Assembly (NCBI RefSeq): GCF_021246445.1
Contig: NZ_JAJQXW010000001.1
Coordinates: 62,001-126,000, forward strand
Length of the DNA: 64,000 nt
Reading direction: 5' to 3'
Origin: Rhabdothermincola salaria
Lineage (GTDB): Bacteria; Actinomycetota; Acidimicrobiia; Acidimicrobiales; Acidimicrobilacustridaceae
Position numbers and translations under genes: made by a program. Each line of letters starts with the position of its first letter. Positions within the stretch are counted from its first letter, which is position 1. Shown here piece after piece: positions 1-64,000 of this stretch. The notes below the pieces were generated by a model, which saw only the letters and a list, made by a program, of their open reading frames with translations, had not been told where the DNA came from and made no database searches.

Positions 1-353
1 TTCTGGACGCCACCGGCCACCACCAGGTCCTGGGTCCCGCTCATGACGCCCTGGGCGGCGAAGTGCACGGCCTGCTGGCTGGAGCCGCACTGGCGGTCGA
101 TGGTGGTGCCGGGCACGTGCTCGGGCCCGCCGGCGACGAGCCACGCGGTGCGGGCGATGTCGCCGGCCTGGGGTCCGATGGTGTCGACGCAGCCGAACAC
201 GACGTCGTCGACGGCCCCCGGATCGATGCCGGTGCGCTCGAGGAGGGCGGCGATGCTCGCCGCGCCCAGATCGGCGGGGTGCACGGTGGAGAGTCCGCCA
301 CCACGGCGGCCCACGGGGGTCCGGACGGCATCGACGATGTAGGCCTCGGCCAT
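1..353 (-). CDS. Thiolase (acetyl-CoA acyltransferase), N-terminal part
   Basis: The gene reads leftwards and runs off the window edge, so only the first 117 residues are visible. The start ATG is at 351-353, preceded on the minus strand by a GAGGT-type ribosome site. The protein opens with the usual thiolase pattern (AVRTPVGRRGGGL) and carries the nucleophilic cysteine in DRQCGSSQQA at residue 89, the normal position for degradative thiolases. Thiolases cleave 3-ketoacyl-CoA with CoA to acetyl-CoA and a shortened acyl-CoA, or run in reverse. It lies 48 bp downstream of a thiolase-fold gene and a DUF35 gene on the same strand, so the three probably form one operon for acyl-CoA side-chain breakdown. 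The C-terminal His and Cys motifs lie outside the window. Confidence 0.93.
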   Translation of the reverse strand, partial: MAEAYIVDAVRTPVGRRGGGLSTVHPADLGAASIAALLERTGIDPGAVDDVVFGCVDTIGPQAGDIARTAWLVAGGPEHVPGTTIDRQCGSSQQAVHFAAQGVMSGTQDLVVAGGVQ

Positions 354-401
354 TGGGGGGTACCTCGATCTCAGGGGTGGGATGACGCAGGACGGTTGGG
401 A

Positions 402-1604
402 TCAGGTGGCGACGATGGTGCACGAACCGTGACCGAAGAGGCCCTGGTTGATGGCGAGGCCGACCGTGGCGCCCTCGACCTGGTGCCCGGGGCGACGGCC
501 CTGCAGCTGCCAGGTGAGCTCGCAGATCTGGGCGATGGCCTGGGCGGGGATGGCCTCGCCGAATGACGACAGCCCACCGGAGGGGTTGACCGGCACCCGT
601 CCGCCGAGGGCGGTGGTCCCATCGCGGACCAGCTTGGCTCCCTCGCCCTCGGCGCACAGGCCGAGGTTCTCGTACCAGTCGAGCTCGAGGGCCGTGGACA
701 GGTCGTAGACCTCCGCGCAGCTGAGGTCCTCGGGACCGAGGCCGGCCTGCTCGTAGGCGTTGCGGGCGATGGAGTCCTTGAAGCCGCTGGCCGGGGGGCC
801 CACGACGGCCTGCGAGTCGGTCGCGATGTCGGGGAGCTCGAGGCGGATCTGGGGATAGGTGGGCGTGGTGTTGGCCACGGCCTTGATCCGCACCGTGCCC
901 TCGAGGCTGCCGAGCTTGCGGCGGGCGTACTCGGGGGTGCAGATGATGAGGGCGGCGGCGCCGTCGGAGGTGGCGCACACGTCGAGCAGGCGCAGCGGGT
1001 CGCTGACGATCGGGGACGAGGCGAAGTCCTCCAGCGAGAACTCCTTGCGGAAGCGGGCGTAGGGGTTCGCCGCGCCCGCCTGGGAGTTCTTCACCTTCAC
1101 CATGGCGAAGTCGTCGGTGGTGTCGCCGAACACGTCGATGCGGCGCCGGGCGTTGAGGGCGAAGAACGACGGGTTGGTGGCCCCGAGGAGGTGGAAGCGC
1201 TGCCAGTCCGGATCCTCCTTGCGCTCGCCACCCACCGGGGCGAAGAAGCCCTTGGGGGTGGTGTCGGCGCCGATGACCATGGCCACCTCGCCGAAGCCGG
1301 CGAGGAGCTGGGCCCGGGCCGACTGCAGGGCCTGGGCCCCGGAGGCGCAGGCGGCGTAGGACGACGAGATCTGGGCGCCGGTCCAGCCGAGGGCCTGGGA
1401 GAAGGTGGACCCCGACACGAACCCGGGGTAGCCGTTGCGGATGGTGTCGGCCCCGGCGACGAACTCGATGTCGCGCCAGGCGACGTCGGCGTCGGCGAGG
1501 GCTTCACGAGCGGCGACGAGGCCGTACTCCACGAAGTTGCGGCCCCACTTCCCCCATGGGTGCATGCCCGCTCCGAGCACCACCAGGTCGCGGTCGGAGC
1601 TCAT
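402..1604 (-). CDS. Thiolase-fold lipid-transfer protein (SCP-x / Ltp2-like)
   Basis: This 400-residue protein has the thiolase fold of the SCP-x/Ltp group. A cysteine sits at the nucleophile position (AACASG, Cys about 86). The C-terminal motif that in thiolases reads GG-x-x-x-x-GHP is here GGLSSFGEAIPAQ, so the catalytic histidine is replaced by glutamate. A conserved AEVYDLST stretch lies near residue 300. Its start overlaps the end of the DUF35 gene by 4 bp, so they are translated together. In mycobacterial steroid degradation, a thiolase-fold protein (Ltp2) paired with a DUF35 protein acts as a retro-aldolase on side-chain CoA esters. The missing His and the DUF35 partner make an aldolase-like role possible, but a thiolase remains an alternative. 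Confidence 0.85.
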   Translation of the reverse strand: MSSDRDLVVLGAGMHPWGKWGRNFVEYGLVAAREALADADVAWRDIEFVAGADTIRNGYPGFVSGSTFSQALGWTGAQISSSYAACASGAQALQSARAQLLAGFGEVAMVIGADTTPKGFFAPVGGERKEDPDWQRFHLLGATNPSFFALNARRRIDVFGDTTDDFAMVKVKNSQAGAANPYARFRKEFSLEDFASSPIVSDPLRLLDVCATSDGAAALIICTPEYARRKLGSLEGTVRIKAVANTTPTYPQIRLELPDIATDSQAVVGPPASGFKDSIARNAYEQAGLGPEDLSCAEVYDLSTALELDWYENLGLCAEGEGAKLVRDGTTALGGRVPVNPSGGLSSFGEAIPAQAIAQICELTWQLQGRRPGHQVEGATVGLAINQGLFGHGSCTIVAT

Positions 1605-2053
1605 GCGCCCTCCTCCTCGTCGGCGACCGGCGCCCACGTCCAGATCCAGGTCTCTTGCCCGTCCGCGTCGGTGCACAGCACCTGCAGGTCGACCTCGACG
1701 GCCATGCCGATCCGCAGATCGGCGGCCATGATGCCCTTGGCGACCTGGCCCAGGATGACCAGGCCTTCTTCCTCGAGCTCGACCGCGGCGAGGGCGTAGG
1801 GCTCGAAGGGGTCGGGCGCCACGAACGGTGGCGGTGGGGCGTAGTGGTTCTCGGTGTAGGACCAGATCCGGCCCCGCCGGGACAACGGCGTGGGTTCGAG
1901 CTCGGTGGCGTCGCAGCCCGGGTTGGGGCAGGCGCCGGATCGGGGCGGGAACACGTAGGTGCCGCACGTGGGGCACTTCCCGCCGATCAGCGTGTAGGGC
2001 TCGGAGGTGGTGAACCACCCCTCGACCGCGGGCACTCGTTCTCGGGTCGTCAC
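1601..2053 (-). CDS. DUF35 zinc-ribbon OB-fold protein, thiolase partner
   Basis: This 150-residue protein has the two-part layout of the DUF35 family: a rubredoxin-like zinc ribbon with cysteines at about 27, 30, 42 and 47 (CPTCG, then CPNPGC), followed by an OB-fold (ILGQVAKGIMAADLRIGM). DUF35 proteins bind thiolase-fold partners and are needed for their activity or stability, as in archaeal HMG-CoA synthase complexes and Ltp2 complexes. The last bases overlap the start of the downstream thiolase-fold gene by 4 bp, consistent with a stable complex. The start codon is GTG at 2051-2053. About 218 bp separate it from the divergent acyl-CoA ligase gene; that gap must hold promoters in both directions, but I saw no clear motif. 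Confidence 0.9.
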   Translation of the reverse strand: MTTRERVPAVEGWFTTSEPYTLIGGKCPTCGTYVFPPRSGACPNPGCDATELEPTPLSRRGRIWSYTENHYAPPPPFVAPDPFEPYALAAVELEEEGLVILGQVAKGIMAADLRIGMAVEVDLQVLCTDADGQETWIWTWAPVADEEEGA

Positions 2054-2271
2054 CCGCCCAATCTAACGGGCCGTCCAAAAGCCACGAAACGCCGCGGTCC
2101 GCGTCGTGGGCCGGGCGAGCCGCTAGAAGGATCGTCTCGGCCTCGTCGTGGAGCCGGAGGAGGCATCGATGGCCACCAGCGCGATCACGTCCGGACCGGC
2201 GTCGCCCGACGCCGCCGGACAGATCTGACGCACCGTCAGAGAAATCGGGACGTCGGGCTAGTGTCGGCGGC

Positions 2272-3789
2272 ATGCCCGTGCCCGAGCAGCCCATCACCGG
2301 CGACTTCGGCACCGTGCTCGAGCTCTTCGACGCCACGGTGGAGGCCGCCGGTGAGGTCGACGCGTTCGTCGACGGCGAGCGCCGCATCACCTTCGCCGGT
2401 TGGGGCCGCGCCGCCGACGGCGTGGCCAGTCGGCTGGCCTCCATGGGCGTGGGCGTCGACGACGTCGTCGGCATCTCGCTCCCGTCGTCGATCGACTACG
2501 CCGTCGCCTACCAGGCCGTGCTGCGCCTCGGGGCCGTCGCCAGCGGCATGAACCCGCGGCTCGGGCCCTCCGAGACCGCCCACATCCTCGAACGCAGCCG
2601 ACCCCGCGTCGTGGTCACCGACGCCGACCTGCCCGGTTCGGCGCGCCGCCTCACCGTCGCCGAGCTGCGCGAGGCCGAGGCCGACCAGGTGTTCTCCGCC
2701 CGGCCGAGGCGGCACCACACCGATCCGGTGGCCATCGTCTGGACGAGCGGCACCACCGGCCGGCCGAAGGGGGCGATCTTCGATCACGGGTGCCTCGAGG
2801 CCATGGCCCAGGCCGCCGGCCCGCTCTCGCGCCCCGGCGACCGCCGTCTGTCGCCACTCCCGTTCGCCCACGTGGGCTACATGACCAGGGTCTGGGACGA
2901 GCTGGCCCACGCCATCACCACCGTGGTCATCCCCAGCCCCTGGACGGCGAGCGACGCCCTGCGCCTCATCGCCGACGAGCGGGTCACCGTGGGCCAGGGC
3001 GTCCCCGCCCAGTGGCAGATGATGCTGGCCCATCCCGATCTGGCCGGCACCGACACCTCCAGCCTGCGCATCGTCAGCACCGGCGCGGCGCGGGTGCCGC
3101 CGGAGCTGGTGCGGGCCCTGCGCACCACCTTCGGGTGCCCGGTGGTGGTGCGCTACACCTCCACCGAGGCGTGCGTGTCGACGGGGACCGCCCTCGACGA
3201 CCCCGACGACGTGGTGGCCGAGACCGTCGGCACCCCGGGCTCCGGCGTCGAGATGGAGCTGCGCGCCGACGACGGGCGGGGCCCGGTCGTCCCCACCGGC
3301 GAGGTGGGCACGGTGTGCCTGCGCAGCCGGGCCATGTTCCGGGGCTACTGGCGCGAGCCCGAGCTCACCGACGAGGCGATCGATCCCGAGGGTTGGCTGC
3401 TCACCGGCGACCTCGGACGACTCGACGAGCGGGGCAACCTGCGCCTGGCGGGTCGTTCCACCGAGATGTACATCCGGGGCGGCTACAACGTGTACCCGGC
3501 CGAGGTCGAGAACCGCCTCGGCCTGCACCCCGCGGTGCAGAAGGTGGCCGTGGTGGGCACCCCGGCCCCGGTGCTGGGCGAGATCGGGGTGGCGTTCGTC
3601 GTGGCGGCCGACGGCGCCGAGCCCACCCTCGCCGAGCTGCGCGACTGGTGTCGCGTCGAGCTGGCCGACTACAAGGCCCCCGACTGCCTGGTGCTGGTCG
3701 ACGACCTGCCGCTCACCGCCATGAGCAAGCTCGACAAGCGGGCGCTCGCCCCGGCCGCGGCCGAGGCCGAGACCGCCTGGGAACGCTGA
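2272..3789 (+). CDS. AMP-forming acyl-CoA synthetase
   Basis: This 505-residue protein belongs to the ANL superfamily. It activates a carboxylic acid to an acyl-AMP and then to acyl-CoA. The phosphate-binding loop WTSGTTGRPKG is at residues 157-167, the YTSTEACVSTG motif near 300, the adenylate-binding LLTGDLGRLDERG near 380, the hinge region GRSTEMYIRGGYNVYPAEVE near 400, and a C-terminal lysine in MSKLDKRAL. The substrate cannot be read from sequence; neighbours suggest a fatty or steroid side-chain acid. The next gene (SDR) follows after 23 bp in the same direction, so the two are probably cotranscribed. Confidence 0.93.
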   Translation: MPVPEQPITGDFGTVLELFDATVEAAGEVDAFVDGERRITFAGWGRAADGVASRLASMGVGVDDVVGISLPSSIDYAVAYQAVLRLGAVASGMNPRLGPSETAHILERSRPRVVVTDADLPGSARRLTVAELREAEADQVFSARPRRHHTDPVAIVWTSGTTGRPKGAIFDHGCLEAMAQAAGPLSRPGDRRLSPLPFAHVGYMTRVWDELAHAITTVVIPSPWTASDALRLIADERVTVGQGVPAQWQMMLAHPDLAGTDTSSLRIVSTGAARVPPELVRALRTTFGCPVVVRYTSTEACVSTGTALDDPDDVVAETVGTPGSGVEMELRADDGRGPVVPTGEVGTVCLRSRAMFRGYWREPELTDEAIDPEGWLLTGDLGRLDERGNLRLAGRSTEMYIRGGYNVYPAEVENRLGLHPAVQKVAVVGTPAPVLGEIGVAFVVAADGAEPTLAELRDWCRVELADYKAPDCLVLVDDLPLTAMSKLDKRALAPAAAEAETAWER

Positions 3790-3812
3790 ACCACTAGGAA
3801 CGAGGAGACGAC

Positions 3813-4718
3813 ATGGGAATCTGTGACGGACGCGTGGTGATCATCACCGGGGCCGGCCGCGGGCTGGGACGGGCCCACGCCCTGGCCTTCGCCGCCGAGG
3901 GGGCCAAGGTCGTGGTCAACGACCTCGGGGCCACGCTCGACGGTCAGGACGTCGAGGGCACCCCGGCTCAGGAGGTCGTGGGGGAGATCGAGGCGATGGG
4001 CGGCGAGGCCATCGTCAACGGCGACGACATCAGCGACTGGGACGGCGCCGGCAACCTCGTGCAGTCCGCCATCGACACCTTCGGCGGTCTCGACACGGTC
4101 GTGACCAACGCCGGCATCGTGCGCGACCGCATGTTCGTGAACATGACCGTCGACGAGTGGGACGCCGTCATCCGCGTCCATCTCCGAGGCACCTTCTGCC
4201 CGGTGAAGCGCGCCGTCGAGTACTGGCGGGCCGAGGCCAAGGCCGACCGCCAGCGCGCCGGCCGGGTGGTCACCACCTCGTCGGGGGCGGGGCTCATGGG
4301 CAGCATCGCCCAGACCAACTACGCCGCGGCCAAGGCGGGCATCGCCGCCTTCACGATCAACATCGCCGCCGAGCTGGGCCGCATCGGCGTCACCGCCAAC
4401 TCCATCGCCCCGTCGGCCCGCAGCCGCATGACCGAGGGGGCCATGCCCGAGATGATGGCCAAGCCCGAGTCCGGTTTTGACGCCATGGACCCGGCCAACA
4501 TCAGCCCCATCGTGGTGTGGCTGGGCAGCGAGCAGAGCGGGCACGTCACCGGGCGCATGTTCGAGTGCGCGGGTGGTGAGCTCAGCGTGGCCGACGGCTG
4601 GCAGCACGGCACCCCGGTCGACAAGGGCGCCCGTTGGGAGCCGTCCGAGCTGGGAAAGGTCGTCGACGACCTGCTGGCCGAGGCCCCGACCCCGGCACCC
4701 GTCTACGGCACCCAGTAG
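3813..4718 (+). CDS. Short-chain dehydrogenase, MFE-2 type 3-hydroxyacyl-CoA dehydrogenase-like
   Basis: A 301-residue SDR. The NAD(P)-binding TGAGRGLG is at residues 12-19, followed by NDLG, NAG in VVTNAGIVRD, the catalytic Ser in VVTTSSGAG and YAAAK. The NDLG and VRDR features and the long loop containing YWRAEAK resemble the dehydrogenase half of peroxisomal multifunctional enzyme 2, which oxidises 3-hydroxyacyl-CoA. A longer C-terminal tail (about 40 residues past the usual SDR end) is present. A good ribosome site (GAGGAG) precedes the ATG. It follows the CoA ligase by 23 bp and precedes a TetR gene by 35 bp, fitting a beta-oxidation operon with its own regulator. Confidence 0.9.
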   Translation: MGICDGRVVIITGAGRGLGRAHALAFAAEGAKVVVNDLGATLDGQDVEGTPAQEVVGEIEAMGGEAIVNGDDISDWDGAGNLVQSAIDTFGGLDTVVTNAGIVRDRMFVNMTVDEWDAVIRVHLRGTFCPVKRAVEYWRAEAKADRQRAGRVVTTSSGAGLMGSIAQTNYAAAKAGIAAFTINIAAELGRIGVTANSIAPSARSRMTEGAMPEMMAKPESGFDAMDPANISPIVVWLGSEQSGHVTGRMFECAGGELSVADGWQHGTPVDKGARWEPSELGKVVDDLLAEAPTPAPVYGTQ

Positions 4719-4753
4719 CCCGACCGCACGCGGCGGGCGAGAGGAGGGTTCGC

Positions 4754-5509
4754 GTGGCCGCCAGCCGAGCGTCGACATCGGGGGCCGCGGGCCCTCCCGA
4801 ACAGCCCGATGGGTCCGACGGATCCGACGGATCCGACGGATCCGACGGTCCCGAGCGGTCCGACGCCGTGCCCATCGGGGTGATGGCCACCGACGGCCGG
4901 GTGATCGGCCGTCGCGCCATCGTCACCCGCCGGCGCATCCTCGACGCCACCGACGTGCTGCTCAGCGAACAGGGTGCCCTCGACCTCAAGGTGATCGACG
5001 TGGCCCGCCAGGTGGGTCTCTCCCCGGCGGCCTTCTACCAGTACTTCGCCGACGTCGAGGACGCCGTGCTGGCGTTGGCCACCGAGGCCGTGGCCGGCGC
5101 CGAGACCTTCGCCGAACGCTTCGCCGACGACTGGACGGCTCCCGACGGACTCGACCGAGCGCGGGTGCTGGTCGACGCCTACATCGACTTCTGGGGCGAG
5201 CACCAGGCGGTGCTGCGCACCATGCACCTGCGCGCCGACGAGCGTGACCCCCGGTTCCGCCAGGTCCGACGGTCCTACAACGAACCGTTGCTGCAGGCCA
5301 TGGTGGCCAAGGTCACCGAGGCCCAGGCGGCGGGACGGCTCCCGCTCGACCTCGAGCCGCTGGCCACCGCCGGGGCCATGCTGGCCGTGCTCGATCGGCT
5401 GACCACCTTCCGGGGCACCTTCGAGCAGCGGGGCATCAGCCGCGAGGCCATGGTGGCCACCGTGGCCCGCATCCTGCACACCGCGCTCACCGGCGGCGAC
5501 CCACGATGA
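4754..5509 (+). CDS. TetR-family transcriptional regulator
   Basis: A 251-residue repressor-type protein. I chose the GTG at 4754 because a strong GAGGAGGG lies at 4741-4748; an upstream ATG at 4634 would overlap the SDR gene. After a disordered N-terminal stretch of about 55 residues containing a GSD repeat, the TetR DNA-binding domain follows: RRRILDATDVLLSEQG, then the helix-turn-helix VIDVARQVGLSPAAFYQYFA. The rest is a helical ligand-binding domain. TetR proteins near acyl-CoA genes commonly sense acyl-CoA esters and repress their own neighbourhood; that role is inferred from position. Its stop overlaps the start of the next cupin gene (ATGA). Confidence 0.92.
   Translation: MAASRASTSGAAGPPEQPDGSDGSDGSDGSDGPERSDAVPIGVMATDGRVIGRRAIVTRRRILDATDVLLSEQGALDLKVIDVARQVGLSPAAFYQYFADVEDAVLALATEAVAGAETFAERFADDWTAPDGLDRARVLVDAYIDFWGEHQAVLRTMHLRADERDPRFRQVRRSYNEPLLQAMVAKVTEAQAAGRLPLDLEPLATAGAMLAVLDRLTTFRGTFEQRGISREAMVATVARILHTALTGGDPR
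4814..4849 (+). repeat. Four tandem 9-bp repeats in the TetR gene
   Basis: The unit tccgacgga is repeated four times (last copy ends in t). It encodes a Gly-Ser-Asp run in the disordered N-terminal region of the TetR regulator. Such in-frame 9-bp repeats can expand or contract without shifting the frame, so linker length may vary between strains. Confidence 0.9.
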
Positions 5510-5805
5510 GCGAGCCGCTCGCGGCGATGGTCCTCCCGGCCGGCCTCGTGTTGGAGCGCACCACCCCGGCCTTCACCGCCACCACCGTGCCCGCCGGGTT
5601 GCTGCGGGCCCATCGGGTCGGCCCGGGCGTTTGGGGCACGCTGGTGGTGGAGTCCGGCACAGTGGTGTTCGTGATGGAGGCGACCGGGGCCCGTCGGCCC
5701 GTCGGGGCGGGCGAGCGCCAGGTGATCCCACCCGAGGCCGAGCACCACGTCGAGCCCTCCGCCGATGCCGTCTTCTCCGTGGAGTTCCACCGCCCGTCGG
5801 CATGA
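5506..5805 (+). CDS. Small DUF1971-type cupin (TehB/YeaR N-terminal-like)
   Basis: A 99-residue single-domain cupin. It matches the DUF1971 pattern also found in YeaR and at the N-terminus of some TehB proteins: LPAGLVLERTTPAFTATTVP, then GVWGTLVVESGTVVF and a metal-site region PPEAEHHVEPSADAVFSVEF. The function of stand-alone members is not well defined; links to nitrate, tellurite or oxidant stress have been reported for relatives. It overlaps the TetR gene by 4 bp and so is translationally coupled to it. I cannot assign a substrate. Confidence 0.8.
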   Translation: MSEPLAAMVLPAGLVLERTTPAFTATTVPAGLLRAHRVGPGVWGTLVVESGTVVFVMEATGARRPVGAGERQVIPPEAEHHVEPSADAVFSVEFHRPSA

Positions 5806-5857
5806 CGGGTCTGCCGACCCGACCGGCCCGCCCGGAGCCAGGGGTCTGGGCGCCTGC

Positions 5858-6283
5858 TCAGGCGAAGTCGCGACGGAGCCGGCTGAGGCGCAGGTGGGCG
5901 ATGTGCCAGCGCCCGTCGAGGCACACGTAGCGCTCGTGGTAGTGGCCGAAGCCGTGCATCGAGCCCAGCGGGGCCCCTTCGGGCCACTGCAGCAGGTCCT
6001 CCATGGCCCAGGTGCCGGATGCCTCGGTGGGCGAGTCCACGGTGATCTCGGGCATGTGGCCGTGGTGGACGGTGACCACGCCGTCGACCGAGTCGGCCAC
6101 GAACGCGGCGATCGCCTCGGCACCCTCGACCACCGCGCCCGCCTCGTCCTGCATGTCCATCACGGCGTCGGGGGCGAAGACGGCGGCGAAGCCGTCCCAG
6201 TCCTTGGTGTCGAGGCACCGGAAGTAGCGGGCCTTCAGCTGGGTGATGGCGTGCACGGCCACCAGCCGGTCGACGTCGTCCAC
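5858..6283 (-). CDS. SnoaL-like / NTF2-fold protein
   Basis: A 141-residue protein of the SnoaL-like fold. It begins VDDVDRLVAVHAITQLKARY, a typical first helix of the polyketide cyclase/dehydratase-like group, and continues with LDTKDWDGFAAVFAPDAVMD and a C-terminal strand ending in the arginine-rich RLSRLRRDFA. The GTG start at 6281-6283 is supported by GAGGAGGG just upstream on the minus strand; longer readings lack a site. Family members include steroid isomerases, cyclases, dehydratases and non-enzymatic proteins, so the reaction is unknown. It lies 52 bp downstream of a crotonase gene on the same strand. Confidence 0.85.
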   Translation of the reverse strand: MDDVDRLVAVHAITQLKARYFRCLDTKDWDGFAAVFAPDAVMDMQDEAGAVVEGAEAIAAFVADSVDGVVTVHHGHMPEITVDSPTEASGTWAMEDLLQWPEGAPLGSMHGFGHYHERYVCLDGRWHIAHLRLSRLRRDFA

Positions 6284-6335
6284 GGTCCCTCCTCGATCGT
6301 TCGTCAGCGGCGCCGCCGGTCTCGCCGGCCCCGGG

Positions 6336-7169
6336 TCACCAGCCTCGGTAGCGGACCTCGCGGCGCTCCTTGAAGGCGGCCACGCCCTCCTGGAAGTCCT
6401 GCGTGTACGAGGCCATCTCCTGGGCCCAGGCCTCGTCTTCGAAGGCCTGCCCGCGGCTCGAGTCGAGGCTGCGGTTGAGCAACCACTTCGACAGGGCGAC
6501 GGCCTTGGTGGGCGACGTCGCCAGCTTGGCCGCCCACTCCTCGGTGGCGGAGCGCAGCTCGGCCTGGGCGACGACCTTGTTGACGAGGCCGATGCGGTGG
6601 GCCTCGTCGGCGCGGATGTCGTCACCGAAGAAGATGAGCTCCTTGGCCTTCTGCAGGCCCACGATGCGAGGCAGCAGATAGGCGCCGCCGCCGTCGGGGG
6701 TGATGCCGCGCCGCACGAACACCTCGATGAACTTGGCGTTGTCGGCGGCGATCACCAGGTCGCTGGCGAAGGCGATGTGGGCGCCGATCCCGGCGGCGGT
6801 GCCGTTGACGGCGCAGATGACCGGCTTCTCGCAATCGAGGATCGACGAGATCAGGCGCTGGGCACCGCGCTTGATGTTGCGTCCCACGTCGCCGAGGGCC
6901 TTCTCGGGGGCGTCGTCGGGGCCGGGGTTCACCGGGATCTTCGACACCCGCAGGTCGGCGCCGGTGCAGAAGTGCCGTTCGCCGGCCGCGGTGATGACGA
7001 CGGTGCGCACGTTGAGGTCGGTGCTGGCCCCGTCGAGCAGCTCGATGGTGCGGTTGCGCTGGTCCGGGGTGATGGCGTTGGCCGCGTCCGGCCGGTTGAG
7101 CGTGAGCCAGGCCACGCCGTCGTCGCCGACCTCCCAGAGCAGGTCCTGGTCCACGGTGCTGTCGCTCAT
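6336..7169 (-). CDS. Crotonase-fold enoyl-CoA hydratase/isomerase
   Basis: A 277-residue crotonase-superfamily protein. The CoA-ester oxyanion hole motif ERHFCTGADL and the second loop NGTAAGIGAHIAFASDL are clear. The two glutamates that do acid-base catalysis in true hydratases are absent (His and Phe occupy those places), while RGITPDGGGAYLLPR has the aspartate arrangement typical of the PaaG-like isomerase branch. An isomerase role is therefore more likely than hydration. ATG at 7167-7169; the longer open frame upstream runs into the divergent SDR region. It is probably cotranscribed with the SnoaL-like gene downstream. Confidence 0.88.
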   Translation of the reverse strand: MSDSTVDQDLLWEVGDDGVAWLTLNRPDAANAITPDQRNRTIELLDGASTDLNVRTVVITAAGERHFCTGADLRVSKIPVNPGPDDAPEKALGDVGRNIKRGAQRLISSILDCEKPVICAVNGTAAGIGAHIAFASDLVIAADNAKFIEVFVRRGITPDGGGAYLLPRIVGLQKAKELIFFGDDIRADEAHRIGLVNKVVAQAELRSATEEWAAKLATSPTKAVALSKWLLNRSLDSSRGQAFEDEAWAQEMASYTQDFQEGVAAFKERREVRYRGW

Positions 7170-7359
7170 CGTCGTCCTCGAACGTCTCGGGCGCGGCCCC
7201 CTGGCCGGCGCGTCGTCTCCTCTTCCTACCATCCATGGTGGTCCCGCCCCTCCGCCCCGACCCCTCCGGTGGCGGGGCGGTGCTGGGGTAGCGTCGACAT
7301 CCGTCGGCCGGGGGAGCGCCCGCACGGGGCGCCGTCGACGCAGGAGAGGAAGGGCCCAC

Positions 7360-8130
7360 GTGGACCGCCAGAAGTTCGAGTCGTTGTTCGACATGTCCGG
7401 CCGCACCGTCATCGTCACGGGCGGCACCCGTGGCATCGGGCGCTCGCTGGCCGAGGCCTACGTCGCCGCCGGCGCCAACGTGGTGGTGGCCAGTCGCAAG
7501 CCCGACGCCTGCGCCGAGACCGAGGCCCACCTCACGGCCATGGGGGGACAGGCCCTCGGGGTGGCCACGCACGTGAACGACCTCGACGCGCTGGCCCACC
7601 TCGTCACCGTCACCGTGGAGCGCTTCGGTGGCCTCGACGTGGTCGTCAACAACGCGGCCAACGCCCTCACCCAGCCCATGGGGGAGTACACCCCCGAGGC
7701 CTGGCAGAAGTCCTTCGACGCCAACCTGCGAGGGCCGGTCTTCCTGGTGCAGGAGGCGCTGCCCCACCTCGAGGCCAGCGACCACGCGGCGGTGCTCAAC
7801 GTCATCTCGGCCGGGGCCTTCCTGTTCTCGGCCAACGTGGCCATGTACGCCGCCGCCAAGGCGGGGCTGATGAGCTTCACCCGGTCGATGGCCGGGGCCT
7901 ACGCGTCGAAGGGGATCCGGGTCAACGCCCTCGCCCCCGGCACGGTGAACACCGACATGGTGCGCAACAACCCGCCCGAGGCCCAGGAGCGCATGAAGGA
8001 GGCCTCGCTCATGAACCGCATGGCCCACCCCGACGAGATGGTGGGTCCGGCGCTGCTGCTCACCTCCGACGCCGGCAGCTTCGTCACCGGCCAGTGCATC
8101 CTCGCCGACGGCGGCATGGTGCCCCACTGA
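7360..8130 (+). CDS. Short-chain dehydrogenase/reductase
   Basis: A 256-residue classical SDR. Cofactor loop TGGTRGIG lies near residues 19-26; VNNAANAL, the serine in VISAGAF, YAAAKAGL and the C-terminal TGQCILADGGMVPH follow in the usual order. ARG in VASRKPD after the second strand favours NADP(H). The GTG start at 7360 is chosen because AGGAGAGGAAGGG precedes it; a frame open further upstream overlaps the divergent crotonase promoter. It is divergent from the crotonase gene with about 190 bp between. Substrate unknown; probably a 3-hydroxyacyl-CoA or a related alcohol. Confidence 0.9.
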   Translation: MDRQKFESLFDMSGRTVIVTGGTRGIGRSLAEAYVAAGANVVVASRKPDACAETEAHLTAMGGQALGVATHVNDLDALAHLVTVTVERFGGLDVVVNNAANALTQPMGEYTPEAWQKSFDANLRGPVFLVQEALPHLEASDHAAVLNVISAGAFLFSANVAMYAAAKAGLMSFTRSMAGAYASKGIRVNALAPGTVNTDMVRNNPPEAQERMKEASLMNRMAHPDEMVGPALLLTSDAGSFVTGQCILADGGMVPH

Positions 8131-8152
8131 CAGCTGCGCGTATCCTGCGGCC

Positions 8153-8377
8153 GTGCCCGTCTACGAGTACCGCTGCCCCATCTGCGACGTGACCTACGCC
8201 GAGCGTCGGCCCATGGCCGAGTCCGGCGCGCCGGCTTCGTGCCCCGAGGGTCATCCCGGCGGTCGCCGGCTGTTGTCGGTGTTCGCCTCGGTCGGTGCAT
8301 CGTCGTCGCCCGGCCCGGTCCCTGGCCCCGTCGGTGGGGGCGGAGGCTGTTGCGGCGGGGGCTGCGGCTGCGGCTGA
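8153..8377 (+). CDS. FmdB-type zinc-ribbon protein
   Basis: A 74-residue protein starting VPVYEYRCPICDVTY, the signature of the FmdB/putative regulatory protein family, with a knuckle CPIC and a second cysteine in ASCPEGH. The C-terminus is a run of Gly and Cys (GGGGCCGGGCGCG), common in this family and possibly a second metal site. Start is GTG at 8153, 22 bp after the SDR stop. Molecular role is not established; a nucleic-acid or metal-binding role is assumed for the family. Confidence 0.85.
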   Translation: MPVYEYRCPICDVTYAERRPMAESGAPASCPEGHPGGRRLLSVFASVGASSSPGPVPGPVGGGGGCCGGGCGCG

Positions 8378-8419
8378 GCCACCCGGCCCGGACCCCCGTT
8401 CACGGCCAGCCTGTGCTGT

Positions 8420-9175
8420 TCAGTCGGCGTCGCGTTCGTAGCGCCAGCCGTCGGCCACCATCCAGAGCCGATGGCGACGGCCGGGGCGTCGGGGATCCTC
8501 GTCGTCGTAGCCGGCGTCGCCGTGGTACATGGCCACGATGCCGCCCTCCACGGGCCCGAAGCGGGTGGCGAAGTGCTCGGGCGGCCGTGAACCGAGGGCA
8601 CCGAGGGCCTCGTCGACCGATGCGTGGCCGGCGAGCTGCTCGAGGGTGATCCAGGTGGGTGGGGCCATCTCGATCTCGCCGGCGTTGCGGCGGCTCAGGC
8701 ACTGCCGGGGCACCAGCCAGCCGTGGTCGTGGATCTCGCCGCCGTCGATGCGCAGCCCGGCCAGCTCGGTGGGGGCGGGGGCCACGAAGAACCAGGTGGC
8801 GAAGCGCTTGGGGGTGATCGGTGGAGGGGTCCAGTGCGAGAACCACACGAGGGTGGTCTCGTCGACGGCGAGACCCGTCTCCTCGGCGGCCTCGCGCACG
8901 GCGGCGCGGCGGGCGGCGGCCAGCACGACCTCCGGGTCGTCGGTGTCCACTCGTCCGTCGGGGTAGTCCTCCGGATCGATCCGCCCGCCCGGGAACACCC
9001 ACATGCCGCCGGCGAACTCGAGCTTGGAGTTGCGGCGCACCATGAGCACCTCGACGCCGTCGGTTCCGTCGCGCAGCAACACCGTGGTGGCGGCGGGGAT
9101 CAGCGCGGTCTCGCCCCCGGGTTCACCGAAGCGCCCCTCCAGTCCTGTCGACTCCGCCGGTGTTCCGTCGCCCAT
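8420..9175 (-). CDS. Nudix hydrolase
   Basis: A 251-residue Nudix protein. The diphosphatase box is spread over GGRIDPED and AAVREAAEETGLAV, with the metal-binding REAAEETG intact around residue 95. A long insertion between the first Gly and the REUXEE part, and the motif FPGGRIDPED, recall NUDT19/NUDT7-type CoA diphosphatases that hydrolyse CoA and acyl-CoA. That would suit the acyl-CoA-rich surroundings, but the substrate is inference. The gene is convergent with the FmdB gene, 42 bp apart. ATG at 9173-9175. Confidence 0.9.
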   Translation of the reverse strand: MGDGTPAESTGLEGRFGEPGGETALIPAATTVLLRDGTDGVEVLMVRRNSKLEFAGGMWVFPGGRIDPEDYPDGRVDTDDPEVVLAAARRAAVREAAEETGLAVDETTLVWFSHWTPPPITPKRFATWFFVAPAPTELAGLRIDGGEIHDHGWLVPRQCLSRRNAGEIEMAPPTWITLEQLAGHASVDEALGALGSRPPEHFATRFGPVEGGIVAMYHGDAGYDDEDPRRPGRRHRLWMVADGWRYERDAD

Positions 9176-9209
9176 GGCGCCAGCCTACGGCGACCCCGTC
9201 CGACGCCGC

Positions 9210-10091
9210 TCAGGCCAGACCCAGGCGGCGCAGCATGGCCTCGGGCACCGCGTCGTCGCCCTGGGCCAACCGGGCCGCCCGCTCCACGTTCACCTCGTCG
9301 AGGTCCCGATCCGACCACTCGTCCCAGGGGCCGTCGGGGATGCGTCGAGGGTCGCCCTCGGCGTCGGCGGTGGCGTAGAGGTACGCCTGCAGGACCAGGA
9401 GGTGCCCGGCGTCGCCCACCGGCCCGACACCGGGCACGACGACGGGAGCCTGGTCGCCGAGCTCGCCGAGGGTGTCGGCCCACCCCTCGGGGTCGCCGTC
9501 GTAGGCGTTGGGGGTGGTGCCGAACACCGCGACGGCCCCGGCGAAGAGCACACCGGCCGAGGGGACGAGCACCACGAGGTTCTCGCTCTGAGGGCCCGAG
9601 ACGGGTACGGCGCACACGAGCGGCGTGAGCCAGGCGGCGCTGGCGACGGTGTGCGACACGGGTCGGGTGGCGAAGTCGTCGTCGAACTCGGCGGCGTAGG
9701 CGGGCACCAGGCGGCGGTAGGCGTCGAGCGGCACGGGCTGGTCGAGCAAGGCGCTGGTCTGGGCCCGGCCGTAGCGGGCCGCCATCCAGAACACCGACGA
9801 GCCACCGACGGAATCGACGTGGCTCGACGTGTAGACGGCCCGGCGCACCGGGACGCCGAAGCCCTTCAGCCGTTCGTTGAGGGCCCGAGCCGCCGAGGGT
9901 GCCGACAGGGTGTCGACGACCGTGATGCCGTCGGCCTCCACGATCACCCCGGCGTTGGGGCCCGGGCGGCCGGCGCCGTCGGTGCCCAACCACACGAACA
10001 CGCCGGGGGCGATCGGTTCGAGCCGGCCGGCATCGGGAGCGACCGGCCCCTCGTCGGGGGTGGGCGGCATCGGACCGAGCAGGTCGGACAT
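9210..10091 (-). CDS. Metallo-beta-lactamase-fold protein with degenerate metal site
   Basis: A 293-residue protein whose start resembles glyoxalase-II/MBL proteins: LEPIAPGVFVWLG, NAGVIVEADGITVVDT. The metal motif that should read H-x-H-x-D-H is TSSHVDSVGG, so only one His and the Asp remain. The next ligand region is VSGPQSENLVVLVP where a His is expected, and FAGAVAVFG replaces the usual GD. The fold is probably kept but hydrolase activity is doubtful. The C-terminus (DEWSDRDLDEVNVERAARL) looks like the helical tail of related proteins. It lies 34 bp from the Nudix gene on the same strand and is divergent from WS/DGAT. No specific function can be assigned. Confidence 0.75.
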   Translation of the reverse strand: MSDLLGPMPPTPDEGPVAPDAGRLEPIAPGVFVWLGTDGAGRPGPNAGVIVEADGITVVDTLSAPSAARALNERLKGFGVPVRRAVYTSSHVDSVGGSSVFWMAARYGRAQTSALLDQPVPLDAYRRLVPAYAAEFDDDFATRPVSHTVASAAWLTPLVCAVPVSGPQSENLVVLVPSAGVLFAGAVAVFGTTPNAYDGDPEGWADTLGELGDQAPVVVPGVGPVGDAGHLLVLQAYLYATADAEGDPRRIPDGPWDEWSDRDLDEVNVERAARLAQGDDAVPEAMLRRLGLA

Positions 10092-10192
10092 GGCGGCCAG
10101 GCTAGGCGGGCGCCATGCCCATGACGTTCGGCCCTGTCCGCCGAGCCGGTGTCGGGCGACGCTGTGCCAAAGGGCGAACCCGGGGAGCCGAC

Positions 10193-11611
10193 GTGGCCGA
10201 GGATCGAGACATCGTGGACGCCGCCGCGGCAGCGGCGGCCGCCGGGCGCGGGGCCTGGTTGCACGACGCCATGGGTCCGGCCGACGCGGTGCTGTGGGAC
10301 ATCGAGGACGACCCGGTGCTGCGCTCGACCATCGTGGCGGTCGCTCTGCTCGACCGACCCCCAGACTGGGAACGGCTCCGGGATCGCCTGGACCGGGTGA
10401 GCTGTCGCATCCCGCGCCTGCGGGAGCGGGTGGTCGATCCGCCCCTCGGTCTGGGGCCGCCGCGCTGGGTGGTGGACGACGACTTCGATCTGATCTATCA
10501 CCTGCGTCGGGTCCGCTGCCCCGCGCCGGGAGACATCCGGGCGGTGCTCGACCTGGCGCAGCCCGCGGCCATGGCCGCCTTCGACCGGTCCCGGCCCCTG
10601 TGGGAGTTCACCGTCGTCGAGGACCTGGCCGACGGACGCGCTGCGCTGATCCAGAAGCTGCACCACTCGGTCACCGACGGCGTCGGCGGGGTCGAGCTGG
10701 CGCTGCTGCTCCTCGACGACGGGCCCGATGCGATGCCCCCGCCCGACCGTCCGGCACCCCGTCCGCGATCGGCTTCGAGCTTGGCCGAGCTCTCGCTCTA
10801 CGCCGCCGGTGAGCGCCTGGCGGCGTTGGTCGGGGCGGCCCGGGCCCTCCCGGCGTTCGCTCGCGACACCCTGCCCCACCTGGGGGAGGTCGCGCCCTCG
10901 TTGGGCCGGCTGGTCCGCCCGGTGAGCCAGCCCGCCTCACCGCTGATGCGGGGGCGCAGCCTCGCACGGCGCCTCCACGTCATGGAGGTGCCCCTCGACG
11001 AGCTGCGGGCGGCGGGCCACGCCGTGGGCGGCACCGCCAACGATGCCTACCTGGCGGCGGTCATCGGGGGTCTGGCCCGCTACCACGTCCATCACGCCGT
11101 GGCGCTCGACGAGCTGCGGGTCACCATGCCCATCAACGCCCGCCGGGCGGGCGACGACATGGTGGGCAACCGGTTCACGCCGGCCCGCTTCTCGGTGCCC
11201 GCCGACATCGACGATCCGGCCGAGCGCATCCGCCGCCTGGGCGAGCTGGCCCGCCGGTGGCGGAACGAGCCGGCCAACGCCTTCACCGACGCGGTGGCCG
11301 CCGCCCTCGACGCGCTCCCTCGCCCCGTCACGACGGCGGTGATGGGCTCGATGCTGCGCAACATCGACTTGGTGTGCTCCAACGTTCCCGGCCTGCCGGG
11401 CCGGGCGTGGTTGGCGGGGGCCGAGGTGCAGCGCCAGTTCGCCTTCGCCCCGCCCGGGGGTTCGGCGTTGTCGGTGACCTTGATGTCGCACATCGGCATC
11501 GCCTGCGTGGGCATCGCCACGGACGGCGTGGCGGTCCCCGACCCCGACCGCCTCCAGCAGGCCCTGGTCGAGGAGTTCGCGGCCGTGCTGGCCCTCGCCG
11601 ATCCCCTCTGA
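10193..11611 (+). CDS. Wax ester synthase / diacylglycerol acyltransferase (WS/DGAT)
   Basis: A 472-residue acyltransferase. The catalytic motif HHxxxDG is present as KLHHSVTDGVGG near residue 140. The second conserved block (GNRFTPARFSVP, then NVPGLPGRAWLAGAEV) is in place. The enzyme joins acyl-CoA to a fatty alcohol or diacylglycerol at the membrane or lipid body surface, making wax esters or triacylglycerol. I use the GTG at 10193; an ATG at 10115 is also in frame but would add a 26-residue Arg-rich leader. It fits a lipid-storing actinobacterium and is followed by a hairpin shared with the convergent acyl-CoA synthetase gene. Confidence 0.92.
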   Translation: MAEDRDIVDAAAAAAAAGRGAWLHDAMGPADAVLWDIEDDPVLRSTIVAVALLDRPPDWERLRDRLDRVSCRIPRLRERVVDPPLGLGPPRWVVDDDFDLIYHLRRVRCPAPGDIRAVLDLAQPAAMAAFDRSRPLWEFTVVEDLADGRAALIQKLHHSVTDGVGGVELALLLLDDGPDAMPPPDRPAPRPRSASSLAELSLYAAGERLAALVGAARALPAFARDTLPHLGEVAPSLGRLVRPVSQPASPLMRGRSLARRLHVMEVPLDELRAAGHAVGGTANDAYLAAVIGGLARYHVHHAVALDELRVTMPINARRAGDDMVGNRFTPARFSVPADIDDPAERIRRLGELARRWRNEPANAFTDAVAAALDALPRPVTTAVMGSMLRNIDLVCSNVPGLPGRAWLAGAEVQRQFAFAPPGGSALSVTLMSHIGIACVGIATDGVAVPDPDRLQQALVEEFAAVLALADPL

Positions 11612-11669
11612 CCCGCCCGGGCCCTCGTCGCCCGCCGCCCGGACCCTTGCCGCCCGGACCCTCGCCGCG

Positions 11670-11718
11670 AACCTGTCGGAGAAGTGCGCTGGGGGGTGGC
11701 GCTCTTTCCTGACAGGTT
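11670..11718. terminator. Bidirectional hairpin between convergent genes
   Basis: Two 20-nt arms (11670-11689 and 11699-11718) around a 9-nt loop match at 16 positions with two further G-U pairs; the outer 8 bp (aacctgtc / gacaggtt) are perfect. It sits 58 bp after WS/DGAT and 20 bp after the end of the convergent acyl-CoA synthetase. No U tract follows, as is usual in GC-rich actinobacteria. It probably ends transcription in both directions. Confidence 0.7.
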
Positions 11719-11737
11719 GGCGGGTGGGGGGGGCGGG

Positions 11738-13549
11738 TCAGCCGGCGTACATCTCGTCGATGAGCTCGGACCAGCGGTTGGCCACGACCTGGCGCTTCAC
11801 CTTGAGGGTGGGGGTCAGCTCCCCGCTCGAGATGCTCAGGTCGCGGGGCAGCAGCCTCCAGCGCTTGATGCCCTCGACCCGGGCGTGCTCGTCGTTGACC
11901 TGCTCGATGCTGGCGGCGATGGCGGCGTGCACCTCGGGGTCGCTGACCATCGCCTCGGCGTCGTTGATCGACTTGCCGTGGTGGGCGGCCCACTCCCGCA
12001 CCGCGTCGGGGTCGAGGGTGAGCAGGGCGGTCAGGTACGGACGGCCGTCGCCGATCACGACCGCCTGGGAGATCAGCGGCTCGTAGCGCAGGCGGGTCTC
12101 GATCTCCTGGGGCGAGATGTTCTTGCCGGCCGCGTTGATGATGAGGTCCTTCTTGCGGCCGGTGATGCTGAGGTAGCCCTGGCGGTCGAGCGCCCCGAGG
12201 TCGCCGGTGTGCATCCAGCCGTCGGCGCCGAGGAGCTCCGCGGTGGCGGCCGGATCCTGCCAGTAGCCGGGGCCGACGTTGGCCCCCTTGACCAGGATCT
12301 CGTCGTCGGCCCCGATGCAGACCTCCACGCCCGGAGCGGCAGGGCCGACGGTGCCGATCTTGATGGCGCCCGGCGGGTTGATGGAGGTCACCGCGCCGTC
12401 CTCGGTCTGTCCGTAGACCTCGGCGATGGGGAGGCCGAGGCCCTTGAACCAGCGCAGCAGGTCGGGATGGATGGGGGCCGCCCCGGACACGAGGAAGCGG
12501 GCTCGGTCGAGCCCCAGCCCGGAGCGGACCTGGCGGCCCACGACGGCGTCGAGGAGGCGGTGCTGGGCTGTCTCGATCGTGCTGAGGGTGCCCCCGGCGC
12601 CCGTGACCCCGCCCTTGCGGGCGGCGAGGTGCAGGTAGCGCTCGCCCAGCTGGCGCTGGGGCAGCGGGGACTCCTCCACCTTCTCGCGGATGCCCTCGCG
12701 GAACTTCTCCCAGACGCGCGGCACGGCGAAGAAGATGGTGGGCCGGCAGTCGAGCAGGTCGTCGGGGACCGACACCAGGCTGCGGGCGAACCACGTCTCG
12801 CCCCCGGACAGGATCTGGCCGAAGTGGCTGACCGTCCGTTCGGCGATGTGCGACAGGGGCAGGAACGACAAGAAGCGGTCGTCGGGGCCGATGGGCACCA
12901 CCGCGGTGACGTGCTCGATGTTGGCCGAGATGTTGCCGTGGGTGAGCATCGCCCCCTTGGGCGGACCGGTGGTGCCCGACGTGTAGACGATGGTGGCCAG
13001 GTCCTCGGGATGGATGGCCGCGCTGCGCTCGTCGACGACCGTGGGGTGCAGGGACAGCTCGTCGTCGCCCAGTTCGGCGAGCTCCTCGAGCTCGAGCACG
13101 AAGTCGTGGTCGAGGCCGTCGGCGTGGTCGAAGATGATCACCCGCTCGAGCTCGGGCAGGTCGTGGCGGCGCAGGAGCACCTTGGCCAGCTGATCGATGT
13201 CCTCGACGAACAGCACACGGCAGTCGGAGTGGCCGACCACGTAGGCGACCTGGCTCGAGGAGTTGGTGGGGTACACCGGCACGGTCACCGCGCCGACGCT
13301 GAGCACGGCGAGGTCGGCCAGGTGCCACTCGCGGCGGTTGCTGGACAAGATGCCCACCCGATCGCCGGCCTCGAGTCCGAGGTCGACGAGCCCGGCGCCG
13401 AGCCGGCGCACGGTGCGGGCGTACTCGTCCCAGGTGAGGGTCTCCCACCCGTCGCCCACGCGGCGGCGCAGCGCCGGGCGGGGCCCGTAGCGCGCCGCGT
13501 TGTGCCAGAAGACATCGACGATGGTGGAGCCCTGCGCATGTTCAGCCAC
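11738..13549 (-). CDS. Long-chain acyl-CoA synthetase (FadD15-like)
   Basis: A 603-residue AMP-forming ligase. Motifs in order: phosphate loop YTSGTTGPPKGAML near 190, LPLSHIAER, FFAVPRVWEKFREG (long-chain branch signature), GQTEDGAVTSIN near 365, HTGDLGALDRQGYLSITGRKKDLI near 450, and a C-terminal lysine in LTPTLKVKRQVV. Length and the VWEKF motif place it with long-chain ligases of the FadD15 kind. It supplies acyl-CoA for oxidation or for the convergent WS/DGAT. Start is GTG at 13547-13549. It is divergent from a small membrane protein gene. Confidence 0.93.
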   Translation of the reverse strand: MAEHAQGSTIVDVFWHNAARYGPRPALRRRVGDGWETLTWDEYARTVRRLGAGLVDLGLEAGDRVGILSSNRREWHLADLAVLSVGAVTVPVYPTNSSSQVAYVVGHSDCRVLFVEDIDQLAKVLLRRHDLPELERVIIFDHADGLDHDFVLELEELAELGDDELSLHPTVVDERSAAIHPEDLATIVYTSGTTGPPKGAMLTHGNISANIEHVTAVVPIGPDDRFLSFLPLSHIAERTVSHFGQILSGGETWFARSLVSVPDDLLDCRPTIFFAVPRVWEKFREGIREKVEESPLPQRQLGERYLHLAARKGGVTGAGGTLSTIETAQHRLLDAVVGRQVRSGLGLDRARFLVSGAAPIHPDLLRWFKGLGLPIAEVYGQTEDGAVTSINPPGAIKIGTVGPAAPGVEVCIGADDEILVKGANVGPGYWQDPAATAELLGADGWMHTGDLGALDRQGYLSITGRKKDLIINAAGKNISPQEIETRLRYEPLISQAVVIGDGRPYLTALLTLDPDAVREWAAHHGKSINDAEAMVSDPEVHAAIAASIEQVNDEHARVEGIKRWRLLPRDLSISSGELTPTLKVKRQVVANRWSELIDEMYAG

Positions 13550-13636
13550 ACCCAGACCGTACCCATCCCCACTGCGTTCGACCCGGGGCGGAGGTCACGA
13601 AACAACACGGTCGATGGGCGAACTACGGTCCCCGTG

Positions 13637-13858
13637 GTGGCCAACCACAAGAAGACCAAGAAGCCTCGCAAGGACCGGCACCCCCTGCCCAAGGTGGGCA
13701 CCCCCGCCGACGACGCCTACCGCCTCGAGCACAGCCGGCGCGACCTGGTCGACTTCGGCCTGGCCGGTCCCCGCAGCCGGGCCGTCGGTCTGATCGTCGC
13801 CGTGATCGTGGCCGTGCTGCTGGCCCTGGGCGTGCTGGGTCTGATCCTCTTCACCTGA
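13637..13858 (+). CDS. Small basic membrane protein, unknown
   Basis: A predicted 73-residue protein. The first 20 residues are rich in lysine and arginine (VANHKKTKKPRKDRHPLPK); residues about 50-70 form one hydrophobic helix (VGLIVAVIVAVLLALGVLGL), so it is likely anchored with the basic end in the cytoplasm. The start is either of two adjacent GTG codons (13634 or 13637); no strong ribosome site is visible, so this is uncertain. It is divergent from the acyl-CoA synthetase and followed by a 350-bp noncoding stretch that holds a repeat element. I recognise no family. Confidence 0.6.
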   Translation: MANHKKTKKPRKDRHPLPKVGTPADDAYRLEHSRRDLVDFGLAGPRSRAVGLIVAVIVAVLLALGVLGLILFT

Positions 13859-13886
13859 GGCTGGGCAGGCCTCCCCTCGCCGACCG

Positions 13887-14063
13887 TGTCGGGTCCTCGG
13901 GGCTCCGGCGGGTCCTGTCCCGCACCAGAACCTGACGTGCTCGGTCGCTCGGAGCGGCAGCTTCGTCGACAGCCGCCGACGACCGACGAACCCTTCGTCG
14001 ATCGCAGGCGGCGGTCGCCGAGCCGCACTCGCTCCCGTGCGCGCGTCAGAACCGGTGGTGCGG
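13887..14063 (+). repeat. 177-bp dispersed intergenic repeat, copy 1
   Basis: This 177-bp stretch matches 61111-61287 without gaps, in the same orientation, with 16 differences (161/177, 91%). The ends are inverted: ccgcacca near 13919 pairs with tggtgcgg at 14056-14063, and ctgacg pairs with cgtcag. The centre is a perfect 7-bp hairpin (cgacgaa, 3-nt loop, ttcgtcg). The whole unit therefore reads as a long imperfect palindrome. It fills most of the 13859-14208 gene-free stretch between a small membrane protein and an SDR gene. No target duplication was seen at its edges. It may be a MITE-like element, a structured RNA or the tail of a lost gene. Confidence 0.85.
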
Positions 14064-14208
14064 GCCACCCCCCGGAACCCACTCGAACCCGAAGCTGAGG
14101 GGAGCTGGTGCTGGTGACAGGCGGAGGAGCGCCAGCGACGGAGCCTCAGTCAGGTCCCGCGTTTCGGCGAAGCCGGCGGAGGGAGGCTTGCCGACCGGAG
14201 CAAAGGAA
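14064..14208 (-). other. Noncoding remainder; possible gene remnant ending in PHHRF
   Basis: Read on the minus strand this stretch is open and ends GFEWVPGGGPHHRF-stop, with the stop lying inside repeat copy 1. The minus strand at copy 2 also reads SPHHRF-stop. The frame overlaps the SDR gene and has no good start, so it is not called as a gene. A small inverted repeat (aagcc 14070 region to ggctt at 14085-14089 offset by 100, i.e. 14170-14174 and 14185-14189) follows the SDR stop and could act as its terminator. Nothing else is evident. Confidence 0.3.
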
Positions 14209-14976
14209 TTACAGCGAGAGGCCTCCGTCGACGGGGATGATGGTGCCGGTGAGGTAGCGGCCGGCACGTGAGGCCAGGAAGATGGCCGTGCCGGCCATGT
14301 CGGAGGGCTCGCCGATGCGGCCGAGGGGGACGTTGCGGCGGATCTCGTCGCCGAACGCCTCGAGGGTGGAGGCCATCATCTTCGACTCGAAGGGGCCGGG
14401 GGCGATGGCGTTGACGGTGATGAGGTCCGGCGCGAGGCGGGCGGCGAGGACCTTGGTGAGGTGGTGCACGGCGGCCTTCGACGCCGAGTACGAGTAGGTC
14501 TCGAACAGGGGCACGTGGAGCCCGTCGACCGAGCCGATGTTGATGACACGAGCGGGGTCATCGGCAGTGGCGGCCGCGGCGAGGCCGTCGCGCAGGAAGC
14601 GGGTGAGGTGGAACACGCCCTTGACGTTGAGGTCGAGCACCCGGTCCCATGCGGCGTCGTCGAAGTCGGCCATGGGTGCGCCCCAGGTGGCGCCGGCGTT
14701 GTTGACCAGGATGTCGAGGCGCCCGTCGCCGGCCGCCAACACGTCGTCGGCCAGACGCCGGCACTCGTCCTCGGTGGAGAGGTCGGCGGGCATCGCCCGG
14801 CAGGTGCCGAGGTCCGAGAGCTCGGCGGCCACCTCGTGGCAGACGTCGGCCTTGCGGGAGGAGATGACGACCTCGACGCCGGCCTCGACGAACCCCCGGG
14901 CGATCATCAGCCCGATGCCCCGGCTGCCGCCGGTGACGAGGGCGGTCTTGCCTCGCAGGTCGAACAGATCGCTCAC
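14209..14976 (-). CDS. Short-chain dehydrogenase/reductase
   Basis: A 255-residue classical SDR: TGGSRGIG at about 16-23, ISSRKAD after the second strand (NADP-type arginine), LVNNAGATWGAP, NIGSVDG with the catalytic Ser, YSYSASKAAV with Tyr and Lys, and the C-terminal LTGTIIPVDGGLSL. The pattern SVDGLHVP and the following FETYSYSASK are seen in gluconate-5-dehydrogenase/RhlG-like SDRs, but the substrate is not determined. Start is GTG at 14974-14976. Its first bases overlap the end of the SnoaL-like gene by 4 bp, so they form a two-gene operon. Confidence 0.9.
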   Translation of the reverse strand: MSDLFDLRGKTALVTGGSRGIGLMIARGFVEAGVEVVISSRKADVCHEVAAELSDLGTCRAMPADLSTEDECRRLADDVLAAGDGRLDILVNNAGATWGAPMADFDDAAWDRVLDLNVKGVFHLTRFLRDGLAAAATADDPARVINIGSVDGLHVPLFETYSYSASKAAVHHLTKVLAARLAPDLITVNAIAPGPFESKMMASTLEAFGDEIRRNVPLGRIGEPSDMAGTAIFLASRAGRYLTGTIIPVDGGLSL

Positions 14977-15446
14977 GACGGTGCGTCGCGGCTCGGACCG
15001 CCGGCGTCGATGAGGAGGTGACGGGACAGGTCGCCGAAGAGGGTGGGGACCATGACCCGTTCGGCGAAGGTCCAGCGCCCGTCGACGACGGCGAAGCGGT
15101 CGCGGTACCCGCCGGTGATGATCACCTGCAGCGGTACCTCGTCGGTGGCCTGCAGCACGGTGAAGCGCGACCGGCCGGTGGCGGTGGTGGCGTCGTCGGC
15201 GATCTCGATGATCGGGTTGGTGATCACGTGGTGGGTCTTGGGGGTCCCGTCGTCGTCGTAGCGCCGGGTGGTGCTCTCGTAGAGCTTGGTCACCGCCGAC
15301 GCGCCGGTGGCGATGGGGCTGCCGTCGGGCCCACAGATGCGGCCATGGGCGAACAGCTCGCCGACACCGGCGAAGTCGCCGGCGTCGATGGCCTCGGCGT
15401 AGAGGTGCAGGAGGTTCTCGATCTCGCCCCGGTGATCGGTCGTCAT
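14973..15446 (-). CDS. SnoaL/NTF2-like protein
   Basis: A 157-residue protein of the SnoaL-like fold: HRGEIENLLHLYAEAIDAGDFAGVGELFAHG is the standard first-helix pair, THHVITNPIIEI and GGYRDRFAVVDGRWTFAERVM are the strands that close the cone. It resembles the second SnoaL-like protein at 5858-6283 only in fold. ATG at 15444-15446. It is translationally coupled (4 bp) to an SDR, an arrangement often seen in catabolic or ring-modifying pathways of actinobacteria. Enzymatic role unknown. Confidence 0.87.
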   Translation of the reverse strand: MTTDHRGEIENLLHLYAEAIDAGDFAGVGELFAHGRICGPDGSPIATGASAVTKLYESTTRRYDDDGTPKTHHVITNPIIEIADDATTATGRSRFTVLQATDEVPLQVIITGGYRDRFAVVDGRWTFAERVMVPTLFGDLSRHLLIDAGGPSRDAPS

Positions 15447-15640
15447 GGCCGGACAGTACCGGTTGGACGTCGACCTCGCCTCGGAGTCGTGCGTCTGGGC
15501 CGAACGGACCGAATCGGCCCGAGCGATGGTCACGCAGCGTGGTCGCCGCCTAGTCTGTTCTCAGGAAAGGGCCGGAGACCGTCACCCAAGGTGGCGGGCA
15601 CGTTCGTGCGCCGCACGTGGGGCCGGGCCCGGAGGTCGGG

Positions 15641-17014
15641 ATGGAGCGAGACGACGGACGGGGAGCTGCACTCGGTGCGCCGCGCCGTGGTGCTCCGTCT
15701 CGCGAGGGATGGCGGCCCGGCGTGTTCGACCTGATGCCCATCGGCGTGGGCCTCTGGTCGCCCGAGGGGTTCCTGGAGCACGCCAACCCCGTCCTGTGCG
15801 ACCTGCTGGGGGCGACACCCCCCGAACTGGTGGGCGGGGAGCTGCTCGACCTGGTCGACCCCGGCGAGCGGGTCTCGGCGGCGGCGGCCGTCACCGACGT
15901 CCTCGACGGCCACCGCAACGCGGCGTCGGTGGTGATCCGGGTCGCCGGTCCCGACGCCCTCGTGCCGCGGGCGGTGTCGTCCACCGGCTCCGGCCCGCGT
16001 GGTCAGTGGCCGGTCACGATGCACCTCACCGGGTACTACGGGGCCGACGGCCGGGTGGCCGGCCTGGTCGGCCAGGTCTTCGACTTCGAGGCCGCCGAGC
16101 CGTCGACACCGCTGCCCAAGGGCCTGGTCCAGGTCCTCGAGGAAGGCTCGGACTTCCTGCTGGTCGTCGAGGCCGACGGCACGGTGTCCTACGGGAACCG
16201 CTCCGCGCGCGGGGCCCTCGGGGTCGACACCTCAGTGGCTCGCACCACCACGCTCGTCGACGTGCTCGACGGCGACAGCCTCGAGTTCTTCCGCGAGGTG
16301 GTCGAGCCCGCGGTCGCGGCTGACGGAGCGTGGCAGGGAGAGCTGTTCTTCCGCGACCGCGACGACCAGGCGCTCCCGGTGTCGGCTCGCTTCGTCTCCC
16401 ATCAGCCCGTCGGGACCACTCGGGAGGCCCACCCGGCGGGGGCCATCTCGATCTTCGCCCGCGACATCACCGACCTCAAGAACGCCGAACGGCGCCTGCG
16501 CCAGCTCGCCACCCACGACTACCTCACCGGGCTCCCGAACCGGCTGCTGCTCTACGACCGCCTCGAGCTCGCCCTCAACCGCTACGTGCGCTACGGCACA
16601 CCGGTGGCCCTCATGTTCTGCGACCTCGACGGCTTCAAGCCGGTCAACGACCGTCACGGCCACGCGGTCGGCGACGCCGTGCTCATGGAGGTGGCCGATC
16701 GCATCCACTCGGTGGTGCGCGACACCGACACCGCGGCCCGAGTGGGCGGCGACGAGTTCGCCGTGCTGGTCGAGGGGGTCGACGACATGGACCAGCTCAC
16801 CGCGGTCGCCCAGCGGCTCGTCTCGCGCGTCGCCGAACCGGTGCCGGTCGGGCCGGTGACCACCGAGATCGGGGTGAGCATCGGGCTGGCGGTCGCGTCG
16901 GCGTCGTGCCACGAGGTCGACACGTTGGTCGCCCTGGCCGACTCCGCCATGTACCGGGCCAAGGCCGCGGGGCGCGGGCGCTACGTCGTGGTCACCGACC
17001 CCGAGGACGCCTGA
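15641..17014 (+). CDS. PAS-containing diguanylate cyclase (GGDEF)
   Basis: A 457-residue signalling protein that makes cyclic di-GMP. Two PAS-like sensory regions precede the catalytic domain: about residues 28-145 (VFDLMPIGVGLWSPEGFLEHAN) and 165-290 (ending ISIFARDITDLKNAERRL). The GGDEF domain starts at THDYLTGLPNRLLLYDRL and contains RVGGDEFAVL; the product-inhibition site RxxD is intact exactly five residues before it (RDTD). There is no membrane segment or EAL domain. I chose ATG 15641 over 15617 because GGAGG at 15631-15635 is well placed. What the PAS domains sense is not readable. Confidence 0.93.
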   Translation: MERDDGRGAALGAPRRGAPSREGWRPGVFDLMPIGVGLWSPEGFLEHANPVLCDLLGATPPELVGGELLDLVDPGERVSAAAAVTDVLDGHRNAASVVIRVAGPDALVPRAVSSTGSGPRGQWPVTMHLTGYYGADGRVAGLVGQVFDFEAAEPSTPLPKGLVQVLEEGSDFLLVVEADGTVSYGNRSARGALGVDTSVARTTTLVDVLDGDSLEFFREVVEPAVAADGAWQGELFFRDRDDQALPVSARFVSHQPVGTTREAHPAGAISIFARDITDLKNAERRLRQLATHDYLTGLPNRLLLYDRLELALNRYVRYGTPVALMFCDLDGFKPVNDRHGHAVGDAVLMEVADRIHSVVRDTDTAARVGGDEFAVLVEGVDDMDQLTAVAQRLVSRVAEPVPVGPVTTEIGVSIGLAVASASCHEVDTLVALADSAMYRAKAAGRGRYVVVTDPEDA

Positions 17015-17030
17015 ACGAGGCGACGCGGCC

Positions 17031-17714
17031 TCAGCCGGCTGCGCCGGGGTGGTTCGGTCCCCCCGGGTCGAGGATCTCGAGGGCCTCGTGGTGCAGCAGG
17101 CGCTTGTGCTCGGCGATCACGGCGCGGTCCTTGTCCGCCAGCGACCGGGCCCGTTCGAGGGCGACAGGCACCACCTGGTCCTCGGGCGCGGTGCGGTCGA
17201 CGAACCCGGCGGCCACGGCCTCGGGTCCGGACCAGCGGTGGCCGGTGTTGATGGCCTCGGTCAGGGTCCGCTTGGGAAGGCGGGTGGCGAGGAGGGCGTA
17301 GATCCGAGGATCGACGGCCAGGCCGAGATCGGCCTCGGGCATGCACCAGTAGCCGCGGTCCTCGCGCATGACGGCGTGGTCGCACACCGTGCACAGCATC
17401 GCCCCGGCGCCGAAGGCGTGGCCGTTGACCGCCGCCACCGTGGGCCCGGCGAAGCGCAGGATCCGGGCCAGGCTGCGGAAGAGGACGGGGAAGAAGTCGC
17501 CGGTGCCGCCGACGTCGGCCATGACCCAGTCGAGGTCGAGGCCGTTGCTGAAGAACTTGCCGGTGCCGGTGATCACCAACCCGACCGGGCCCTTGCGGGC
17601 CTCGACCTGATCGAGGGCGGACGCCAGCTCGGTGGCGGTGTCGAGGTTCCAGCGGTTCTCGCCGCCGTCCATCGTGAGCAGGGCGATGTCGTCGTGCCAT
17701 TCGAGTTCGATCAT
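17031..17714 (-). CDS. Crotonase-fold delta3,delta2-enoyl-CoA isomerase-like protein
   Basis: A short (227-residue) crotonase. GTGKFFSNGLDLDWV gives the first oxyanion-hole loop, and NGHAFGAGAMLCTVCDHAVMREDRGYWCMPEADLGL matches in pieces the pattern of eukaryotic peroxisomal ECI-type isomerases (RGYWCMPEADLGL with the catalytic-position Glu). Such enzymes shift the double bond of 3-enoyl-CoA to 2-trans so that unsaturated fatty acids can enter beta-oxidation. ATG at 17712-17714. It converges on the GGDEF gene (16 bp apart) and is divergent from the FadE5-like dehydrogenase, which suits a shared regulatory region of about 100 bp. Confidence 0.88.
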   Translation of the reverse strand: MIELEWHDDIALLTMDGGENRWNLDTATELASALDQVEARKGPVGLVITGTGKFFSNGLDLDWVMADVGGTGDFFPVLFRSLARILRFAGPTVAAVNGHAFGAGAMLCTVCDHAVMREDRGYWCMPEADLGLAVDPRIYALLATRLPKRTLTEAINTGHRWSGPEAVAAGFVDRTAPEDQVVPVALERARSLADKDRAVIAEHKRLLHHEALEILDPGGPNHPGAAG

Positions 17715-17814
17715 CGTCGGGGATGGTGCCAGACGGGAGCGTGGCCCGCTCGGAGCCGGGGCCGCCGGGTTGCCCGCCCGAGTGTGACCGATGTGACCCG
17801 GTTAGCCTCGGTTC

Positions 17815-19620
17815 GTGGCTGACTACCGACCTCCGCTCCGCGACATCCGCTTCGTGCTCGACCACCTCACCGACGTGGCGGCGCTGTGCGAGCTCCCGGC
17901 GTTCGCCCACCTGGCGCCCGACGTCATCGACGGGGTCATCGAGGAGAACGCCCGCTTCACCGCCGAGCTCATCGCGCCTCTCAACCGGTCCGGCGACGTC
18001 GAGACCAGCCGGCACGACCCGTCCGGCAACACCGTCACGACCCCCGAGGGGTTCGTCGACGCCTACCACCAGTACGTGGCGGCCGGTTGGGGCGGCGTCC
18101 CGTTCCCCGAGCCCTACGGCGGCGGTGGGTTCCCGTGGCTCATCGGCATCGTGCTCCAGGAGTTCATCTCCTCCGCCAACATGGCCTTCTCCATGGCCCC
18201 GCTGCTCACCCAGGGCGCCATCGACCTGCTCATGAACCACGGCAGCGAGGAGCAGAAGGAGACCTTCCTCACCAAGATGGTCACCGGCGAGTGGACGGGG
18301 ACCATGAACCTCACCGAGCCCCAGGCCGGCTCGGACGTGGGGGCGGTGCGCACCAAGGCGGTCCCGGCCGACGACGGCACGTGGCGCATCACCGGCACCA
18401 AGATCTACATCTCCTTCGGTGAGCACGACATGGCCGACAACATCGTCCACCTGGTGCTGGCCCGCACGCCCGACGCCCCTCCGGGCACCAAGGGCATCTC
18501 GTGCTTCATCGTGCCCAAGTTCCTGGTGAACGACGACGGTTCGCTGGGGGAGCGCAACGACGTCACCTGCGTGTCCATCGAGCACAAGATGGGCATCAAG
18601 GCCAGCCCGACCTGCGTCATGAGCTACGGCGAGGGCGACGGCGCCGTGGGCTACCTCATCGGTGAAGAGAACCAGGGCATGCGCTACATGTTCACGATGA
18701 TGAACAACGCCCGCCTCTCGGTCGGCCTCGAGGGCCTCTCGCTGGCCGAGCGGGCCTACCAGGACGCCCTGCAGTACGCCCAGGAGCGTCGCCAGGGCCG
18801 TGCCCCGGGCGCCCCGGCGGGCGAGACCTCCCTCATCGTCGAGCTCCCGGACGTGCGCCGGATGCTGCTCACCATGAAGGCCCTCGTCGATGCCATGCGG
18901 GCGATCATCTACACCAACGCCCAGGCCATCGACCTGGCCGAGCACCACACCGATGCCGACGTGCGCCAGCGCTACGGCGAGCTGGTCGAGCTGCTCATCC
19001 CCGTCTCCAAGGGCTTCGGCACCGACATGGGCATCGAGGTCACCTCGTTGGCCATCCAGGTGTACGGCGGCATGGGCTACATCGAGGAGTCCGGGGTGCC
19101 CCAGCACTTCCGCGACGCTCGCATCACGTCCATCTACGAGGGCACCAACGGGATCCAGGCCATGGACCTGGTGGGGCGCAAGCTGCCGATGCGCGGCGGT
19201 GGGGTGATGGCCGACTTCCTGGCCGACGTCGACGCGCTGGATGCGCGTCTGGCCGAGGCCGGCGACGAGCTGGCCCCGGTGCGCACGCAGCTGGCGGCGG
19301 CCCGGGCCACGGTCGGCGACACGGTGGCCTGGCTCATGGAGCACGGTCTGGCCGACGTCCGCGACGCGCTGGCCGGGGCCACGCCGTTCCTGCGCATGTT
19401 CGGCCTGCTGGTCGGCGGCCGCTACCTGGCGGAGGCCGCGCTGTCGGCCCGGGCCGCGCTCGACGCCGGTGGCGGCGACGAGGAGCACCTGCAGGCCCGG
19501 ATCACCATCGCTCGCTTCTACGCCGAGAACCTCCTCCCGGGGGTCCAGGGGCTGGCCCCGGCCGTCACCGCCGGTCACGCCGACCTCTACGCCGTGGGCC
19601 CCGACGCCCTCGCCGGCTGA
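17815..19620 (+). CDS. Acyl-CoA dehydrogenase (FadE5-like, long form)
   Basis: A 601-residue FAD enzyme of the long acyl-CoA dehydrogenase branch. It removes two hydrogens from acyl-CoA to give 2-enoyl-CoA. Visible parts: N-terminal extension, FAD/substrate loop MNLTEPQAGSDVGAVRTKA near 165, YIEESGVPQHFRDARITSIYEGTNGIQ in pieces, with the catalytic base Glu in YEGTNGIQAMDLVG near 443, and the extra C-terminal helical domain (about 470-601). This size and C-terminal domain match mycobacterial FadE5. Start is GTG at 17815. Lgt follows 10 bp downstream. Confidence 0.94.
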   Translation: MADYRPPLRDIRFVLDHLTDVAALCELPAFAHLAPDVIDGVIEENARFTAELIAPLNRSGDVETSRHDPSGNTVTTPEGFVDAYHQYVAAGWGGVPFPEPYGGGGFPWLIGIVLQEFISSANMAFSMAPLLTQGAIDLLMNHGSEEQKETFLTKMVTGEWTGTMNLTEPQAGSDVGAVRTKAVPADDGTWRITGTKIYISFGEHDMADNIVHLVLARTPDAPPGTKGISCFIVPKFLVNDDGSLGERNDVTCVSIEHKMGIKASPTCVMSYGEGDGAVGYLIGEENQGMRYMFTMMNNARLSVGLEGLSLAERAYQDALQYAQERRQGRAPGAPAGETSLIVELPDVRRMLLTMKALVDAMRAIIYTNAQAIDLAEHHTDADVRQRYGELVELLIPVSKGFGTDMGIEVTSLAIQVYGGMGYIEESGVPQHFRDARITSIYEGTNGIQAMDLVGRKLPMRGGGVMADFLADVDALDARLAEAGDELAPVRTQLAAARATVGDTVAWLMEHGLADVRDALAGATPFLRMFGLLVGGRYLAEAALSARAALDAGGGDEEHLQARITIARFYAENLLPGVQGLAPAVTAGHADLYAVGPDALAG

Positions 19621-19630
19621 GTCGCCGTCG

Positions 19631-20641
19631 ATGAGCACCGTCGCAGCCCTCTCCGTCACGGCCGACCTCTCGGCGCTGGCCTCCATCCCCAGCCCGAGCA
19701 GCGGCCGCCTCGGTCCGCTCAACATGTACGGCCTCATGATCGCCCTCGGCGTGCTGGCCGCCATCGAGCTCGCCCGTGTCCGCTGGCGCGACCGGGGCGG
19801 CAACCCCGACGACATCTACGCCATCGCCCTGTGGGCGGTGCCGGCAGGCCTGATCGGCGCCCGGCTCTACCACCTGGCCACCGACTGGCGCAGCTACGAG
19901 GGGCGCTGGGGCGACGCCATCAAGATCTGGGAGGGCGGCCTGGGCATCCCCGGGGGCATCGCCGCCGGGGTGGGCGTCGGGGTGTGGATCGCGTACCGGC
20001 GGGGCATGCGCCTGCCGGTCGGGCTCGACGCCGTGGCCCCGGCCCTCCCGCTGGCCCAGGCCATCGGTCGCCTCGGCAACTACTGGAACCAGGAGCTCTT
20101 CGGTCGGCCCACCGACCTGCCCTGGGGCCTCGAGATCGACGGTGGCAACCGTCCACTCGACTACGCCGAGTTCCAGACGTTCCACCCCACCTTCCTGTAC
20201 GAGCTGCTGTGGAACCTGGCCCTGGTCGGGGTGTTGATCGCCGTCGACCGCCGCAAGGTCCTGCGCCCCGGCCAGCTGTTCCCGCTCTACATCGGGGGCT
20301 ACTTCCTCGGTCGGCTCTGGGTCGAGGCCCTGCGCATCGACGATGCCAGCATCATCCTGGGCCTGCGGGTGAACATCTGGATGTCGATCATCGGCATCGC
20401 CGGCGCCGCCATCGTGTTCGTGGTGCGAGGGGTGCGGCGTCGCCCCGACGACAGCGACGAGCCCTACCGCGACGGACACCGGTGGGAACCGGCGGCCGTG
20501 ACCGACGGAGGCACGGCGTCGGCCGACGGGCCCACCGAGCCGGCTGGTGGCGCGAGCGACGGCCGGCACGGGTCCGGGCCCGGGGTGAGCGCCGAGTCGG
20601 AGGTCAGCTCCGAGACAGGGGAGGACCGTCCACCGGGGTGA
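19631..20641 (+). CDS. lgt: Prolipoprotein diacylglyceryl transferase
   Basis: A 336-residue membrane enzyme that moves diacylglyceryl from phosphatidylglycerol to the lipobox cysteine of prelipoproteins. Several hydrophobic segments are visible (LNMYGLMIALGVLAAIELARV; ALPLAQAIGRLGNYWNQELFG with the Lgt signature GRxGNxxN; FHPTFLYELLWNLALVGVLI; PLYIGGYFLGRLWVEALRID). The last 60 residues are hydrophilic and disordered, as in many actinobacterial Lgt proteins. ATG at 19631. Its 3' end overlaps the convergent phosphotransferase gene by 38 bp, inside the disordered tail. Confidence 0.93.
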   Translation: MSTVAALSVTADLSALASIPSPSSGRLGPLNMYGLMIALGVLAAIELARVRWRDRGGNPDDIYAIALWAVPAGLIGARLYHLATDWRSYEGRWGDAIKIWEGGLGIPGGIAAGVGVGVWIAYRRGMRLPVGLDAVAPALPLAQAIGRLGNYWNQELFGRPTDLPWGLEIDGGNRPLDYAEFQTFHPTFLYELLWNLALVGVLIAVDRRKVLRPGQLFPLYIGGYFLGRLWVEALRIDDASIILGLRVNIWMSIIGIAGAAIVFVVRGVRRRPDDSDEPYRDGHRWEPAAVTDGGTASADGPTEPAGGASDGRHGSGPGVSAESEVSSETGEDRPPG

Positions 20642-21755
20642 AGTCCCAGGGCAGCTCGGGGTCGAGGCCGCCGGCCAGGCGGTCGAGGTGGCCGATGCCG
20701 CGCAGGGTGCGGTCGAGGCGGTTCACGGGGTGATGCGGGGAGAGCTGGTCGGCCGGGCCCGGTGGGGGGAAGGCCAGCAGCTCTCGTACGTCGTAGGCGA
20801 TGCAGTAGAGCCGCACCCGGTCGAGCTGGTGGGGGTGCTCGAAGAGGGCGGGATAGTCCTCGCACAGCCAGTAGGGCACGAGGGCGTAGTCGCGGGCCAG
20901 GGTGTCGTCCTCGTAGTCGGGTGCCACGTGCAGGTAGGGGTACGCGCAGAAGCGCAGCAGCACGTCGAGGTCGAGGTCGCACGGTCCGCCTCGGGCCCAC
21001 TCGAAGTCGAGCAGGGCGGTGATGGCCCGCCCGTCCCACAGCACGTTCTCGAAGGTGAGGTCGCCATGGACCAGCCGGGAGGTGTCGAACGGCTCGAGCA
21101 CCGGCGAGGTGGTGCGCACGAACCGCGACGCGTGCTCGGCGAGGAGCGGGTCGACGAACGGCATGGTGGCGACCAGGTCGATGGCACGGGCCAGCGGCTC
21201 GACCACGGCGAACTCGCGCTCGGCCAACAGCTGGGGGGCGGCGTCGATGAAGGGGAGGTCGGGCGGGCGCCGGACCTGGTGGAGCTGGCGGAGGATCTGG
21301 GCCAGCTGGCGCACGGCACTGCGCCGCTCGCCGTTGGACATCGAGGGCCAGCACCGGGCGAGGACCTCGCCGGGCTGGCGGCGCATGACCAGCCAGTCGG
21401 CGCCCAACGTGCCGCCGTAGGCGACGATCTCGGGATAGCCGATCGCAGGGGGGAGGAGGGGCCCCAGGTAGGCCTCGCGTCGGAGGCGTTGGTTGGGGCG
21501 CCGGTTCACCCGGATCACGTGCTCGGGTGCCAGCCACACCTCGTTGGTGACGCTGGAGGCCCGGGTGAGGGGCATCGTGTAGTCGAGCCCCGCCTCGGTG
21601 AGGGCTCGGCGGGCGCGAGCCTCGGCGAAGTCGCTCACCGCGTTCTCGCGGCTGAAAGAACGCGATGGGGTGCTGGTCGTCGTCGTGATCTGCGCTGCAT
21701 CGACCTGCGCCCCGATCGTCTCGACCGTCGTTTCCGTGCGTCGTCGTCCGCCCAC
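20604..21755 (-). CDS. Aminoglycoside phosphotransferase-family kinase
   Basis: A 383-residue protein with a kinase fold of the APH family. The nucleotide-binding lobe holds LTRASSVTNEVWLAPEHVIRVNRR, the catalytic loop is LVHGDLTFENVLWDG near 230, and the Mg-binding motif is ALLDFEWARGGPCDLDLDVL. Family members phosphorylate small hydroxyl compounds (aminoglycosides, homoserine, choline, sugars) and the substrate here is unknown; resistance should not be assumed. Start is GTG at 21753-21755, which adds about 45 low-complexity residues; a start further in is possible. It overlaps the tail of lgt. Confidence 0.82.
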   Translation of the reverse strand: MGGRRRTETTVETIGAQVDAAQITTTTSTPSRSFSRENAVSDFAEARARRALTEAGLDYTMPLTRASSVTNEVWLAPEHVIRVNRRPNQRLRREAYLGPLLPPAIGYPEIVAYGGTLGADWLVMRRQPGEVLARCWPSMSNGERRSAVRQLAQILRQLHQVRRPPDLPFIDAAPQLLAEREFAVVEPLARAIDLVATMPFVDPLLAEHASRFVRTTSPVLEPFDTSRLVHGDLTFENVLWDGRAITALLDFEWARGGPCDLDLDVLLRFCAYPYLHVAPDYEDDTLARDYALVPYWLCEDYPALFEHPHQLDRVRLYCIAYDVRELLAFPPPGPADQLSPHHPVNRLDRTLRGIGHLDRLAGGLDPELPWDFTPVDGPPLSRS

Positions 21756-21856
21756 TGTCTACCTCCGCCGGGCCCGTGGGCATACGGCGGCCACCCTCGA
21801 CGTTGACGTCGAGGGTCGGCACCGCGCCGACGCGCGTTCTTCCAGGAGGCTCCACC

Positions 21857-22345
21857 GTGTCGCTCTACGACCACGCCGTCAACAACCTCGACGGGTCCAC
21901 CGCCGACCTCCACGACCTCGAGGGCAAGGCGGTCCTGATCGTCAACGTGGCCTCCAAGTGCGGGCTGACGCCCCAGTACGAGGGCCTCGAGCGGCTCCAG
22001 CAGCGCTACGGCGACCGCGGCTTCACCGTGCTGGGCGTGCCCTGCAACCAGTTCATGGGCCAGGAGCCGGGCAGCGCCGAGGAGATCCAGACGTTCTGCT
22101 CGACCACCTACGGCGTCTCGTTCCCGTTGACCGAGAAGGTCGAGGTGAACGGCGAAGGCCGCCATCCGCTCTACGAGGACCTCACCTCGGTGCCCGACGC
22201 CGCCGGCGAGGCGGGCGACATCCAGTGGAACTTCGAGAAGTTCCTGGTCGCGCCCGGTGGCGTCGTGGTCACCCGGTTCCGGCCCACCGTCGAGCCCGAG
22301 GCCGAGGAGGTGGTGGCCGCCATCGAGGCCTCCCTCCCGGCCTGA
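21857..22345 (+). CDS. Glutathione peroxidase-family thiol peroxidase
   Basis: A 162-residue peroxidase. Motifs: NVASKCGLTPQYEGL with the peroxidatic cysteine (Cys, not selenocysteine), VLGVPCNQFMGQEPG with Gln and the candidate resolving Cys, and QWNFEKFLV with the conserved Trp. Cysteine-type members reduce peroxides mostly with thioredoxin as donor, which fits an actinobacterium lacking glutathione. GTG at 21857 follows AGGAGG with a 7-nt spacer, which decides the start over an upstream ATG at 21776. About 100 bp separate it from the divergent kinase gene. Confidence 0.94.
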   Translation: MSLYDHAVNNLDGSTADLHDLEGKAVLIVNVASKCGLTPQYEGLERLQQRYGDRGFTVLGVPCNQFMGQEPGSAEEIQTFCSTTYGVSFPLTEKVEVNGEGRHPLYEDLTSVPDAAGEAGDIQWNFEKFLVAPGGVVVTRFRPTVEPEAEEVVAAIEASLPA

Positions 22346-22501
22346 TCGGCCCACCGGCCGGCCTCAGCCGGTACCCTGGAAGCTGACACAGGGCTGCCGC
22401 TCGGCTGCCCAGCGGCGCCGGAGGGCGTCGCTCCCCTCGTGCCGGCCCCACCGACGGTGGCGATCGTCGGCACCACGAACCGCTGAGGCCTGCCGACCAC
22501 C

Positions 22502-23671
22502 ATGACTTCCTTCGCCGATCTGGGCGTCTCGCCCGACTTCGTCGCCGCGCTCGCGGCCAAGGGCATCGACGCCCCGTTCCCCATCCAAGAGCTCACCATC
22601 CCCGACGCCCTCGCCGGCCGCGACGTGTGCGGCAAGGCCAAGACCGGGTCGGGCAAGACGCTCGCCTTCGGCCTTCCCGTCCTCGAGCGGGTCAAGTCGG
22701 CCGAGCCGCGCCGCCCCCGCGCCATCATCTTGGTGCCGACCCGTGAGCTGGCCGTGCAGGTCCGCGACGAGCTGGTCGCCCTGGGATCCACCCGCGACGT
22801 CACCGTCGGCGCCGTCTACGGCGGGGCCAGCATGGACACGCAGGTGAAGCAGCTGGTCAAGGGCGTCGAGCTGGTGGTGGCCACACCGGGGCGCATGATC
22901 GACCTGATCGAGCGCAAGGAGATCTTCCTCGACGACATCACCCAGGTGGTGCTCGACGAAGCCGACCGCATGGCCGACATGGGGTTCCTGCCCCAGGTCG
23001 AGTGGATCCTGCGCCACATCCCCGGCAGCCACCAGACGCTGCTGTTCTCGGCCACCCTCGACGGTGTGGTCGACACGCTCATCAAGCGGTACCAGACCGA
23101 CCCGGCCATGCACGAGGTCGAGTCCACCACCGTCACGGTGGAGGAGATGCACCACCGGTTCCTCCACGTCCACGACATGGACAAGGTCAAGGTGGCGGCC
23201 GCCATCGCCCGCTCGTCGAACCGGGCCATCGTGTTCGTGCGCACCAAGCGCGCCGCCGACCGGGTGGCCTCCGACCTGCGGCGCGAGGACGTCGAGGCCG
23301 CCTCGATCCACGGCGACCTGCGTCAGAGCCACCGCGAGAAGGCCCTCGCCGACTTCGGGGCCGGCAAGCTCAGGGTGCTGGTGGCGACCGATGTCGCCGC
23401 TCGCGGCATCCACGTCGACGACGTCGACGTGGTCATCCACTACGACCCGCCCGAGGACGCCAAGGCCTATCTGCACCGTTCGGGCCGCACCGCCCGGGCC
23501 GGTGAGTCCGGCGTGGTGGTGACCCTCGCCCTCTGGAACGAGGAGCTCGAGATCAAGCGGATGCAGAAGCGCCTGAAGATCGATCAGCCCATCGTCGAGG
23601 TCTTCTCCAACGATCCCCGCCTCACCGACCTGGTGGCGTGGAACCCCGCGGACGACGCCGCCGCCGGCTGA
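22502..23671 (+). CDS. DEAD-box RNA helicase
   Basis: A 389-residue ATP-dependent RNA helicase of compact size. Q-motif FADLGVSPDF and PFPIQELTIP, Walker A AKTGSGKT, PTRELAVQV, GG, TPGRMIDLI, VLDEADRMADMGF (DEAD), SAT in LLFSATLDG, IVFVRTKRAADRVA, ATDVAARGIHVDDVDVVIHYDPP and HRSGRTARAG are all in order. No C-terminal RNA-binding extension, unlike CsdA. A 156-bp gap precedes the ATG and could hold a long 5' leader, as cold-shock helicases often have. The methyltransferase frame begins within its last codons. Confidence 0.95.
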   Translation: MTSFADLGVSPDFVAALAAKGIDAPFPIQELTIPDALAGRDVCGKAKTGSGKTLAFGLPVLERVKSAEPRRPRAIILVPTRELAVQVRDELVALGSTRDVTVGAVYGGASMDTQVKQLVKGVELVVATPGRMIDLIERKEIFLDDITQVVLDEADRMADMGFLPQVEWILRHIPGSHQTLLFSATLDGVVDTLIKRYQTDPAMHEVESTTVTVEEMHHRFLHVHDMDKVKVAAAIARSSNRAIVFVRTKRAADRVASDLRREDVEAASIHGDLRQSHREKALADFGAGKLRVLVATDVAARGIHVDDVDVVIHYDPPEDAKAYLHRSGRTARAGESGVVVTLALWNEELEIKRMQKRLKIDQPIVEVFSNDPRLTDLVAWNPADDAAAG

Positions 23672-25593
23672 ACACCCCGTCCGCCGCCGCGGACCTGGCC
23701 GCCTTCGCCGATCGTGAGGGCCTGAGCCCGGGCGCGGTCATGGCCGCGGTGGTGGCCGAGGCCGCCTCCCGCCACGGCGTCGACCGCAGCCGGCTGGGCC
23801 CGCTCGGACGGGTCCCGGTGCCGGACGAGGCCGGGCGGGTGGTCGCCCACCTTGCCGTGTTCGATCCGCCGGGCGGCGACGACGGCCCGGAGCGCGACGC
23901 CGACCGGCTCGGATCGCTGCACCAGGTGCTGGTCGCCGCCGACGAACGCCGTCGGCGAGGTGTGCACTACACGCCTCGCGTCGCCGCCGAGACCCTGGTG
24001 TCGCTGGCGTGGGCGGAGTGGGAGTCGGGGGCACCCGATCGAGGTCGGCCGGCGATGGTCCTCGATCCAGCCTGCGGTGGCGGCGCCTTCTTGTTGGCGG
24101 CCGCCCGCACCATGCACGCGCAGGGAGTCGGCGCCGCCGAGGTGTTGGCGTCGCTGCGGGGCATCGACGTCGACCCGCTCGCAGTGGAGGTCACCATCGC
24201 CGCCCTGGCGCTGTGGGGATGGGCCGCCGGGATCGCCGACCCGCCCCTCGACGAGGGGGTCGTCCACCGGGCCGACGCCCTCGACCCGACGACCGCATGG
24301 TGGTCCTCGCCGGGTCGGGCGCCGGACCTGATCGTCGGCAACCCGCCGTTCGGGGGTCAGCTCCGGCGCCTCACGGCCCGGGCCCTCCCGGCCGCGGAAC
24401 CGGGCGGTCGCCGCCACGGGTACGCCGACACCGCCGCGCTGTTCCTCCGGCGAGGGGTCGACGAGGTGGCCGCCGGCGGGGTGGTCGCCCTGGTGCAGCC
24501 GCTCTCGGTGCTGGCCACCCGCGACGCCGCCCCGGTGCGCGAGGCGGTGGGCGACGACCTGGTGGCGCTCTGGGTGCCGGACGGTCGGCTCTTCGACGCC
24601 TCCGTCCACGTCTGCGCGCCGGTGCTGCGGCGAGGGTCGGGGGACCGTCGGTCCCGCGGCACGGTGGTGGTGCGATCCGGGGCGTCGGCCGACCCGCTCG
24701 GTGAGGTGCCGCGGGAACGCCTCTCGCGTCACCGCAGCTGGGGCCCCCTGTGGGCGGAGGCCTCCGGGGTGCCGCCGGTGGAGCTGGGCCCGCAGGTGCT
24801 CGGCGACCGGTGCCGGTCCGGGGCCGGCTTCCGCGACGAGTTCTACGCGGTGGCCGACCTCGTCGTCGACGGGCTCCCGGCCGCGGAGGGGGCGGTGGCC
24901 GGTCGGCCGCCAACGGTGTCCCGAGTGGTGACGACCGGTCTGCTCGAGTGGGCGACGACGGGGTGGGGGCGTCGGTCGGCGGTGCTGGGCGGGGCCCGCT
25001 ACGCGGCTCCGATGCTCGACCTCGGGGTCGTGCGGGCCTCGTCGGAACCCCGGCTCGACCGCGTGGTCGACGCCCGGACCGCCCCCAAGGTGCTGGTGGC
25101 CACCCAGACGCGGGTGGTGGAGGCCGTGGTCGATCCCGACGGCAGCCTCTGGCCCTCGGTGCCGGTGGTGTCGGTGCGGCTCGACGACCAGGCGGGCCCC
25201 GAAGGTGTCGGCGACGACGAGGCAGAGCTCGATGACGACGAGGTGGCGACCCGGCTGTGGCTGGTCGCGGCTGCGCTCATGGCCCCGCCCGTGACGGCCT
25301 GGGCGGTGCTCGAGACGGGCGGCACGGCCCGTTCGGCAGGCGCGCTCAAGCTGAGCGCTCGGCAGGTGCTGCGGGCCCCGTTGCCGGTCGATGTCGACGC
25401 GTGGGCGGAAGGGGCTGCGCTGCTGCGCTCGGCCTCGCAGGAGGGCAGCGTGGCCCCCGGACCCGAGGCGGTGGCGGCGTTCGGGCGGGTGCTCATCGCC
25501 GCCCACGGCCTCGAGAAGGCCCTGGCGGAAGAGGTCGAGCGGTGGTGGTGGGACCGCCACCCGCGGGGAGGAAGTCCACGGAATTATCGCTAA
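23638..25593 (+). CDS. DNA N6-adenine methyltransferase-like protein
   Basis: A 651-residue protein with a class I N6-adenine methyltransferase core. The AdoMet motif I is VLDPACGGGAFLLAAA near 142 and the catalytic motif IV is LIVGNPPFGGQ near 227. Between residues 95 and 105, RRRRGVHYTPRVAAETL is the motif X region common to type I and IIG enzymes. The C-terminal part (APKVLVATQTRVVEAVV, then VVSVRLDD) resembles a TaqI-type target-recognition region. The N-terminus is too short for a nuclease, and no restriction subunit is nearby, so it looks like an orphan methylase. GTG 23638 overlaps the helicase by 34 bp; the start is uncertain. Confidence 0.8.
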   Translation: MEPRGRRRRRLNTPSAAADLAAFADREGLSPGAVMAAVVAEAASRHGVDRSRLGPLGRVPVPDEAGRVVAHLAVFDPPGGDDGPERDADRLGSLHQVLVAADERRRRGVHYTPRVAAETLVSLAWAEWESGAPDRGRPAMVLDPACGGGAFLLAAARTMHAQGVGAAEVLASLRGIDVDPLAVEVTIAALALWGWAAGIADPPLDEGVVHRADALDPTTAWWSSPGRAPDLIVGNPPFGGQLRRLTARALPAAEPGGRRHGYADTAALFLRRGVDEVAAGGVVALVQPLSVLATRDAAPVREAVGDDLVALWVPDGRLFDASVHVCAPVLRRGSGDRRSRGTVVVRSGASADPLGEVPRERLSRHRSWGPLWAEASGVPPVELGPQVLGDRCRSGAGFRDEFYAVADLVVDGLPAAEGAVAGRPPTVSRVVTTGLLEWATTGWGRRSAVLGGARYAAPMLDLGVVRASSEPRLDRVVDARTAPKVLVATQTRVVEAVVDPDGSLWPSVPVVSVRLDDQAGPEGVGDDEAELDDDEVATRLWLVAAALMAPPVTAWAVLETGGTARSAGALKLSARQVLRAPLPVDVDAWAEGAALLRSASQEGSVAPGPEAVAAFGRVLIAAHGLEKALAEEVERWWWDRHPRGGSPRNYR

Positions 25594-25603
25594 CGTCTCC
25601 GGC

Positions 25604-26728
25604 GTGCTGGCGGGACGCGAGATCAGACGGGCCAAGGTCCGTTTCGGCCTGTTGGCGGGCGCCGTCGGGTTGCTGGTCTTCCTGATCATGTTCCAGCAGG
25701 CGTTGCTGGGGTCGTTGTTGAAGAGCTTCACCGGGGCCATCGAGAACCAGTCCGCCCAGGTGCTCGTCTACAGCGCCGAGGCCCGCAAGAACGTCGCCGG
25801 CAGCGTCATCCCGCCGCCCACCCAGGACGCCGTCGAGGCCGTCGACGGCGTCGGGTCCAGTGCCCCGCTGGGGGAGGCCACCCTCACGGTGGCCGCCGGT
25901 GGGGAGCAGGTCGACGCCTCCGTCTTCGGGTTCGAGCTCGGTGGTCCCGGCGAGCCCACCCGTCTGACCGACGGACGGCTGCCGACGGGGCCCACCGAGG
26001 TGGTGGCCAGCGGCGAGGATGCCGACGACGGGTTCGCGCTGGGCGACGAGGTCACCAGCGTCAGCGGCGACGTCGTGCTCACCGTGGTCGGGCTCACCGA
26101 GGAGAGCCGCTTCTCGGTGGCACCGACCCTGTGGGTGACCTTCGACGGCTACGAAGCCCTCCGGCGCGCCGCCAACCCGGACGCCCAGGGCGTGCTGCCC
26201 TCCCTCGTCGCCCTGATCCCCGCCGACGGGGTCTCACCCTCGGAGCTGGCGGGCCGGATCAACGCCCAGGTGCCCGACGTCGAGGCTCTCACCCGGGCCG
26301 AGGCGGTCTCCGAGGCGCCCGGGGTGTCCGCCGTCAACACCTCGTTCCAGCTGATCCTCGGGCTGGCCTTCGTGGTCGTCGCGCTCGTCATCGGCTTCTT
26401 CTTCTTGATCCTCACCGTGCAGAAGCTCGACTCGCTCACCTTGTTGCGGGCGGTGGGGGCGCCCACCGGCTACCTGGTGCGGGCCCTCCTGACCCAGATC
26501 GCCTTCGTCGTCGGTGGCGGGCTCGTGGTCGGGGTGGCCCTCACCGTGCTCGCGGTGCGGGGAGCGTCCGCCGGCCTGCCCATCTCCCTCGACCCGGTCA
26601 CCCTCGGGCTGCTCGCCGTCGGCGTGCTGGTGCTGGCCGCCCTCGGCTCCGTCGTCACCCTGGTGCGGGTGGCCCGCATCGATCCGGCGGGTGTCGTGAG
26701 CCGACAGAACCTCGGTGGGCTGTCGTGA
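25604..26728 (+). CDS. FtsX-like ABC transporter permease
   Basis: A 374-residue permease. An N-terminal membrane helix (FGLLAGAVGLLVFLIMFQQALL) is followed by a large extracytoplasmic domain (about 40-230) and three C-terminal helices (LILGLAFVVVALVIGFFFLIL; LLTQIAFVVGGGLVVGVALTV; LGLLAVGVLVLAALGSVVTLV), the MacB/FtsX topology. The cytoplasmic loop DSLTLLRAVGAPTGYL is the FtsX coupling motif. It likely works with the next permease and the ATPase as a heterodimeric exporter or lipoprotein-handling machine. GTG start at 25604, 10 bp after the methyltransferase stop, without a clear ribosome site. Its stop overlaps the next start (GTGA). Confidence 0.9.
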   Translation: MLAGREIRRAKVRFGLLAGAVGLLVFLIMFQQALLGSLLKSFTGAIENQSAQVLVYSAEARKNVAGSVIPPPTQDAVEAVDGVGSSAPLGEATLTVAAGGEQVDASVFGFELGGPGEPTRLTDGRLPTGPTEVVASGEDADDGFALGDEVTSVSGDVVLTVVGLTEESRFSVAPTLWVTFDGYEALRRAANPDAQGVLPSLVALIPADGVSPSELAGRINAQVPDVEALTRAEAVSEAPGVSAVNTSFQLILGLAFVVVALVIGFFFLILTVQKLDSLTLLRAVGAPTGYLVRALLTQIAFVVGGGLVVGVALTVLAVRGASAGLPISLDPVTLGLLAVGVLVLAALGSVVTLVRVARIDPAGVVSRQNLGGLS

Positions 26729-27828
26729 AGCTCGGTCTCGTCGAGCTCCTGCGGCGGCCGCTGCGCTTCGGCGTGGCGGGCTCGGCCCTGGTGCTGCTGG
26801 CCGTGCTGCTGTTGTTCCTCGGGGGGCTGCTCGACGGTCTGTACCTCGGGTCCACCGGTGCCCTGCGCGCCCAGGAGGCCCCCCTGATCACCTTCTCCTC
26901 CGATGCCCGCGAGTCGCTGATCCGCTCCCGTGTCTCGCCCGAGGTGCGATCCGAGGTGGAGGCGGTGCCGGGCGTGGCGTCCACGGCCGGCCTCGGGATC
27001 GCCCTCGTGGGCGGCCGGGTCCCGGACGAGGACGAGCTGGCCAACCTCGCCGTCGCCGGCTTCGAGCAGCCCGTGCGCTCCATGCCCGACGACGTGGACC
27101 TCGCCCCCGACGAAGCCCTGGCCGACCGCAGCCTCGAAGCCGCCGGCGTGGCACTGGGCGACACGGTGGCGGTGGGTAGCGGGGAGACGCCGGTCGAGGT
27201 CGTGGGGTGGGTGGAGGACACCGACTACCTCCAGCAGAGCGGCTTCTGGGTCCGCCCCGAGACCTGGCGCGGCATCCTCGCCGAGTCCCGGCCCGACGCC
27301 GTGCTCCCCGACGGCACCTTCCAGGTGCTGACCGTGACCCTCGAGTCGGGAGCCGACGTCGACGAGGTGGCCGCCGCCATCGATGCCGCCACCGATGGAG
27401 CCACCAGCACCCTGACCCGGGAGGCCGCCGTGCTGGCGCTTCCCGGCATCCAGGAGCAGAACTCCACCTTCGGCGCCATCATCTACGTCACCTTGTTCGT
27501 GGCCGGGCTGGTGATCGCCCTCTTCTTCGCCCTGCTCACCCTCGAACGCACCGGCCTCTACGGCGTGCTCAAGGCGATCGGAGCCTCGACCCGGCAGATC
27601 TTCGCCGGGGTGGTGGCCCAGTCCGTCGCCGTCGCCGTCGTGTCCTTCGCCATCGGCCTGGCCGTCATGCTGGGTCTGGCCCAGCTGCTCCCGGCCGAGG
27701 TGCCGGTCGCCATCGAGACCTCCCGTGTCGTGCAGATCGGCGTGGGTCTCGTCGTCATGTCCGCTCTCGGTGCGGCGGTCTCGCTGCGCCGCGTCGTCCG
27801 GGTCGACCCTGCGTCGGCCATCGGCTGA
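26725..27828 (+). CDS. FtsX-like ABC transporter permease, second subunit
   Basis: A 367-residue permease with the same layout as the preceding one: N-terminal helix VAGSALVLLAVLLLFLGGLLDGL, an extracytoplasmic domain, and three helices near the C-terminus (IIYVTLFVAGLVIALFFALLT; VVAQSVAVAVVSFAIGLAVML; VQIGVGLVVMSALGAAVSL). The coupling segment RTGLYGVLKAIGASTRQIF is clear. It starts with a GTG overlapping the upstream stop by 4 bp, so both permeases are made together and probably form a heterodimer. The ATPase gene is 20 bp downstream. Confidence 0.9.
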   Translation: MKLGLVELLRRPLRFGVAGSALVLLAVLLLFLGGLLDGLYLGSTGALRAQEAPLITFSSDARESLIRSRVSPEVRSEVEAVPGVASTAGLGIALVGGRVPDEDELANLAVAGFEQPVRSMPDDVDLAPDEALADRSLEAAGVALGDTVAVGSGETPVEVVGWVEDTDYLQQSGFWVRPETWRGILAESRPDAVLPDGTFQVLTVTLESGADVDEVAAAIDAATDGATSTLTREAAVLALPGIQEQNSTFGAIIYVTLFVAGLVIALFFALLTLERTGLYGVLKAIGASTRQIFAGVVAQSVAVAVVSFAIGLAVMLGLAQLLPAEVPVAIETSRVVQIGVGLVVMSALGAAVSLRRVVRVDPASAIG

Positions 27829-27848
27829 CCCCGTCCCAGGAGCCGATC

Positions 27849-28523
27849 GTGCCCGCTCTGGAGCTCACCGACGTCCGCAAGACCTACCGATCCGGCGATG
27901 CCGAGATCGTGGCCCTCGACCACGCCACCCTCACCGTGGGCGACGACGAGATCGTGGCCCTGGTCGGGCCGTCCGGGTCCGGCAAGACCACGCTGCTGTC
28001 CATCGCCGGTGGCCTGCTCACGCCGTCGGAGGGCACCGTCGTGGTCGGCGGTCAGGACATCTCCGCGTACTCGGCCAAGCAGCTCACCACCTTCCGCCGC
28101 GACGCGGTGGGCTTCGTCTTCCAGGCCGTCAACCTGGTCCCCTTCCTCACCGCCCGGGAGAACCTCATGGTGGTGAACGACTTCGGGAACCGGCGCAGCC
28201 ACAAGGTGGCGAGGGAGCGAGCCGAGCGCCTCCTCGACGAGTTGGGGCTCTCGGAGCGCACCGACAACGTGCCGGGGCAGCTCTCCGGTGGCGAGCGCCA
28301 GCGGGTGGCCATCGGGCGGGCGCTGATGAACGAGCCCGATCTGGTACTGATCGACGAGCCCACCTCGGCGCTCGACACCAAGCTGGGCGAGCAGGTCATG
28401 GAGCTCATCGTCAACGAGGTGAAGAGCCGCGAGACCGCCGCGGTCATCGTCACCCACGACCAGCGGATGACGCACTACGCCGATCGCAGCGTGGCCATCG
28501 TCGACGGCCACCTGACCGACTGA
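27849..28523 (+). CDS. ABC transporter ATPase (LolD/MacB type)
   Basis: A 224-residue nucleotide-binding subunit. Walker A is GPSGSGKTT at residues 40-48, Q-loop in GFVFQAVNLVPFLTARENL, signature LSGGERQRVAIGRAL, Walker B DLVLIDEPTSALD, and the switch His in VIVTHDQRMTHYADR. The size and motifs match the LolD/MacB/FtsE group that drives FtsX-type permeases. GTG at 27849 is placed 6 nt after AGGAG. It completes a three-gene transporter; with no periplasmic adaptor in sight the cargo is unknown. A convergent nuclease gene ends 48 bp beyond. Confidence 0.93.
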   Translation: MPALELTDVRKTYRSGDAEIVALDHATLTVGDDEIVALVGPSGSGKTTLLSIAGGLLTPSEGTVVVGGQDISAYSAKQLTTFRRDAVGFVFQAVNLVPFLTARENLMVVNDFGNRRSHKVARERAERLLDELGLSERTDNVPGQLSGGERQRVAIGRALMNEPDLVLIDEPTSALDTKLGEQVMELIVNEVKSRETAAVIVTHDQRMTHYADRSVAIVDGHLTD

Positions 28524-28570
28524 CGCGCCGCGGCCGGCGTGGCTGTCGGTCCGGTCGATCCGCCGCCGGG

Positions 28571-30019
28571 TCAGCCGTGCTCCACCCGTTCGCCGTAGCG
28601 GGGGACGACGCAGACCCAGCCCAGCCGATCGGCGACGGCCTCGGCCAGGGCGGCTGACGCGGTGGGCTCACCGTGGACCACGTACACCGCCTCGGGTTCG
28701 GTGGGGGCGGTGGCCAACCAGTCGACGAGCTCGGCGGCGTCGGCGTGCACGCTGAAGGCGGGGAGGTCGACGACCTCCGCCCGCACCGGCACGTATCGGC
28801 CGAGCAGCTTCACCTGGCGGGCTCCCTCGGCCAGGGCCCGTCCCCGGGTGCCCTGGGCCTGGAACCCCACGAGGATCACGGTCGATCGATGGTCGGGCAG
28901 GTAGCGGGCCAGGTGGTGCAGCACCCGGCCCCCGCTCGCCATCCCGGAGGCCGAGATGATGATCTGGGGCCCCCGAGCGGTGTCGAGCGCCTTGGACCCC
29001 TCGACGTCGCGGACCTCGCGCAGGTCACCGGGGTCGAAGGGGTCGCCGCCGCCGTCGGCCAGCTCGGACAGGTCGGTCCGGACGTCGGGGTCGCCCCGGT
29101 CGACCGCGTCGCGGTAGACGGCCAGCGAGCGCAGCGCCATGGGGCTGTCGACCGAGATGGGCACCGCCGGGATGGCCCCGGACGCCCGCAGCCGGCGCAG
29201 GTGGTGCAACAGCACCTCGGTGCGGTCGACCGCGAAGGCCGGGATGACGACGGTGCCGCCTCGGCGGGTGGTCCGGGTGATGGCATCGGCCAGGGCGGCG
29301 ACGGCGCCCTCGTCGTCGTGGCGTCGGTTGCCGTAGGTCGACTCCACCACGATGACGTCGGGGCGGACCGGGCCGAGGGTGGCCGGCGGCGAGAGCAGCG
29401 GGTGCTGGGGCCGGCCGAGGTCGCCCGAGAAGGTGAACCGGCGGGCGTGTGGCTCGTGGTCGTCGCCCCAGGTGGCCTCGAGGGTGGCCATGGCCGAACC
29501 GAGGATGTGGCCCGCTGGCCGGAAGGTCACCTCGACCCCCGGCGCCACCTCCGTCGGGGTGTCGAAGGGCGTCACCCGCAGCTGCGAGAGCAGGGCCCGG
29601 GCGTCGTCCTCGGTGTAGAGGGGCAGGGCGGGGGAGTGCTTGGAGTACCCCCGCCGGTTGGCCCAGCGGGCCTCCTCTTCCTGGAGGTGGCCCGAGTCCG
29701 GCAGCACGATGCCGACCAGGGAGGCGGTGGCCGGCGTGCAGTGCACCCGGCCCTCGAAGCCGGCGACGGCCAGCGCCGGGAGGTACCCGCAGTGGTCGAC
29801 GTGGGCATGGGTGAGCACGACGGCGTCGATCGTCGACGGGTCGACGGGGAACGGCGCCCAGTTGCGCAGCCGGAGCTCCTTGAGGCCCTGGAACAGCCCG
29901 CAGTCGACGAGCACCCGCGCATCGGGGGTGTCGAGCAGGAACCGCGAGCCGGTCACGGTCCCGGTGGCACCGAGGAAGGTGAGCACCGGGGCTTCGGGGC
30001 GCGGGATCGATGGGTCCAC
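28571..30019 (-). CDS. Beta-CASP metallo-beta-lactamase ribonuclease-like protein
   Basis: A 482-residue protein of the MBL/beta-CASP group (YSH1/CPSF-like exonucleases and endonucleases). Metal ligands are intact: LTHAHVDHCGYLPAL, RPAGHILGSAMA, FSGDLGRPQHPLL. The beta-CASP cap follows with VESTYGNRRHDD, GGTVVIPAFAVDRTEVLLHHL, IIISASGMASGGRVLHHL and the final AFSVHADAAELVDWL. Such enzymes cut RNA; bacterial members of this type remain partly characterised. I use the GTG at 30017-30019, since GGAGG precedes it; a longer reading to 30112 would add an arginine-rich leader. Confidence 0.9.
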   Translation of the reverse strand: MDPSIPRPEAPVLTFLGATGTVTGSRFLLDTPDARVLVDCGLFQGLKELRLRNWAPFPVDPSTIDAVVLTHAHVDHCGYLPALAVAGFEGRVHCTPATASLVGIVLPDSGHLQEEEARWANRRGYSKHSPALPLYTEDDARALLSQLRVTPFDTPTEVAPGVEVTFRPAGHILGSAMATLEATWGDDHEPHARRFTFSGDLGRPQHPLLSPPATLGPVRPDVIVVESTYGNRRHDDEGAVAALADAITRTTRRGGTVVIPAFAVDRTEVLLHHLRRLRASGAIPAVPISVDSPMALRSLAVYRDAVDRGDPDVRTDLSELADGGGDPFDPGDLREVRDVEGSKALDTARGPQIIISASGMASGGRVLHHLARYLPDHRSTVILVGFQAQGTRGRALAEGARQVKLLGRYVPVRAEVVDLPAFSVHADAAELVDWLATAPTEPEAVYVVHGEPTASAALAEAVADRLGWVCVVPRYGERVEHG

Positions 30020-30139
30020 TGGGCGTCTGCCTCCGGCTCGAGCGGGGTCGTCGCACGCCGGCGAGCGCCGTGCGGGGGTCATGGTGGCACGAACGGGTTC
30101 TCGGGCCCCCACGGCCCAGACGGTATGATCTCGCCCACG

Positions 30140-30235
30140 ACATCAGGAGTGGCCCGCCCGGCGGGTCCGGCAACCTGGGAAGGACACCCAAGGTGCCAAC
30201 CCTTCCGACACCCCCTGGGTGGCGGGCGGGGATGT
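30140..30235 (+). promoter_or_regulatory. SAM-I/IV clan riboswitch upstream of metX
   Basis: The conserved core ccggcaacc lies at 30167-30175 and ggtgccaa at 30192-30199, the two joining strands that contact S-adenosylmethionine in this clan. The closing stem is acatc (30140-30144) with gatgt (30231-30235). A third stem is acctggg with cccaaggt (one bulged A), and a cacccc-ct-gggtg hairpin follows. A kink-turn is not obvious, which favours the actinobacterial SAM-IV form over classic SAM-I. It lies about 40 nt before the metX start, so it should lower metX and sulfhydrylase expression when SAM is plentiful. Confidence 0.82.
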
Positions 30236-30276
30236 GGCTCACGTGTGCGTGGGCAACGAAGTGTCCGAGGAGTGCC

Positions 30277-31476
30277 ATGAACCAACCGACGAGTCGAGCG
30301 CCGCTCAGCGCCGACCCTCTCCCGGCCAGCGGAGCCTGGCGCCCCGGCGACCCCATCGGCGATCGCCGCTTCGCCCACCTCGCCACCGACCGGGCGTTCG
30401 TGCTCGAGGGCGGCGGCGCGCTCCACGACGTCGAGATCGCCTACGAGACCTGGGGGGAGCTCGACGCCGACGGGGCCAACGCCGTGCTCGTGTGCCACGC
30501 CCTCACCGGCGACAGCCACGCGGCCGGCCGAGCCGGGCCCGGCCACCCGACGGCGGGGTGGTGGGACGCCCTCATCGGTCCCGGTCGCCCGCTCGACACC
30601 GACCGCTGGTTCGTGGTGTGCCCCAACGTCCTCGGTGGGTGCCAGGGTTCCACCGGCCCGGCGTCGCTCGATCCCGCCACCGGCGCCCCCTACGGATCCT
30701 CGTTCCCGGTGGTCACCGTCAGGGACATGGTGCGCACCCAGGCCGCCCTCGCCGATCAGCTCGGCGTGACCCGATGGCTCTCGGTCATCGGTGGATCGAT
30801 GGGCGGCATGCAGGCCCTGGAGTGGGGCGTGATGTTCCCCGATCGGGTGGCGTCGGTCGTCGCCATCGCCACCACCGTGGCGGCCAGCGCCCAGCAGATC
30901 GCCCTGTCCAGCGTGCAGCGCAGCGCGATCGCCCTCGACCCGGCCTGGCGAGGGGGCGACTACTACGACGCCGGTCCGGGGGAGGGCCCCCACCAGGGCT
31001 TGGCCGTCGCCCGGGGCATGGCCCAGATCACCTACCGCACCGAAGGGGTCTACGGCGAGCGCTTCGGCCGCAAGGAGCTCGATCCGCTCGACGACCGCTA
31101 CACCCTCTGGCAGCGCTTCGACGTCGAGGGCTACCTCGACTACCACGGGGCCAAGCTGGTGCGGCGCTTCGACGCCAACTCCTACCTGGTGATCAACCGG
31201 GCCATGGATCTGCACGACATCGGGCGAGGCCGAGGGGGAGTGGAGTCGGCCCTGGCCCGGGTGCGAGCCCCGGTGATGACCATGGCCATCGGCTCCGATG
31301 CCCTGTACCCGCCCTACCAACAAGAGCTGATCTGCGACACGCTCGGCTCCATCGGGCGCGAGTGCGTCCACGTCGTGATCGACAGCCCCGACGGCCACGA
31401 CGCCTTCCTGATCGAGACCGCCCAGGTGGGAGCGGCCCTCGCCCCTTTCCTCGCCGACGTGGAGAAGACCCGCTGA
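30277..31476 (+). CDS. metX: Homoserine O-acetyltransferase
   Basis: A 399-residue alpha/beta hydrolase-fold enzyme that acylates homoserine for methionine synthesis. The oxyanion/nucleophile motif is IGGSMGGMQALEW with the catalytic serine near 171, NVLGGCQGSTGPAS precedes it, and the C-terminal Asp and His lie in GSDALYPP and DSPDGHDAFLIE. The pattern MARGMAQITYRT-like stretch (ARGMAQITYRTEG) is characteristic of MetX. GAGGAG at 30267-30272 marks the ATG. It is riboswitch-controlled and its stop overlaps the next start by one base, so both enzymes are coupled. Confidence 0.95.
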   Translation: MNQPTSRAPLSADPLPASGAWRPGDPIGDRRFAHLATDRAFVLEGGGALHDVEIAYETWGELDADGANAVLVCHALTGDSHAAGRAGPGHPTAGWWDALIGPGRPLDTDRWFVVCPNVLGGCQGSTGPASLDPATGAPYGSSFPVVTVRDMVRTQAALADQLGVTRWLSVIGGSMGGMQALEWGVMFPDRVASVVAIATTVAASAQQIALSSVQRSAIALDPAWRGGDYYDAGPGEGPHQGLAVARGMAQITYRTEGVYGERFGRKELDPLDDRYTLWQRFDVEGYLDYHGAKLVRRFDANSYLVINRAMDLHDIGRGRGGVESALARVRAPVMTMAIGSDALYPPYQQELICDTLGSIGRECVHVVIDSPDGHDAFLIETAQVGAALAPFLADVEKTR

Positions 31477-32735
31477 TGACCGCCTTCGATGCCCCCGACG
31501 GGCCCCTGGCCGCGACCGAGCCGGCCGACGCGGCGGCTCCCGGCCCCGGGGCCGATGCCCGCCTGCACCCCGACACCCGGGCCATCCGTGCCGGCCGGGC
31601 CGACAACGACACCGCCCTGGCCCCGATCCTGTGGGCCACCACCACCTTCGTGACGCCCACCGTGGAGGAGGGGCGGCGCATGGCCACGGCCGTGGGCTCG
31701 CCTCGCTTCTACAGCCGCTACGGCAACCCCACCGTCGCCGGCTTCGAGGACGCCATCGCCGAGCTCGAGGGGGCCGAGCGGGCCCGCGCCTTCGCCTCGG
31801 GCATGGGGGCCATCAGCGCGGTGGTGCTCGGCCTGTGCTCCCAGGGCGACCACATCGTCGCCCAGCGCCAGCTCTACGCCGGCACCCAGCTGCTGTTGCA
31901 GACCGCCTGCCCGCGCTTCGGCATCGACGTGACCTTCGTCGACGCCACCGAGCCGGACGCCTTCGCCGCGGCCATCCGACCGGGCGTGACCACGATGGTG
32001 CTGGCCGAGACACCCGCCAACCCTCGTCTGGACCTGGTCGACCTCGATGAGATCGGCGCCATCGCCGGGCCCATCACCGTGGTCGACTCCACCTTCGCCA
32101 CCCCGTTGGGCCAACAACCCCTCGCCCACGGCGTCGACCTCGTCGTGCACTCCGCCACCAAGGCCATCGCCGGCCACAACGACGCCACCCTCGGCGTGGT
32201 GGCCGGGAGCGCCGAGCTGGTGGACTGGCTGTACTCGTTCGCTGTGCTGCAGGGGGCCAACGCCTCGCCCTTCGACGCCATGAACGGATTGCGGGGCCTG
32301 CGCACCCTCGGGGTGCGGGTGCGCCAGCAGAGCGAGGGGGCGGCCGAGCTGGCCGCCTTCCTCGAATCCCACCCGTTGGTCGCCGACGTGCGGTGGCCGG
32401 GGCTGGCCTCGCACCCCCAGCACGAGCTGGCCCGGCGCCAGCTGGCCCACTTCGGCGGTCTGCTCACCTTCGACCTCACCGGTGGTCTCGAGGCCGGGTG
32501 CGTCTTCGTCGAGGCCCTGCAGATCGCGCAGCTGGCCACGTCGCTCGGCGGCCCCGAGACCCTCGTGACCCACCCGGCCTCCACCACCCACGTGAACCTC
32601 ACCCCCGACGAGCTGTGCGCCAACGGCATCGGTCCCGGCACGGTGCGGGTGTCCATGGGTCTCGAGCACCCGGCCGACGTGGTGGCCGACATGGCCCAGG
32701 CTCTCGACGCCGTGGCCGCGGCCGGACACCGCTGA
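31476..32735 (+). CDS. O-acetylhomoserine sulfhydrylase / cystathionine gamma-synthase-type enzyme
   Basis: A 419-residue PLP enzyme of the Cys/Met metabolism family. Features: TRAIRAGRADNDTALAPILW, SRYGNPTVAGFEDAIAELEG, the PLP phosphate-binding SGMGAISAVVLGL, and the Schiff-base lysine in VVHSATKAIAGHNDATLG. The C-terminal SLGGPETLVTHPASTTH is typical. It uses the acylhomoserine made by MetX, with sulfide or cysteine; sequence alone does not settle direct sulfhydrylation versus transsulfuration. The first 30 residues are low-complexity (Ala, Pro, Asp). Translation is coupled to metX. Confidence 0.9.
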   Translation: MTAFDAPDGPLAATEPADAAAPGPGADARLHPDTRAIRAGRADNDTALAPILWATTTFVTPTVEEGRRMATAVGSPRFYSRYGNPTVAGFEDAIAELEGAERARAFASGMGAISAVVLGLCSQGDHIVAQRQLYAGTQLLLQTACPRFGIDVTFVDATEPDAFAAAIRPGVTTMVLAETPANPRLDLVDLDEIGAIAGPITVVDSTFATPLGQQPLAHGVDLVVHSATKAIAGHNDATLGVVAGSAELVDWLYSFAVLQGANASPFDAMNGLRGLRTLGVRVRQQSEGAAELAAFLESHPLVADVRWPGLASHPQHELARRQLAHFGGLLTFDLTGGLEAGCVFVEALQIAQLATSLGGPETLVTHPASTTHVNLTPDELCANGIGPGTVRVSMGLEHPADVVADMAQALDAVAAAGHR

Positions 32736-32748
32736 CGCCGAGCCGACC

Positions 32749-33528
32749 GTGCCCGAGCTGCTGGAGGTGGAGGCCTACCGTCGCCTGGCCAGCCGCGTGG
32801 TCGGCCTCGACGTCGTCGCCGTGGCGGCCCCGGACCCGTGGTTCCTCAAGGGTGGGCTCGACGCGCTCACGGTCACCGACGCCCTGGTGGGCCGGCGGCT
32901 CACCGATGCCCGGCGGATCGGCAAGCTCCTGGTGATCGACACCGACGGGCCCACCCTGGGGCTGCGCTTCGGGATGACGGGAGTGCTCGACGTCGACGGG
33001 GTCGACGGGGTCGAGCGCCTGGAGTACGGCGGCAGCCGCCGAGAGCCGGCGTGGGATCGCTTCACCCTCGTGTTCGAGGGCGATCGGGCGCTGAAGGTGC
33101 GTGACGCCCGCCGCCTGGGCGGGGTGGAGCTCGACCCCGACGAGGCCCGCCTCGGCATCGATGCCGCCGCCCTGACCCCGGCCGGGCTCCGAGCCGTGCT
33201 GGGCACCAGCCAGGCCCCGCTCAAGGCCCGGTTGATGGACCAGGCCCGGGTCGCCGGGCTGGGGAACCTGCTCACCGACGAAGCCCTCTGGCGCGCCGGC
33301 CTCGACCCCGCCCGCCCGGCGGGGAGCCTCTCGCCCGCCGAGCAGCGGCGCCTGCTGACCCACATCCGGCGCACGCTCGACGAGCTGGGGGAGCGGGGTG
33401 GGTCCCACACCGGGGACCTGCAGGCCAGCCGTCGCCGAGGCGGTGTGTGCCCCCGCGACGGCGCCGAGCTCGAGCGCCGCACGGTGGGCGGGCGCACGAC
33501 GTACTCGTGCCCGCACCACCAGCACTGA
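32749..33528 (+). CDS. Fpg/Nei-family DNA glycosylase
   Basis: A 259-residue member of the Fpg/Nei family, which removes oxidised bases and cuts the abasic site. The N-terminus is PELLEVEAYRR (the usual P-E-L-P-E-V-E with Leu at position 5), so the catalytic Pro and Glu are kept. The helix-two-turn-helix region LKARLMDQARVAGLGNLLTDEALWRAGL is clear. The C-terminal zinc finger is altered: CPRDGAELERR and TYSCPHHQ give Cys-Asp and Cys-His pairs instead of four cysteines. Start is GTG at 32749, 13 bp after the previous gene. Substrate preference is unknown. Confidence 0.87.
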   Translation: MPELLEVEAYRRLASRVVGLDVVAVAAPDPWFLKGGLDALTVTDALVGRRLTDARRIGKLLVIDTDGPTLGLRFGMTGVLDVDGVDGVERLEYGGSRREPAWDRFTLVFEGDRALKVRDARRLGGVELDPDEARLGIDAAALTPAGLRAVLGTSQAPLKARLMDQARVAGLGNLLTDEALWRAGLDPARPAGSLSPAEQRRLLTHIRRTLDELGERGGSHTGDLQASRRRGGVCPRDGAELERRTVGGRTTYSCPHHQH

Positions 33529-33574
33529 TCCCTCGCCCCCGAGGCCTGTCGGCGCGACACTCGCTCCCACCGCG

Positions 33575-33649
33575 ACCCTGGCCCCTTCCTCGGTTCCTGC
33601 ATGGTTTCGGCGTGCTGGAGCACGTCCAAACCATGCAGGAAGCCAGGGT
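33575..33649. terminator. Long hairpin after the glycosylase gene
   Basis: A perfect 14-bp stem pairs ttcctgcatggttt (33594-33607) with aaaccatgcaggaa (33628-33641). Inside it a second stem cgtgc/gcacg closes a tetraloop. Outside it accctggc (33575-33582) pairs with gccagggt (33642-33649) after an 11-nt bulge on the left. It lies 47 bp past the glycosylase stop and 125 bp before the next start. Its size exceeds a usual terminator, so a regulatory or RNA-stability role is also possible. Confidence 0.7.
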
Positions 33650-33773
33650 TCCGATCGGGTTGTCGGTGCCACCGATCGACGGGGGGTCGGCGGGTAGCAT
33701 CGCCGGATCGTCCCGGCCCGGGTCGATCCTGGACACGACCAGTCGCCCGGACCCGATCAGAAGGCTGTCCTTG

Positions 33774-35399
33774 GTGTCGCCCCTCCCCACGAGCCAACCG
33801 CCCGTCCGAGGCGTCGCCGATCAGGCACGCCTGCGGACTCTGGCGAGCCTCGTGGCAGCGTTGGTGGCCGGGACGGCGTTGCTGGTCGCGCTGCTCTCGA
33901 CGCCGGCGTCGGCCGCGGACGACCCGACCACCACGGCGCCGCCGACGACCGCCCCACCGACGACGCCGCCGCCGACGACGGCCCCGCCCACCACCGCCCC
34001 GCCCACCACGCAGCCGCCGCCTCCGCCCCCACCCCCCCCTCCGCCGCCGCCGACGAACCCGCCCACGACGCGCGCGCCGGCGACCACCTCGCCCCCTCGT
34101 ACCACGGCCACCACCAGCCCGCCGACCACGGCCCCGACCACCACCGAGGCGCCGAGCACCACGGCCTCGACCACCACCACGACCGCCGATCCCGCGGTCG
34201 TGATCCCGGGCAACACCACCACCACCGTGGCCCCCGGCGACGACGATGGCGGTAGCGGTGGCCCCTCGACCTCCACCCAGCTGGCCCTGGTCGTGGGCGG
34301 GCTGGTCGCCGTGGCCGGCGGCCTGTCGGTCCTCACCTTCCTCTACTGGCGCCGCACCCGACCGGTGCCCTACAACGCGGCGCTCGACGCCCTGGGCGAG
34401 CTGGCCGGTCCGCCCCCCATCACCGGCTCGGGTCCGGTGGTCGCCGGGGCACCGACGGTCCTCGACGGCCCCCTCGGGGTCGACGGACCTCTCGGAGCCG
34501 AGGAGTCGCCCACCCGCGCCGGCCCCGTCGGACCCTCGGGTGAGCCCACCGTGGCCGCCGCCGTCGTGGGCAGCCCAGGACCGGCGAACGACGACGTCCC
34601 CGTGGACCCGGCGCCTTCCACCCGTGCGGTCCCGGCGCTCGAGGCGGACGCGTCGCCCATCGTCCCGGGCGGCCCGGGCTTCCGTGTCGTGGGCCCGGTC
34701 GCCGCCGGCGCGGCTGCGGCCGCCGCCGCGTCCGGTGACGACGAACCCGTCGACCAGGCCGACGACCGCCCATCGGTCGACGGGGGCGGCGCGCCGACCG
34801 CAGCTGCCGCGGCGGACGAGAGCGCCGCGGCGCCCCTGGAGGATGACGACGAGCCTGGGGCGAGCCGATCTGCAGGCTCCGCCCCGGACCACCGCACCGA
34901 CGAGCCCACGGTCGACGAGACCACGATCGCCGCACCGGTGATCGAACCCACGGCGGGCGAACCGCCGGTTGCGGAGCCGACGGTGGACGAAACCGCGGTC
35001 GAGGAGCCTGCGGTCGAGGAGCCTGCGGTCGAGGAGTCTGCGGTCGAGGAGTCTGCGGTCTCCGCCGCGCCCGTGGTGAGCCCGGTCGCGGCGCCGTTCC
35101 GTTTCGTGACCCGCGAGGAGCTCGAGCCGGTGGAGCCGGTCGAGCCCGCTCGACGCGACGCGGTGACCCCGCCGGGCGATCACGACGCGCCGGCCGTCGA
35201 CGCGCCGGCCATCGAAGCGCCGGCGCTGTTCCCCGACGGCGAGGGACCCCGCCCGGTCGAGCCCGCCCGCACCGACGCCGACGACGACCCCGCCGCTGCC
35301 GACGAACCGCTGACGTTGTCGCTGTGGGACGACGACGAACCGGCGCCGCAGATCGCTCCTCTCAGCCCCGAGGACCTCTTCGGACCCGACCGTCGTTGA
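33774..35399 (+). CDS. Single-pass envelope protein with Pro/Thr stalk and acidic cytoplasmic tail
   Basis: A 541-residue protein of unknown family. Residues about 1-46 form a signal peptide (LASLVAALVAGTALLVALL, cleavage after STPASA). Then comes a Thr/Pro-rich stalk of about 110 residues with a poly-proline run, one transmembrane helix (LALVVGGLVAVAGGLSVLTFLYW), a basic stop-transfer WRRTR, and a roughly 340-residue acidic, Ala/Pro-rich tail with VEEPAVEEPAVEESAVEES repeats near 415. By the positive-inside rule the tail is cytoplasmic. The GTG at 33774 is chosen because it starts just before the signal peptide. It resembles no enzyme; an adhesin-like or scaffold role can only be guessed. 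Confidence 0.75.
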   Translation: MSPLPTSQPPVRGVADQARLRTLASLVAALVAGTALLVALLSTPASAADDPTTTAPPTTAPPTTPPPTTAPPTTAPPTTQPPPPPPPPPPPPPTNPPTTRAPATTSPPRTTATTSPPTTAPTTTEAPSTTASTTTTTADPAVVIPGNTTTTVAPGDDDGGSGGPSTSTQLALVVGGLVAVAGGLSVLTFLYWRRTRPVPYNAALDALGELAGPPPITGSGPVVAGAPTVLDGPLGVDGPLGAEESPTRAGPVGPSGEPTVAAAVVGSPGPANDDVPVDPAPSTRAVPALEADASPIVPGGPGFRVVGPVAAGAAAAAAASGDDEPVDQADDRPSVDGGGAPTAAAAADESAAAPLEDDDEPGASRSAGSAPDHRTDEPTVDETTIAAPVIEPTAGEPPVAEPTVDETAVEEPAVEEPAVEESAVEESAVSAAPVVSPVAAPFRFVTREELEPVEPVEPARRDAVTPPGDHDAPAVDAPAIEAPALFPDGEGPRPVEPARTDADDDPAAADEPLTLSLWDDDEPAPQIAPLSPEDLFGPDRR

Positions 35400-35453
35400 C
35401 GTCGTCGATCCGCCGGCCCGAACCCTGCCGGGGGTGGGCGGTACGGTTGGGGC

Positions 35454-35699
35454 ATGGCCACCTTCGATCCCGACGAGATGATCACGCGGTTCCGAGAGCG
35501 GGCCACAGCGGTGAAAACCAGGCCGCTGCCGCCCGTCGCCGGAGCGGAACGGGCCAAGTTCGTGGCCCAGGCGCAGGTCGACTACCAGGACTTCGCCATC
35601 ATCGGTGACGCCGAGGCCACGGTCGAGGACGGCATCCTGACGTTGCGCGTGGACCTGCGTCCACCGGAGGCCCGGCAGGGCGACGCCGGTGGGGCCTGA
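35454..35699 (+). CDS. Small conserved-looking cytoplasmic protein, unknown
   Basis: An 81-residue protein beginning MATFDPDEMITRFRERATAVK, with a helical N-terminal half and a strand-rich end (DGILTLRVDLRPPEA). No signal, membrane segment or metal motif is seen. The ATG at 35454 follows the previous stop by 54 bp. Its last 11 bases overlap the DUF4202 gene start, so the two are probably translated together. The family is not recognised. Confidence 0.7.
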   Translation: MATFDPDEMITRFRERATAVKTRPLPPVAGAERAKFVAQAQVDYQDFAIIGDAEATVEDGILTLRVDLRPPEARQGDAGGA

Positions 35700-36372
35700 G
35701 GCGGAGCTGGTCCCGGTCCCGGCGCCCCCGTCGGGAGCTGACCCCCGGCGCTTCGTCGCCGCCGTCGAGGCCATCGACGCCGCCAACGCCCACGACCCCA
35801 ACCAGATGGAGGTCGATGGCACCACCCTGCCCAAGGAACTGGCCCACGCCGCGGCCATGACGACCTGGGTGCGCCGGCTCGACCCGGAGGCCGACGAGGC
35901 CCAGCTGCTGGCGGCGCGAGCCCACCACTTCCGGCGCTGGACCCATCCCCGCTCGGCCTTCCCCGAGGGGCGGGCCGGGTACCTGCGGTGGCGCACCGAG
36001 GCCAAGGCCCGGCAGGCGGCCGAGGTGGCCGAGCTCCTCACCTCGGTCGGCTACGGGCCCGACGTGGTCGACCGCGTGCGTGAGCTGGTGGGCAAGGTGG
36101 GGCTGGGCCGGGGCGACCTGCCCGACGTCGACGGCCGCCCGCCGGCGGTGCAGACGCACGAGGACGCCCTCTGCCTGGTCTTCCTCACCACCCAGTTCGA
36201 TCCCCTGGCCGATCAGCTGGGCGACGACAAGATGGTCGACGTCCTGGCGCGCACGTTGGCCAAGATGGGCGCCCGTGGGCGGGCCGAGGCGCTGGGTCTC
36301 GATCTCGACGAGCGGGCCCTGGTCCTCGTCGCGGCCGCGGTCGAACGTGCGGGAGGCGCCGGTGAGCGATGA
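35689..36372 (+). CDS. DUF4202 family protein
   Basis: A 227-residue protein that matches DUF4202: AVEAIDAANAHDPNQMEVDG at the start, ELAHAAAMTTWVRRLDPEADEAQLLAARAHHFRRW with histidines spaced as in HD-type metal sites, SAFPEGRAGYLRWR, and LCLVFLTTQFDPLA near the end. An HD-like hydrolase or nucleotide-binding role has been suggested for such folds, but function is unknown. GTG start at 35689 overlaps the upstream gene by 11 bp, and the next gene starts inside its last codons, also with an 11-bp overlap. Confidence 0.82.
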   Translation: MGPEAELVPVPAPPSGADPRRFVAAVEAIDAANAHDPNQMEVDGTTLPKELAHAAAMTTWVRRLDPEADEAQLLAARAHHFRRWTHPRSAFPEGRAGYLRWRTEAKARQAAEVAELLTSVGYGPDVVDRVRELVGKVGLGRGDLPDVDGRPPAVQTHEDALCLVFLTTQFDPLADQLGDDKMVDVLARTLAKMGARGRAEALGLDLDERALVLVAAAVERAGGAGER

Positions 36373-37039
36373 GGAGGGCGGCCTCGACCCGGTCTCCGAC
36401 CTCGCCGGGCTCGACGAGCTGTTGGCGTCGCCGACGGAGCCGCTGAGCGACGAAGACGACGAGATCACCGGAGCTCCGGGCCTCTACGTCACGCCATCGC
36501 GGGGGCTGGCATCAGGTGGCTCCCGGCCCCTCCCGGTCGACACGTCCCGGCTGGACGACGAACCTCCCCCGTCCGGAGGCACCGCCGCCGCCGGTCGTCC
36601 GGTCGGGCCTCCGGCCACGACGGCCACGACGAGTCCTGCGGCCGAGTCGGGACGGGCCCGGACGGAACAGATGCCGGCCGAGTCGACTGCCGAGCCGCCG
36701 CCGTTCGTCTCCCCCGACGCGGACCTCGGGCCGACCGTCGGTGCCGACGAGGCGCTTGCTGCGGCCGTGCACCGGGGACCGAGGTGGCACCCGCCGCCGG
36801 TGAAGGCCCCACCGCTCGCGACTCCACTCGACGTCGGCCCTGTTGGGCCGCCGCCGTCCCCGCCACCGCCAGCCCCGTCGGCCGGGCCTGCCGCGGCGGT
36901 GCCCGCGGGCTCACGGCCCGAGTCACGGCAGGTCCCGGAGCGCCGTGCCCATCCACGGGTGCGGCGGTGGTTCGGGCGGAACCGGGACGAGACCATCGAC
37001 GACACGGAGCCGAGGGGCCAGGCGCCGGGGGCGTCCTGA
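36362..37039 (+). CDS. Disordered Pro/Ala-rich protein, unknown
   Basis: A 225-residue protein with GTG start at 36362 inside the end of the DUF4202 gene. The N-terminal 50 residues are acidic (SDEEGGLDPVSDLAGLDELL; PLSDEDDEITGAPGLYVTPS). The middle is Pro, Ala and Gly rich and probably disordered. The C-terminus is strongly basic (PERRAHPRVRRWFGRNRDE). There is no signal peptide or membrane segment. The acidic-linker-basic layout suggests a bridging or scaffold protein. The 11-bp overlap with DUF4202 argues that it is truly translated. Confidence 0.65.
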   Translation: MSDEEGGLDPVSDLAGLDELLASPTEPLSDEDDEITGAPGLYVTPSRGLASGGSRPLPVDTSRLDDEPPPSGGTAAAGRPVGPPATTATTSPAAESGRARTEQMPAESTAEPPPFVSPDADLGPTVGADEALAAAVHRGPRWHPPPVKAPPLATPLDVGPVGPPPSPPPPAPSAGPAAAVPAGSRPESRQVPERRAHPRVRRWFGRNRDETIDDTEPRGQAPGAS

Positions 37040-37109
37040 CGGCCACCGGCTCTCGTCGGTCGCGGCTTTGGTGTGGGCCCGAACCCGCTTGCTATGGTGA
37101 CGTGCCCAC

Positions 37110-37185
37110 GCGGACGTAGCTCAGTTGGTAGAGCATCACCTTGCCAAGGTGAGGGTCGCGAGTTCGAATCTCGTCGTCCGCTCCA
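37110..37185 (+). tRNA. tRNA-Gly (anticodon GCC)
   Basis: Cloverleaf with acceptor gcggacg pairing to cgtccgc, D-arm agctcagttggtagagc, anticodon loop ttGCCaa in a caccTTGCCAAggtg stem, T-arm gagttcgaatctc, discriminator t and encoded CCA. 76 nt with CCA. A strong terminator follows 8 nt later. Confidence 0.96.
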
Positions 37186-37193
37186 CGAAGCAT

Positions 37194-37227
37194 CGCCGCA
37201 GGCGCCTCTCCGGAGGCGCCTGCGGCG
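37194..37227 (+). terminator. Terminator hairpin after tRNA-Gly
   Basis: A perfect 15-bp stem (37194-37208 with 37213-37227) around the tetraloop tccg. No U-run follows. It also lies 25 bp past the end of the convergent acyl-CoA ligase gene and can serve both strands. Confidence 0.85.
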
Positions 37228-37251
37228 CGTCGGCGGAGGGCTCGAGCGGGG

Positions 37252-38778
37252 TCAGGCGTCGAAGAGCTCGACCACGGCGGGTTTGGTGACCTTCCCCATC
37301 ACGTTGCGGGGGAGCGACCCGACCACCAGGTAGCGGGTGGGGACCTTGGCGGGTGCCAAGCGCTCCTTGCCCCATGCCCGCAGCTCGTCGACGAGCATGG
37401 GTGCGGCGGCGTCGGCGGGCACGACCGCCATGGCCACCCGGTCGCCCCACTCCTCGTCCGGGAGCCCGACCACGGCGCAGTCGGCGATGGCCGGATGGGT
37501 GCGGTACACCTCCTCGATCTCCAGCGCCGAGACCTTCTCGCCGCCGGTCTTGAGGATGTCGACCGACGATCGGCCGAGGAGCCGGAAGCCCTCCGGGTGA
37601 CGCACGGCCACGTCGCCGGTGCGGAACCACCCGTCGGTGAACGCCTCGGCCGTGGCCTCGGGTCGGTTCCAGTAGCCGGCGAAGAGCTGAGGGCCCTGCA
37701 GGAGGAGCTCGCCGGGCTCACCGTCGGGCACGTCGGCCCCGTGGTCGTCGACCAGCCGGGTGCGCACACCCGGGAACGGCACGCCCACGTGACCTGGCAC
37801 CCGTCGCTCGAGGGGGTTGCCGAGCGCCATGCCCACCTCGGTCATCCCGTAGCGCTCGAGCAGCTCCTGACCGCTGATCGAGCGCCAGCGCTCGAGCACC
37901 GACACCGGGAGGGCGGCCGACCCCGACACCATCAGCCGCGCCCGAGCCGCCCCGGCGCTCCATCGGTCGCGGGTGGCCGGATCGGCGGCCTCCCACGTGG
38001 CGATCAGCCGGGCGTAGATCGTGGGCACGGCCATGAACACGGAGATCTCGCCCGAACCCAGGCGTTCCCACGTGGCCATGGCATCGAAGCCGCCGGGCGC
38101 CTCGCACACCGCCCCCACCCACAGCGGCGTGAGGGCCACGTTGACGATGCCGTGCACGTGGTGCAGCGGCAGCACCAGCAGGGTGCGGTCCTCGCCTGTC
38201 CACCCCCAGGCTTCCACCATGGCGGTGATCTGGGCCCGGAGGCTGGCGTGGGTGTGCACGGCGCCCTTGGGACGCCCCGTCGTTCCACTGGTGAAGACCA
38301 TGAGCGCCGGCCGGTCGGCGCTCACCGAGGGCAGGGGTGCGTCCGCTACCCACGAGCGGGGATCGAAGGCGGGACCGGCCGCCACCACCCGCGACGAGCA
38401 GCCCGCAGCCAGCTGGTCGGCGAGGTCTCGGTGCTCCTCGGAGGACACGATGGCCACGGGATCGGCGTCGGCCACCAGGCCCGACAGCTCGGCCACGGGG
38501 TGGTCGGGATGGAGGGGGACGGCCGTGGCCCCGGCGTGCCAGCAGCCGGCCAGGGCGGCCACGAACTGGCGGCCAGGCCGGCACAGCACGATCACCCGTG
38601 ACCCGTCGAGGTCCGAAGATCCCGCCAGCAGCTGGGCCGCCAGCGCACGGGCTGCGCCGTCGAGCGCGGCGTAGCTGATCGTGCCGAGCGGATCGACGAT
38701 CGCGGGACGGTCGCCGCCCCGGCCGAGCTGGTCGGTGAAGAGCGGGAGGTCGTCCGTCGTGGGCGTGTCGTCGTCCAT
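37252..38778 (-). CDS. AMP-forming acyl-CoA synthetase (malonyl-CoA synthetase/ACSF3-like)
   Basis: A 508-residue ANL-family ligase: phosphate loop MVFTSGTTGRPKGAVHTH near 170, LPLHHVHGIVNVALTPLW, ERYGMTEVGMALGNP near 310, WFRTGDVAVRHPEGFRLLGRSSVDILKTGGEKVSALEIE in pieces, and the final catalytic Lys in RNVMGKVTKPAVVELF. The HHVHGIVNVALTPLW and ERYGMTEVGMALGNPL stretches are typical of malonyl-CoA/methylmalonyl-CoA synthetases (MatB, ACSF3). Substrate assignment is inference. I use the ATG at 38776-38778. Confidence 0.88.
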   Translation of the reverse strand: MDDDTPTTDDLPLFTDQLGRGGDRPAIVDPLGTISYAALDGAARALAAQLLAGSSDLDGSRVIVLCRPGRQFVAALAGCWHAGATAVPLHPDHPVAELSGLVADADPVAIVSSEEHRDLADQLAAGCSSRVVAAGPAFDPRSWVADAPLPSVSADRPALMVFTSGTTGRPKGAVHTHASLRAQITAMVEAWGWTGEDRTLLVLPLHHVHGIVNVALTPLWVGAVCEAPGGFDAMATWERLGSGEISVFMAVPTIYARLIATWEAADPATRDRWSAGAARARLMVSGSAALPVSVLERWRSISGQELLERYGMTEVGMALGNPLERRVPGHVGVPFPGVRTRLVDDHGADVPDGEPGELLLQGPQLFAGYWNRPEATAEAFTDGWFRTGDVAVRHPEGFRLLGRSSVDILKTGGEKVSALEIEEVYRTHPAIADCAVVGLPDEEWGDRVAMAVVPADAAAPMLVDELRAWGKERLAPAKVPTRYLVVGSLPRNVMGKVTKPAVVELFDA

Positions 38779-38953
38779 GTGCTCTCCATGCTGCCCTGCT
38801 CGTCGGGGTCCGGGTGCTGCGACGTCCTCGGGGCGGCCGAGTGTCGCCCAGCCGGCACCCGGGGGAACGGACGGTGACCGCTGTGCCACCGTTCACCCAA
38901 TTCCTCGCGTTCCGGCTCGGGGTGCCCACGGCGGGGTGTGTACGTTCGCCGTC

Positions 38954-40138
38954 GTGATCGGTTCGATCCGCTCGGCGCCAGCCAGCGGGAGCGAACCCGC
39001 TGTCGTTCCGGGCCCGATGGTGACGGTGGTCACGGCCCCGGTTCCGGGCGACGCCGCCCGCCCGGTCCGGTCCCGAGGCCGCTGGCTGTCCCGGGGTCTC
39101 ACCCTCGCCGTCGCGATCACCATGGTCGCCGGGGCCGTGCGCCTGCGAGGCACCCTCGCCGAGGCGGTGTCGTCGCTGCTCGATCTGCCTGCGCTCACCG
39201 TGGTCGGCGTGCTGACCTGTTGGGTGGTCGTGGTCGTGGCGCGAGCGTCGCTGTACCGGTGGTCCCTGCCCGGGGCGGGCACCGGACAGGGGCTGGTGCT
39301 CGATCAGGTGAACCTGGCCGTGGCCAACTCGGTGCCGGGCGGTGGCATCGTCTCGGCCACCCTGCGCTACCGCATCGGGCGCAGCCTCGGGCACCGCCCC
39401 GAGGACATGGCGCTGAGCATGCTCGCCGTCGGCGAAGCCATGTCGGTGGCCCGATGGCTGCTGATCGTCGCCGTGCTGCTGGGCTCGATCGTGACCGGAG
39501 CGGCGAGCGGCCTGGATCTGCTGGTGTTGGGCAGTGCGGTGGCCGCGGTGGGGGCCAGCGCCGTCTTCTGGTGGGTCGTGTCCTGCGACACGGCGGCGGG
39601 TCGTTGGCTGGTCCGCCAGACCCAACGGGCGGTGGACCGGATCGGCCGGCGGGTGCCCGCTCTCCGAGAGACCCTCGTGGAGCCCTTCGTCGGGCGGTTG
39701 CGGGTGGGCGCCGGTTCGCTCCTGCGTCACCGCACCGGCGCTCTCCTGGCGGGGTCGGCGGCCGTGACGATGGGCGGCGCACTGATCGTGGTGCTGGTGG
39801 TCCAGGGCGTCCAGGGTCAGGGCGCGCCCGGGGCGTGGGACGTGGTGCGGGTGTACCTGCTGGCGCGGGTCGCCGCCGGGTTCTCACCCACGCCCGGTGG
39901 GGTGGGCGTGGTGGAGGGCACCCTCGCCGTGGGTCTGGTCGCCGCCGGCGCCGACCCGGCGGCCGCCTTCGCGGCCGTGCTCGTCTACCGGGGTCTCACC
40001 TACGCGCTGCCCATCGTGACCGGCTCGGCCGTGTACCTGGGGTGGCGTCGATGGCAGCGCCTGCCCCGCCGCACACCACGCGACCCCGCCGCACTCGGGC
40101 ACACTGGGAGCCATGGAGCCGTTGCTGAGCGTCGGTGA
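38954..40138 (+). CDS. Lysylphosphatidylglycerol synthase TM-region / UPF0104-like membrane protein
   Basis: A 394-residue integral membrane protein with about eight hydrophobic segments, for example LTVVGVLTCWVVVVVARASLY, WLLIVAVLLGSIVTGA, and VVRVYLLARVAAGFSPTPGG. The motif FSPTPGGVGVVEGTLAVGL near residue 315 is the hallmark of the LPG_synthase_TM (MprF flippase-like, AglD) family: a Pro-Gly-Gly-x-Gly followed by Glu. Roles include lipid flipping or glycolipid assembly. No catalytic lysyltransferase domain is present. GTG at 38954 is the best start seen. The cupin gene starts inside its last codons (26-bp overlap). Confidence 0.82.
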   Translation: MIGSIRSAPASGSEPAVVPGPMVTVVTAPVPGDAARPVRSRGRWLSRGLTLAVAITMVAGAVRLRGTLAEAVSSLLDLPALTVVGVLTCWVVVVVARASLYRWSLPGAGTGQGLVLDQVNLAVANSVPGGGIVSATLRYRIGRSLGHRPEDMALSMLAVGEAMSVARWLLIVAVLLGSIVTGAASGLDLLVLGSAVAAVGASAVFWWVVSCDTAAGRWLVRQTQRAVDRIGRRVPALRETLVEPFVGRLRVGAGSLLRHRTGALLAGSAAVTMGGALIVVLVVQGVQGQGAPGAWDVVRVYLLARVAAGFSPTPGGVGVVEGTLAVGLVAAGADPAAAFAAVLVYRGLTYALPIVTGSAVYLGWRRWQRLPRRTPRDPAALGHTGSHGAVAERR

Positions 40139-41066
40139 GGCCCTCGAGGACTGGTCGGGCGACGCCCGCTACTTCGAGTACAGCCGGGCCGCCAACCCGG
40201 TCGGCTCGGGCCGGGTGCCCAAGGTGCCGCTCGAGCGCTTCCCCGCGGCCCGCCACCGCGAGACGGCGACCGGCGTGGTGCCGTTCGACCTCTCCGACGA
40301 GCTCGCCGTCGGGGACGGTCCCGCCACCTCGCCGGCGCTGCTGGCATCGTTCGTGCGGGTCGCCGCCGGCGACGAGCTGATCACCGACGCCAACGCCACC
40401 TCCGAGCTCTTCCACGTGCTCGAGGGCGGCGGCTCCACCCTGGTCGGCGGCACCGAGCTGTCGTGGGCAGAGGGCGACTTCTTCGTGCTCCCGGCCGGGG
40501 GCCCGCGGCGTCACCGGGCCGACGTCGACGCCCTCCTCTACTGGGTGCACGACGAGCCGCTGCTGCGCTACCTGGGGGTGGCCCCCGTCGACGCCCGGTT
40601 CGCGGCCACCCGCTTCGCCGCCCGCGAGGTCCGCGCCGAGCTCGACCGGGTCGTGGCCTCACCCCACGCCACCGACCGCAACCGGTTGGCCGTGTTGCTC
40701 AACACCGCCCCGAACGACCGCACCCAGACCGTCACCCACGTGCTGTGGGCCATGTACGGCCTGGTGCCCGCCGGCGCAGTCCAGCGACCCCACCGCCACC
40801 AGTCGGTGGCGCTCGATCTGGTGGCCGAGTGCCCACCGGGCTGCTTCACGCTGGTCGGTCGCGAGATCGACGAGCGGGGCGAGATCGTCGACCCGGTCCG
40901 CGTCGACTGGGAGCCCCAGGGGGCGTTCGTGACCCCGCCGGGGCTCTGGCACGCCCACTACAACACCTCGGACCGTCCGGCGATCATCGTGCCCATCCAG
41001 GACGCCGGTCTGCACACGCACCTGCGGTCGCTCGACATCCGCTTCGCCCCACCGGCGCGGAGCTGA
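40113..41066 (+). CDS. Bicupin protein, gentisate dioxygenase-like fold
   Basis: A 317-residue protein with two cupin halves: the first around 85-150 (SELFHVLEGGGSTLVGG, ELSWAEGDFFVLPAGG) and the second around 225-310 (AVQRPHRHQSVALDLVAE, GAFVTPPGLWHAHYN). The second half keeps H-x-H and a distal His that could bind Fe(II) or another metal; the first half lacks them. This layout resembles ring-cleaving bicupins such as gentisate dioxygenase, but active-site details are not enough to name a substrate. The start lies within the preceding membrane-protein gene. Confidence 0.78.
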   Translation: MEPLLSVGEALEDWSGDARYFEYSRAANPVGSGRVPKVPLERFPAARHRETATGVVPFDLSDELAVGDGPATSPALLASFVRVAAGDELITDANATSELFHVLEGGGSTLVGGTELSWAEGDFFVLPAGGPRRHRADVDALLYWVHDEPLLRYLGVAPVDARFAATRFAAREVRAELDRVVASPHATDRNRLAVLLNTAPNDRTQTVTHVLWAMYGLVPAGAVQRPHRHQSVALDLVAECPPGCFTLVGREIDERGEIVDPVRVDWEPQGAFVTPPGLWHAHYNTSDRPAIIVPIQDAGLHTHLRSLDIRFAPPARS

Positions 41067-41127
41067 CGGCCGGAGAGCCCCTCCGGGAGGGGGTTGGCGC
41101 GGGAGTGAGCGGCCACTACCATCCTCA

Positions 41128-41145
41128 TATACCCCCAGGGGTATA
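41128..41145. promoter_or_regulatory. Palindromic operator (CsoR/CstR-like) before the rhodanese gene
   Basis: tatacccc-ca-ggggtata is a perfect 8+8 inverted repeat. Its core ATACCC-N4-GGGTAT has the pattern of CsoR-family operators. The right arm overlaps a possible -10 box (tataaa, 41142-41147), so a bound repressor would block RNA polymerase. It stands 156 bp before the rhodanese start; a matching site precedes the DUF302 gene. Confidence 0.65.
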
Positions 41146-41218
41146 AATGCCGATCCGACAACCGGCCGAGAACCGGTCCGACACCCGAGCGCGAGGCCGG
41201 GTGAGCGAGGAGTACCCC

Positions 41219-41305
41219 ATGCGACCGACGATCCCATGTCCCGCTGCCCGCTCCGGGCCGGCCGGCGCCGCCGGCCTCCTCCGCCCCGGTACGGTCGGGC
41301 CATGA
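41219..41305 (+). CDS. Possible 28-residue leader peptide upstream of rhodanese
   Basis: An ATG at 41219 follows GAGCGAGGAG with a good spacer, and the frame ends in a TGA that overlaps the rhodanese ATG (ATGA). The peptide (MRPTIPCPAARSGP, then Ala/Gly-rich) has no recognisable domain. The well-placed ribosome site and the coupling to the next gene suggest translation and perhaps help rhodanese start, whose own ATG has no clear ribosome site. It could be chance. Confidence 0.35.
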   Translation: MRPTIPCPAARSGPAGAAGLLRPGTVGP

Positions 41306-41616
41306 ACATCTCGGCGTCCCCCCTCCCCACGGTCACCGTTCAGGAGGCCAACGAGCGCCCGCCGGGCACCCCCCTCGTCGACGTCCGCGAGGACGACGAG
41401 TGGAACGACGGCCACGCCCCCGACGCGGTCTCGGTGCCGATGAGTCGCATCAGCATCGACGACATCCCCGAGGGTCGCCCCGTGTACTGCATCTGCCGCA
41501 GCGGCAACCGCTCCGGGAAGGTGGCCGAGGCGCTCATCGGCGCCGGCGTCGACGCCGTCAACGTCGAGGGCGGCATGATCGCCTGGGCCGACGCCGGGCT
41601 CCCCGTCACCCGCTGA
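41302..41616 (+). CDS. Single-domain rhodanese
   Basis: A 104-residue rhodanese: LVDVREDDEWNDGHAPDAVSVPM is the standard N-terminal CH2A-like part, and the active-site loop is YCICRSGNRSGKVAEAL with the sulfur-accepting cysteine in CRSGNRS. It can carry a persulfide and move sulfur to thiols or cyanide in the cytosol. A CsoR-type palindrome upstream suggests induction by persulfide or copper. It precedes a quinone reductase-like gene by 59 bp on the same strand. Confidence 0.93.
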   Translation: MNISASPLPTVTVQEANERPPGTPLVDVREDDEWNDGHAPDAVSVPMSRISIDDIPEGRPVYCICRSGNRSGKVAEALIGAGVDAVNVEGGMIAWADAGLPVTR

Positions 41617-41675
41617 CCCCGCGCCGGCGACGGGAGACTCGGTCGCCGGCGCCGGCGCCGTGCCAGCATCGGGCG

Positions 41676-42620
41676 ATGCACGCCGTCACCATCGTCGACC
41701 AGCGCCCCGAGTGGCGCCAGCACCCTGACCCCCGGCCCGGCCACGGCGAGGTCCTGGTCCGGGTGCGCGCCGCCGGCCTCAACGGCGCCGACCGCATCCA
41801 GCTGGCCGGGCTCTACCCGGCGCCGGCCGGCTCTCCCCCCGACATCCTCGGGCTCGAGCTGGCCGGTGAGGTGGCCGCCGTCGGGTCGGGGGTCACCCGA
41901 TGGCACGAGGGCGACCGGGTCATGGCCGTGGTCGGCGGTGGCGGTCAGGCCGAGCTGGCGGTGGTGCACGAGCGGCACCTGCTCCCCGTCCCGGACGGCC
42001 TGTCGTGGGCCGAAGCGGGCGGCTTCCCCGAGGTCTTCGCTACTGCTCACGACGCGCTGTTCACCCAGTGCCACCTGGGAATGGGTGAGCGGATGTGCGT
42101 GCACGGTGCGGCGGGAGGCGTCGGCATCGCCGGAGTCCAGCTGGCGGTGGCGGCCGGCGCCTCGGTGGTGGCGACCGTCCGCGATCCGGCCCGCCGGGCC
42201 GACGTCGCCGCGCTCGGCGCGACCGCCGTGGCCCCCGACGGCTTCGTCGACCACGGGCCCTACGACGTGGTGCTCGAGCTGGTCGGTGCCCCCAACATGG
42301 CCGCCAACCTGCGGGCGCTCGCCGGGGGTGGGCGGATCTCGGTCATCGGCATCGGCGCCGGGGCCAAGGCCGAGGTGAACCTCGGGGCCCTGATGACCCG
42401 GCGAGGACGCATCCACGGGTCCACGCTGCGCGCCCGTTCGCTGGAGGACAAGGCTCTGGCCGCCCGGCAGGTCGAGGCCCACGTGTTGCCGCTGCTGGAC
42501 GCAGGGACGGTCCGGGTTCCGGTGGCGGCCACCTACCCGATGGCCGACGCCGCCGCTGCGCTCGAGCGCTTCGCAGCCGGCGGCAAGTTCGGCAAGATCG
42601 TGCTCCTGGCGCCCGACTGA
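41676..42620 (+). CDS. Quinone oxidoreductase-like MDR protein
   Basis: A 314-residue medium-chain reductase of the zinc-free quinone oxidoreductase type. Domains: GroES-like N-terminal part (HGEVLVRVRAAGLNGADRIQLAGLYP; DILGLELAGEVAAVGSGV), then the Rossmann fold with HGAAGGVGIAGVQLAVAAGA and a C-terminal PMADAAAALERFAAGGKFGKIV. The zinc-binding cysteines of alcohol dehydrogenases are absent. It uses NADPH to reduce quinones or enals. The ATG is at 41676. Confidence 0.9.
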   Translation: MHAVTIVDQRPEWRQHPDPRPGHGEVLVRVRAAGLNGADRIQLAGLYPAPAGSPPDILGLELAGEVAAVGSGVTRWHEGDRVMAVVGGGGQAELAVVHERHLLPVPDGLSWAEAGGFPEVFATAHDALFTQCHLGMGERMCVHGAAGGVGIAGVQLAVAAGASVVATVRDPARRADVAALGATAVAPDGFVDHGPYDVVLELVGAPNMAANLRALAGGGRISVIGIGAGAKAEVNLGALMTRRGRIHGSTLRARSLEDKALAARQVEAHVLPLLDAGTVRVPVAATYPMADAAAALERFAAGGKFGKIVLLAPD

Positions 42621-42665
42621 GCAGGTCACGGGCCGCTTCGGCGGTCATGGGCGGATTCACACCTG

Positions 42666-42709
42666 GTTCTCACCTTGGCCCGGCGGAGTCCTTACCGCCG
42701 GACGAGAAC
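42666..42709 (+). other. Nested inverted repeat between quinone reductase and secreted protein genes
   Basis: gttctc (42666-42671) pairs with gagaac (42704-42709) and, inside, ccggcgg (42680-42686) pairs with ccgccgg (42695-42701) around an 8-nt loop. It is 46 bp after one stop and 56 bp before the next ATG. It could be a terminator of the reductase gene or an operator/leader element of the secreted-protein gene. Confidence 0.45.
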
Positions 42710-42764
42710 GTGGGGGTGTCCCGAGAAGGACAGCACCCGTCCACCCACCAAGGGAGCAGACCCC

Positions 42765-43364
42765 ATGCGCAAGCAACTCGCCACCATCGGCCTCGCCGCC
42801 ACCCTCGTCGCCGGTGGCGCCGGCGCCCTCGCCCTGGTCGGCCCAGGCGTCTCGTTCGCCCAGGAAGCCACCGACGAGGGAACAGGCACCGTCGACGAGA
42901 GCGTCGAGCGCGACGGCCGCCTGACCGACGCCCTCCAGCCCCTGCTCGACGACGGCACCCTGACCCAGGACCAGCTCGACGCCGTGGTCGACACCCTCCG
43001 CGAGGCCCTGCCTCGTGGCGGCCACGGTCCCGGCATGCGAGGCGGCCCCGGCCTCGACGCCGCGGCCGAAGTCCTGGGGGTCTCCGTCGAGGACCTCCGC
43101 ACGGCGCGGCGCGACGGCCAGTCCATCGCCGACCTCGCCGTCGCCAACGGCGTGGACGTTCAGGTCGTCGTCGACGCCCTCGTGGCCGAGGCCCGGTCCC
43201 ACATGGCCGACAAGGTCGACGAGGGCGACCTGACCCAGGAAGAGGCCGACGAGCGCCTCGCCGCCGTCACCGAGCGGATCAGCGCCATGGTCAACGGAGA
43301 GCGCCCGGAGGGCGCTCCCGAGGGCGGTCCGCGCCAGCGCATGCAGGAGCGCTTCGGCTCCTGA
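42765..43364 (+). CDS. Secreted helical protein with repeated D-x-LTQ-type motifs
   Basis: A 199-residue protein with a signal peptide (MRKQLATIGLAATLVAGGAG, likely cleaved after VSFA). The mature part is acidic and helical. The stretches DDGTLTQDQLDAVVDTLREA and EGDLTQEEADERLAAVTERI are related repeats, like those in secreted proteins of unknown function with LTQ-E-Q-A helices; between them AAAEVLGVSVEDLRTARRDG resembles a LysM-like or helix-turn region. A clear ribosome site (GGGAG) precedes the ATG. No catalytic motif is visible. Confidence 0.78.
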   Translation: MRKQLATIGLAATLVAGGAGALALVGPGVSFAQEATDEGTGTVDESVERDGRLTDALQPLLDDGTLTQDQLDAVVDTLREALPRGGHGPGMRGGPGLDAAAEVLGVSVEDLRTARRDGQSIADLAVANGVDVQVVVDALVAEARSHMADKVDEGDLTQEEADERLAAVTERISAMVNGERPEGAPEGGPRQRMQERFGS

Positions 43365-43410
43365 GACCAGGGTCCGGTCGGTGCTGTCGGCCGGCCCGGA
43401 CGCCTCCTTT

Positions 43411-43454
43411 CCACCGCTCCCGGTCGGCCCCGTCGACACCCCCGGGAGCGGTGG
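43411..43454 (+). terminator. Hairpin after the secreted-protein gene
   Basis: A perfect 13-bp stem (43411-43423 with 43442-43454; ccaccgctcccgg and its complement) around an 18-nt loop, 47 bp after the stop. It probably ends transcription before surE; no U tract. Confidence 0.7.
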
Positions 43455-43489
43455 CGGCGCGCCGGTTCCGCCCCGGTAGGGTCACGGCC

Positions 43490-44398
43490 ATGGCTCGACT
43501 GCTGGTGACCAACGACGACGGCATCCACGGTCCGGGGCTCCATGCCCTCGCCCGAGCGCTCGAAGCCGACGGCCACGACGTCGTCGTGGTCGCCCCCGAC
43601 TACGACGCCAGCGGCACCTCGGCGTCGTTGGGGCGCTTCGATCTGCGCGGGCACCTTCCCGTGCAGCAGGCGGAGCTGCCCGGGGCCCCCGGCATCGAAG
43701 CCTGGGCCCTCGCCGGTCCGCCGGCCATGTGCGTGCTGGCCGCCGTGCTCGGCGGTTTCGGTGGCCCCGAGCCCGAGGCCATCGTGTCGGGCATCAACGC
43801 CGGGGCCAACACCGGTCGGGCCATCCTGCACTCGGGCACGGTCGGTGCCGCCCTCACCGCCCAGAACTTCGGCTACCGGGGTCTGGCCGTGAGCCTGGCC
43901 GAACGTGATGACGACGAGTGGGAGTGGGACTGTGCGTCGCACCTGGCCGTCGAGGTCACCCGCCGTCTGCTCGAGGCCCCGCTGCGCGCCACCCTCAACC
44001 TCAACGTGCCGGCGGTGCCCTCCGGGGTCACCCCGCCGCTGCGGTGGGCCCGGCTGGCGTCGTTCGGCACCGTGCGCTCGTCGATGACAGGTGCCGAGGA
44101 GGGGGCGTTGCAGTTCGAGCTCGTCGCCGTCGACCAGGAGCTGCGCCACGACACCGACACGGCGATGATCCGTGAGGGCATCGCCACGCTCACCGCACTC
44201 GGCGGCCTGGCGGAGGTGTGGGCCTCACCGCCGGACGGTCCGGCCGACGCCGCCGACGCCGACCCCGGCGGGGTCACGGGTCCCACCGGTGGACTGCACG
44301 TCGAGGCCCACGCCGCTCCCGGTGACGACCTCTCACCGGCGCACCTGTTCGCTGACCCCGAGGTCGCCGACCACCTCCATCCGCGACGCCCGGACTGA
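43490..44398 (+). CDS. surE: 5'-nucleotidase SurE
   Basis: A 302-residue SurE phosphatase: LVTNDDGIHGPGL with the metal-binding Asp pair at the N-terminus, VVAPDYDASGTSASL, VSGINAGANTGRAILHSGTVGAA with Asn ligand, and the later LNLNVPAVPSG. SurE removes phosphate from nucleoside monophosphates and short polyphosphate; in E. coli it supports stationary-phase survival. The C-terminal extension of about 45 residues (DGPADAADADPGG) is low complexity. ATG at 43490. Confidence 0.94.
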   Translation: MARLLVTNDDGIHGPGLHALARALEADGHDVVVVAPDYDASGTSASLGRFDLRGHLPVQQAELPGAPGIEAWALAGPPAMCVLAAVLGGFGGPEPEAIVSGINAGANTGRAILHSGTVGAALTAQNFGYRGLAVSLAERDDDEWEWDCASHLAVEVTRRLLEAPLRATLNLNVPAVPSGVTPPLRWARLASFGTVRSSMTGAEEGALQFELVAVDQELRHDTDTAMIREGIATLTALGGLAEVWASPPDGPADAADADPGGVTGPTGGLHVEAHAAPGDDLSPAHLFADPEVADHLHPRRPD

Positions 44399-44446
44399 GC
44401 GCGCCCCTGCCTGGCGGGTCGGCGGCGGGGTGGGCCCGCGGGTCGG

Positions 44447-44635
44447 TCAGTTGCCCGAAGGGGCCGGCTCGGTGGTGGTCAGCGGTGCGGGCGCAGGGTC
44501 CTCGAAGGACTCCTCGCAGGACTGCGCCCCGACGAACACCAGCAGCAGACCCACCACCAGACCGCCCAGGGCCATGCCGATGCGGACCGGGGCGGGGACA
44601 TGGGCGAGCGGCGGGCGCCGGCGGGGGGTGGCCAT
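44447..44635 (-). CDS. Small membrane protein, unknown
   Basis: A 62-residue protein: basic N-terminus (MATPRRRPPLAHVPAPVRIG), one helix (MALGGLVVGLLLVFVGAQSC), then a Thr/Pro/Glu-rich tail (TTTEPAPSGN) that would face outwards. It is convergent with surE, 48 bp apart, and has an ATG start. It resembles other small actinobacterial envelope proteins but no family is recognised. Confidence 0.6.
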   Translation of the reverse strand: MATPRRRPPLAHVPAPVRIGMALGGLVVGLLLVFVGAQSCEESFEDPAPAPLTTTEPAPSGN

Positions 44636-44701
44636 CAGTCGAGGACGCTACCGCCAACACGGTCGGGTGCCGCGGCCACGGGCGCTAACGTGGGTCGGCC
44701 G

Positions 44702-44773
44702 GGCGGCGTGGCCGAGTGGCTGAGGCAAGGGCCTGCAAAGCCCTGTACGTGGGTTCGATTCCCACCGCCGCCT
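44702..44773 (+). tRNA. tRNA-Cys (anticodon GCA)
   Basis: Acceptor ggcggcg pairs with cgccgcc; D-arm ggccgagtggctgaggc; anticodon loop ctGCAaa in an agggcc stem context; T-arm gtgggttcgattcccac; discriminator t, as expected for tRNA-Cys. CCA is not encoded (ccg follows). 72 nt. Confidence 0.93.
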
Positions 44774-44776
44774 CCG

Positions 44777-44810
44777 AGGGCCTGACCAACGCACGACGTG
44801 GTCAGGCCCT
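44777..44810 (+). terminator. Terminator hairpin after tRNA-Cys
   Basis: A perfect 12-bp stem, agggcctgacca (44777-44788) with tggtcaggccct (44799-44810), 10-nt loop, followed by cttcg. It starts 3 nt after the tRNA. Confidence 0.85.
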
Positions 44811-44909
44811 CTTCGCGCCCAGGGGTCCAGCCTCCGGGTGGCGCCAGCCCCTACCCTCGTCGCCGGGCCGAGCCGGACCTGGACCGGCGCCGAGAAGGGG
44901 ATGCGAGCC

Positions 44910-45407
44910 ATGTCGAACGTGCCACCGCCGGACGAGCCGACGCAGCCGGTGCCACCGGTCGAGGGCGGTCCGCCTCCCGAGTCGACACCGCCCGATGCGG
45001 CGTCGGCCCCCACCGAAGCCGTCCCGGCGGCCGAACCGCCTCCCACCCAGGCGATGCCCCCCGTCCCGCCACCCTCCGGTCCTCCCCCCGGGCAGCCCCC
45101 GACCGGGCCGCCGCCATCGGGCGGTGGGAGCAACACGGCGTTGTGGATCGTGGTGGGCATCCTGGCCGTGATCGTGGTGATCATCGTGGGGATCGGCATC
45201 GGCATGGCCATCTCGGGCGACGACTCGCCCACGACCACCACCACCACGTCGTCGTCGACCACGTCGTCGTCCACCACGACCACGACGACGCGTCCGACCA
45301 CCACCACCAGGCCGCCGACCACCACGACCACCGCCCCCACGACCACGACCACCGCCCCCACCACGACGACCACCGAGCCCCCGACGACGACGACAGAGGC
45401 GCCATAG
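44910..45407 (+). CDS. Pro-rich single-pass membrane protein with Thr-rich outer domain
   Basis: A 165-residue protein: Pro/Glu-rich N-terminal 80 residues (MSNVPPPDEPTQPVPP), one long helix (ALWIVVGILAVIVVIIVGIG), then about 60 residues almost only Thr, Ser and Pro. The N-terminus is probably cytoplasmic and the Thr-rich part outside, where it might be glycosylated. GAAGGGG precedes; ATG codons at 44901 and 44910 are both possible. Unknown function; similar architectures are common in actinobacterial envelopes. Confidence 0.7.
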   Translation: MSNVPPPDEPTQPVPPVEGGPPPESTPPDAASAPTEAVPAAEPPPTQAMPPVPPPSGPPPGQPPTGPPPSGGGSNTALWIVVGILAVIVVIIVGIGIGMAISGDDSPTTTTTTSSSTTSSSTTTTTTRPTTTTRPPTTTTTAPTTTTTAPTTTTTEPPTTTTEAP

Positions 45408-45468
45408 CGCGCGCCCGACCGGGGCGGCGACGGGGAGGGCATCCCGCCCGCCCCCGGTGCTGTGAGGG

Positions 45469-46500
45469 TCAGCCGCGCCCGCCGCGCCCGCCGCGCCCGC
45501 CGCGCCCGCCGCGGCGCCAGCGCGGGTCGAGGTGCAGGACGGCGTCGGCCAGCCGGGCGCCGATCACCACGTCGAACCCCTTGGCCACGCGGGCCGGCGC
45601 CGCTCGGCCGGTGATGCGGTGCGCGGCGCGGCCGATGGGGAGCCAGGCGTAGGTGCGATGCACCTCCGGGTAGCCCCACGTGAAGCAGCGGTCCGCGTCG
45701 TCGAGGTGGTGCACGTCGTTGAAGTGCCGCCGCGACGAACGGACCCAGCTCGGTGACCACCGGCCCAGGAAGAAGCTCAGGTCGCTCGGCCGGAGCCGTT
45801 CGGGGATCGGGTAGCCCACGACAGAGGCCGGCTCCAGCCAGACCGAGCCGCCGGCGTCGTGGATGCGCAGAGCCAGGTCGAGGTGCTCGCCCTGGGCGAG
45901 CATGCGCCCGTCCGGTCCGCCCAGGTCCTCGAGGCGGGCGCGGTCGAAGAGGGCGGTGTGGAACTCGAACAGCTCGACGGGTTCGGTCTCGAGGTGGTCG
46001 ACGGCCTCGAGTGGGTCACCCAGGTGGCGGTGCGACTCCTGGAGGCTGCGCCGGCCGTCGGCCTCCACTCGCACGTGGCAGTCGCCCCCGGCATCGTGGA
46101 CGGTTGTGCCGTGGCGGTCCGTCTGCAGCACCAGCGGGCGCACCACCCAGGCGTCGTGCTCGACGGCGGCGTGCACGAGAGGTTCCAGCCAGCCCGGTCG
46201 GGGCAGGACGTCGTTGTCGAGGAGCACGACGAAACGGGTGGCGACCGACCTGAGGCCGATGCGCCGAGCGACGTTGGGGGCCAGGTGGCGCGCCGGCCCG
46301 ACGAGCTGGAGGCGATCACCCGCGATGGCCTCCGCCTCGGCCTCGACCCGTGCCGGCATGCCGCCCCGCACGACGACGATCGAGACACTGTCGGGAGTGG
46401 TGTCGACGAGCGCCCGCAGGGTCGCCGCAGTCGATGAGTAGCGCTCGCGGGGCACGACCACCAGCGTGACGGTGGACGAGAGGTCGGTGGTGCCCGTCAT
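45469..46500 (-). CDS. Family 2 glycosyltransferase
   Basis: A 343-residue GT-A fold enzyme: TVTLVVVPRERYSSTAATLRAL opens the nucleotide-sugar domain, FVVLLDNDVLPRPGWLEPL contains the D-x-D metal motif (DND), and AQGEHLDLALRIHDAGGSVW is the acceptor-side acidic motif. The C-terminus is a run of Arg-Gly-Gly repeats coded by tandem 9-bp DNA repeats. The start (ATG 46500) overlaps the stop of the upstream HD-like gene by 4 bp. It probably adds a sugar to an envelope polymer or lipid; donor and acceptor unknown. Confidence 0.88.
   Translation of the reverse strand: MTGTTDLSSTVTLVVVPRERYSSTAATLRALVDTTPDSVSIVVVRGGMPARVEAEAEAIAGDRLQLVGPARHLAPNVARRIGLRSVATRFVVLLDNDVLPRPGWLEPLVHAAVEHDAWVVRPLVLQTDRHGTTVHDAGGDCHVRVEADGRRSLQESHRHLGDPLEAVDHLETEPVELFEFHTALFDRARLEDLGGPDGRMLAQGEHLDLALRIHDAGGSVWLEPASVVGYPIPERLRPSDLSFFLGRWSPSWVRSSRRHFNDVHHLDDADRCFTWGYPEVHRTYAWLPIGRAAHRITGRAAPARVAKGFDVVIGARLADAVLHLDPRWRRGGRGGRGGRGGRG
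45473..45508 (-). repeat. Four tandem 9-bp repeats at the end of the glycosyltransferase gene
   Basis: The unit ccgcgcccg occurs four times without change and encodes the Gly-Gly-Arg tail of the glycosyltransferase. Length changes by slippage would alter only this tail. Confidence 0.9.
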
Positions 46501-47300
46501 CGCGGTCGCGGTCGGGGGAGGCGGCGGCGGGCCCGGCCGGCCAGGCCGTGGACTCGTCGTCGGAGGTGTCGAGCCGTGTCCTCGGCGACGCGGCGCGTCC
46601 GCCACCTCGCCGAGGCCGGCAGCTGGACGCGAGATCGTCCTCGGCCCACCACGAGCTCGGGCGGCGGCGGCGGGGGATCGCCCACGAGGGTCTCGCGGGC
46701 GACAGCGACGAATGCCGGGGTGGTCAGGGCTTCGGCCAGGCTCATCAGCTCGTCGTGGGTCCCGCGATCGTGGGTGGGGTGGGAGAGCTTGCCCGAGATG
46801 CGCAGCGCCCCGTGCAGGCTGTCGTCGACCTCGTTGGCCACGCGGACCACGATCGCCTGGCGATCGAGCCAGGTGAGGACGGCGAGCTCGGTTCGGCACC
46901 GGCGAGCGATCTCGGGGCTCCACCCCAGCGTGTGGTAGCGGTGCACGATGGCCTCGGCCCTCGCCCCGACCGTGTGGCGCAGGTCGCGGCGGTGCCGGTG
47001 GTCCGCCCCTCGGCGGCTGTCGCCGAAGTCGCCTTGGTCATAGGCGGCATGGACGAGGGCGGCGGCCACCGTGTCGGCCGGCGCCCCGGCGATCAGCGTG
47101 CCCGACGCCGTGCCGATCAGGTGGTCGAGGAAGGGCTTTCCCTCGGGTCGTTCGGCGCCGGCGAAGAGCAGGCTCGCCCGGTCGAAGGCGGCCCGGATGA
47201 CGGCCAGCTGCGACGGGTCGAAGTCGGCCTCTCCCAGCTGGCAGACCATCTGGGGCCAGGTCTGGGCGATGTCAGCCATCGATGGGTTCCAGGGTCCCAT
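46497..47300 (-). CDS. HD-like (DUF6817-type) protein
   Basis: A 267-residue protein. KPFLDHLIGTASGTLIAGAP and VAAALVHAAYDQGDFGD show the His-Asp spacing of a divergent HD domain, similar to DUF6817 proteins; later VGARAEAIVHRYHTLGW continues the helical bundle. Its C-terminal 60 residues are basic (RRVAEDTARHLRRRVHGLAG). Start ATG at 47298-47300; ATG 47277-47279 is an alternative. It is coupled by 4 bp to the glycosyltransferase downstream and follows the deacetylase gene by 25 bp, so all three form one operon. Function unknown. Confidence 0.7.
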   Translation of the reverse strand: MGPWNPSMADIAQTWPQMVCQLGEADFDPSQLAVIRAAFDRASLLFAGAERPEGKPFLDHLIGTASGTLIAGAPADTVAAALVHAAYDQGDFGDSRRGADHRHRRDLRHTVGARAEAIVHRYHTLGWSPEIARRCRTELAVLTWLDRQAIVVRVANEVDDSLHGALRISGKLSHPTHDRGTHDELMSLAEALTTPAFVAVARETLVGDPPPPPPELVVGRGRSRVQLPASARWRTRRVAEDTARHLRRRVHGLAGRARRRLPRPRPR

Positions 47301-47325
47301 GGCCGCGCCGGGGACGGGCCCAGGC

Positions 47326-48156
47326 TCAGATGTAGTCCTCGAGGCGGGCGATGCGCAGGCCGGCGGCGTCGGCCATGGCCGTGATGGCCTCGAGGTTGGC
47401 CCGCAGGTCGGGCTTGAAGTGGGTGAGGATGATGTCACCCGGCTCCAGCGTGGGCTTCTGGAGCGTCACCACCCCGTCGTCGATGACGCCCATCCACATC
47501 ACGACGGCCTTCTGACCGCATCCCGCCGACACCTGCTTGGTCGTCTCGTTCGACGCACCGTAGGGAGGACGGACCAGGTAGCCCCGCTGGCCGTAGGTCT
47601 GGTCGAGGAGGTCGGCCATGCCGCAGATCTCGCTGCGTTGGCCGTCGGCGCCGAGGGTGGTGAGGTTGGCGTGGCTGCGGGTGTGGGTGTGGACCTTGTT
47701 GCCCAGGTCGATGAGCCGCTGGAAGTACTCGGGGTGGGTGCGCACCGGCGGATCGTTCAGGAACATCGACACGGGCATGCCGGTCTGCTCGATGTACTGG
47801 AGGGCCGGCTCGTCGGCCACGTTGCCATCGTCGATGGTGATGAAGATGACCGGATCGGTGGTGTCGACCGAGTGGATGAGCGGCACGCCTGCCGGATCGC
47901 TGGGCAAGGGTGCGACGGCCGTGGGCGGTGCCGAGGTGGTGGTGGTGGGTGGCTCGGTGACGGGCACGGTGGTGGTGGTCGTCTCGGCGACCTGCGCCGT
48001 GGTGTCGACCGGCACGGTGCCGTCGTCGGTGCGGACGTCGTTGCCGGTGGCCGCCTCGGAACGGCCGATCGCGCCGCTGGCGAGGACCACGACGCCGGCC
48101 AGGAAGACCACGGCCAAGATGATGGCGGCGCGTTGGCGAGTGGTGGAGGTGGTCAC
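47326..48156 (-). CDS. Polysaccharide deacetylase (NodB-like), membrane-anchored
   Basis: A 276-residue protein: an N-terminal signal anchor (AAIILAVVFLAGVVVLASGA), a Thr/Pro-rich linker, and a NodB homology domain from about 90. Motifs: VIFITIDDGNV (the two Asp), HTHTRSHANL (H-x3-H metal site), YLVRPPYGASNE, and LTHFKPDLRANLEAI near the end. It would remove acetyl groups from N-acetyl sugars of the wall or an exopolysaccharide outside the cell. GTG at 48154-48156. It sits upstream of the HD-like and GT2 genes, supporting an envelope-glycan role for the cluster. Confidence 0.9.
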   Translation of the reverse strand: MTTSTTRQRAAIILAVVFLAGVVVLASGAIGRSEAATGNDVRTDDGTVPVDTTAQVAETTTTTVPVTEPPTTTTSAPPTAVAPLPSDPAGVPLIHSVDTTDPVIFITIDDGNVADEPALQYIEQTGMPVSMFLNDPPVRTHPEYFQRLIDLGNKVHTHTRSHANLTTLGADGQRSEICGMADLLDQTYGQRGYLVRPPYGASNETTKQVSAGCGQKAVVMWMGVIDDGVVTLQKPTLEPGDIILTHFKPDLRANLEAITAMADAAGLRIARLEDYI

Positions 48157-48163
48157 GCGGAGG

Positions 48164-48538
48164 TCAGTCCAGTTCTGGAGCGGCGAGGGCGCCGAGCACG
48201 GCCGCAGGGCCGGCGGTGAGTACGGTGAGCAGCACCCGGCGGGTGCCGAGCGTCGGCCAGGCCAGGGTGGCTCCGATGGCATCCGACGCATCGCCGACCG
48301 CCGACATCGCCGCCCAGGGACGCACGGACGTGCCCTGATCGAGTGCGTGAAGCGTACCGGCTGCGAGCGCCAGGTCGCGTGCACCCAGCCCGCGCAGCGC
48401 CACGCGGACCCGTCGGTCGGCCGCCACGTCGCCGAGCCAGCGCCGGCCCATGGCACCGGGGGCGATCACGAGGGCGAGCCCCACGACGGCCCGCGCTGCG
48501 GCGAGCACCCTGACGACCTGGCGATGATCCATCCCCAT
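48164..48538 (-). CDS. Small membrane protein with about three to four helices
   Basis: A 124-residue hydrophobic protein: AAARAVVGLALVIAPGAMG, GARDLALAAGTLHAL, AAMSAVGDASDAIGATLAW and VLLTVLTAGPAAVLGALAA are membrane-like. The layout resembles small DUF4267-type membrane proteins, but I am not sure of the family. It lies 7 bp upstream of the deacetylase and is likely in the same operon. ATG at 48536-48538. Confidence 0.7.
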   Translation of the reverse strand: MGMDHRQVVRVLAAARAVVGLALVIAPGAMGRRWLGDVAADRRVRVALRGLGARDLALAAGTLHALDQGTSVRPWAAMSAVGDASDAIGATLAWPTLGTRRVLLTVLTAGPAAVLGALAAPELD

Positions 48539-48686
48539 GTTCTAGGCGTTCGGGCCCTCCGGCGCCCATCGGGTGGGTGCGTGGTCGTGGTGTCGGCGGG
48601 CCCCCTGCCCCCTGCCGGGTTCCCTGGCCCGCCGCCCCGACTGCTATGGTCATCTGCCTGTCGGGCCCCGCGTCCGGCGCCTGAGC

Positions 48687-48763
48687 GGACCCGTAGCTCA
48701 GTTGGCTAGAGCGCTTCCTCGACACGGAAGAGGTCGCTGGTTCGAGTCCAGTCGGGTCCACCA
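48687..48763 (+). tRNA. tRNA-Val (anticodon GAC)
   Basis: Acceptor ggacccg pairs with cgggtcc; D-arm agctcagttggctagagc; anticodon stem cttcc/ggaag around loop tcGACac; T-arm ctggttcgagtccag; discriminator a and encoded CCA. 77 nt. Confidence 0.95.
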
Positions 48764-48769
48764 CCTGAT

Positions 48770-48796
48770 CGAAGGCGCCCCTCGAGGGCGCCTTCG
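48770..48796 (+). terminator. Terminator hairpin after tRNA-Val
   Basis: A perfect 11-bp stem, cgaaggcgccc (48770-48780) with gggcgccttcg (48786-48796), 5-nt loop, 6 nt after the tRNA. Confidence 0.85.
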
Positions 48797-48967
48797 TCGC
48801 GTGGTCGGAGTGCGGAGCCGGGGTCAGCGCGCGCCTGGGGCCCTGGTGCGGCGGGGACGTCGGGCGGGGGACCCCTCGCCTAGGGTCGCGCTCGCACACC
48901 ACGCCACCGCGCCCCTCCGGCAGCTGTCGCCGGCTGGGGGCCCGATCGTCCTTGGGGGACTTCTCAG

Positions 48968-50095
48968 ATGCTGACGCCGTTCGACGACTTCCCGATCCAC
49001 CAGACCCCGGAGCCCATCGCCCAGACGGTCAGCGCCGATCCGAACCACTACGACCGGTACTTCTTCGACGGCTTCGACCAGGACGGGCGCTTCTTCATCG
49101 GTGGCGCCATGGGCCACTACCCCAACCGGGGGGTGATCGACGCCGCCTTCAGCATCGTGATCGACGGGGTGCAGCACTCGGTGTTCGCGTCGGGGCTGAT
49201 GTCCTTCGACCGGGCCACCACGGTCGGTCCCGTCACCATCGAGGTGCTCGAACCGCTGCGGGCCATCCGTTTCACCGTCGCCGCCAACGAGCACGGACCC
49301 AGCTGCGACCTGGTCTTCCGCGCCCGCACCGCAGCCATCGAGGAGCCCAAGCAGCGCATCGTGCGCAACAGCGTGCCGATCATGGACTACACCCGCCTCA
49401 CGCAGTGGGGCACCTGGGAGGGCACCGTCGACGTCGACGGCACCACCGTCGACGTGGCTCCCGAGTCCACCTTCGGCGTGCGGGACCGTTCGTGGGGTGT
49501 GCGCGGCGTGGGCGACCAGGTCGCCACCAACTTCCCGGGAGGGGCCCCGCAGGTCTTCTGGCTCTGGGCCCCGCTGCACTTCGAGGACCGCTGCACCCAC
49601 CTGGCCATGTTCGAACGGGCCGACGGCACCCGCTGGATGGAGTCGGCCCTCATCGTCCCCACCCTGGCCGGACCCGACGCCCCGACCTGGGGGGATGTCA
49701 CCGAACCCACCGAGGTCGGCGACATCACCTACGACATCGACTGGATCCCGGGCACCCGCGAGATGGCGTCGGCCCGCCTCGGGTTCCGCGACGCCGACGG
49801 TGTCGAGCAGGCCATCGAGTTCGAACGCCTCTTCACCTTCCGGATGCGAGGCATCGGCTACATGCACCCGCACTGGTCCCACGGCTCGCTGCACGGTGAG
49901 CTCGAGGTGGGCGGCGAGTCGGTGCGCCTCGAGGACTTCGATCCCCAGGACCCCTCGTGCATCCACATCCAGACCCTCTGCAAGGTGCGCATGGGCGACG
50001 CCGAGGGCGTCGGCATCCTCGAGCAGCTGGCCTTCGGTGAGCACGGGCCCACCGGCCTCACCGGCGTCGTGGACGGCTACCGCTCCGCCGGCTGA
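48968..50095 (+). CDS. Lipocalin-like DUF7064/DUF7065-type protein
   Basis: A 375-residue beta-rich protein. FGVRDRSWGVRGVGDQ near residue 170 is the hallmark of the DUF7064/7065 and AttH-like lipocalin group, and paired strands (RAIRFTVAANEHGPSCDLVF; QAIEFERLFTFRMRGIGYMH) suggest two barrels. Members bind or modify hydrophobic compounds such as isoprenoids; the reaction is unknown. No signal peptide, so it is probably cytoplasmic. ATG at 48968. Confidence 0.75.
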   Translation: MLTPFDDFPIHQTPEPIAQTVSADPNHYDRYFFDGFDQDGRFFIGGAMGHYPNRGVIDAAFSIVIDGVQHSVFASGLMSFDRATTVGPVTIEVLEPLRAIRFTVAANEHGPSCDLVFRARTAAIEEPKQRIVRNSVPIMDYTRLTQWGTWEGTVDVDGTTVDVAPESTFGVRDRSWGVRGVGDQVATNFPGGAPQVFWLWAPLHFEDRCTHLAMFERADGTRWMESALIVPTLAGPDAPTWGDVTEPTEVGDITYDIDWIPGTREMASARLGFRDADGVEQAIEFERLFTFRMRGIGYMHPHWSHGSLHGELEVGGESVRLEDFDPQDPSCIHIQTLCKVRMGDAEGVGILEQLAFGEHGPTGLTGVVDGYRSAG

Positions 50096-50130
50096 GCACT
50101 CCTCGGCCGGGTGGGGCCACGGCGGGCGCG

Positions 50131-50514
50131 TCAGGCGCCCCCGGCCACCTGGTCGAGGGCGGCCTGCAGCTTGGCGCGTGCGTCGGCGGCGACCTCGGTG
50201 AAACCGGGATCGTCCATCAGCTCGCTGGGGTCGACGGCGTCGACACGGGTTCCGCCGTCGACCGCGGCGAGGGTGACGTTGCACGGCAGGAGCAGGGCCA
50301 CGGACGGATCGAGCTCGAGGGCCCGGTGGGCCAGGTGGGGGTTGCACGCCCCGAGGATCTTGAGGGGTGCCCGGTCGACGTCGATCTTGGCCTTGAGCAC
50401 TCCGGCCACGTCGATCTCGGTGAGGACCCCGAAGCCGTTCTGGGCCAGGGCCTCCTTCACACGAGCCTCGGTCTCGGCCATGTCGGTGGGCACGGTCACG
50501 GTGATGGCGTTCAT
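50131..50514 (-). CDS. DUF302 family protein
   Basis: A 127-residue DUF302 protein: MAETEARVKEALAQNGFGVLTEIDV, LGACNPHLAHRALELDPSVALLLPCNVTL with the conserved Cys residues, then VDAVDPSELM. DUF302 proteins are often found near sulfur-handling genes (rhodaneses, persulfide regulators, thiosulfate oxidation); the molecular function is not settled. An ATACCC-N4-GGGTAT palindrome lies 28-43 bp upstream of its ATG, the same type as before the rhodanese gene, hinting at common control. It follows the molybdopterin gene on the same strand after 58 bp. Confidence 0.9.
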   Translation of the reverse strand: MNAITVTVPTDMAETEARVKEALAQNGFGVLTEIDVAGVLKAKIDVDRAPLKILGACNPHLAHRALELDPSVALLLPCNVTLAAVDGGTRVDAVDPSELMDDPGFTEVAADARAKLQAALDQVAGGA

Positions 50515-50541
50515 CGGGCATCCTCCTCGATCCGTTCCAGC

Positions 50542-50557
50542 ATACCCTCCCGGGTAT
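50542..50557. promoter_or_regulatory. Palindromic operator (CsoR/CstR-like) before the DUF302 gene
   Basis: ataccc-tccc-gggtat has the same 6+4+6 layout as the site at 41128-41145. On the minus strand the proximal half lies in a possible -10 box (tatgct, 50539-50544). It sits in the 58-bp gap before DUF302. Confidence 0.6.
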
Positions 50558-50572
50558 TTGTCACGGGGTGGG

Positions 50573-52882
50573 TCACGCCGGGGCCACCGAGACAGGGATG
50601 GCGTTGAGCACGGCGTTCCCCGAGAGCGGATCGAGCTGCTCGCCGTCGGTGAGCAGGTTGCTGTTGACCCCGGGGCGCCGGCCCGCCACCTCGGCGGACG
50701 TGCCCGGCAGGTCGTGCCCCCAACCGTGGGGGAGGCTCACCACGCCCGGGAGCAGCGCATCGGTGACCTCCACGGCCGCCGTGAGCCGGCCCACCCGTGA
50801 GCTCACCGTGGCCGTGCCCCCGTCGGCCAGGCCGAGACGGTCGGCGTCGTCGGGGTGGACCTGCAGCGTGCAACGGAAGCGGCCCTTCACCAGGACCTCC
50901 ACGTTGTGCATCCACGAGTTGTTGGAGCGCAGATGACGCCGCCCGACGAGCAGCAGCGATCCGTCGTCGGCTCGTCCGGCACCCGCTTCCAGGTCGGCCG
51001 CGAGCCGCTGCAGGTCGGCGAGCACCGGCTCGGGCGCCAGCTCGACGCGGCCCGACGGGGTGCGCAGGGCCGCCGGGAGGCGGGAGGTGAGCGCACCGAG
51101 GTCGACTCCGTGGGGGTTGGCCTCGAGCACGTCGAGCGACAGGCCATCCGGGACCTCCCCGAACCAGTCGCCCCGATCGCCGGTGCGGATCATGACGTCG
51201 ACGACCTGGTCGACCGCCGAACGTCCCTCGGGCGCGGCGACGGTGCGCCTGAGCTCCTCGACCGTGCGATCGGCCACGGGAGAGCCGGGCCGGTCGATGG
51301 CGGCCTGGAGGGCGCCGGTGATGAGCAGGTCGTCGATGACGCCAGGGTCGTCGCCGGCCTCCGGCCCGGTGGCGATGAGCGCCAGTCGGGCGAGGATCTC
51401 GTGCTCCTGGGGGGCCTCGGTGGCGAACAGGGGCGGAGACCACTCGGCGTAGTTGCGCACCGCCATGGCGTAGAAGGCCAGGTGGTACTCGCTGCGCTCG
51501 AGCGCCGACGGCGGGGGCAGGATCACGTGGGCGTGGCGCGTCGTCTCGTTGCGGTAGGGGTCGACGCTGACCATGAACTCGAGCTCGCCCAGGGCGGCGT
51601 CGAGGCGAGCGGCGTCGGGTGTCGACAGCACCGGGTTGCCGGCCACGGTGACCATGGCGCGGACCTGGCCCTCGCCGGGGGTGAGGATCTCCTCGGCCAG
51701 CGTGGCCACCGGGAGCTCCCCGCGCACCTCGGGGTGGCCCCGCACCCGGCTGTGGCGGCGACCGACGGCGAACCCCCGGCCGGGGCCGGCGGTCCGCTCG
51801 GCGGTGTGGGCCGGCAGCGAGAACATGGCGCCGCCGGCGCGATCGAGGTTCCCGGTGACGACGTTGAGCACGTCCACCGCCCACGCGGCGATGGTGCCGA
51901 AGCGCACCGTGTGGGTGCCGACGCGCCCGTACACGGCGGCGGTGGGCGACTCGGCGACCTCGCGGGCCATGCGGCGGATCGTGTCGACCGAGACGCCCGT
52001 GCGGGGCGCCACCACCTCGGGGGTGAAGCGCTCGATCGCGGCGCGGAGCTCGTCGACCCCGACCACGTGCTCACCCAGGCGGCCGAGGTCGACGCGGTCC
52101 TCGGCGAACAGCACCTGCACCATGGCCACCAGCAGGTGGGCGTCGGTGCCCGGCCGGATGGGCACCCACTCGTCGGCGTGCTCGGCCGTGGCCGTGCGGC
52201 GTGGGTCGACGACGACGACCTTGCCGCCACGTTCGCGGATCGCTTCGAGGCGGCCCGGGAAGTCGGGGGCGGTGCACAGGCTCCCGTTGCTCTCGTAGGG
52301 GTTGGCTCCCAGGATCAGGAGGTGGTCGGTGCGGTCGAGGTCCGGCACGGCGATGAGGAGGGGGTCGCCGAAGAGGTAGCCGCTCGACACGTGCTTGGGC
52401 ATCTGGTCGACGGTGGAGGCCGAGTAGACGTTGGTGGTGCCGAGGGCCTTCACCAGCGGGCGGTTGTACACGGTGGCGCCGAGCGAGTGGATGCTGGGGT
52501 TGCCGAGGTAGACGGCCACGGCGTCGCGCCCGTGGCGCTCCATCACCCCCTGGAGGCCCTCCGCCACCACCCGGAAGGCCTCCTCCCACGAGACCTCCTG
52601 CCACGTGGCGGTGGCCGGGTCGTCGCCGTGGCGCACCACCGGGTGGCGGAGCCGGTCGGGGTCGGTGTGGAGGCGTTGGAGAGCCGATCCCTTCGGGCAG
52701 ATGAAGCCGTTGGAGAAGGTGTTGGCCCGGTCGCCGCGGATGCGCACCACCTGGCCCTCGCGCACGGTGAGCTCGAGCCCACAGGTCGCCTCGCACAACG
52801 GGCAGGTGCGGTGGTGCACCGAGGTCGACGCGGTCGCGTCGCCGGCCTCGGCCCCGCCGTCGGTCGTCGCATCGATCGTCAT
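50573..52882 (-). CDS. Molybdopterin oxidoreductase (formate dehydrogenase/nitrate reductase-like)
   Basis: A 769-residue enzyme of the DMSO reductase superfamily. The N-terminal 4Fe-4S site is CPLCEATCGLEL plus the fourth Cys in GFICPKGSALQ. LILGANPYESNGS and VVVVDPRRTATAEHADEW are molybdopterin-guanine-dinucleotide contacts; the C-terminal binding domain begins near 630 (LLLVGRRHLRSNNSWMHN). No twin-arginine signal is present, so it is cytoplasmic. No dedicated electron-transfer subunit lies nearby. Substrate unknown. GGAGG precedes the ATG at 52880-52882. It is divergent from the GNAT fusion gene. Confidence 0.92.
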   Translation of the reverse strand: MTIDATTDGGAEAGDATASTSVHHRTCPLCEATCGLELTVREGQVVRIRGDRANTFSNGFICPKGSALQRLHTDPDRLRHPVVRHGDDPATATWQEVSWEEAFRVVAEGLQGVMERHGRDAVAVYLGNPSIHSLGATVYNRPLVKALGTTNVYSASTVDQMPKHVSSGYLFGDPLLIAVPDLDRTDHLLILGANPYESNGSLCTAPDFPGRLEAIRERGGKVVVVDPRRTATAEHADEWVPIRPGTDAHLLVAMVQVLFAEDRVDLGRLGEHVVGVDELRAAIERFTPEVVAPRTGVSVDTIRRMAREVAESPTAAVYGRVGTHTVRFGTIAAWAVDVLNVVTGNLDRAGGAMFSLPAHTAERTAGPGRGFAVGRRHSRVRGHPEVRGELPVATLAEEILTPGEGQVRAMVTVAGNPVLSTPDAARLDAALGELEFMVSVDPYRNETTRHAHVILPPPSALERSEYHLAFYAMAVRNYAEWSPPLFATEAPQEHEILARLALIATGPEAGDDPGVIDDLLITGALQAAIDRPGSPVADRTVEELRRTVAAPEGRSAVDQVVDVMIRTGDRGDWFGEVPDGLSLDVLEANPHGVDLGALTSRLPAALRTPSGRVELAPEPVLADLQRLAADLEAGAGRADDGSLLLVGRRHLRSNNSWMHNVEVLVKGRFRCTLQVHPDDADRLGLADGGTATVSSRVGRLTAAVEVTDALLPGVVSLPHGWGHDLPGTSAEVAGRRPGVNSNLLTDGEQLDPLSGNAVLNAIPVSVAPA

Positions 52883-52948
52883 GGTGTGTCCTCCCCCCTG
52901 CAGACAGTACGCCCGCCTCGCCGCCGCAGCCCCGCGTAACCTGCGGGC

Positions 52949-55696
52949 ATGGCGGACCCCCCTGACGCCCCAGCCACCGAGGCCGCCACGTCGGACGCCC
53001 CGGTGGAGGTCCCCGCCAACTATCCCGCCCACTGGGAGTTCGACGCCGTGCTCAGCGACGGCGGCACCGTCCACGTGCGGCCCGTACGACCCGACGACGC
53101 CGCTCGTATCGAGGCCTTTCACGGCCGCCAGTCGCGGGAGTCGATCTACTTCCGGTACTTCAGCCCCATGCCCCGACTCGGCGCCCGGGAGCTGGCCCGG
53201 GTGGTCAACGTCGACTACGTCTCGCGGCTGGCCCTCGTCGCCCTCCTGGGCGACGAGATCGTCGGTGTGGCCAGCTACGACACCTGGCACGACCGCAACG
53301 AGGCCGAGGTGGCCTTCATCGTCGACGACGCCCACCACGGGCGGGGCCTGGCCACCGTGCTGCTCGAGTACCTCTTGGTGGCGGCGCGGGAGAACGGCTT
53401 CGACGGCCTCACCGCCCAGGTCCTGCCCAGCAACCGCAAGATGCTGGGCGTCTTCCACCAGGTCGGGTTCCAGGTGTCGAGCGCCTTCGACGAGGGCGTC
53501 GTCGAGGTCCACCTCGGCCTCGAGCCCACCGACCGGTCACGTGACCTCATCGCCCAGCGCGAGCAGCGAGCCGAGGCGGCGTCGGTGGCCCGGCTGCTGT
53601 CGCCGAGGTCGATCGCGGTGATCGGCGCCGGCCGCGAGCGGGGCGGCATCGGCCACGAGGTCTTCCGTTCGCTGCTCGGGGGCGGGTTCGAAGGGCCCGT
53701 CTACCCGGTCAACCCGGCCGGCGGCCACGTGGCCAGCGTGCGGGCCCACGCGTCGATCCTCGACGTGCCCGACGAGGTCGACCTGGCCATCGTGGCCGTC
53801 CCCGCCGCCAACGTCCTCGAGGTGGTCGACGAGTGCGGGGCCAAGCGGGTGGAGGGCCTGCTCATCATCAGCGCCGGGTTCGACCAGCTCCCCGACGGCA
53901 CCGAACGCCGGATCGTCGAGCGGGCCCGCTCGGTGGGCATGCGGGTGATCGGCCCGGAGTCGATGGGGGCGCTCAACACCGACGGCGCGGTCTCGCTGTT
54001 CGGCACCTTCGCCGACGTGTCGGTCCGCGCCGGGCGCGTCGGCTTCCTCACCCAGTCCGGCACCCTGGGCATCGCCGCCCTGGAGCACGCCCACCGACTG
54101 GGCGTGGGGATCTCGGCGTTCGTGGACGTGGGCGCCAAGCTCGACGTCTCGGGCAACGACCTGTTGCAGTACTGGGCGGCCGACGACCGCACCGCGGTGG
54201 TGGCGTTGTTCCTCGAGTCGTTCGGCAATCCGCGCAAGTTCACCCGCATCGCCCGCAGCGTGGCCCGCAGCAAGCCGATCGTGGCGGTCAAGAGCGGGCT
54301 CACCCGGCCGCCCCGGTTCTCCGGTGGACCCGAAGGGCTCTCGGCGGCGTGGCCGACCGACGCCACGGTGGCCGCGCTGTTGGCCCAGAGCGGCGTGATC
54401 CGAGTCGACACGGCCGGCGAGCTGTTCGACGTCGCTCGCGTCCTCGAACGTCAGCCCGTTCCCGCCGGCCGTCGGGTGGCGGTCGTGTCCAACGCCCGAG
54501 GGGCGTCGGTCCTGGCCGCCGACGCCTGCATCGGCGCCGGGCTGGCCACGCCGGAGCTGGCACCGGCGACCTTCTCGGCCTTGGAGGGCGTGGTGCCCGC
54601 CGGAGCTCGTCTGGCCAACCCGCTCGAGCTCACCTGGGAAGCGGGACCCGAGGCCTACGAGGCGGCCGTCGGAGCCGTCGTCGCCGACCCCGGCGTCGAC
54701 GCCGTCATCGTGGTCTACGCGCCGCCGGTGCGCCCGGAGCGCCACGACGTGGCCCGGGCGGTGGCCCAGGCCGCGGCCGGTTCGGGCAAGCCGGTGGTGG
54801 CCACGTTCCTCGGCACCGATCCCGGCACCGACCTCGACGGCGGAGAGGTCCTGCCGCTGTTCCGGTTCCCGAGCGAAGCGGCCCAGGTGCTGGGCCGCAT
54901 CGCCGGCTACGGCGAGTGGTTGGCCCGACCCGTCGGAAACCTGCCCGAGCCCGACGAGCTGGGCCTGCACATCGGCACGGTCCGCCAGATGGTGGCCGAG
55001 GCCCTCGACGGACGCCCGGAGGGACGGTGGTTGCAGCACGACGAGGCCTCGGCGCTGCTCGCCGCCGCCGGCATCGAGGTGTGCGCCACCGAGGTGGTCC
55101 ACGACGCCGACGGCGCCGTGGCCGCGGCCGAGCGCCTGGGCTACCCGTTGGTGGTCAAGGCCACCGACGTCGGTCGCTACCACCGGGGCGAGGCCAGCGG
55201 GGTGGCTCTCGACCTGCGGGACCCCGAGGCGGTCCGCGCCGTGTACGAACGCATGCGGGCGTCGCTCGGTGCCGCCATGGAACCGGCGCTCGTGCAGCAG
55301 ATGGCCGGCCCCGGGGCCGACGTGTTGGTGGTGGGCCACCAGCACCCGTCGTTCGGGGCGGTGCTCTCGATCGGCCTCGGCGGCTCGGTGGCCTTCGCCA
55401 CCAGCGACCTGCCGGTGCGGGTCCTGCCCCTCTCGGACACCGATGCCACCGCTCTCGTCGACGCGTCACCCGTACGTGGGGTGCTCGCCGGTGAGGGCGC
55501 CGACGGCGCGGCCCGCGGGGCCATGGAGCACTTCCTCGTGCGCCTGGCGGCCCTCATGGAGCACGTGCCCGAGATCAGCGACGTGATGTTGAACCCGGTC
55601 ATCGTCGGCGACGGCGGGGCCGCCGTCACCGATGCCTGGATCCGCCTGGCCCCGTATCGGGTCGACGCGCTCCAGGACGTCCGCCGTCTGAGCTGA
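52949..55696 (+). CDS. GNAT domain fused to NDP-forming acyl-CoA synthetase-like domains (Pat-type lysine acetyltransferase)
   Basis: A 915-residue protein. Residues about 38-200 are a GNAT acetyltransferase (VHVRPVRPDDAARIEAFH; VAFIVDDAHHGRGLATVLLEYL, the acetyl-CoA loop). Then a CoA-binding domain (SPRSIAVIGAGRERGGIG), a ligase domain (VGFLTQSGTLGIAALEHAHRLG) and an ATP-grasp part (VVKATDVGRYHRGEASGVAL). The phosphohistidine motif S-H-T-G expected after KPIVAVKSG is missing, so ligase activity is unlikely. In actinobacteria such proteins acetylate and turn off acyl-CoA ligases, which are plentiful here. ATG at 52949. Confidence 0.88.
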   Translation: MADPPDAPATEAATSDAPVEVPANYPAHWEFDAVLSDGGTVHVRPVRPDDAARIEAFHGRQSRESIYFRYFSPMPRLGARELARVVNVDYVSRLALVALLGDEIVGVASYDTWHDRNEAEVAFIVDDAHHGRGLATVLLEYLLVAARENGFDGLTAQVLPSNRKMLGVFHQVGFQVSSAFDEGVVEVHLGLEPTDRSRDLIAQREQRAEAASVARLLSPRSIAVIGAGRERGGIGHEVFRSLLGGGFEGPVYPVNPAGGHVASVRAHASILDVPDEVDLAIVAVPAANVLEVVDECGAKRVEGLLIISAGFDQLPDGTERRIVERARSVGMRVIGPESMGALNTDGAVSLFGTFADVSVRAGRVGFLTQSGTLGIAALEHAHRLGVGISAFVDVGAKLDVSGNDLLQYWAADDRTAVVALFLESFGNPRKFTRIARSVARSKPIVAVKSGLTRPPRFSGGPEGLSAAWPTDATVAALLAQSGVIRVDTAGELFDVARVLERQPVPAGRRVAVVSNARGASVLAADACIGAGLATPELAPATFSALEGVVPAGARLANPLELTWEAGPEAYEAAVGAVVADPGVDAVIVVYAPPVRPERHDVARAVAQAAAGSGKPVVATFLGTDPGTDLDGGEVLPLFRFPSEAAQVLGRIAGYGEWLARPVGNLPEPDELGLHIGTVRQMVAEALDGRPEGRWLQHDEASALLAAAGIEVCATEVVHDADGAVAAAERLGYPLVVKATDVGRYHRGEASGVALDLRDPEAVRAVYERMRASLGAAMEPALVQQMAGPGADVLVVGHQHPSFGAVLSIGLGGSVAFATSDLPVRVLPLSDTDATALVDASPVRGVLAGEGADGAARGAMEHFLVRLAALMEHVPEISDVMLNPVIVGDGGAAVTDAWIRLAPYRVDALQDVRRLS

Positions 55697-55740
55697 GTGC
55701 TTCGCGGTGCCCCGGTTGCTGCGCCTGCGGCAGCCGGTGA

Positions 55741-55890
55741 GGTGGCGGGGCTGGAGCGCCAGCGACGCCGGCAGACCGCTGTGCTCCGCGCCGCCATCGG
55801 TGGGGTGGGGCTGGGTCCCCAGTGGGGTGGTGTCAGGTGGCGGGGCTGGAGCGCCAGCGACCCCGCCACACCGCGGCGCTCCGCGCCGCC
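55741..55890. repeat. Two 55-bp direct repeats between convergent genes
   Basis: Copy A is 55741-55795 and copy B 55836-55890; they differ at five positions, and the first 26 bases are identical. Each contains a small palindrome (gctgg-agcg-ccagc), and copy B also pairs ggcgggg with ccccgcc. A similar 13-base piece (ggagcgccagcga) occurs near 14126. They fill the gap between the GNAT fusion and the acyl-CoA dehydrogenase and could act as terminators on both strands. Confidence 0.75.
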
Positions 55891-55903
55891 AACAGCAGGG
55901 CCA

Positions 55904-57040
55904 TCAGCGCGGTAGCCCGAGGATGCGCTCGGCGACGATGTTGCGCAGGATCTGGGTGGTGCCGCCCATGATGGTGTAGGCGGGGGCGTAGCAGGCGTTG
56001 CGGGAGATGCGGTTCCAGAGCATGGTCTCGGCGCCGGCGACGCGGGCGCAGAAGTCGGCCACGGCCACCTCGAACTCGGTGCCGATGGTCTTGGTGGCGG
56101 CCGAGAAGCCCTTGGGCGCCTGACCCAGCATCTCGCGGAGCACGAGGTGGCGCCCGATGCGGTAGGTCGACTCGATGCGGGCCACGTCCTGGCGGACCCG
56201 GGGGTCGGAGATGTCGGCCATGGGCAGCACGAGGTCGTAGAGCGCTCGGTTCGACACGAAGCGGTCGATGCCGCCCCGCTCGTGCTCCATCTGGCGCATG
56301 ACCTGGCGGAAGCTGTCGTTCTCGACGCCCACGAGGTTCTCGACCGGCACCCGGACCTCGTCGTAGCGCACCTCGCAGAAGTGGGCGTTGCCGGTGACGT
56401 CGACGATGGGGCGGACCTCCACTCCCGGGGAGTGCAGGTCGACCAGGAACTCCGAGAGCCCCCGGTGCGGTGGCGCATCGGGGTCGGTGCGGGCGATCAG
56501 GTAGCACCAGTCGGCCTCGGCGGCTCCGCTGGTCCACACCTTGGCGCCGCTGATCACCCAGTGGTCGCCGTCGCGCACCGCTCGGGTGGAGATCGACGCC
56601 ACGTCGGAGCCGGCGTCGGGTTCGCTCATGCCGATGCTCCACGCCGAGCGGCCGGCGATCATCTCGGGGAGGAACCGCCGCCGCTGCTCGGGGGTGCCGA
56701 ACTGCAACAGGGTAGGGCCGATCTGGCGGTCGGCGAACCACGACGTGGCGAGCGGGGCGCCGCCGGCGATGAGCGCTTCGTAGACGACGAAGCGCTCCAT
56801 GGTGCTACGGCCCTGGCCGCCTTCGTCGACCGGCCAGGTCATGCCGATCCAGCCTCGCTGGGCCAACTCGAGCGAGAAGGCCTTGGAGGTCCCGATCAGC
56901 CATGAGTCCTCGGGCACCCCGAAGGTGGTGCCCATGGGGTCGGGGGTGGGGTTCGGGTCGGTCCGGCCGGCCCATTCGGTGGCGAGAGCGCGGGCTTCGT
57001 CGCGCAGGTCGCGCAGCTCTTCGGGCTCGGCGAAGTCCAT
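55904..57040 (-). CDS. Acyl-CoA dehydrogenase
   Basis: A 378-residue flavoprotein of the standard-length family. GWIGMTWPVDEGGQGRS, MSEPDAGSDVASISTRAVRDG (FAD loop), and RISRNACYAPAYTIMGGTTQILRNIVAERILGLPR in pieces with MGGTTQILRN at the C-terminal active-site region. There is no clear Glu at the usual catalytic position in the G-G-T-Q segment, so the catalytic base may be elsewhere, as in mycobacterial heterotetrameric FadE pairs that split functions. A partner gene is not in the window. It is cotranscribed after citrate synthase (9-bp gap). Confidence 0.88.
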   Translation of the reverse strand: MDFAEPEELRDLRDEARALATEWAGRTDPNPTPDPMGTTFGVPEDSWLIGTSKAFSLELAQRGWIGMTWPVDEGGQGRSTMERFVVYEALIAGGAPLATSWFADRQIGPTLLQFGTPEQRRRFLPEMIAGRSAWSIGMSEPDAGSDVASISTRAVRDGDHWVISGAKVWTSGAAEADWCYLIARTDPDAPPHRGLSEFLVDLHSPGVEVRPIVDVTGNAHFCEVRYDEVRVPVENLVGVENDSFRQVMRQMEHERGGIDRFVSNRALYDLVLPMADISDPRVRQDVARIESTYRIGRHLVLREMLGQAPKGFSAATKTIGTEFEVAVADFCARVAGAETMLWNRISRNACYAPAYTIMGGTTQILRNIVAERILGLPR

Positions 57041-57049
57041 GCAGGCGGG

Positions 57050-58318
<1,269 letters not shown>

Positions 58319-58459
58319 AGCAGCTCCAAGGTCTCTGTTCGGGGGGAGGAGGTCCGGGACGCGCTGGGTCCCGCGAACGGGGCGATCCTAGTGGGCGGGG
58401 GCGGGGCGCCGTACCGTCGAGAGCCGGGCCGAGACGGTGCTCGGTGGGGGCGGTGTCGC

Positions 58460-59878
58460 CTAGAGCGGGGTGTTGTCGTGGTTGCGGGGTTGGAGGCGCT
58501 CGCGCTTGTCGGCCAGCACGTCGAGGGCGGCGGCGACCTCGCGGCGGGTCTCCCCGGGGTCGATCACGGCGTCGATGAACCCCCGCTCGGCGGCGATGTA
58601 GGGGTTGAGAAGCCGTTCCTCGTAGGCCTGCTCGAGGGCGTGGCGCTGCTCGGGCGTCTCACGGCGGTGGAGGATCTCGACGGCCCCCTTGGCGCCCATC
58701 ACCGCGATCTCGGCCATGGGCCAGGCCAGAGCGACGTCGTTGCCCATACGCTTGGAGTCCATGACGATGTAGGCCCCGCCGTAGCTCTTGCGCAGGGTGA
58801 CGTTGACCCGTGGCACGGTGGCCCGGGCGTACGCGAAGGCCATCTGGGCTCCGTGGCGGATCATGCCGCGCCACTCGAGGTCCTTGCCCGGATAGAAGCC
58901 GGGGGTGTCGACCAGGGTGATCAGCGGGATGTTGAAGGCATCGCAGAAGGCCACGAAGCGAGCTCCCTTCTGCGATCCCGGGATGTCGAGGGTGCCGGCC
59001 AGGGCGCACGGCTGGTTGGCGACGAACCCCACGGGGCGGCCGCCGATGGAGCCGAAGGCGGTGACCAGGTTCTGGGCCCAGCCGCCCCGCAGCTCGAGCA
59101 CCTCGCCGTCGTCGGCCAGCGCTCGCATGACGGTGCGCACGTCGTAGGAGCCGGTGGCGCTCTCGGGGATCACCGCGCCGGCCTCGGGCACCGCCCGGTC
59201 GGCCGGGTCGTCGGTGGCGATGGTGGGCGGGAGTTCGCCGTTGTGGGCGGGCAGGAAGTCGAGCAGCGCGGCCACTGCGGCACGGGCGGCGTCGATGTCG
59301 GCCACGACCAGGGAGGCCACCCCGCTGGAACGGGCGTGGGCGCCGGAGCCCCCGAGGGCCTCGGTGCCGATGGGGACCCCGGTGAACTGGCGCACCATGT
59401 GGGGGCCGCTCACGAAGGCGTAGGAGTCGGAGGTCATGACCACGTGGTCGACCAGGCCCAGGAGCAGCGCCGGCCCCGACACCGCCGGGCCGTTGACGAT
59501 GGCGATGGTGGGGACCTGGCCCGAGCAGGCGGTGAGGACCGACGCCGCCCGACCCCAGCCGTGCAGGGCGGCCAGGCCTTCGTCGATGGCGGCGCCGCTG
59601 GAGGCGATCTCGAGCACCAGGGGCAGGCGCTCGGCGAGCGCGGTGCGGGCGGCCACCTCGATGGTGGCGCCGTCCGCCGGCGACAGCGCGCCGGCGCGGT
59701 CGTCGCCGTCGATGGCGACGGTGATGACGGGCCGGTCGCCGCTCAGCGTCTCGACGGGGGTCACCGCGGCGCGGGCCACGCCCGGCACCTGGCTCCGCAG
59801 CGGGAGGAAGCCGGGTGGCTGGGAACGTTCGGCCCATCGGTCGGACGGGGTGGGGCGGGGGAGGGGGCTGGAGACCAT
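58460..59878 (-). CDS. Acyl-CoA carboxylase carboxyltransferase-like protein
   Basis: A 472-residue protein with the two crotonase-type halves of biotin-dependent carboxyltransferases. Carboxybiotin and acyl-CoA sites are marked by SGQVPTIAIVNGPAVSGPA in the first half and LVDTPGFYPGKDLEWRGMIRHGAQMAFAYA, RKSYGGAYIVMDSK in the second. It could carboxylate acetyl-CoA, propionyl-CoA or another CoA ester; biotin carboxylase and biotin carrier subunits are not in the window. The first 40 residues are low-complexity. The LysR gene ends 12 bp upstream of the start, so they are probably cotranscribed. Confidence 0.9.
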   Translation of the reverse strand: MVSSPLPRPTPSDRWAERSQPPGFLPLRSQVPGVARAAVTPVETLSGDRPVITVAIDGDDRAGALSPADGATIEVAARTALAERLPLVLEIASSGAAIDEGLAALHGWGRAASVLTACSGQVPTIAIVNGPAVSGPALLLGLVDHVVMTSDSYAFVSGPHMVRQFTGVPIGTEALGGSGAHARSSGVASLVVADIDAARAAVAALLDFLPAHNGELPPTIATDDPADRAVPEAGAVIPESATGSYDVRTVMRALADDGEVLELRGGWAQNLVTAFGSIGGRPVGFVANQPCALAGTLDIPGSQKGARFVAFCDAFNIPLITLVDTPGFYPGKDLEWRGMIRHGAQMAFAYARATVPRVNVTLRKSYGGAYIVMDSKRMGNDVALAWPMAEIAVMGAKGAVEILHRRETPEQRHALEQAYEERLLNPYIAAERGFIDAVIDPGETRREVAAALDVLADKRERLQPRNHDNTPL

Positions 59879-59890
59879 CGGCGGTGCGAC

Positions 59891-60880
59891 TCACGAGGAG
59901 GGGAGCCGGTTACCTGCCCTTCGGGATCGGGGCCCGGGCGCAGGAGGCGCGGCGGGCGGGGCTGCATCGGGAGTGGTGGGGTGGACGCCCGGCTGGTCGG
60001 GGCCGGTCTCGGCCACGACCCGGTGGAGGACCTCGCGCAGGGCTCGACCCGGCGACGACAGTAGGCCCCGGCGACGGGTGCCGAGACCGACCGACCTCCC
60101 GGGGAGGTCGTCGACCGGGATCCGCCGCCAGTCGCCGCCCAGCCACGTGGGTGCCGCGCTGGCGGGCAGGATGGCGGGGCCGAAGCCCTGGAAGGCCAGG
60201 GACGCCATGAGGCGGGTGCCGTCGACCTCGACCTGGGGGACCAGGGTCACGTCGCGGTCGCGGGCCAGGGCTTCGAGCTGGTCACGGAACGGCGAGCCCG
60301 GTGGCTCGAGGAGGATGGGCACGCCGTCGAGCGATTCGAGCGAGAGCCGGTCGTGCTCGGCGAGGGGGTGGTCGGTCGGGGTGACCAGCATGCGGTCCTC
60401 GTGGAAGAGGGGCTCGGCCTGCACGTCGGGGTCGGCGACGGGCAGCGACAGCACGGCCAGGTCGATCGTGCCGCTCGCCAGCTGCAGCAGCAGCGACGAC
60501 GTGGTGGCGTCGTGGATCACCACCTGCACCCGGGGATGGCGGGCGGCCATGGCCTCGACGAGCTCGGGGACCAACCAGCGGGCAGTCGTGCCGATGACCC
60601 CGAGGCGACCGGGGCCGGCGACCTGGTCGTGCACCGAGGCGACGTCGGCCGCGAGGGCGTCGAGCTCGCCCTGGACCCGCCGGGCCCGGGCCACCACGGC
60701 CGCGCCCTCGTCGGTGGCCTGGCCGGTGCTGCGGTCGATGAGGATCACGCCGAGCTCCTGCTCGAGGCGGGCCACGTGGGTGGAGACGTTGGACTGCACC
60801 GTGTGCAGGGCCCGGGCCGCGGCCGAGAAGCTGCCGTGCTCGGCCACGGCCAACACCGCGTTCAGCTGCCGGAGGTCCAT
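59891..60880 (-). CDS. LysR-type transcriptional regulator
   Basis: A 329-residue LTTR. DNA-binding domain DLRQLNAVLAVAEHGSFSAAARALHTVQSNVSTHVARLEQEL (in pieces) has the winged helix-turn-helix; the effector domain follows from about 90 (RLGVIGTTARWLVPELVEAM). The C-terminal 60 residues are disordered, Pro and Arg rich. I choose ATG 60880; GTG 60898 is an alternative. It precedes the carboxyltransferase, an unusual same-strand order for LTTRs, which commonly sit divergently, but the repeat-bearing gap upstream also faces the BKACE-like gene and may be its control region. Confidence 0.88.
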   Translation of the reverse strand: MDLRQLNAVLAVAEHGSFSAAARALHTVQSNVSTHVARLEQELGVILIDRSTGQATDEGAAVVARARRVQGELDALAADVASVHDQVAGPGRLGVIGTTARWLVPELVEAMAARHPRVQVVIHDATTSSLLLQLASGTIDLAVLSLPVADPDVQAEPLFHEDRMLVTPTDHPLAEHDRLSLESLDGVPILLEPPGSPFRDQLEALARDRDVTLVPQVEVDGTRLMASLAFQGFGPAILPASAAPTWLGGDWRRIPVDDLPGRSVGLGTRRRGLLSSPGRALREVLHRVVAETGPDQPGVHPTTPDAAPPAAPPAPGPRSRRAGNRLPSS

Positions 60881-60914
60881 CGCTTCCGATGATGGCACAT
60901 ATCAGAAGTAACCA

Positions 60915-61080
60915 TTGGACAGATCACGTGCGTGCGATCACAATGTGGTTCAACAACGCCGAGCCACATGAAGTCGGATCCCCCCTCCGACGTGAGCTCG
61001 ACAGAGGCGCGGCACCGATCCCCCCTCGGGCCGCCCTCTTTGCGAAGCCGGCCTCCCCCCGGGCCGGCTTCGCCCGTTTT
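60915..61080 (+). ncRNA. Candidate small RNA with rho-independent terminator
   Basis: The 441-bp gap between lysR and the BKACE-like gene contains no good open frame here. A weak promoter-like pair ttggac (60915-60920) and cacaat (60939-60944) is followed by a small stem (gtcgga 60973-60978 with tccgac 60986-60991) and by a strong hairpin at 61042-61073 that ends in ccgtttt. No plus-strand gene lies upstream that this terminator could serve, so a short independent transcript is suggested. Confidence 0.35.
61042..61080 (+). terminator. Rho-independent terminator in the lysR/BKACE gap
   Basis: A perfect 12-bp stem, gcgaagccggcc (61042-61053) with ggccggcttcgc (61062-61073), 8-nt loop, followed by ccgtttt. 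It is the only hairpin in the window with a T-run, on the plus strand, and no coding gene precedes it on that strand. Confidence 0.8.
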
Positions 61081-61110
61081 GCTCTGCCCATGGCGCCCTC
61101 CTCGCCCCCC

Positions 61111-61287
61111 TGTCGGGTCCTCGGGGTCCCGGCGGGTCCTGTCCCGCACCAGAACCTGACGTGCTCGGTCGCTCAGAGCGGCAACTTCGTCGACGATCGC
61201 CATGGGCCGACGAACTCTTCGTCGATCACAGGGGACGTTCGCCGAGCCGCACTCGCTCCCGTGCGCGCGTCAGAACCGGTGGTGCGG
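61111..61287 (+). repeat. 177-bp dispersed intergenic repeat, copy 2
   Basis: Same length and orientation as copy 1 at 13887-14063, 91% identical. The first 30 bases, the inverted ends and the central hairpin (cgacgaa-ctc-ttcgtcg) are kept; most differences cluster in the inner loop regions on each side of the hairpin. It ends 34 bp before the start of the BKACE-like gene, so it may lie in that gene's 5' region and carry its promoter. Confidence 0.85.
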
Positions 61288-61321
61288 ACTGAGTGTGACG
61301 GCCCTCGCATAGGGTCGGAGG

Positions 61322-62209
61322 ATGAACCGGGGGCCAGTCATCATCGAGGCGGCGATCAACGGATCGACCACCACCGAGCAGAACCCGAACGTGCCGCGTT
61401 CACCCGACGACATCGCGGCCGACGCGCTGGCCTGCTTCGCCGCCGGCGCGGCGATCGTGCACAACCACGCCGACGTGCAGGGCAAGCCCGACGACGTCGC
61501 CGAGAGCTACCTGGCCGGCTGGCGACCGGTGCTGCGCGAACGGCCCGACGCGCTGATCTACCCGACCCTGGCCTTCGGCGACGGCAAGGTGAGCGTCGAC
61601 CACCTGGCCGTGCTGGCCCGGGCCGAGGCCCTGCGCATCGGCATCTGCGACCCCGGCTCGGTGAACCTCGGGCGCAGCGAGGACGGCATCCCCGTCGGCG
61701 CCTTCGTCTACGCCAACAGCTTCGACGACATCGCCCACATCATGGACATCCACCACGAGCACGACCTCGGTCCGAGCTTTGCCATCTACGAGCCCGGCTT
61801 CCTGCGCACGGCCCTGGCGTGGTGGAAGGCCGGCCGGCTGCCCGCCGGGTCGATGTTCAAGTTCTACCTGTCCACCGAACGCGGCCTGATCGGGGCGCCT
61901 TTCGGCTTGCCCCCCACCCGCCAGGCGCTCGACATGTACGTGGCCATGCTCGGCGACTGCCCGGTGCCGTGGGCGGTGTCGGTGGCCGGCGGCGACGTCG
62001 TGGCGTCGGGCCTGGCCGAGCACGCCATCGAGCTGGGTGGGCACGTCCACCTGGGCCTCGAGTTCCACCACGGTGACCGCACCCCCGGCAACGTGGAGCT
62101 GGTCACCGAGGCGGTGGCTGTCTGCGAGCGGCTCGGCGTCGAGGTCGCCACATGCGACCAGACCGCCGAGATCCTCGGGCTGCCCCGCCGGGAGCACCTG
62201 ACGATCTGA
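61322..62209 (+). CDS. BKACE-like (DUF849) beta-keto acid cleavage enzyme homologue
   Basis: A 295-residue TIM-barrel protein of the DUF849 family, whose known members split a beta-keto acid with acetyl-CoA to give acetoacetate and a CoA ester, using zinc. The N-terminal Glu (IEAAINGS), PRSPDDIAADALACFAAGAAIVHNHAD in pieces with the two zinc His, and ELGGHVHLGLEF with the third zinc ligand Glu are present. The Arg and Asp that follow the same pattern in typical members (HVRVGLED) are His and Phe here, so activity may differ. ATG at 61322 directly after a GGAGG. Confidence 0.78.
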   Translation: MNRGPVIIEAAINGSTTTEQNPNVPRSPDDIAADALACFAAGAAIVHNHADVQGKPDDVAESYLAGWRPVLRERPDALIYPTLAFGDGKVSVDHLAVLARAEALRIGICDPGSVNLGRSEDGIPVGAFVYANSFDDIAHIMDIHHEHDLGPSFAIYEPGFLRTALAWWKAGRLPAGSMFKFYLSTERGLIGAPFGLPPTRQALDMYVAMLGDCPVPWAVSVAGGDVVASGLAEHAIELGGHVHLGLEFHHGDRTPGNVELVTEAVAVCERLGVEVATCDQTAEILGLPRREHLTI

Positions 62210-62290
62210 CCGTCGGCTCGGGCCCCGGCTGCGAGTGGAGGCGCGGGTACGGCCCGTCACCGGGGCGAGGCGGGGCGGTACCGTGCGCCC

Positions 62291-63694
62291 ATGGGTGACG
62301 TCGAGGAGCAGGGCGCGGCGATCTTCGATCTCGATCGCACGTTGTTGCGCGGCGCCAGCGGCCCCGTCATCTCGGCGTCGCTGCGGGCCGCGGGGCTGCT
62401 GCCCGATCGCTCGGTGCCGGGCGAGGGGCTGCTCTTCGGGTTGTTCGACCTGGTCGGTGAGATCCGTCCGTCGATGATGCTCACCCGCCAGGCGGTCAAG
62501 GCGGCCAAGGGGTGGGACCGCGAGGTCGTGCGGGAGGCGGGACGGCAGGCGGCGGAGCGCCTGGCCGACGAGGTCCAACCGTGGGCCCGCGTCATCATCG
62601 ACGACCACCAGCGCGACGGTCGCCCGGTGGTGCTGGCCACCACCACGCCCTACGACCTCGTGGAGCCCCTGGCCACCATGTTGGGGTTCGACGCCATCGT
62701 CGCCACCCGGTACCGGGTCGACGAGACGGGGTGCTACGACGGGACCTTCGACGGCGAGTTCGTGTGGGGGAAGGGCAAGTTGGCGGCGGTCACCGCTTGG
62801 GCCGGCGAGAACGGCATCGCCCTGCGCGAGTGCTGGGCCTACTCCGACAGCTTCTACGACCGGCCCCTGCTCGACGCGGTGGGCCAGCCCGTCGCCGTCA
62901 ACCCCGACCCTCGCCTGGCCGCCTACGCGGTGCTACGTCGCTGGCCGGTGCAGTTCCTCGACGCCCCACCGGGCGTGCCCAAGGTGCTGGGCATCGAGCC
63001 ACAGACCGCCGCCTTCCCCTTCCTGCGCAACGAGCTCATGCCCTGGGTGCGCTTCGAGGTGATGGGCACCGAGCACATCCCCGAGCACGGGCCGGCGCTG
63101 CTGTGCTCCAACCACCGCAGCTACTTCGACCCTCTGGCGGTGGGGTACGCGGCTGCCCGCCGCGGCCGCCCCATCCGCTTCCTGGGCAAGAAGGAGGTGT
63201 TCGACGCGCCGGTGGTGGGTGATCTGGCCCGGGCGATGGGGGGCATCCGGGTCGAACGGGGGACGGGTTCCGACGAGCCGCTGCTCGAGGCCGCCGACTG
63301 CCTGCGGGCGGGCGAGATCGTGGCCATCCTCCCGCAGGGGACCATCCCCCGGGGCCTCAACTTCTTCGACCCGGTGCTGCGGGGCAAGTGGGGCGCCGCC
63401 CGCCTGGCGGCGGAGATGGCGGAGGAGGGGCGACCCGTGGCGGTCGTCCCCATGGGGCTGTGGGGCACCGAGAAGGTCTGGCCCCGCAACGCCCGGCTGC
63501 CCAACCTGCTCAACGTCTTCGACCCGCCGACCGTGCGGGTGCAGCTCGGCCCGCCGGTCGAGCTGGGCCTCCACGACCCGGCAGCGGACACCGAGGCGAT
63601 CATGGCGGCCATCGTCGACCTCCTGCCCCCCGAGGCCCGGGAGCGCCACGAGCCCACGCCGGGCGAGCTGGCCCGCTCTCTGCCCCCGGCCTGA
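62291..63694 (+). CDS. HAD-IB hydrolase fused to PlsC-type acyltransferase
   Basis: A 467-residue two-domain protein. Residues about 8-215 are a HAD-IB phosphatase-like domain: FDLDRTLL (DxDxT), VVLATTTPYDLVEPLA, and YSDSFYDRPLLDAVG with the final Asp pair. From about 240 is a 1-acyl-glycerol-3-phosphate acyltransferase: LLCSNHRSYFDPLAVGY (NHx4D), GGIRVERGTGSDEP, LPQGTIPRGLNFFDPVLRGKWG. It likely acylates lysophosphatidate; the HAD half may remove a phosphate, so one protein could make diacylglycerol for WS/DGAT. That link is inference. ATG at 62291. Confidence 0.9.
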   Translation: MGDVEEQGAAIFDLDRTLLRGASGPVISASLRAAGLLPDRSVPGEGLLFGLFDLVGEIRPSMMLTRQAVKAAKGWDREVVREAGRQAAERLADEVQPWARVIIDDHQRDGRPVVLATTTPYDLVEPLATMLGFDAIVATRYRVDETGCYDGTFDGEFVWGKGKLAAVTAWAGENGIALRECWAYSDSFYDRPLLDAVGQPVAVNPDPRLAAYAVLRRWPVQFLDAPPGVPKVLGIEPQTAAFPFLRNELMPWVRFEVMGTEHIPEHGPALLCSNHRSYFDPLAVGYAAARRGRPIRFLGKKEVFDAPVVGDLARAMGGIRVERGTGSDEPLLEAADCLRAGEIVAILPQGTIPRGLNFFDPVLRGKWGAARLAAEMAEEGRPVAVVPMGLWGTEKVWPRNARLPNLLNVFDPPTVRVQLGPPVELGLHDPAADTEAIMAAIVDLLPPEARERHEPTPGELARSLPPA

Positions 63695-63705
63695 GCCGGA
63701 GCGCG

Positions 63706-63735
63706 ACGAGGGCGCCCGCAGAGGGGCGCCCTCGT
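63706..63735. terminator. Bidirectional terminator hairpin
   Basis: A perfect 12-bp stem, acgagggcgccc (63706-63717) with gggcgccctcgt (63724-63735), 6-nt loop, between the convergent HAD-PlsC and aconitase genes. Confidence 0.85.
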
Positions 63736-63764
63736 GAGTGGTGCCTCGCCGTGGACGGCGTGGA

Positions 63765-64000
63765 TCAGCTGTTCTGGCGGGCCCGGATGATGTTGAGGGC
63801 GCCGCCGGCGCGGAACCACTCGATCTGCTCATCGTTCATGGTGTGGTTGGCCTCGAAGTCGACGGTGGTGCCGTCGGGCTTCACGATCTGGCACCGCACC
63901 GGGGTGTCGGGGGCCAGATCGGCCAGACCGAGCACGCTGATGCGGTCGTCCTGGTCGACGGCGTCGTAGGTGGCCGGGTCGGCGAAGGTCAGCGGCAGCA
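63765..64000 (-). CDS. Aconitate hydratase, C-terminal end
   Basis: The gene runs in from the right edge; about 77 C-terminal residues are visible. LPLTFADPATYDAVDQDDRI, VLGLADLAPDTPVR, FEANHTMNDEQIEWFRAGGA and NIIRARQNS-stop match the swivel domain of mitochondrial-type aconitases, which convert citrate to isocitrate. With citrate synthase 5 kb away this adds to the TCA cycle content of the region. The iron-sulfur cysteines lie outside the window. Confidence 0.85.
   Translation of the reverse strand, partial: LPLTFADPATYDAVDQDDRISVLGLADLAPDTPVRCQIVKPDGTTVDFEANHTMNDEQIEWFRAGGALNIIRARQNS

Follow-up and report, generated by a model that had tools for sequence, protein, structure and literature searches.

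The window, a stretch of 64,000 nt, contains two copies of a hairpin element belonging to a family that carries a conserved motif at its base. These hairpins are dispersed, their arms covary, one and the same site can be with or without an element and, outside of two amplified lineages, the elements are biased toward the sense orientation. On balance, we lean toward viewing them as mobile intercistronic hairpins of the REP/MIRU kind that, once transcribed, probably present an internal loop to a protein binding or processing RNA; the RNA function and the partner protein are what we infer from these patterns.

The original prediction described two repeats of equal length (177 nt) and same orientation sharing 161 of 177 bases, and our recount returned exactly these values. 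Fourteen of the 16 mismatches are located at positions 65–128 of the pair and the remaining two at positions 17–18. Using a direct-repeat finder (seed of 16, minimum of 35 nt), three direct-repeat families were reported in the window and this pair was the sole family longer than 100 nt. The 177-nt unit holds as the extent of agreement between the two copies, but not as the border of the element: its ends are only where both copies cease agreeing, and the copies of the genome define instead a conserved hairpin of ~169 nt, from CGGCGGGTCC to CCACCC[C/A/G]CCG (Table 1).

Table 1. Coordinates of the two hairpin copies, their parts and their neighbors in the window.
Feature	Position	Strand	Remarks
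Hairpin core of copy 1 (169 model positions)	13906–14074	+	From the genome's copies and the covariance model
Conserved motif, 5′ half (CGGGTCCTGTC)	13909–13919	+	
Conserved motif, 3′ half (GCCACCC)	14064–14070	+	
Stretch of the original prediction, common to copy 2	13887–14063	+	
Downstream module (..GGAGCGCCAGCGACGGAGCCTCAG..GGAGGCTTGCCGACCGGAGCAA)	14094–14206	+	Recurs beside other own-genome copies; approximate borders, by reading
Copy 2, truncated in 3′	61111–61287	+	5′ motif at 61133–61143; 3′ GCCACCC missing
74-aa ORF upstream of copy 1	13636–13859	+	No Pfam match at E 1e-5
Short-chain dehydrogenase downstream of copy 1, convergent	14209–14976	-	
ORF upstream of copy 2	59891–60898	-	Presumably a LysR-type regulator
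295-aa ORF downstream of copy 2	61322–62209	+	Divergent with the ORF at 59891–60898

BLAST recovered 27 matching pieces in the genome that carries the window (hereafter the own genome, G000). A covariance model built from 17 own-genome copies (R1) yielded 19 matches, one being the opposite strand of copy 1, which gives 18 copies when truncated copy 2 and the shortened L016 are included. The repeat is thus neither restricted to two copies nor made of coding gene fragments, two outcomes against which the original prediction had been staked, as the copies are mostly intergenic. A protein-coding reading was also rejected: the L017/L018 type can be read as open, yet a stop interrupts the corresponding frame in the main type, and indels between subfamilies break it. 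In the copies with both ends, the core measures 168–169 nt from CGG to CCG (exceptions: L015, 166 nt; L016, 117 nt). Three subfamilies were recognized (main, L015 and L017/L018), and one stem reads UGACG/CGUCA in the main type, CUCCG/CGGAG in L015 and L017, and CCCGG/CCGGG in L018. RNAalifold identified a double change in 17 of the 54 pairs of the own-genome copies. Further modules recur next to these copies, on the upstream and downstream sides. The own-genome copies, which have a long apex, result from an amplification specific to this lineage, and many of them are probably neutral. At one locus of the own genome (L009, reverse strand 1250–1520), we observed tandem units of ~122 bp composed of the 5′ half of the element and another module (GTGTCCATGGCGCCCTCCTCGC...GGGACGCGG); in these units, half of the element is thus followed by a different sequence.

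The inverted ends and nested pairing described originally are real: a stretch of 194 nt folds at -109.6 kcal/mol, relative to -91.9 kcal/mol (sd 4.9) for dinucleotide shuffles (z = -3.6), and 2 of 200 shuffles equalled or surpassed the native fold. The element is composed of a helix P1, GGGU/ACCC, an asymmetric internal loop, a helix P2 and an apex, where the loop contains CCU, one G-C pair and a bulged U facing a single C. The motif CGGGUCCUGUC...GCCACCC lies at the base of the hairpin with its halves on opposite arms, and it remains constant while P1, P2 and the apex vary, both arms changing jointly. Of the 60 model matches, 58–60 retain the columns C-GGGT-CCTGTC and GCCACCC, a conservation overstated by seeds that were partly picked by those same letters. 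No Rfam 15 family match overlapped any element, whether at the gathering cut-off or at permissive E-values (5, 1 and 1), and our covariance model labels stretches that Rfam leaves blank in the genomes examined.

We then analyzed the covariation of the arms. In an arm-swap test, elements were chosen by a 14-mer (GGCGGGTCCTGTCC) alone, without any pairing filter, and the pairing of each arm with its own partner was compared with that of swapped arms; this set left out five sites of genus g47 and 14 other sites lacking the downstream CCACCC. Across 58 elements of g47, Watson-Crick pairing was higher with the own arm for P1 (0.86 vs. 0.54) and for P2 (0.85 vs. 0.81), and ten other elements behaved similarly (P1: 0.75 vs. 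0.38; P2: 0.70 vs. 0.43), with 0 of 2000 permutations reaching the observed value in each case. For 30 pattern-picked loci of the phylum, the values were 0.42 vs. 0.33 for P1 (2/2000) and 0.56 vs. 0.31 for P2 (0/2000). Pair counts in two alignments agree with this result. The first (A3) contains 28 sequences that passed a pairing filter, aligned with MAFFT with a structure set by hand: 84.8% of its cells are paired (67.8% when shuffled), 12 pairs present double changes (9.2 when shuffled; 9/500), 83 cells present double changes (28.2 when shuffled; 0/500), and pairing falls to 43–47% when the partner is shifted by one column. The second (A4), which was fitted to the model and comprises 60 matches, 55 of them distinct, contains 166 double-change cells (53.3 when shuffled; 0/500). 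The number of pair types did not exceed the shuffles in either alignment (A3: 28 vs. 25.7, 105/500; A4: 35 vs. 33.1, 143/500). The structural constraint proposed originally is therefore supported, and the absence of covariation that would have spoken against it was not found. An attempt to infer the strand from G-U relative to A-C mismatches was abandoned, since promising pooled counts were traced to few positions.

In g47, a nearly uniform core is combined with a P1 that varies among loci, a pattern suggestive of concerted evolution of the core by gene conversion. Pairing could be maintained without selection if arms and copies were corrected against one another by template switching or gene conversion (quasi-palindrome correction), and both this pattern and the variation of core type between species at one locus would fit such a process. 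However, arm correction should erase an unpaired loop, and the loop motif persists in families whose arms have no sequence in common, albeit with seeds partly chosen by the motif; we consider this explanation of the pairing unlikely.

The distribution of the family was then examined among relatives. At E 0.1, R1 found no match in the 36 other genomes of the family, and the sole congener (G001) carries a single divergent site with the 14-mer. Among 298 genomes of the order, R1 at E 0.01 matched only the own genome and three genomes of g47 (family f36); the hairpin detected in g47 measures 79 bp and shares the base but not the apex. The 14-mer was found 22 times in the own genome, once in G001, 25 times in G153, five times in G183, 14 times in G232 and never in G071; its reversed control was absent from all six. 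Across the order, 46 of 397 genomes contain the 14-mer, and the reversed control also gives scattered single matches. Reading of 25 loci with the 14-mer suggested that nine are coding (L150–L152, L154, L155, L163, L164, L171 and L172) and 16 structured (L168 with an altered 3′ half); L176–L178 were likewise discarded as coding sequence by reading. BLAST matches to the core in relatives were short and partial (24–68 nt; at most 8 of 98 besides G000) and were judged to be due to chance; R1 scored none of seven such loci, nor the Salinispora locus L065, better than E 0.028.

A second model (R2), built from A3 without any own-genome sequence, detected elements at E 0.01 in 39 of the 298 genomes and in 12 families (f6, f10, f11, f14, f15, f26, f30, f35, f36, f50, f55 and f59). 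In this survey 13 candidates were scored per genome and E-values are rough, so that copy numbers represent minimum values and some of the weakest positive genomes could be chance matches; the reading of individual matches concerned families other than f11, f50 and f55. R2 missed the own genome in the order-wide survey because of its long apex; among 18 fetched stretches, 17 of them from the own genome, R2 at E 0.01 finds six own-genome copies.

Beyond the order, a gapped pattern was found at 33 places in 23 of 396 genomes of the phylum, relative to 25 places in 22 genomes for the reversed control. This raw count is weak; the case beyond the order rests on arm complementarity and on genomes with multiple copies. 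Nine of 30 phylum loci (L223, L224, L234, L240, L242, L246 and L250–L252) present at least four of eight P1 pairs and at least five of seven P2 pairs; L241 and L249 present six of seven P2 pairs with a weak P1 (2/8 and 3/8). With these two included, the well-paired loci outside the order belong to f78, f83, f93 and f101, suggesting, less securely, that the motif recurs in four more families of the phylum. The pattern occurs six times in G050 (inside the order), three times in G675 and twice in G745, the control being absent from each. A high GC content and the Pup-proteasome genes of G050 suggest that this phylum is Actinomycetota and that the order lies near Acidimicrobiales. By reading, the pattern lies in coding sequence in 17 of the 30 loci, and L229 and L230 are doubtful. 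The pattern was also present in 31 viral contigs, only one of which (L327) was scored by R2 at E 0.001, and blastn with a 188-nt query found no match in phages or plasmids. This viral contig (IMGVR_UViG_3300036760_000384) carries an element at 2910–3017 (R2 E 0.0002).

To determine gene context, strands were assigned from a basic codon score; this score failed to detect the 74-aa ORF beside copy 1. For the other families, 43 model matches (four duplicates removed) were distributed as 22 (+,+), four (-,-), four (+,-), three (-,+) and ten undecided. Outside the two amplified lineages, 22 of 26 elements between codirectional genes are in sense (one-sided P = 0.00027, a value that is too small because some of the 26 are orthologous or in tandem: L246/L272, L278/L304 and two in L312), and 18 of the 22 sense elements start within 40 nt of the upstream stop. 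No orientation bias was observed for the 51 elements of g47 (16 (+,-), 10 (-,-), six (+,+), six (-,+) and 13 undecided), with six sense and 10 antisense elements between codirectional genes. In the own genome, with the 74-aa ORF corrected, about seven copies are between convergent genes, eight between codirectional genes (~2 sense and six antisense) and three between divergent genes.

The sense bias is the main argument for an action in mRNA, since a DNA hairpin is indifferent to the transcribed strand. The main counter-argument is that both amplified lineages lack this bias, which fits copies that are simply tolerated there. The non-coding RNA envisaged originally is compatible with the sense bias in operons, without being proven by it. 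A terminator or insulator between convergent genes is very improbable: convergent pairs form the largest single class of g47 elements (16/51), but many elements lie within operons, nothing terminator-like was found at copy 1, and TTTT follows within 15 nt in just one of 55 elements, indicating that the family is not an intrinsic terminator.

Several flanks are supported by Pfam: argC/argJ, L6/L18, S3/L16, aldehyde dehydrogenase with lactate/malate dehydrogenase, complex I genes, two proteasome subunits, the Pup ligase family with AAA, the M41 protease (FtsH), and an amino-acid kinase carrying PUA, which we read as proB. Others were named by reading their terminal sequences: rpoB-rpoC, groEL, secA-prfB, clpP and guaB-guaA. 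Identical sites are occupied in different families, namely rpoB-rpoC (f10 and f30) and the 3′ end of groEL (f14 and f26), the genes being identified by reading. At L148 (2935–3014), L246, L259 and L272, the intercistronic element is followed, just before the next start codon, by another small hairpin (AAAGGAAYCGGCC-loop-GGCCGRTGCTGT or a similar form), which is possibly a translation signal.

We compared filled and empty sites at two loci. At one locus of g47, 15 genomes were aligned (22 searched). Four are filled (G232, G386, G419 and G153), with ~130 bp between two convergent genes; ten lack the element (G183, G356, G340, G416, G421, G420, G325, G273, G291 and G254), their genes abutting directly with stop codons that overlap by reading; and G208 contains another sequence. 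Among the filled genomes, both the core type and P1 vary from copy to copy, P1 being still mostly complementary. Flank identity to G232 is 94% for the element-less G183, 91% for G386 and 83% for G153; G183 is thus nearer to G232 than filled genomes yet lacks the element, and loss or repeated gain is possible. No clear target-site duplication was observed at this locus. A derivation of the P1 arms from a palindromic target was ruled out, as the empty sites contain no such arms.

At argC-argJ in family f30, one of ten genomes (G179) carries an element where relatives present an overlapping stop and start (GTGA): G204 reads CCGTGAGTGTC and G179 reads CCCGTGAGGGG...CTCGTGAGCGTC. CGTGAG flanks the element of G179 on both sides, but GTGAG is likewise found at the two gene borders of the element-less G114, so that a constraint on gene borders explains these flanks as well as a duplication does. 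In G065, G305 and G114, another spacer of 46–98 nt separates the matched parts. A scan of 25 flanks for duplications returned scattered 6–8-mers only, none of them convincing.

A selfish DNA element would account for these filled and empty states, for the dispersal and lineage-specific amplification, for the lack of orientation bias in the amplified lineages and for nested and truncated copies. A transposase or recombinase would recognize its folded single strand, similarly to REP-RAYT, the ends of IS200/IS605 or attC sites, and pairing would be kept for mobility rather than for the host. The sense bias elsewhere (22/26) and the identical operon sites across different families argue against this account, as does the own genome, in which the Y1 (HUH) transposase PF01797, the one enzyme type searched, was not found (control positive in 5 of 14 genomes); we regard it as possible, if doubtful. 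In several g47 species the element forms a nested composite inside a second palindrome: at L083, L138, L161, L179, L181, L186 and L188, it lies within the arms of about CCGGCGGGGCGGCGGGC...GCCCGCCGCCCCGCCTA.

REP and MIRU are intercistronic repeats known from a few well-studied bacteria, and REP elements are thought to involve processing or protection of the upstream message. The present elements resemble the MIRU of mycobacteria in length, intercistronic position and sense orientation to the operon; a MIRU-like insertion into an overlapping stop/start would fit argC-argJ, the one operon locus examined. Relative to bacterial MITEs such as ERIC and Correia, they are similarly dispersed, hairpin-forming, non-coding and present or absent at sites, but conserved ends define MITEs and here P1 differs among copies sharing a core. 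The MITE-like nature suggested originally is thus supported by the dispersal and by sites without element at two loci, but not in the strict sense, as there is no conserved terminal repeat. The attC sites of integrons share a conserved hairpin base, a variable apex and complementary arms; the present elements differ in sitting singly between chromosomal genes and in their conserved letters (CGGGTCCTGTC/GCCACCC instead of RYYYAAC/GTTRRRY). With REP/BIME elements and RAYT (described in part in PMC12306157), the present elements share being extragenic palindromes in many copies at intercistronic or 3′ sites near stop codons, but the unit is longer (~80–170 nt vs. ~35 nt for REP) and keeps an internal loop while its arms vary. 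They are indeed repeated extragenic palindromes near stop codons. Their differences from MITEs and attC, the lack of a RAYT link in the own genome and the lack of an Rfam family suggest a variant of REP/MIRU-like elements, and no description of the motif was found in the literature searched, mostly at the level of abstracts.

Under our preferred reading of a REP/MIRU-like hairpin acting in RNA, mobile non-coding hairpins would insert between genes, and a hairpin transcribed between cistrons or right after a stop codon would act within the mRNA, where it may protect the upstream part of the message or mark a processing site; a host RNA-binding or RNA-processing protein would read the internal loop. 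The unusual points are an internal loop kept inside covarying arms, across many families and in very conserved operons. More tentatively, the fixed asymmetric loop on mobile and freely varying hairpins might constitute a phylum-wide RNA signal for transcript ratios within operons, repeatedly installed in core operons, namely those of rpoB-rpoC, ribosomal proteins, the respiratory complex I, the proteasome and the chaperonin, and read by a conserved putative RNA-binding or RNA-processing protein. If confirmed, a single motif would provide clear access to the binding partners of such elements and to their mode of mobility.

Finally, the window contains two 69-nt direct repeats, 95 nt apart and 86% identical (55737–55900), which include GGAGCGCCAGCGAC, also present in the downstream module of copy 1.
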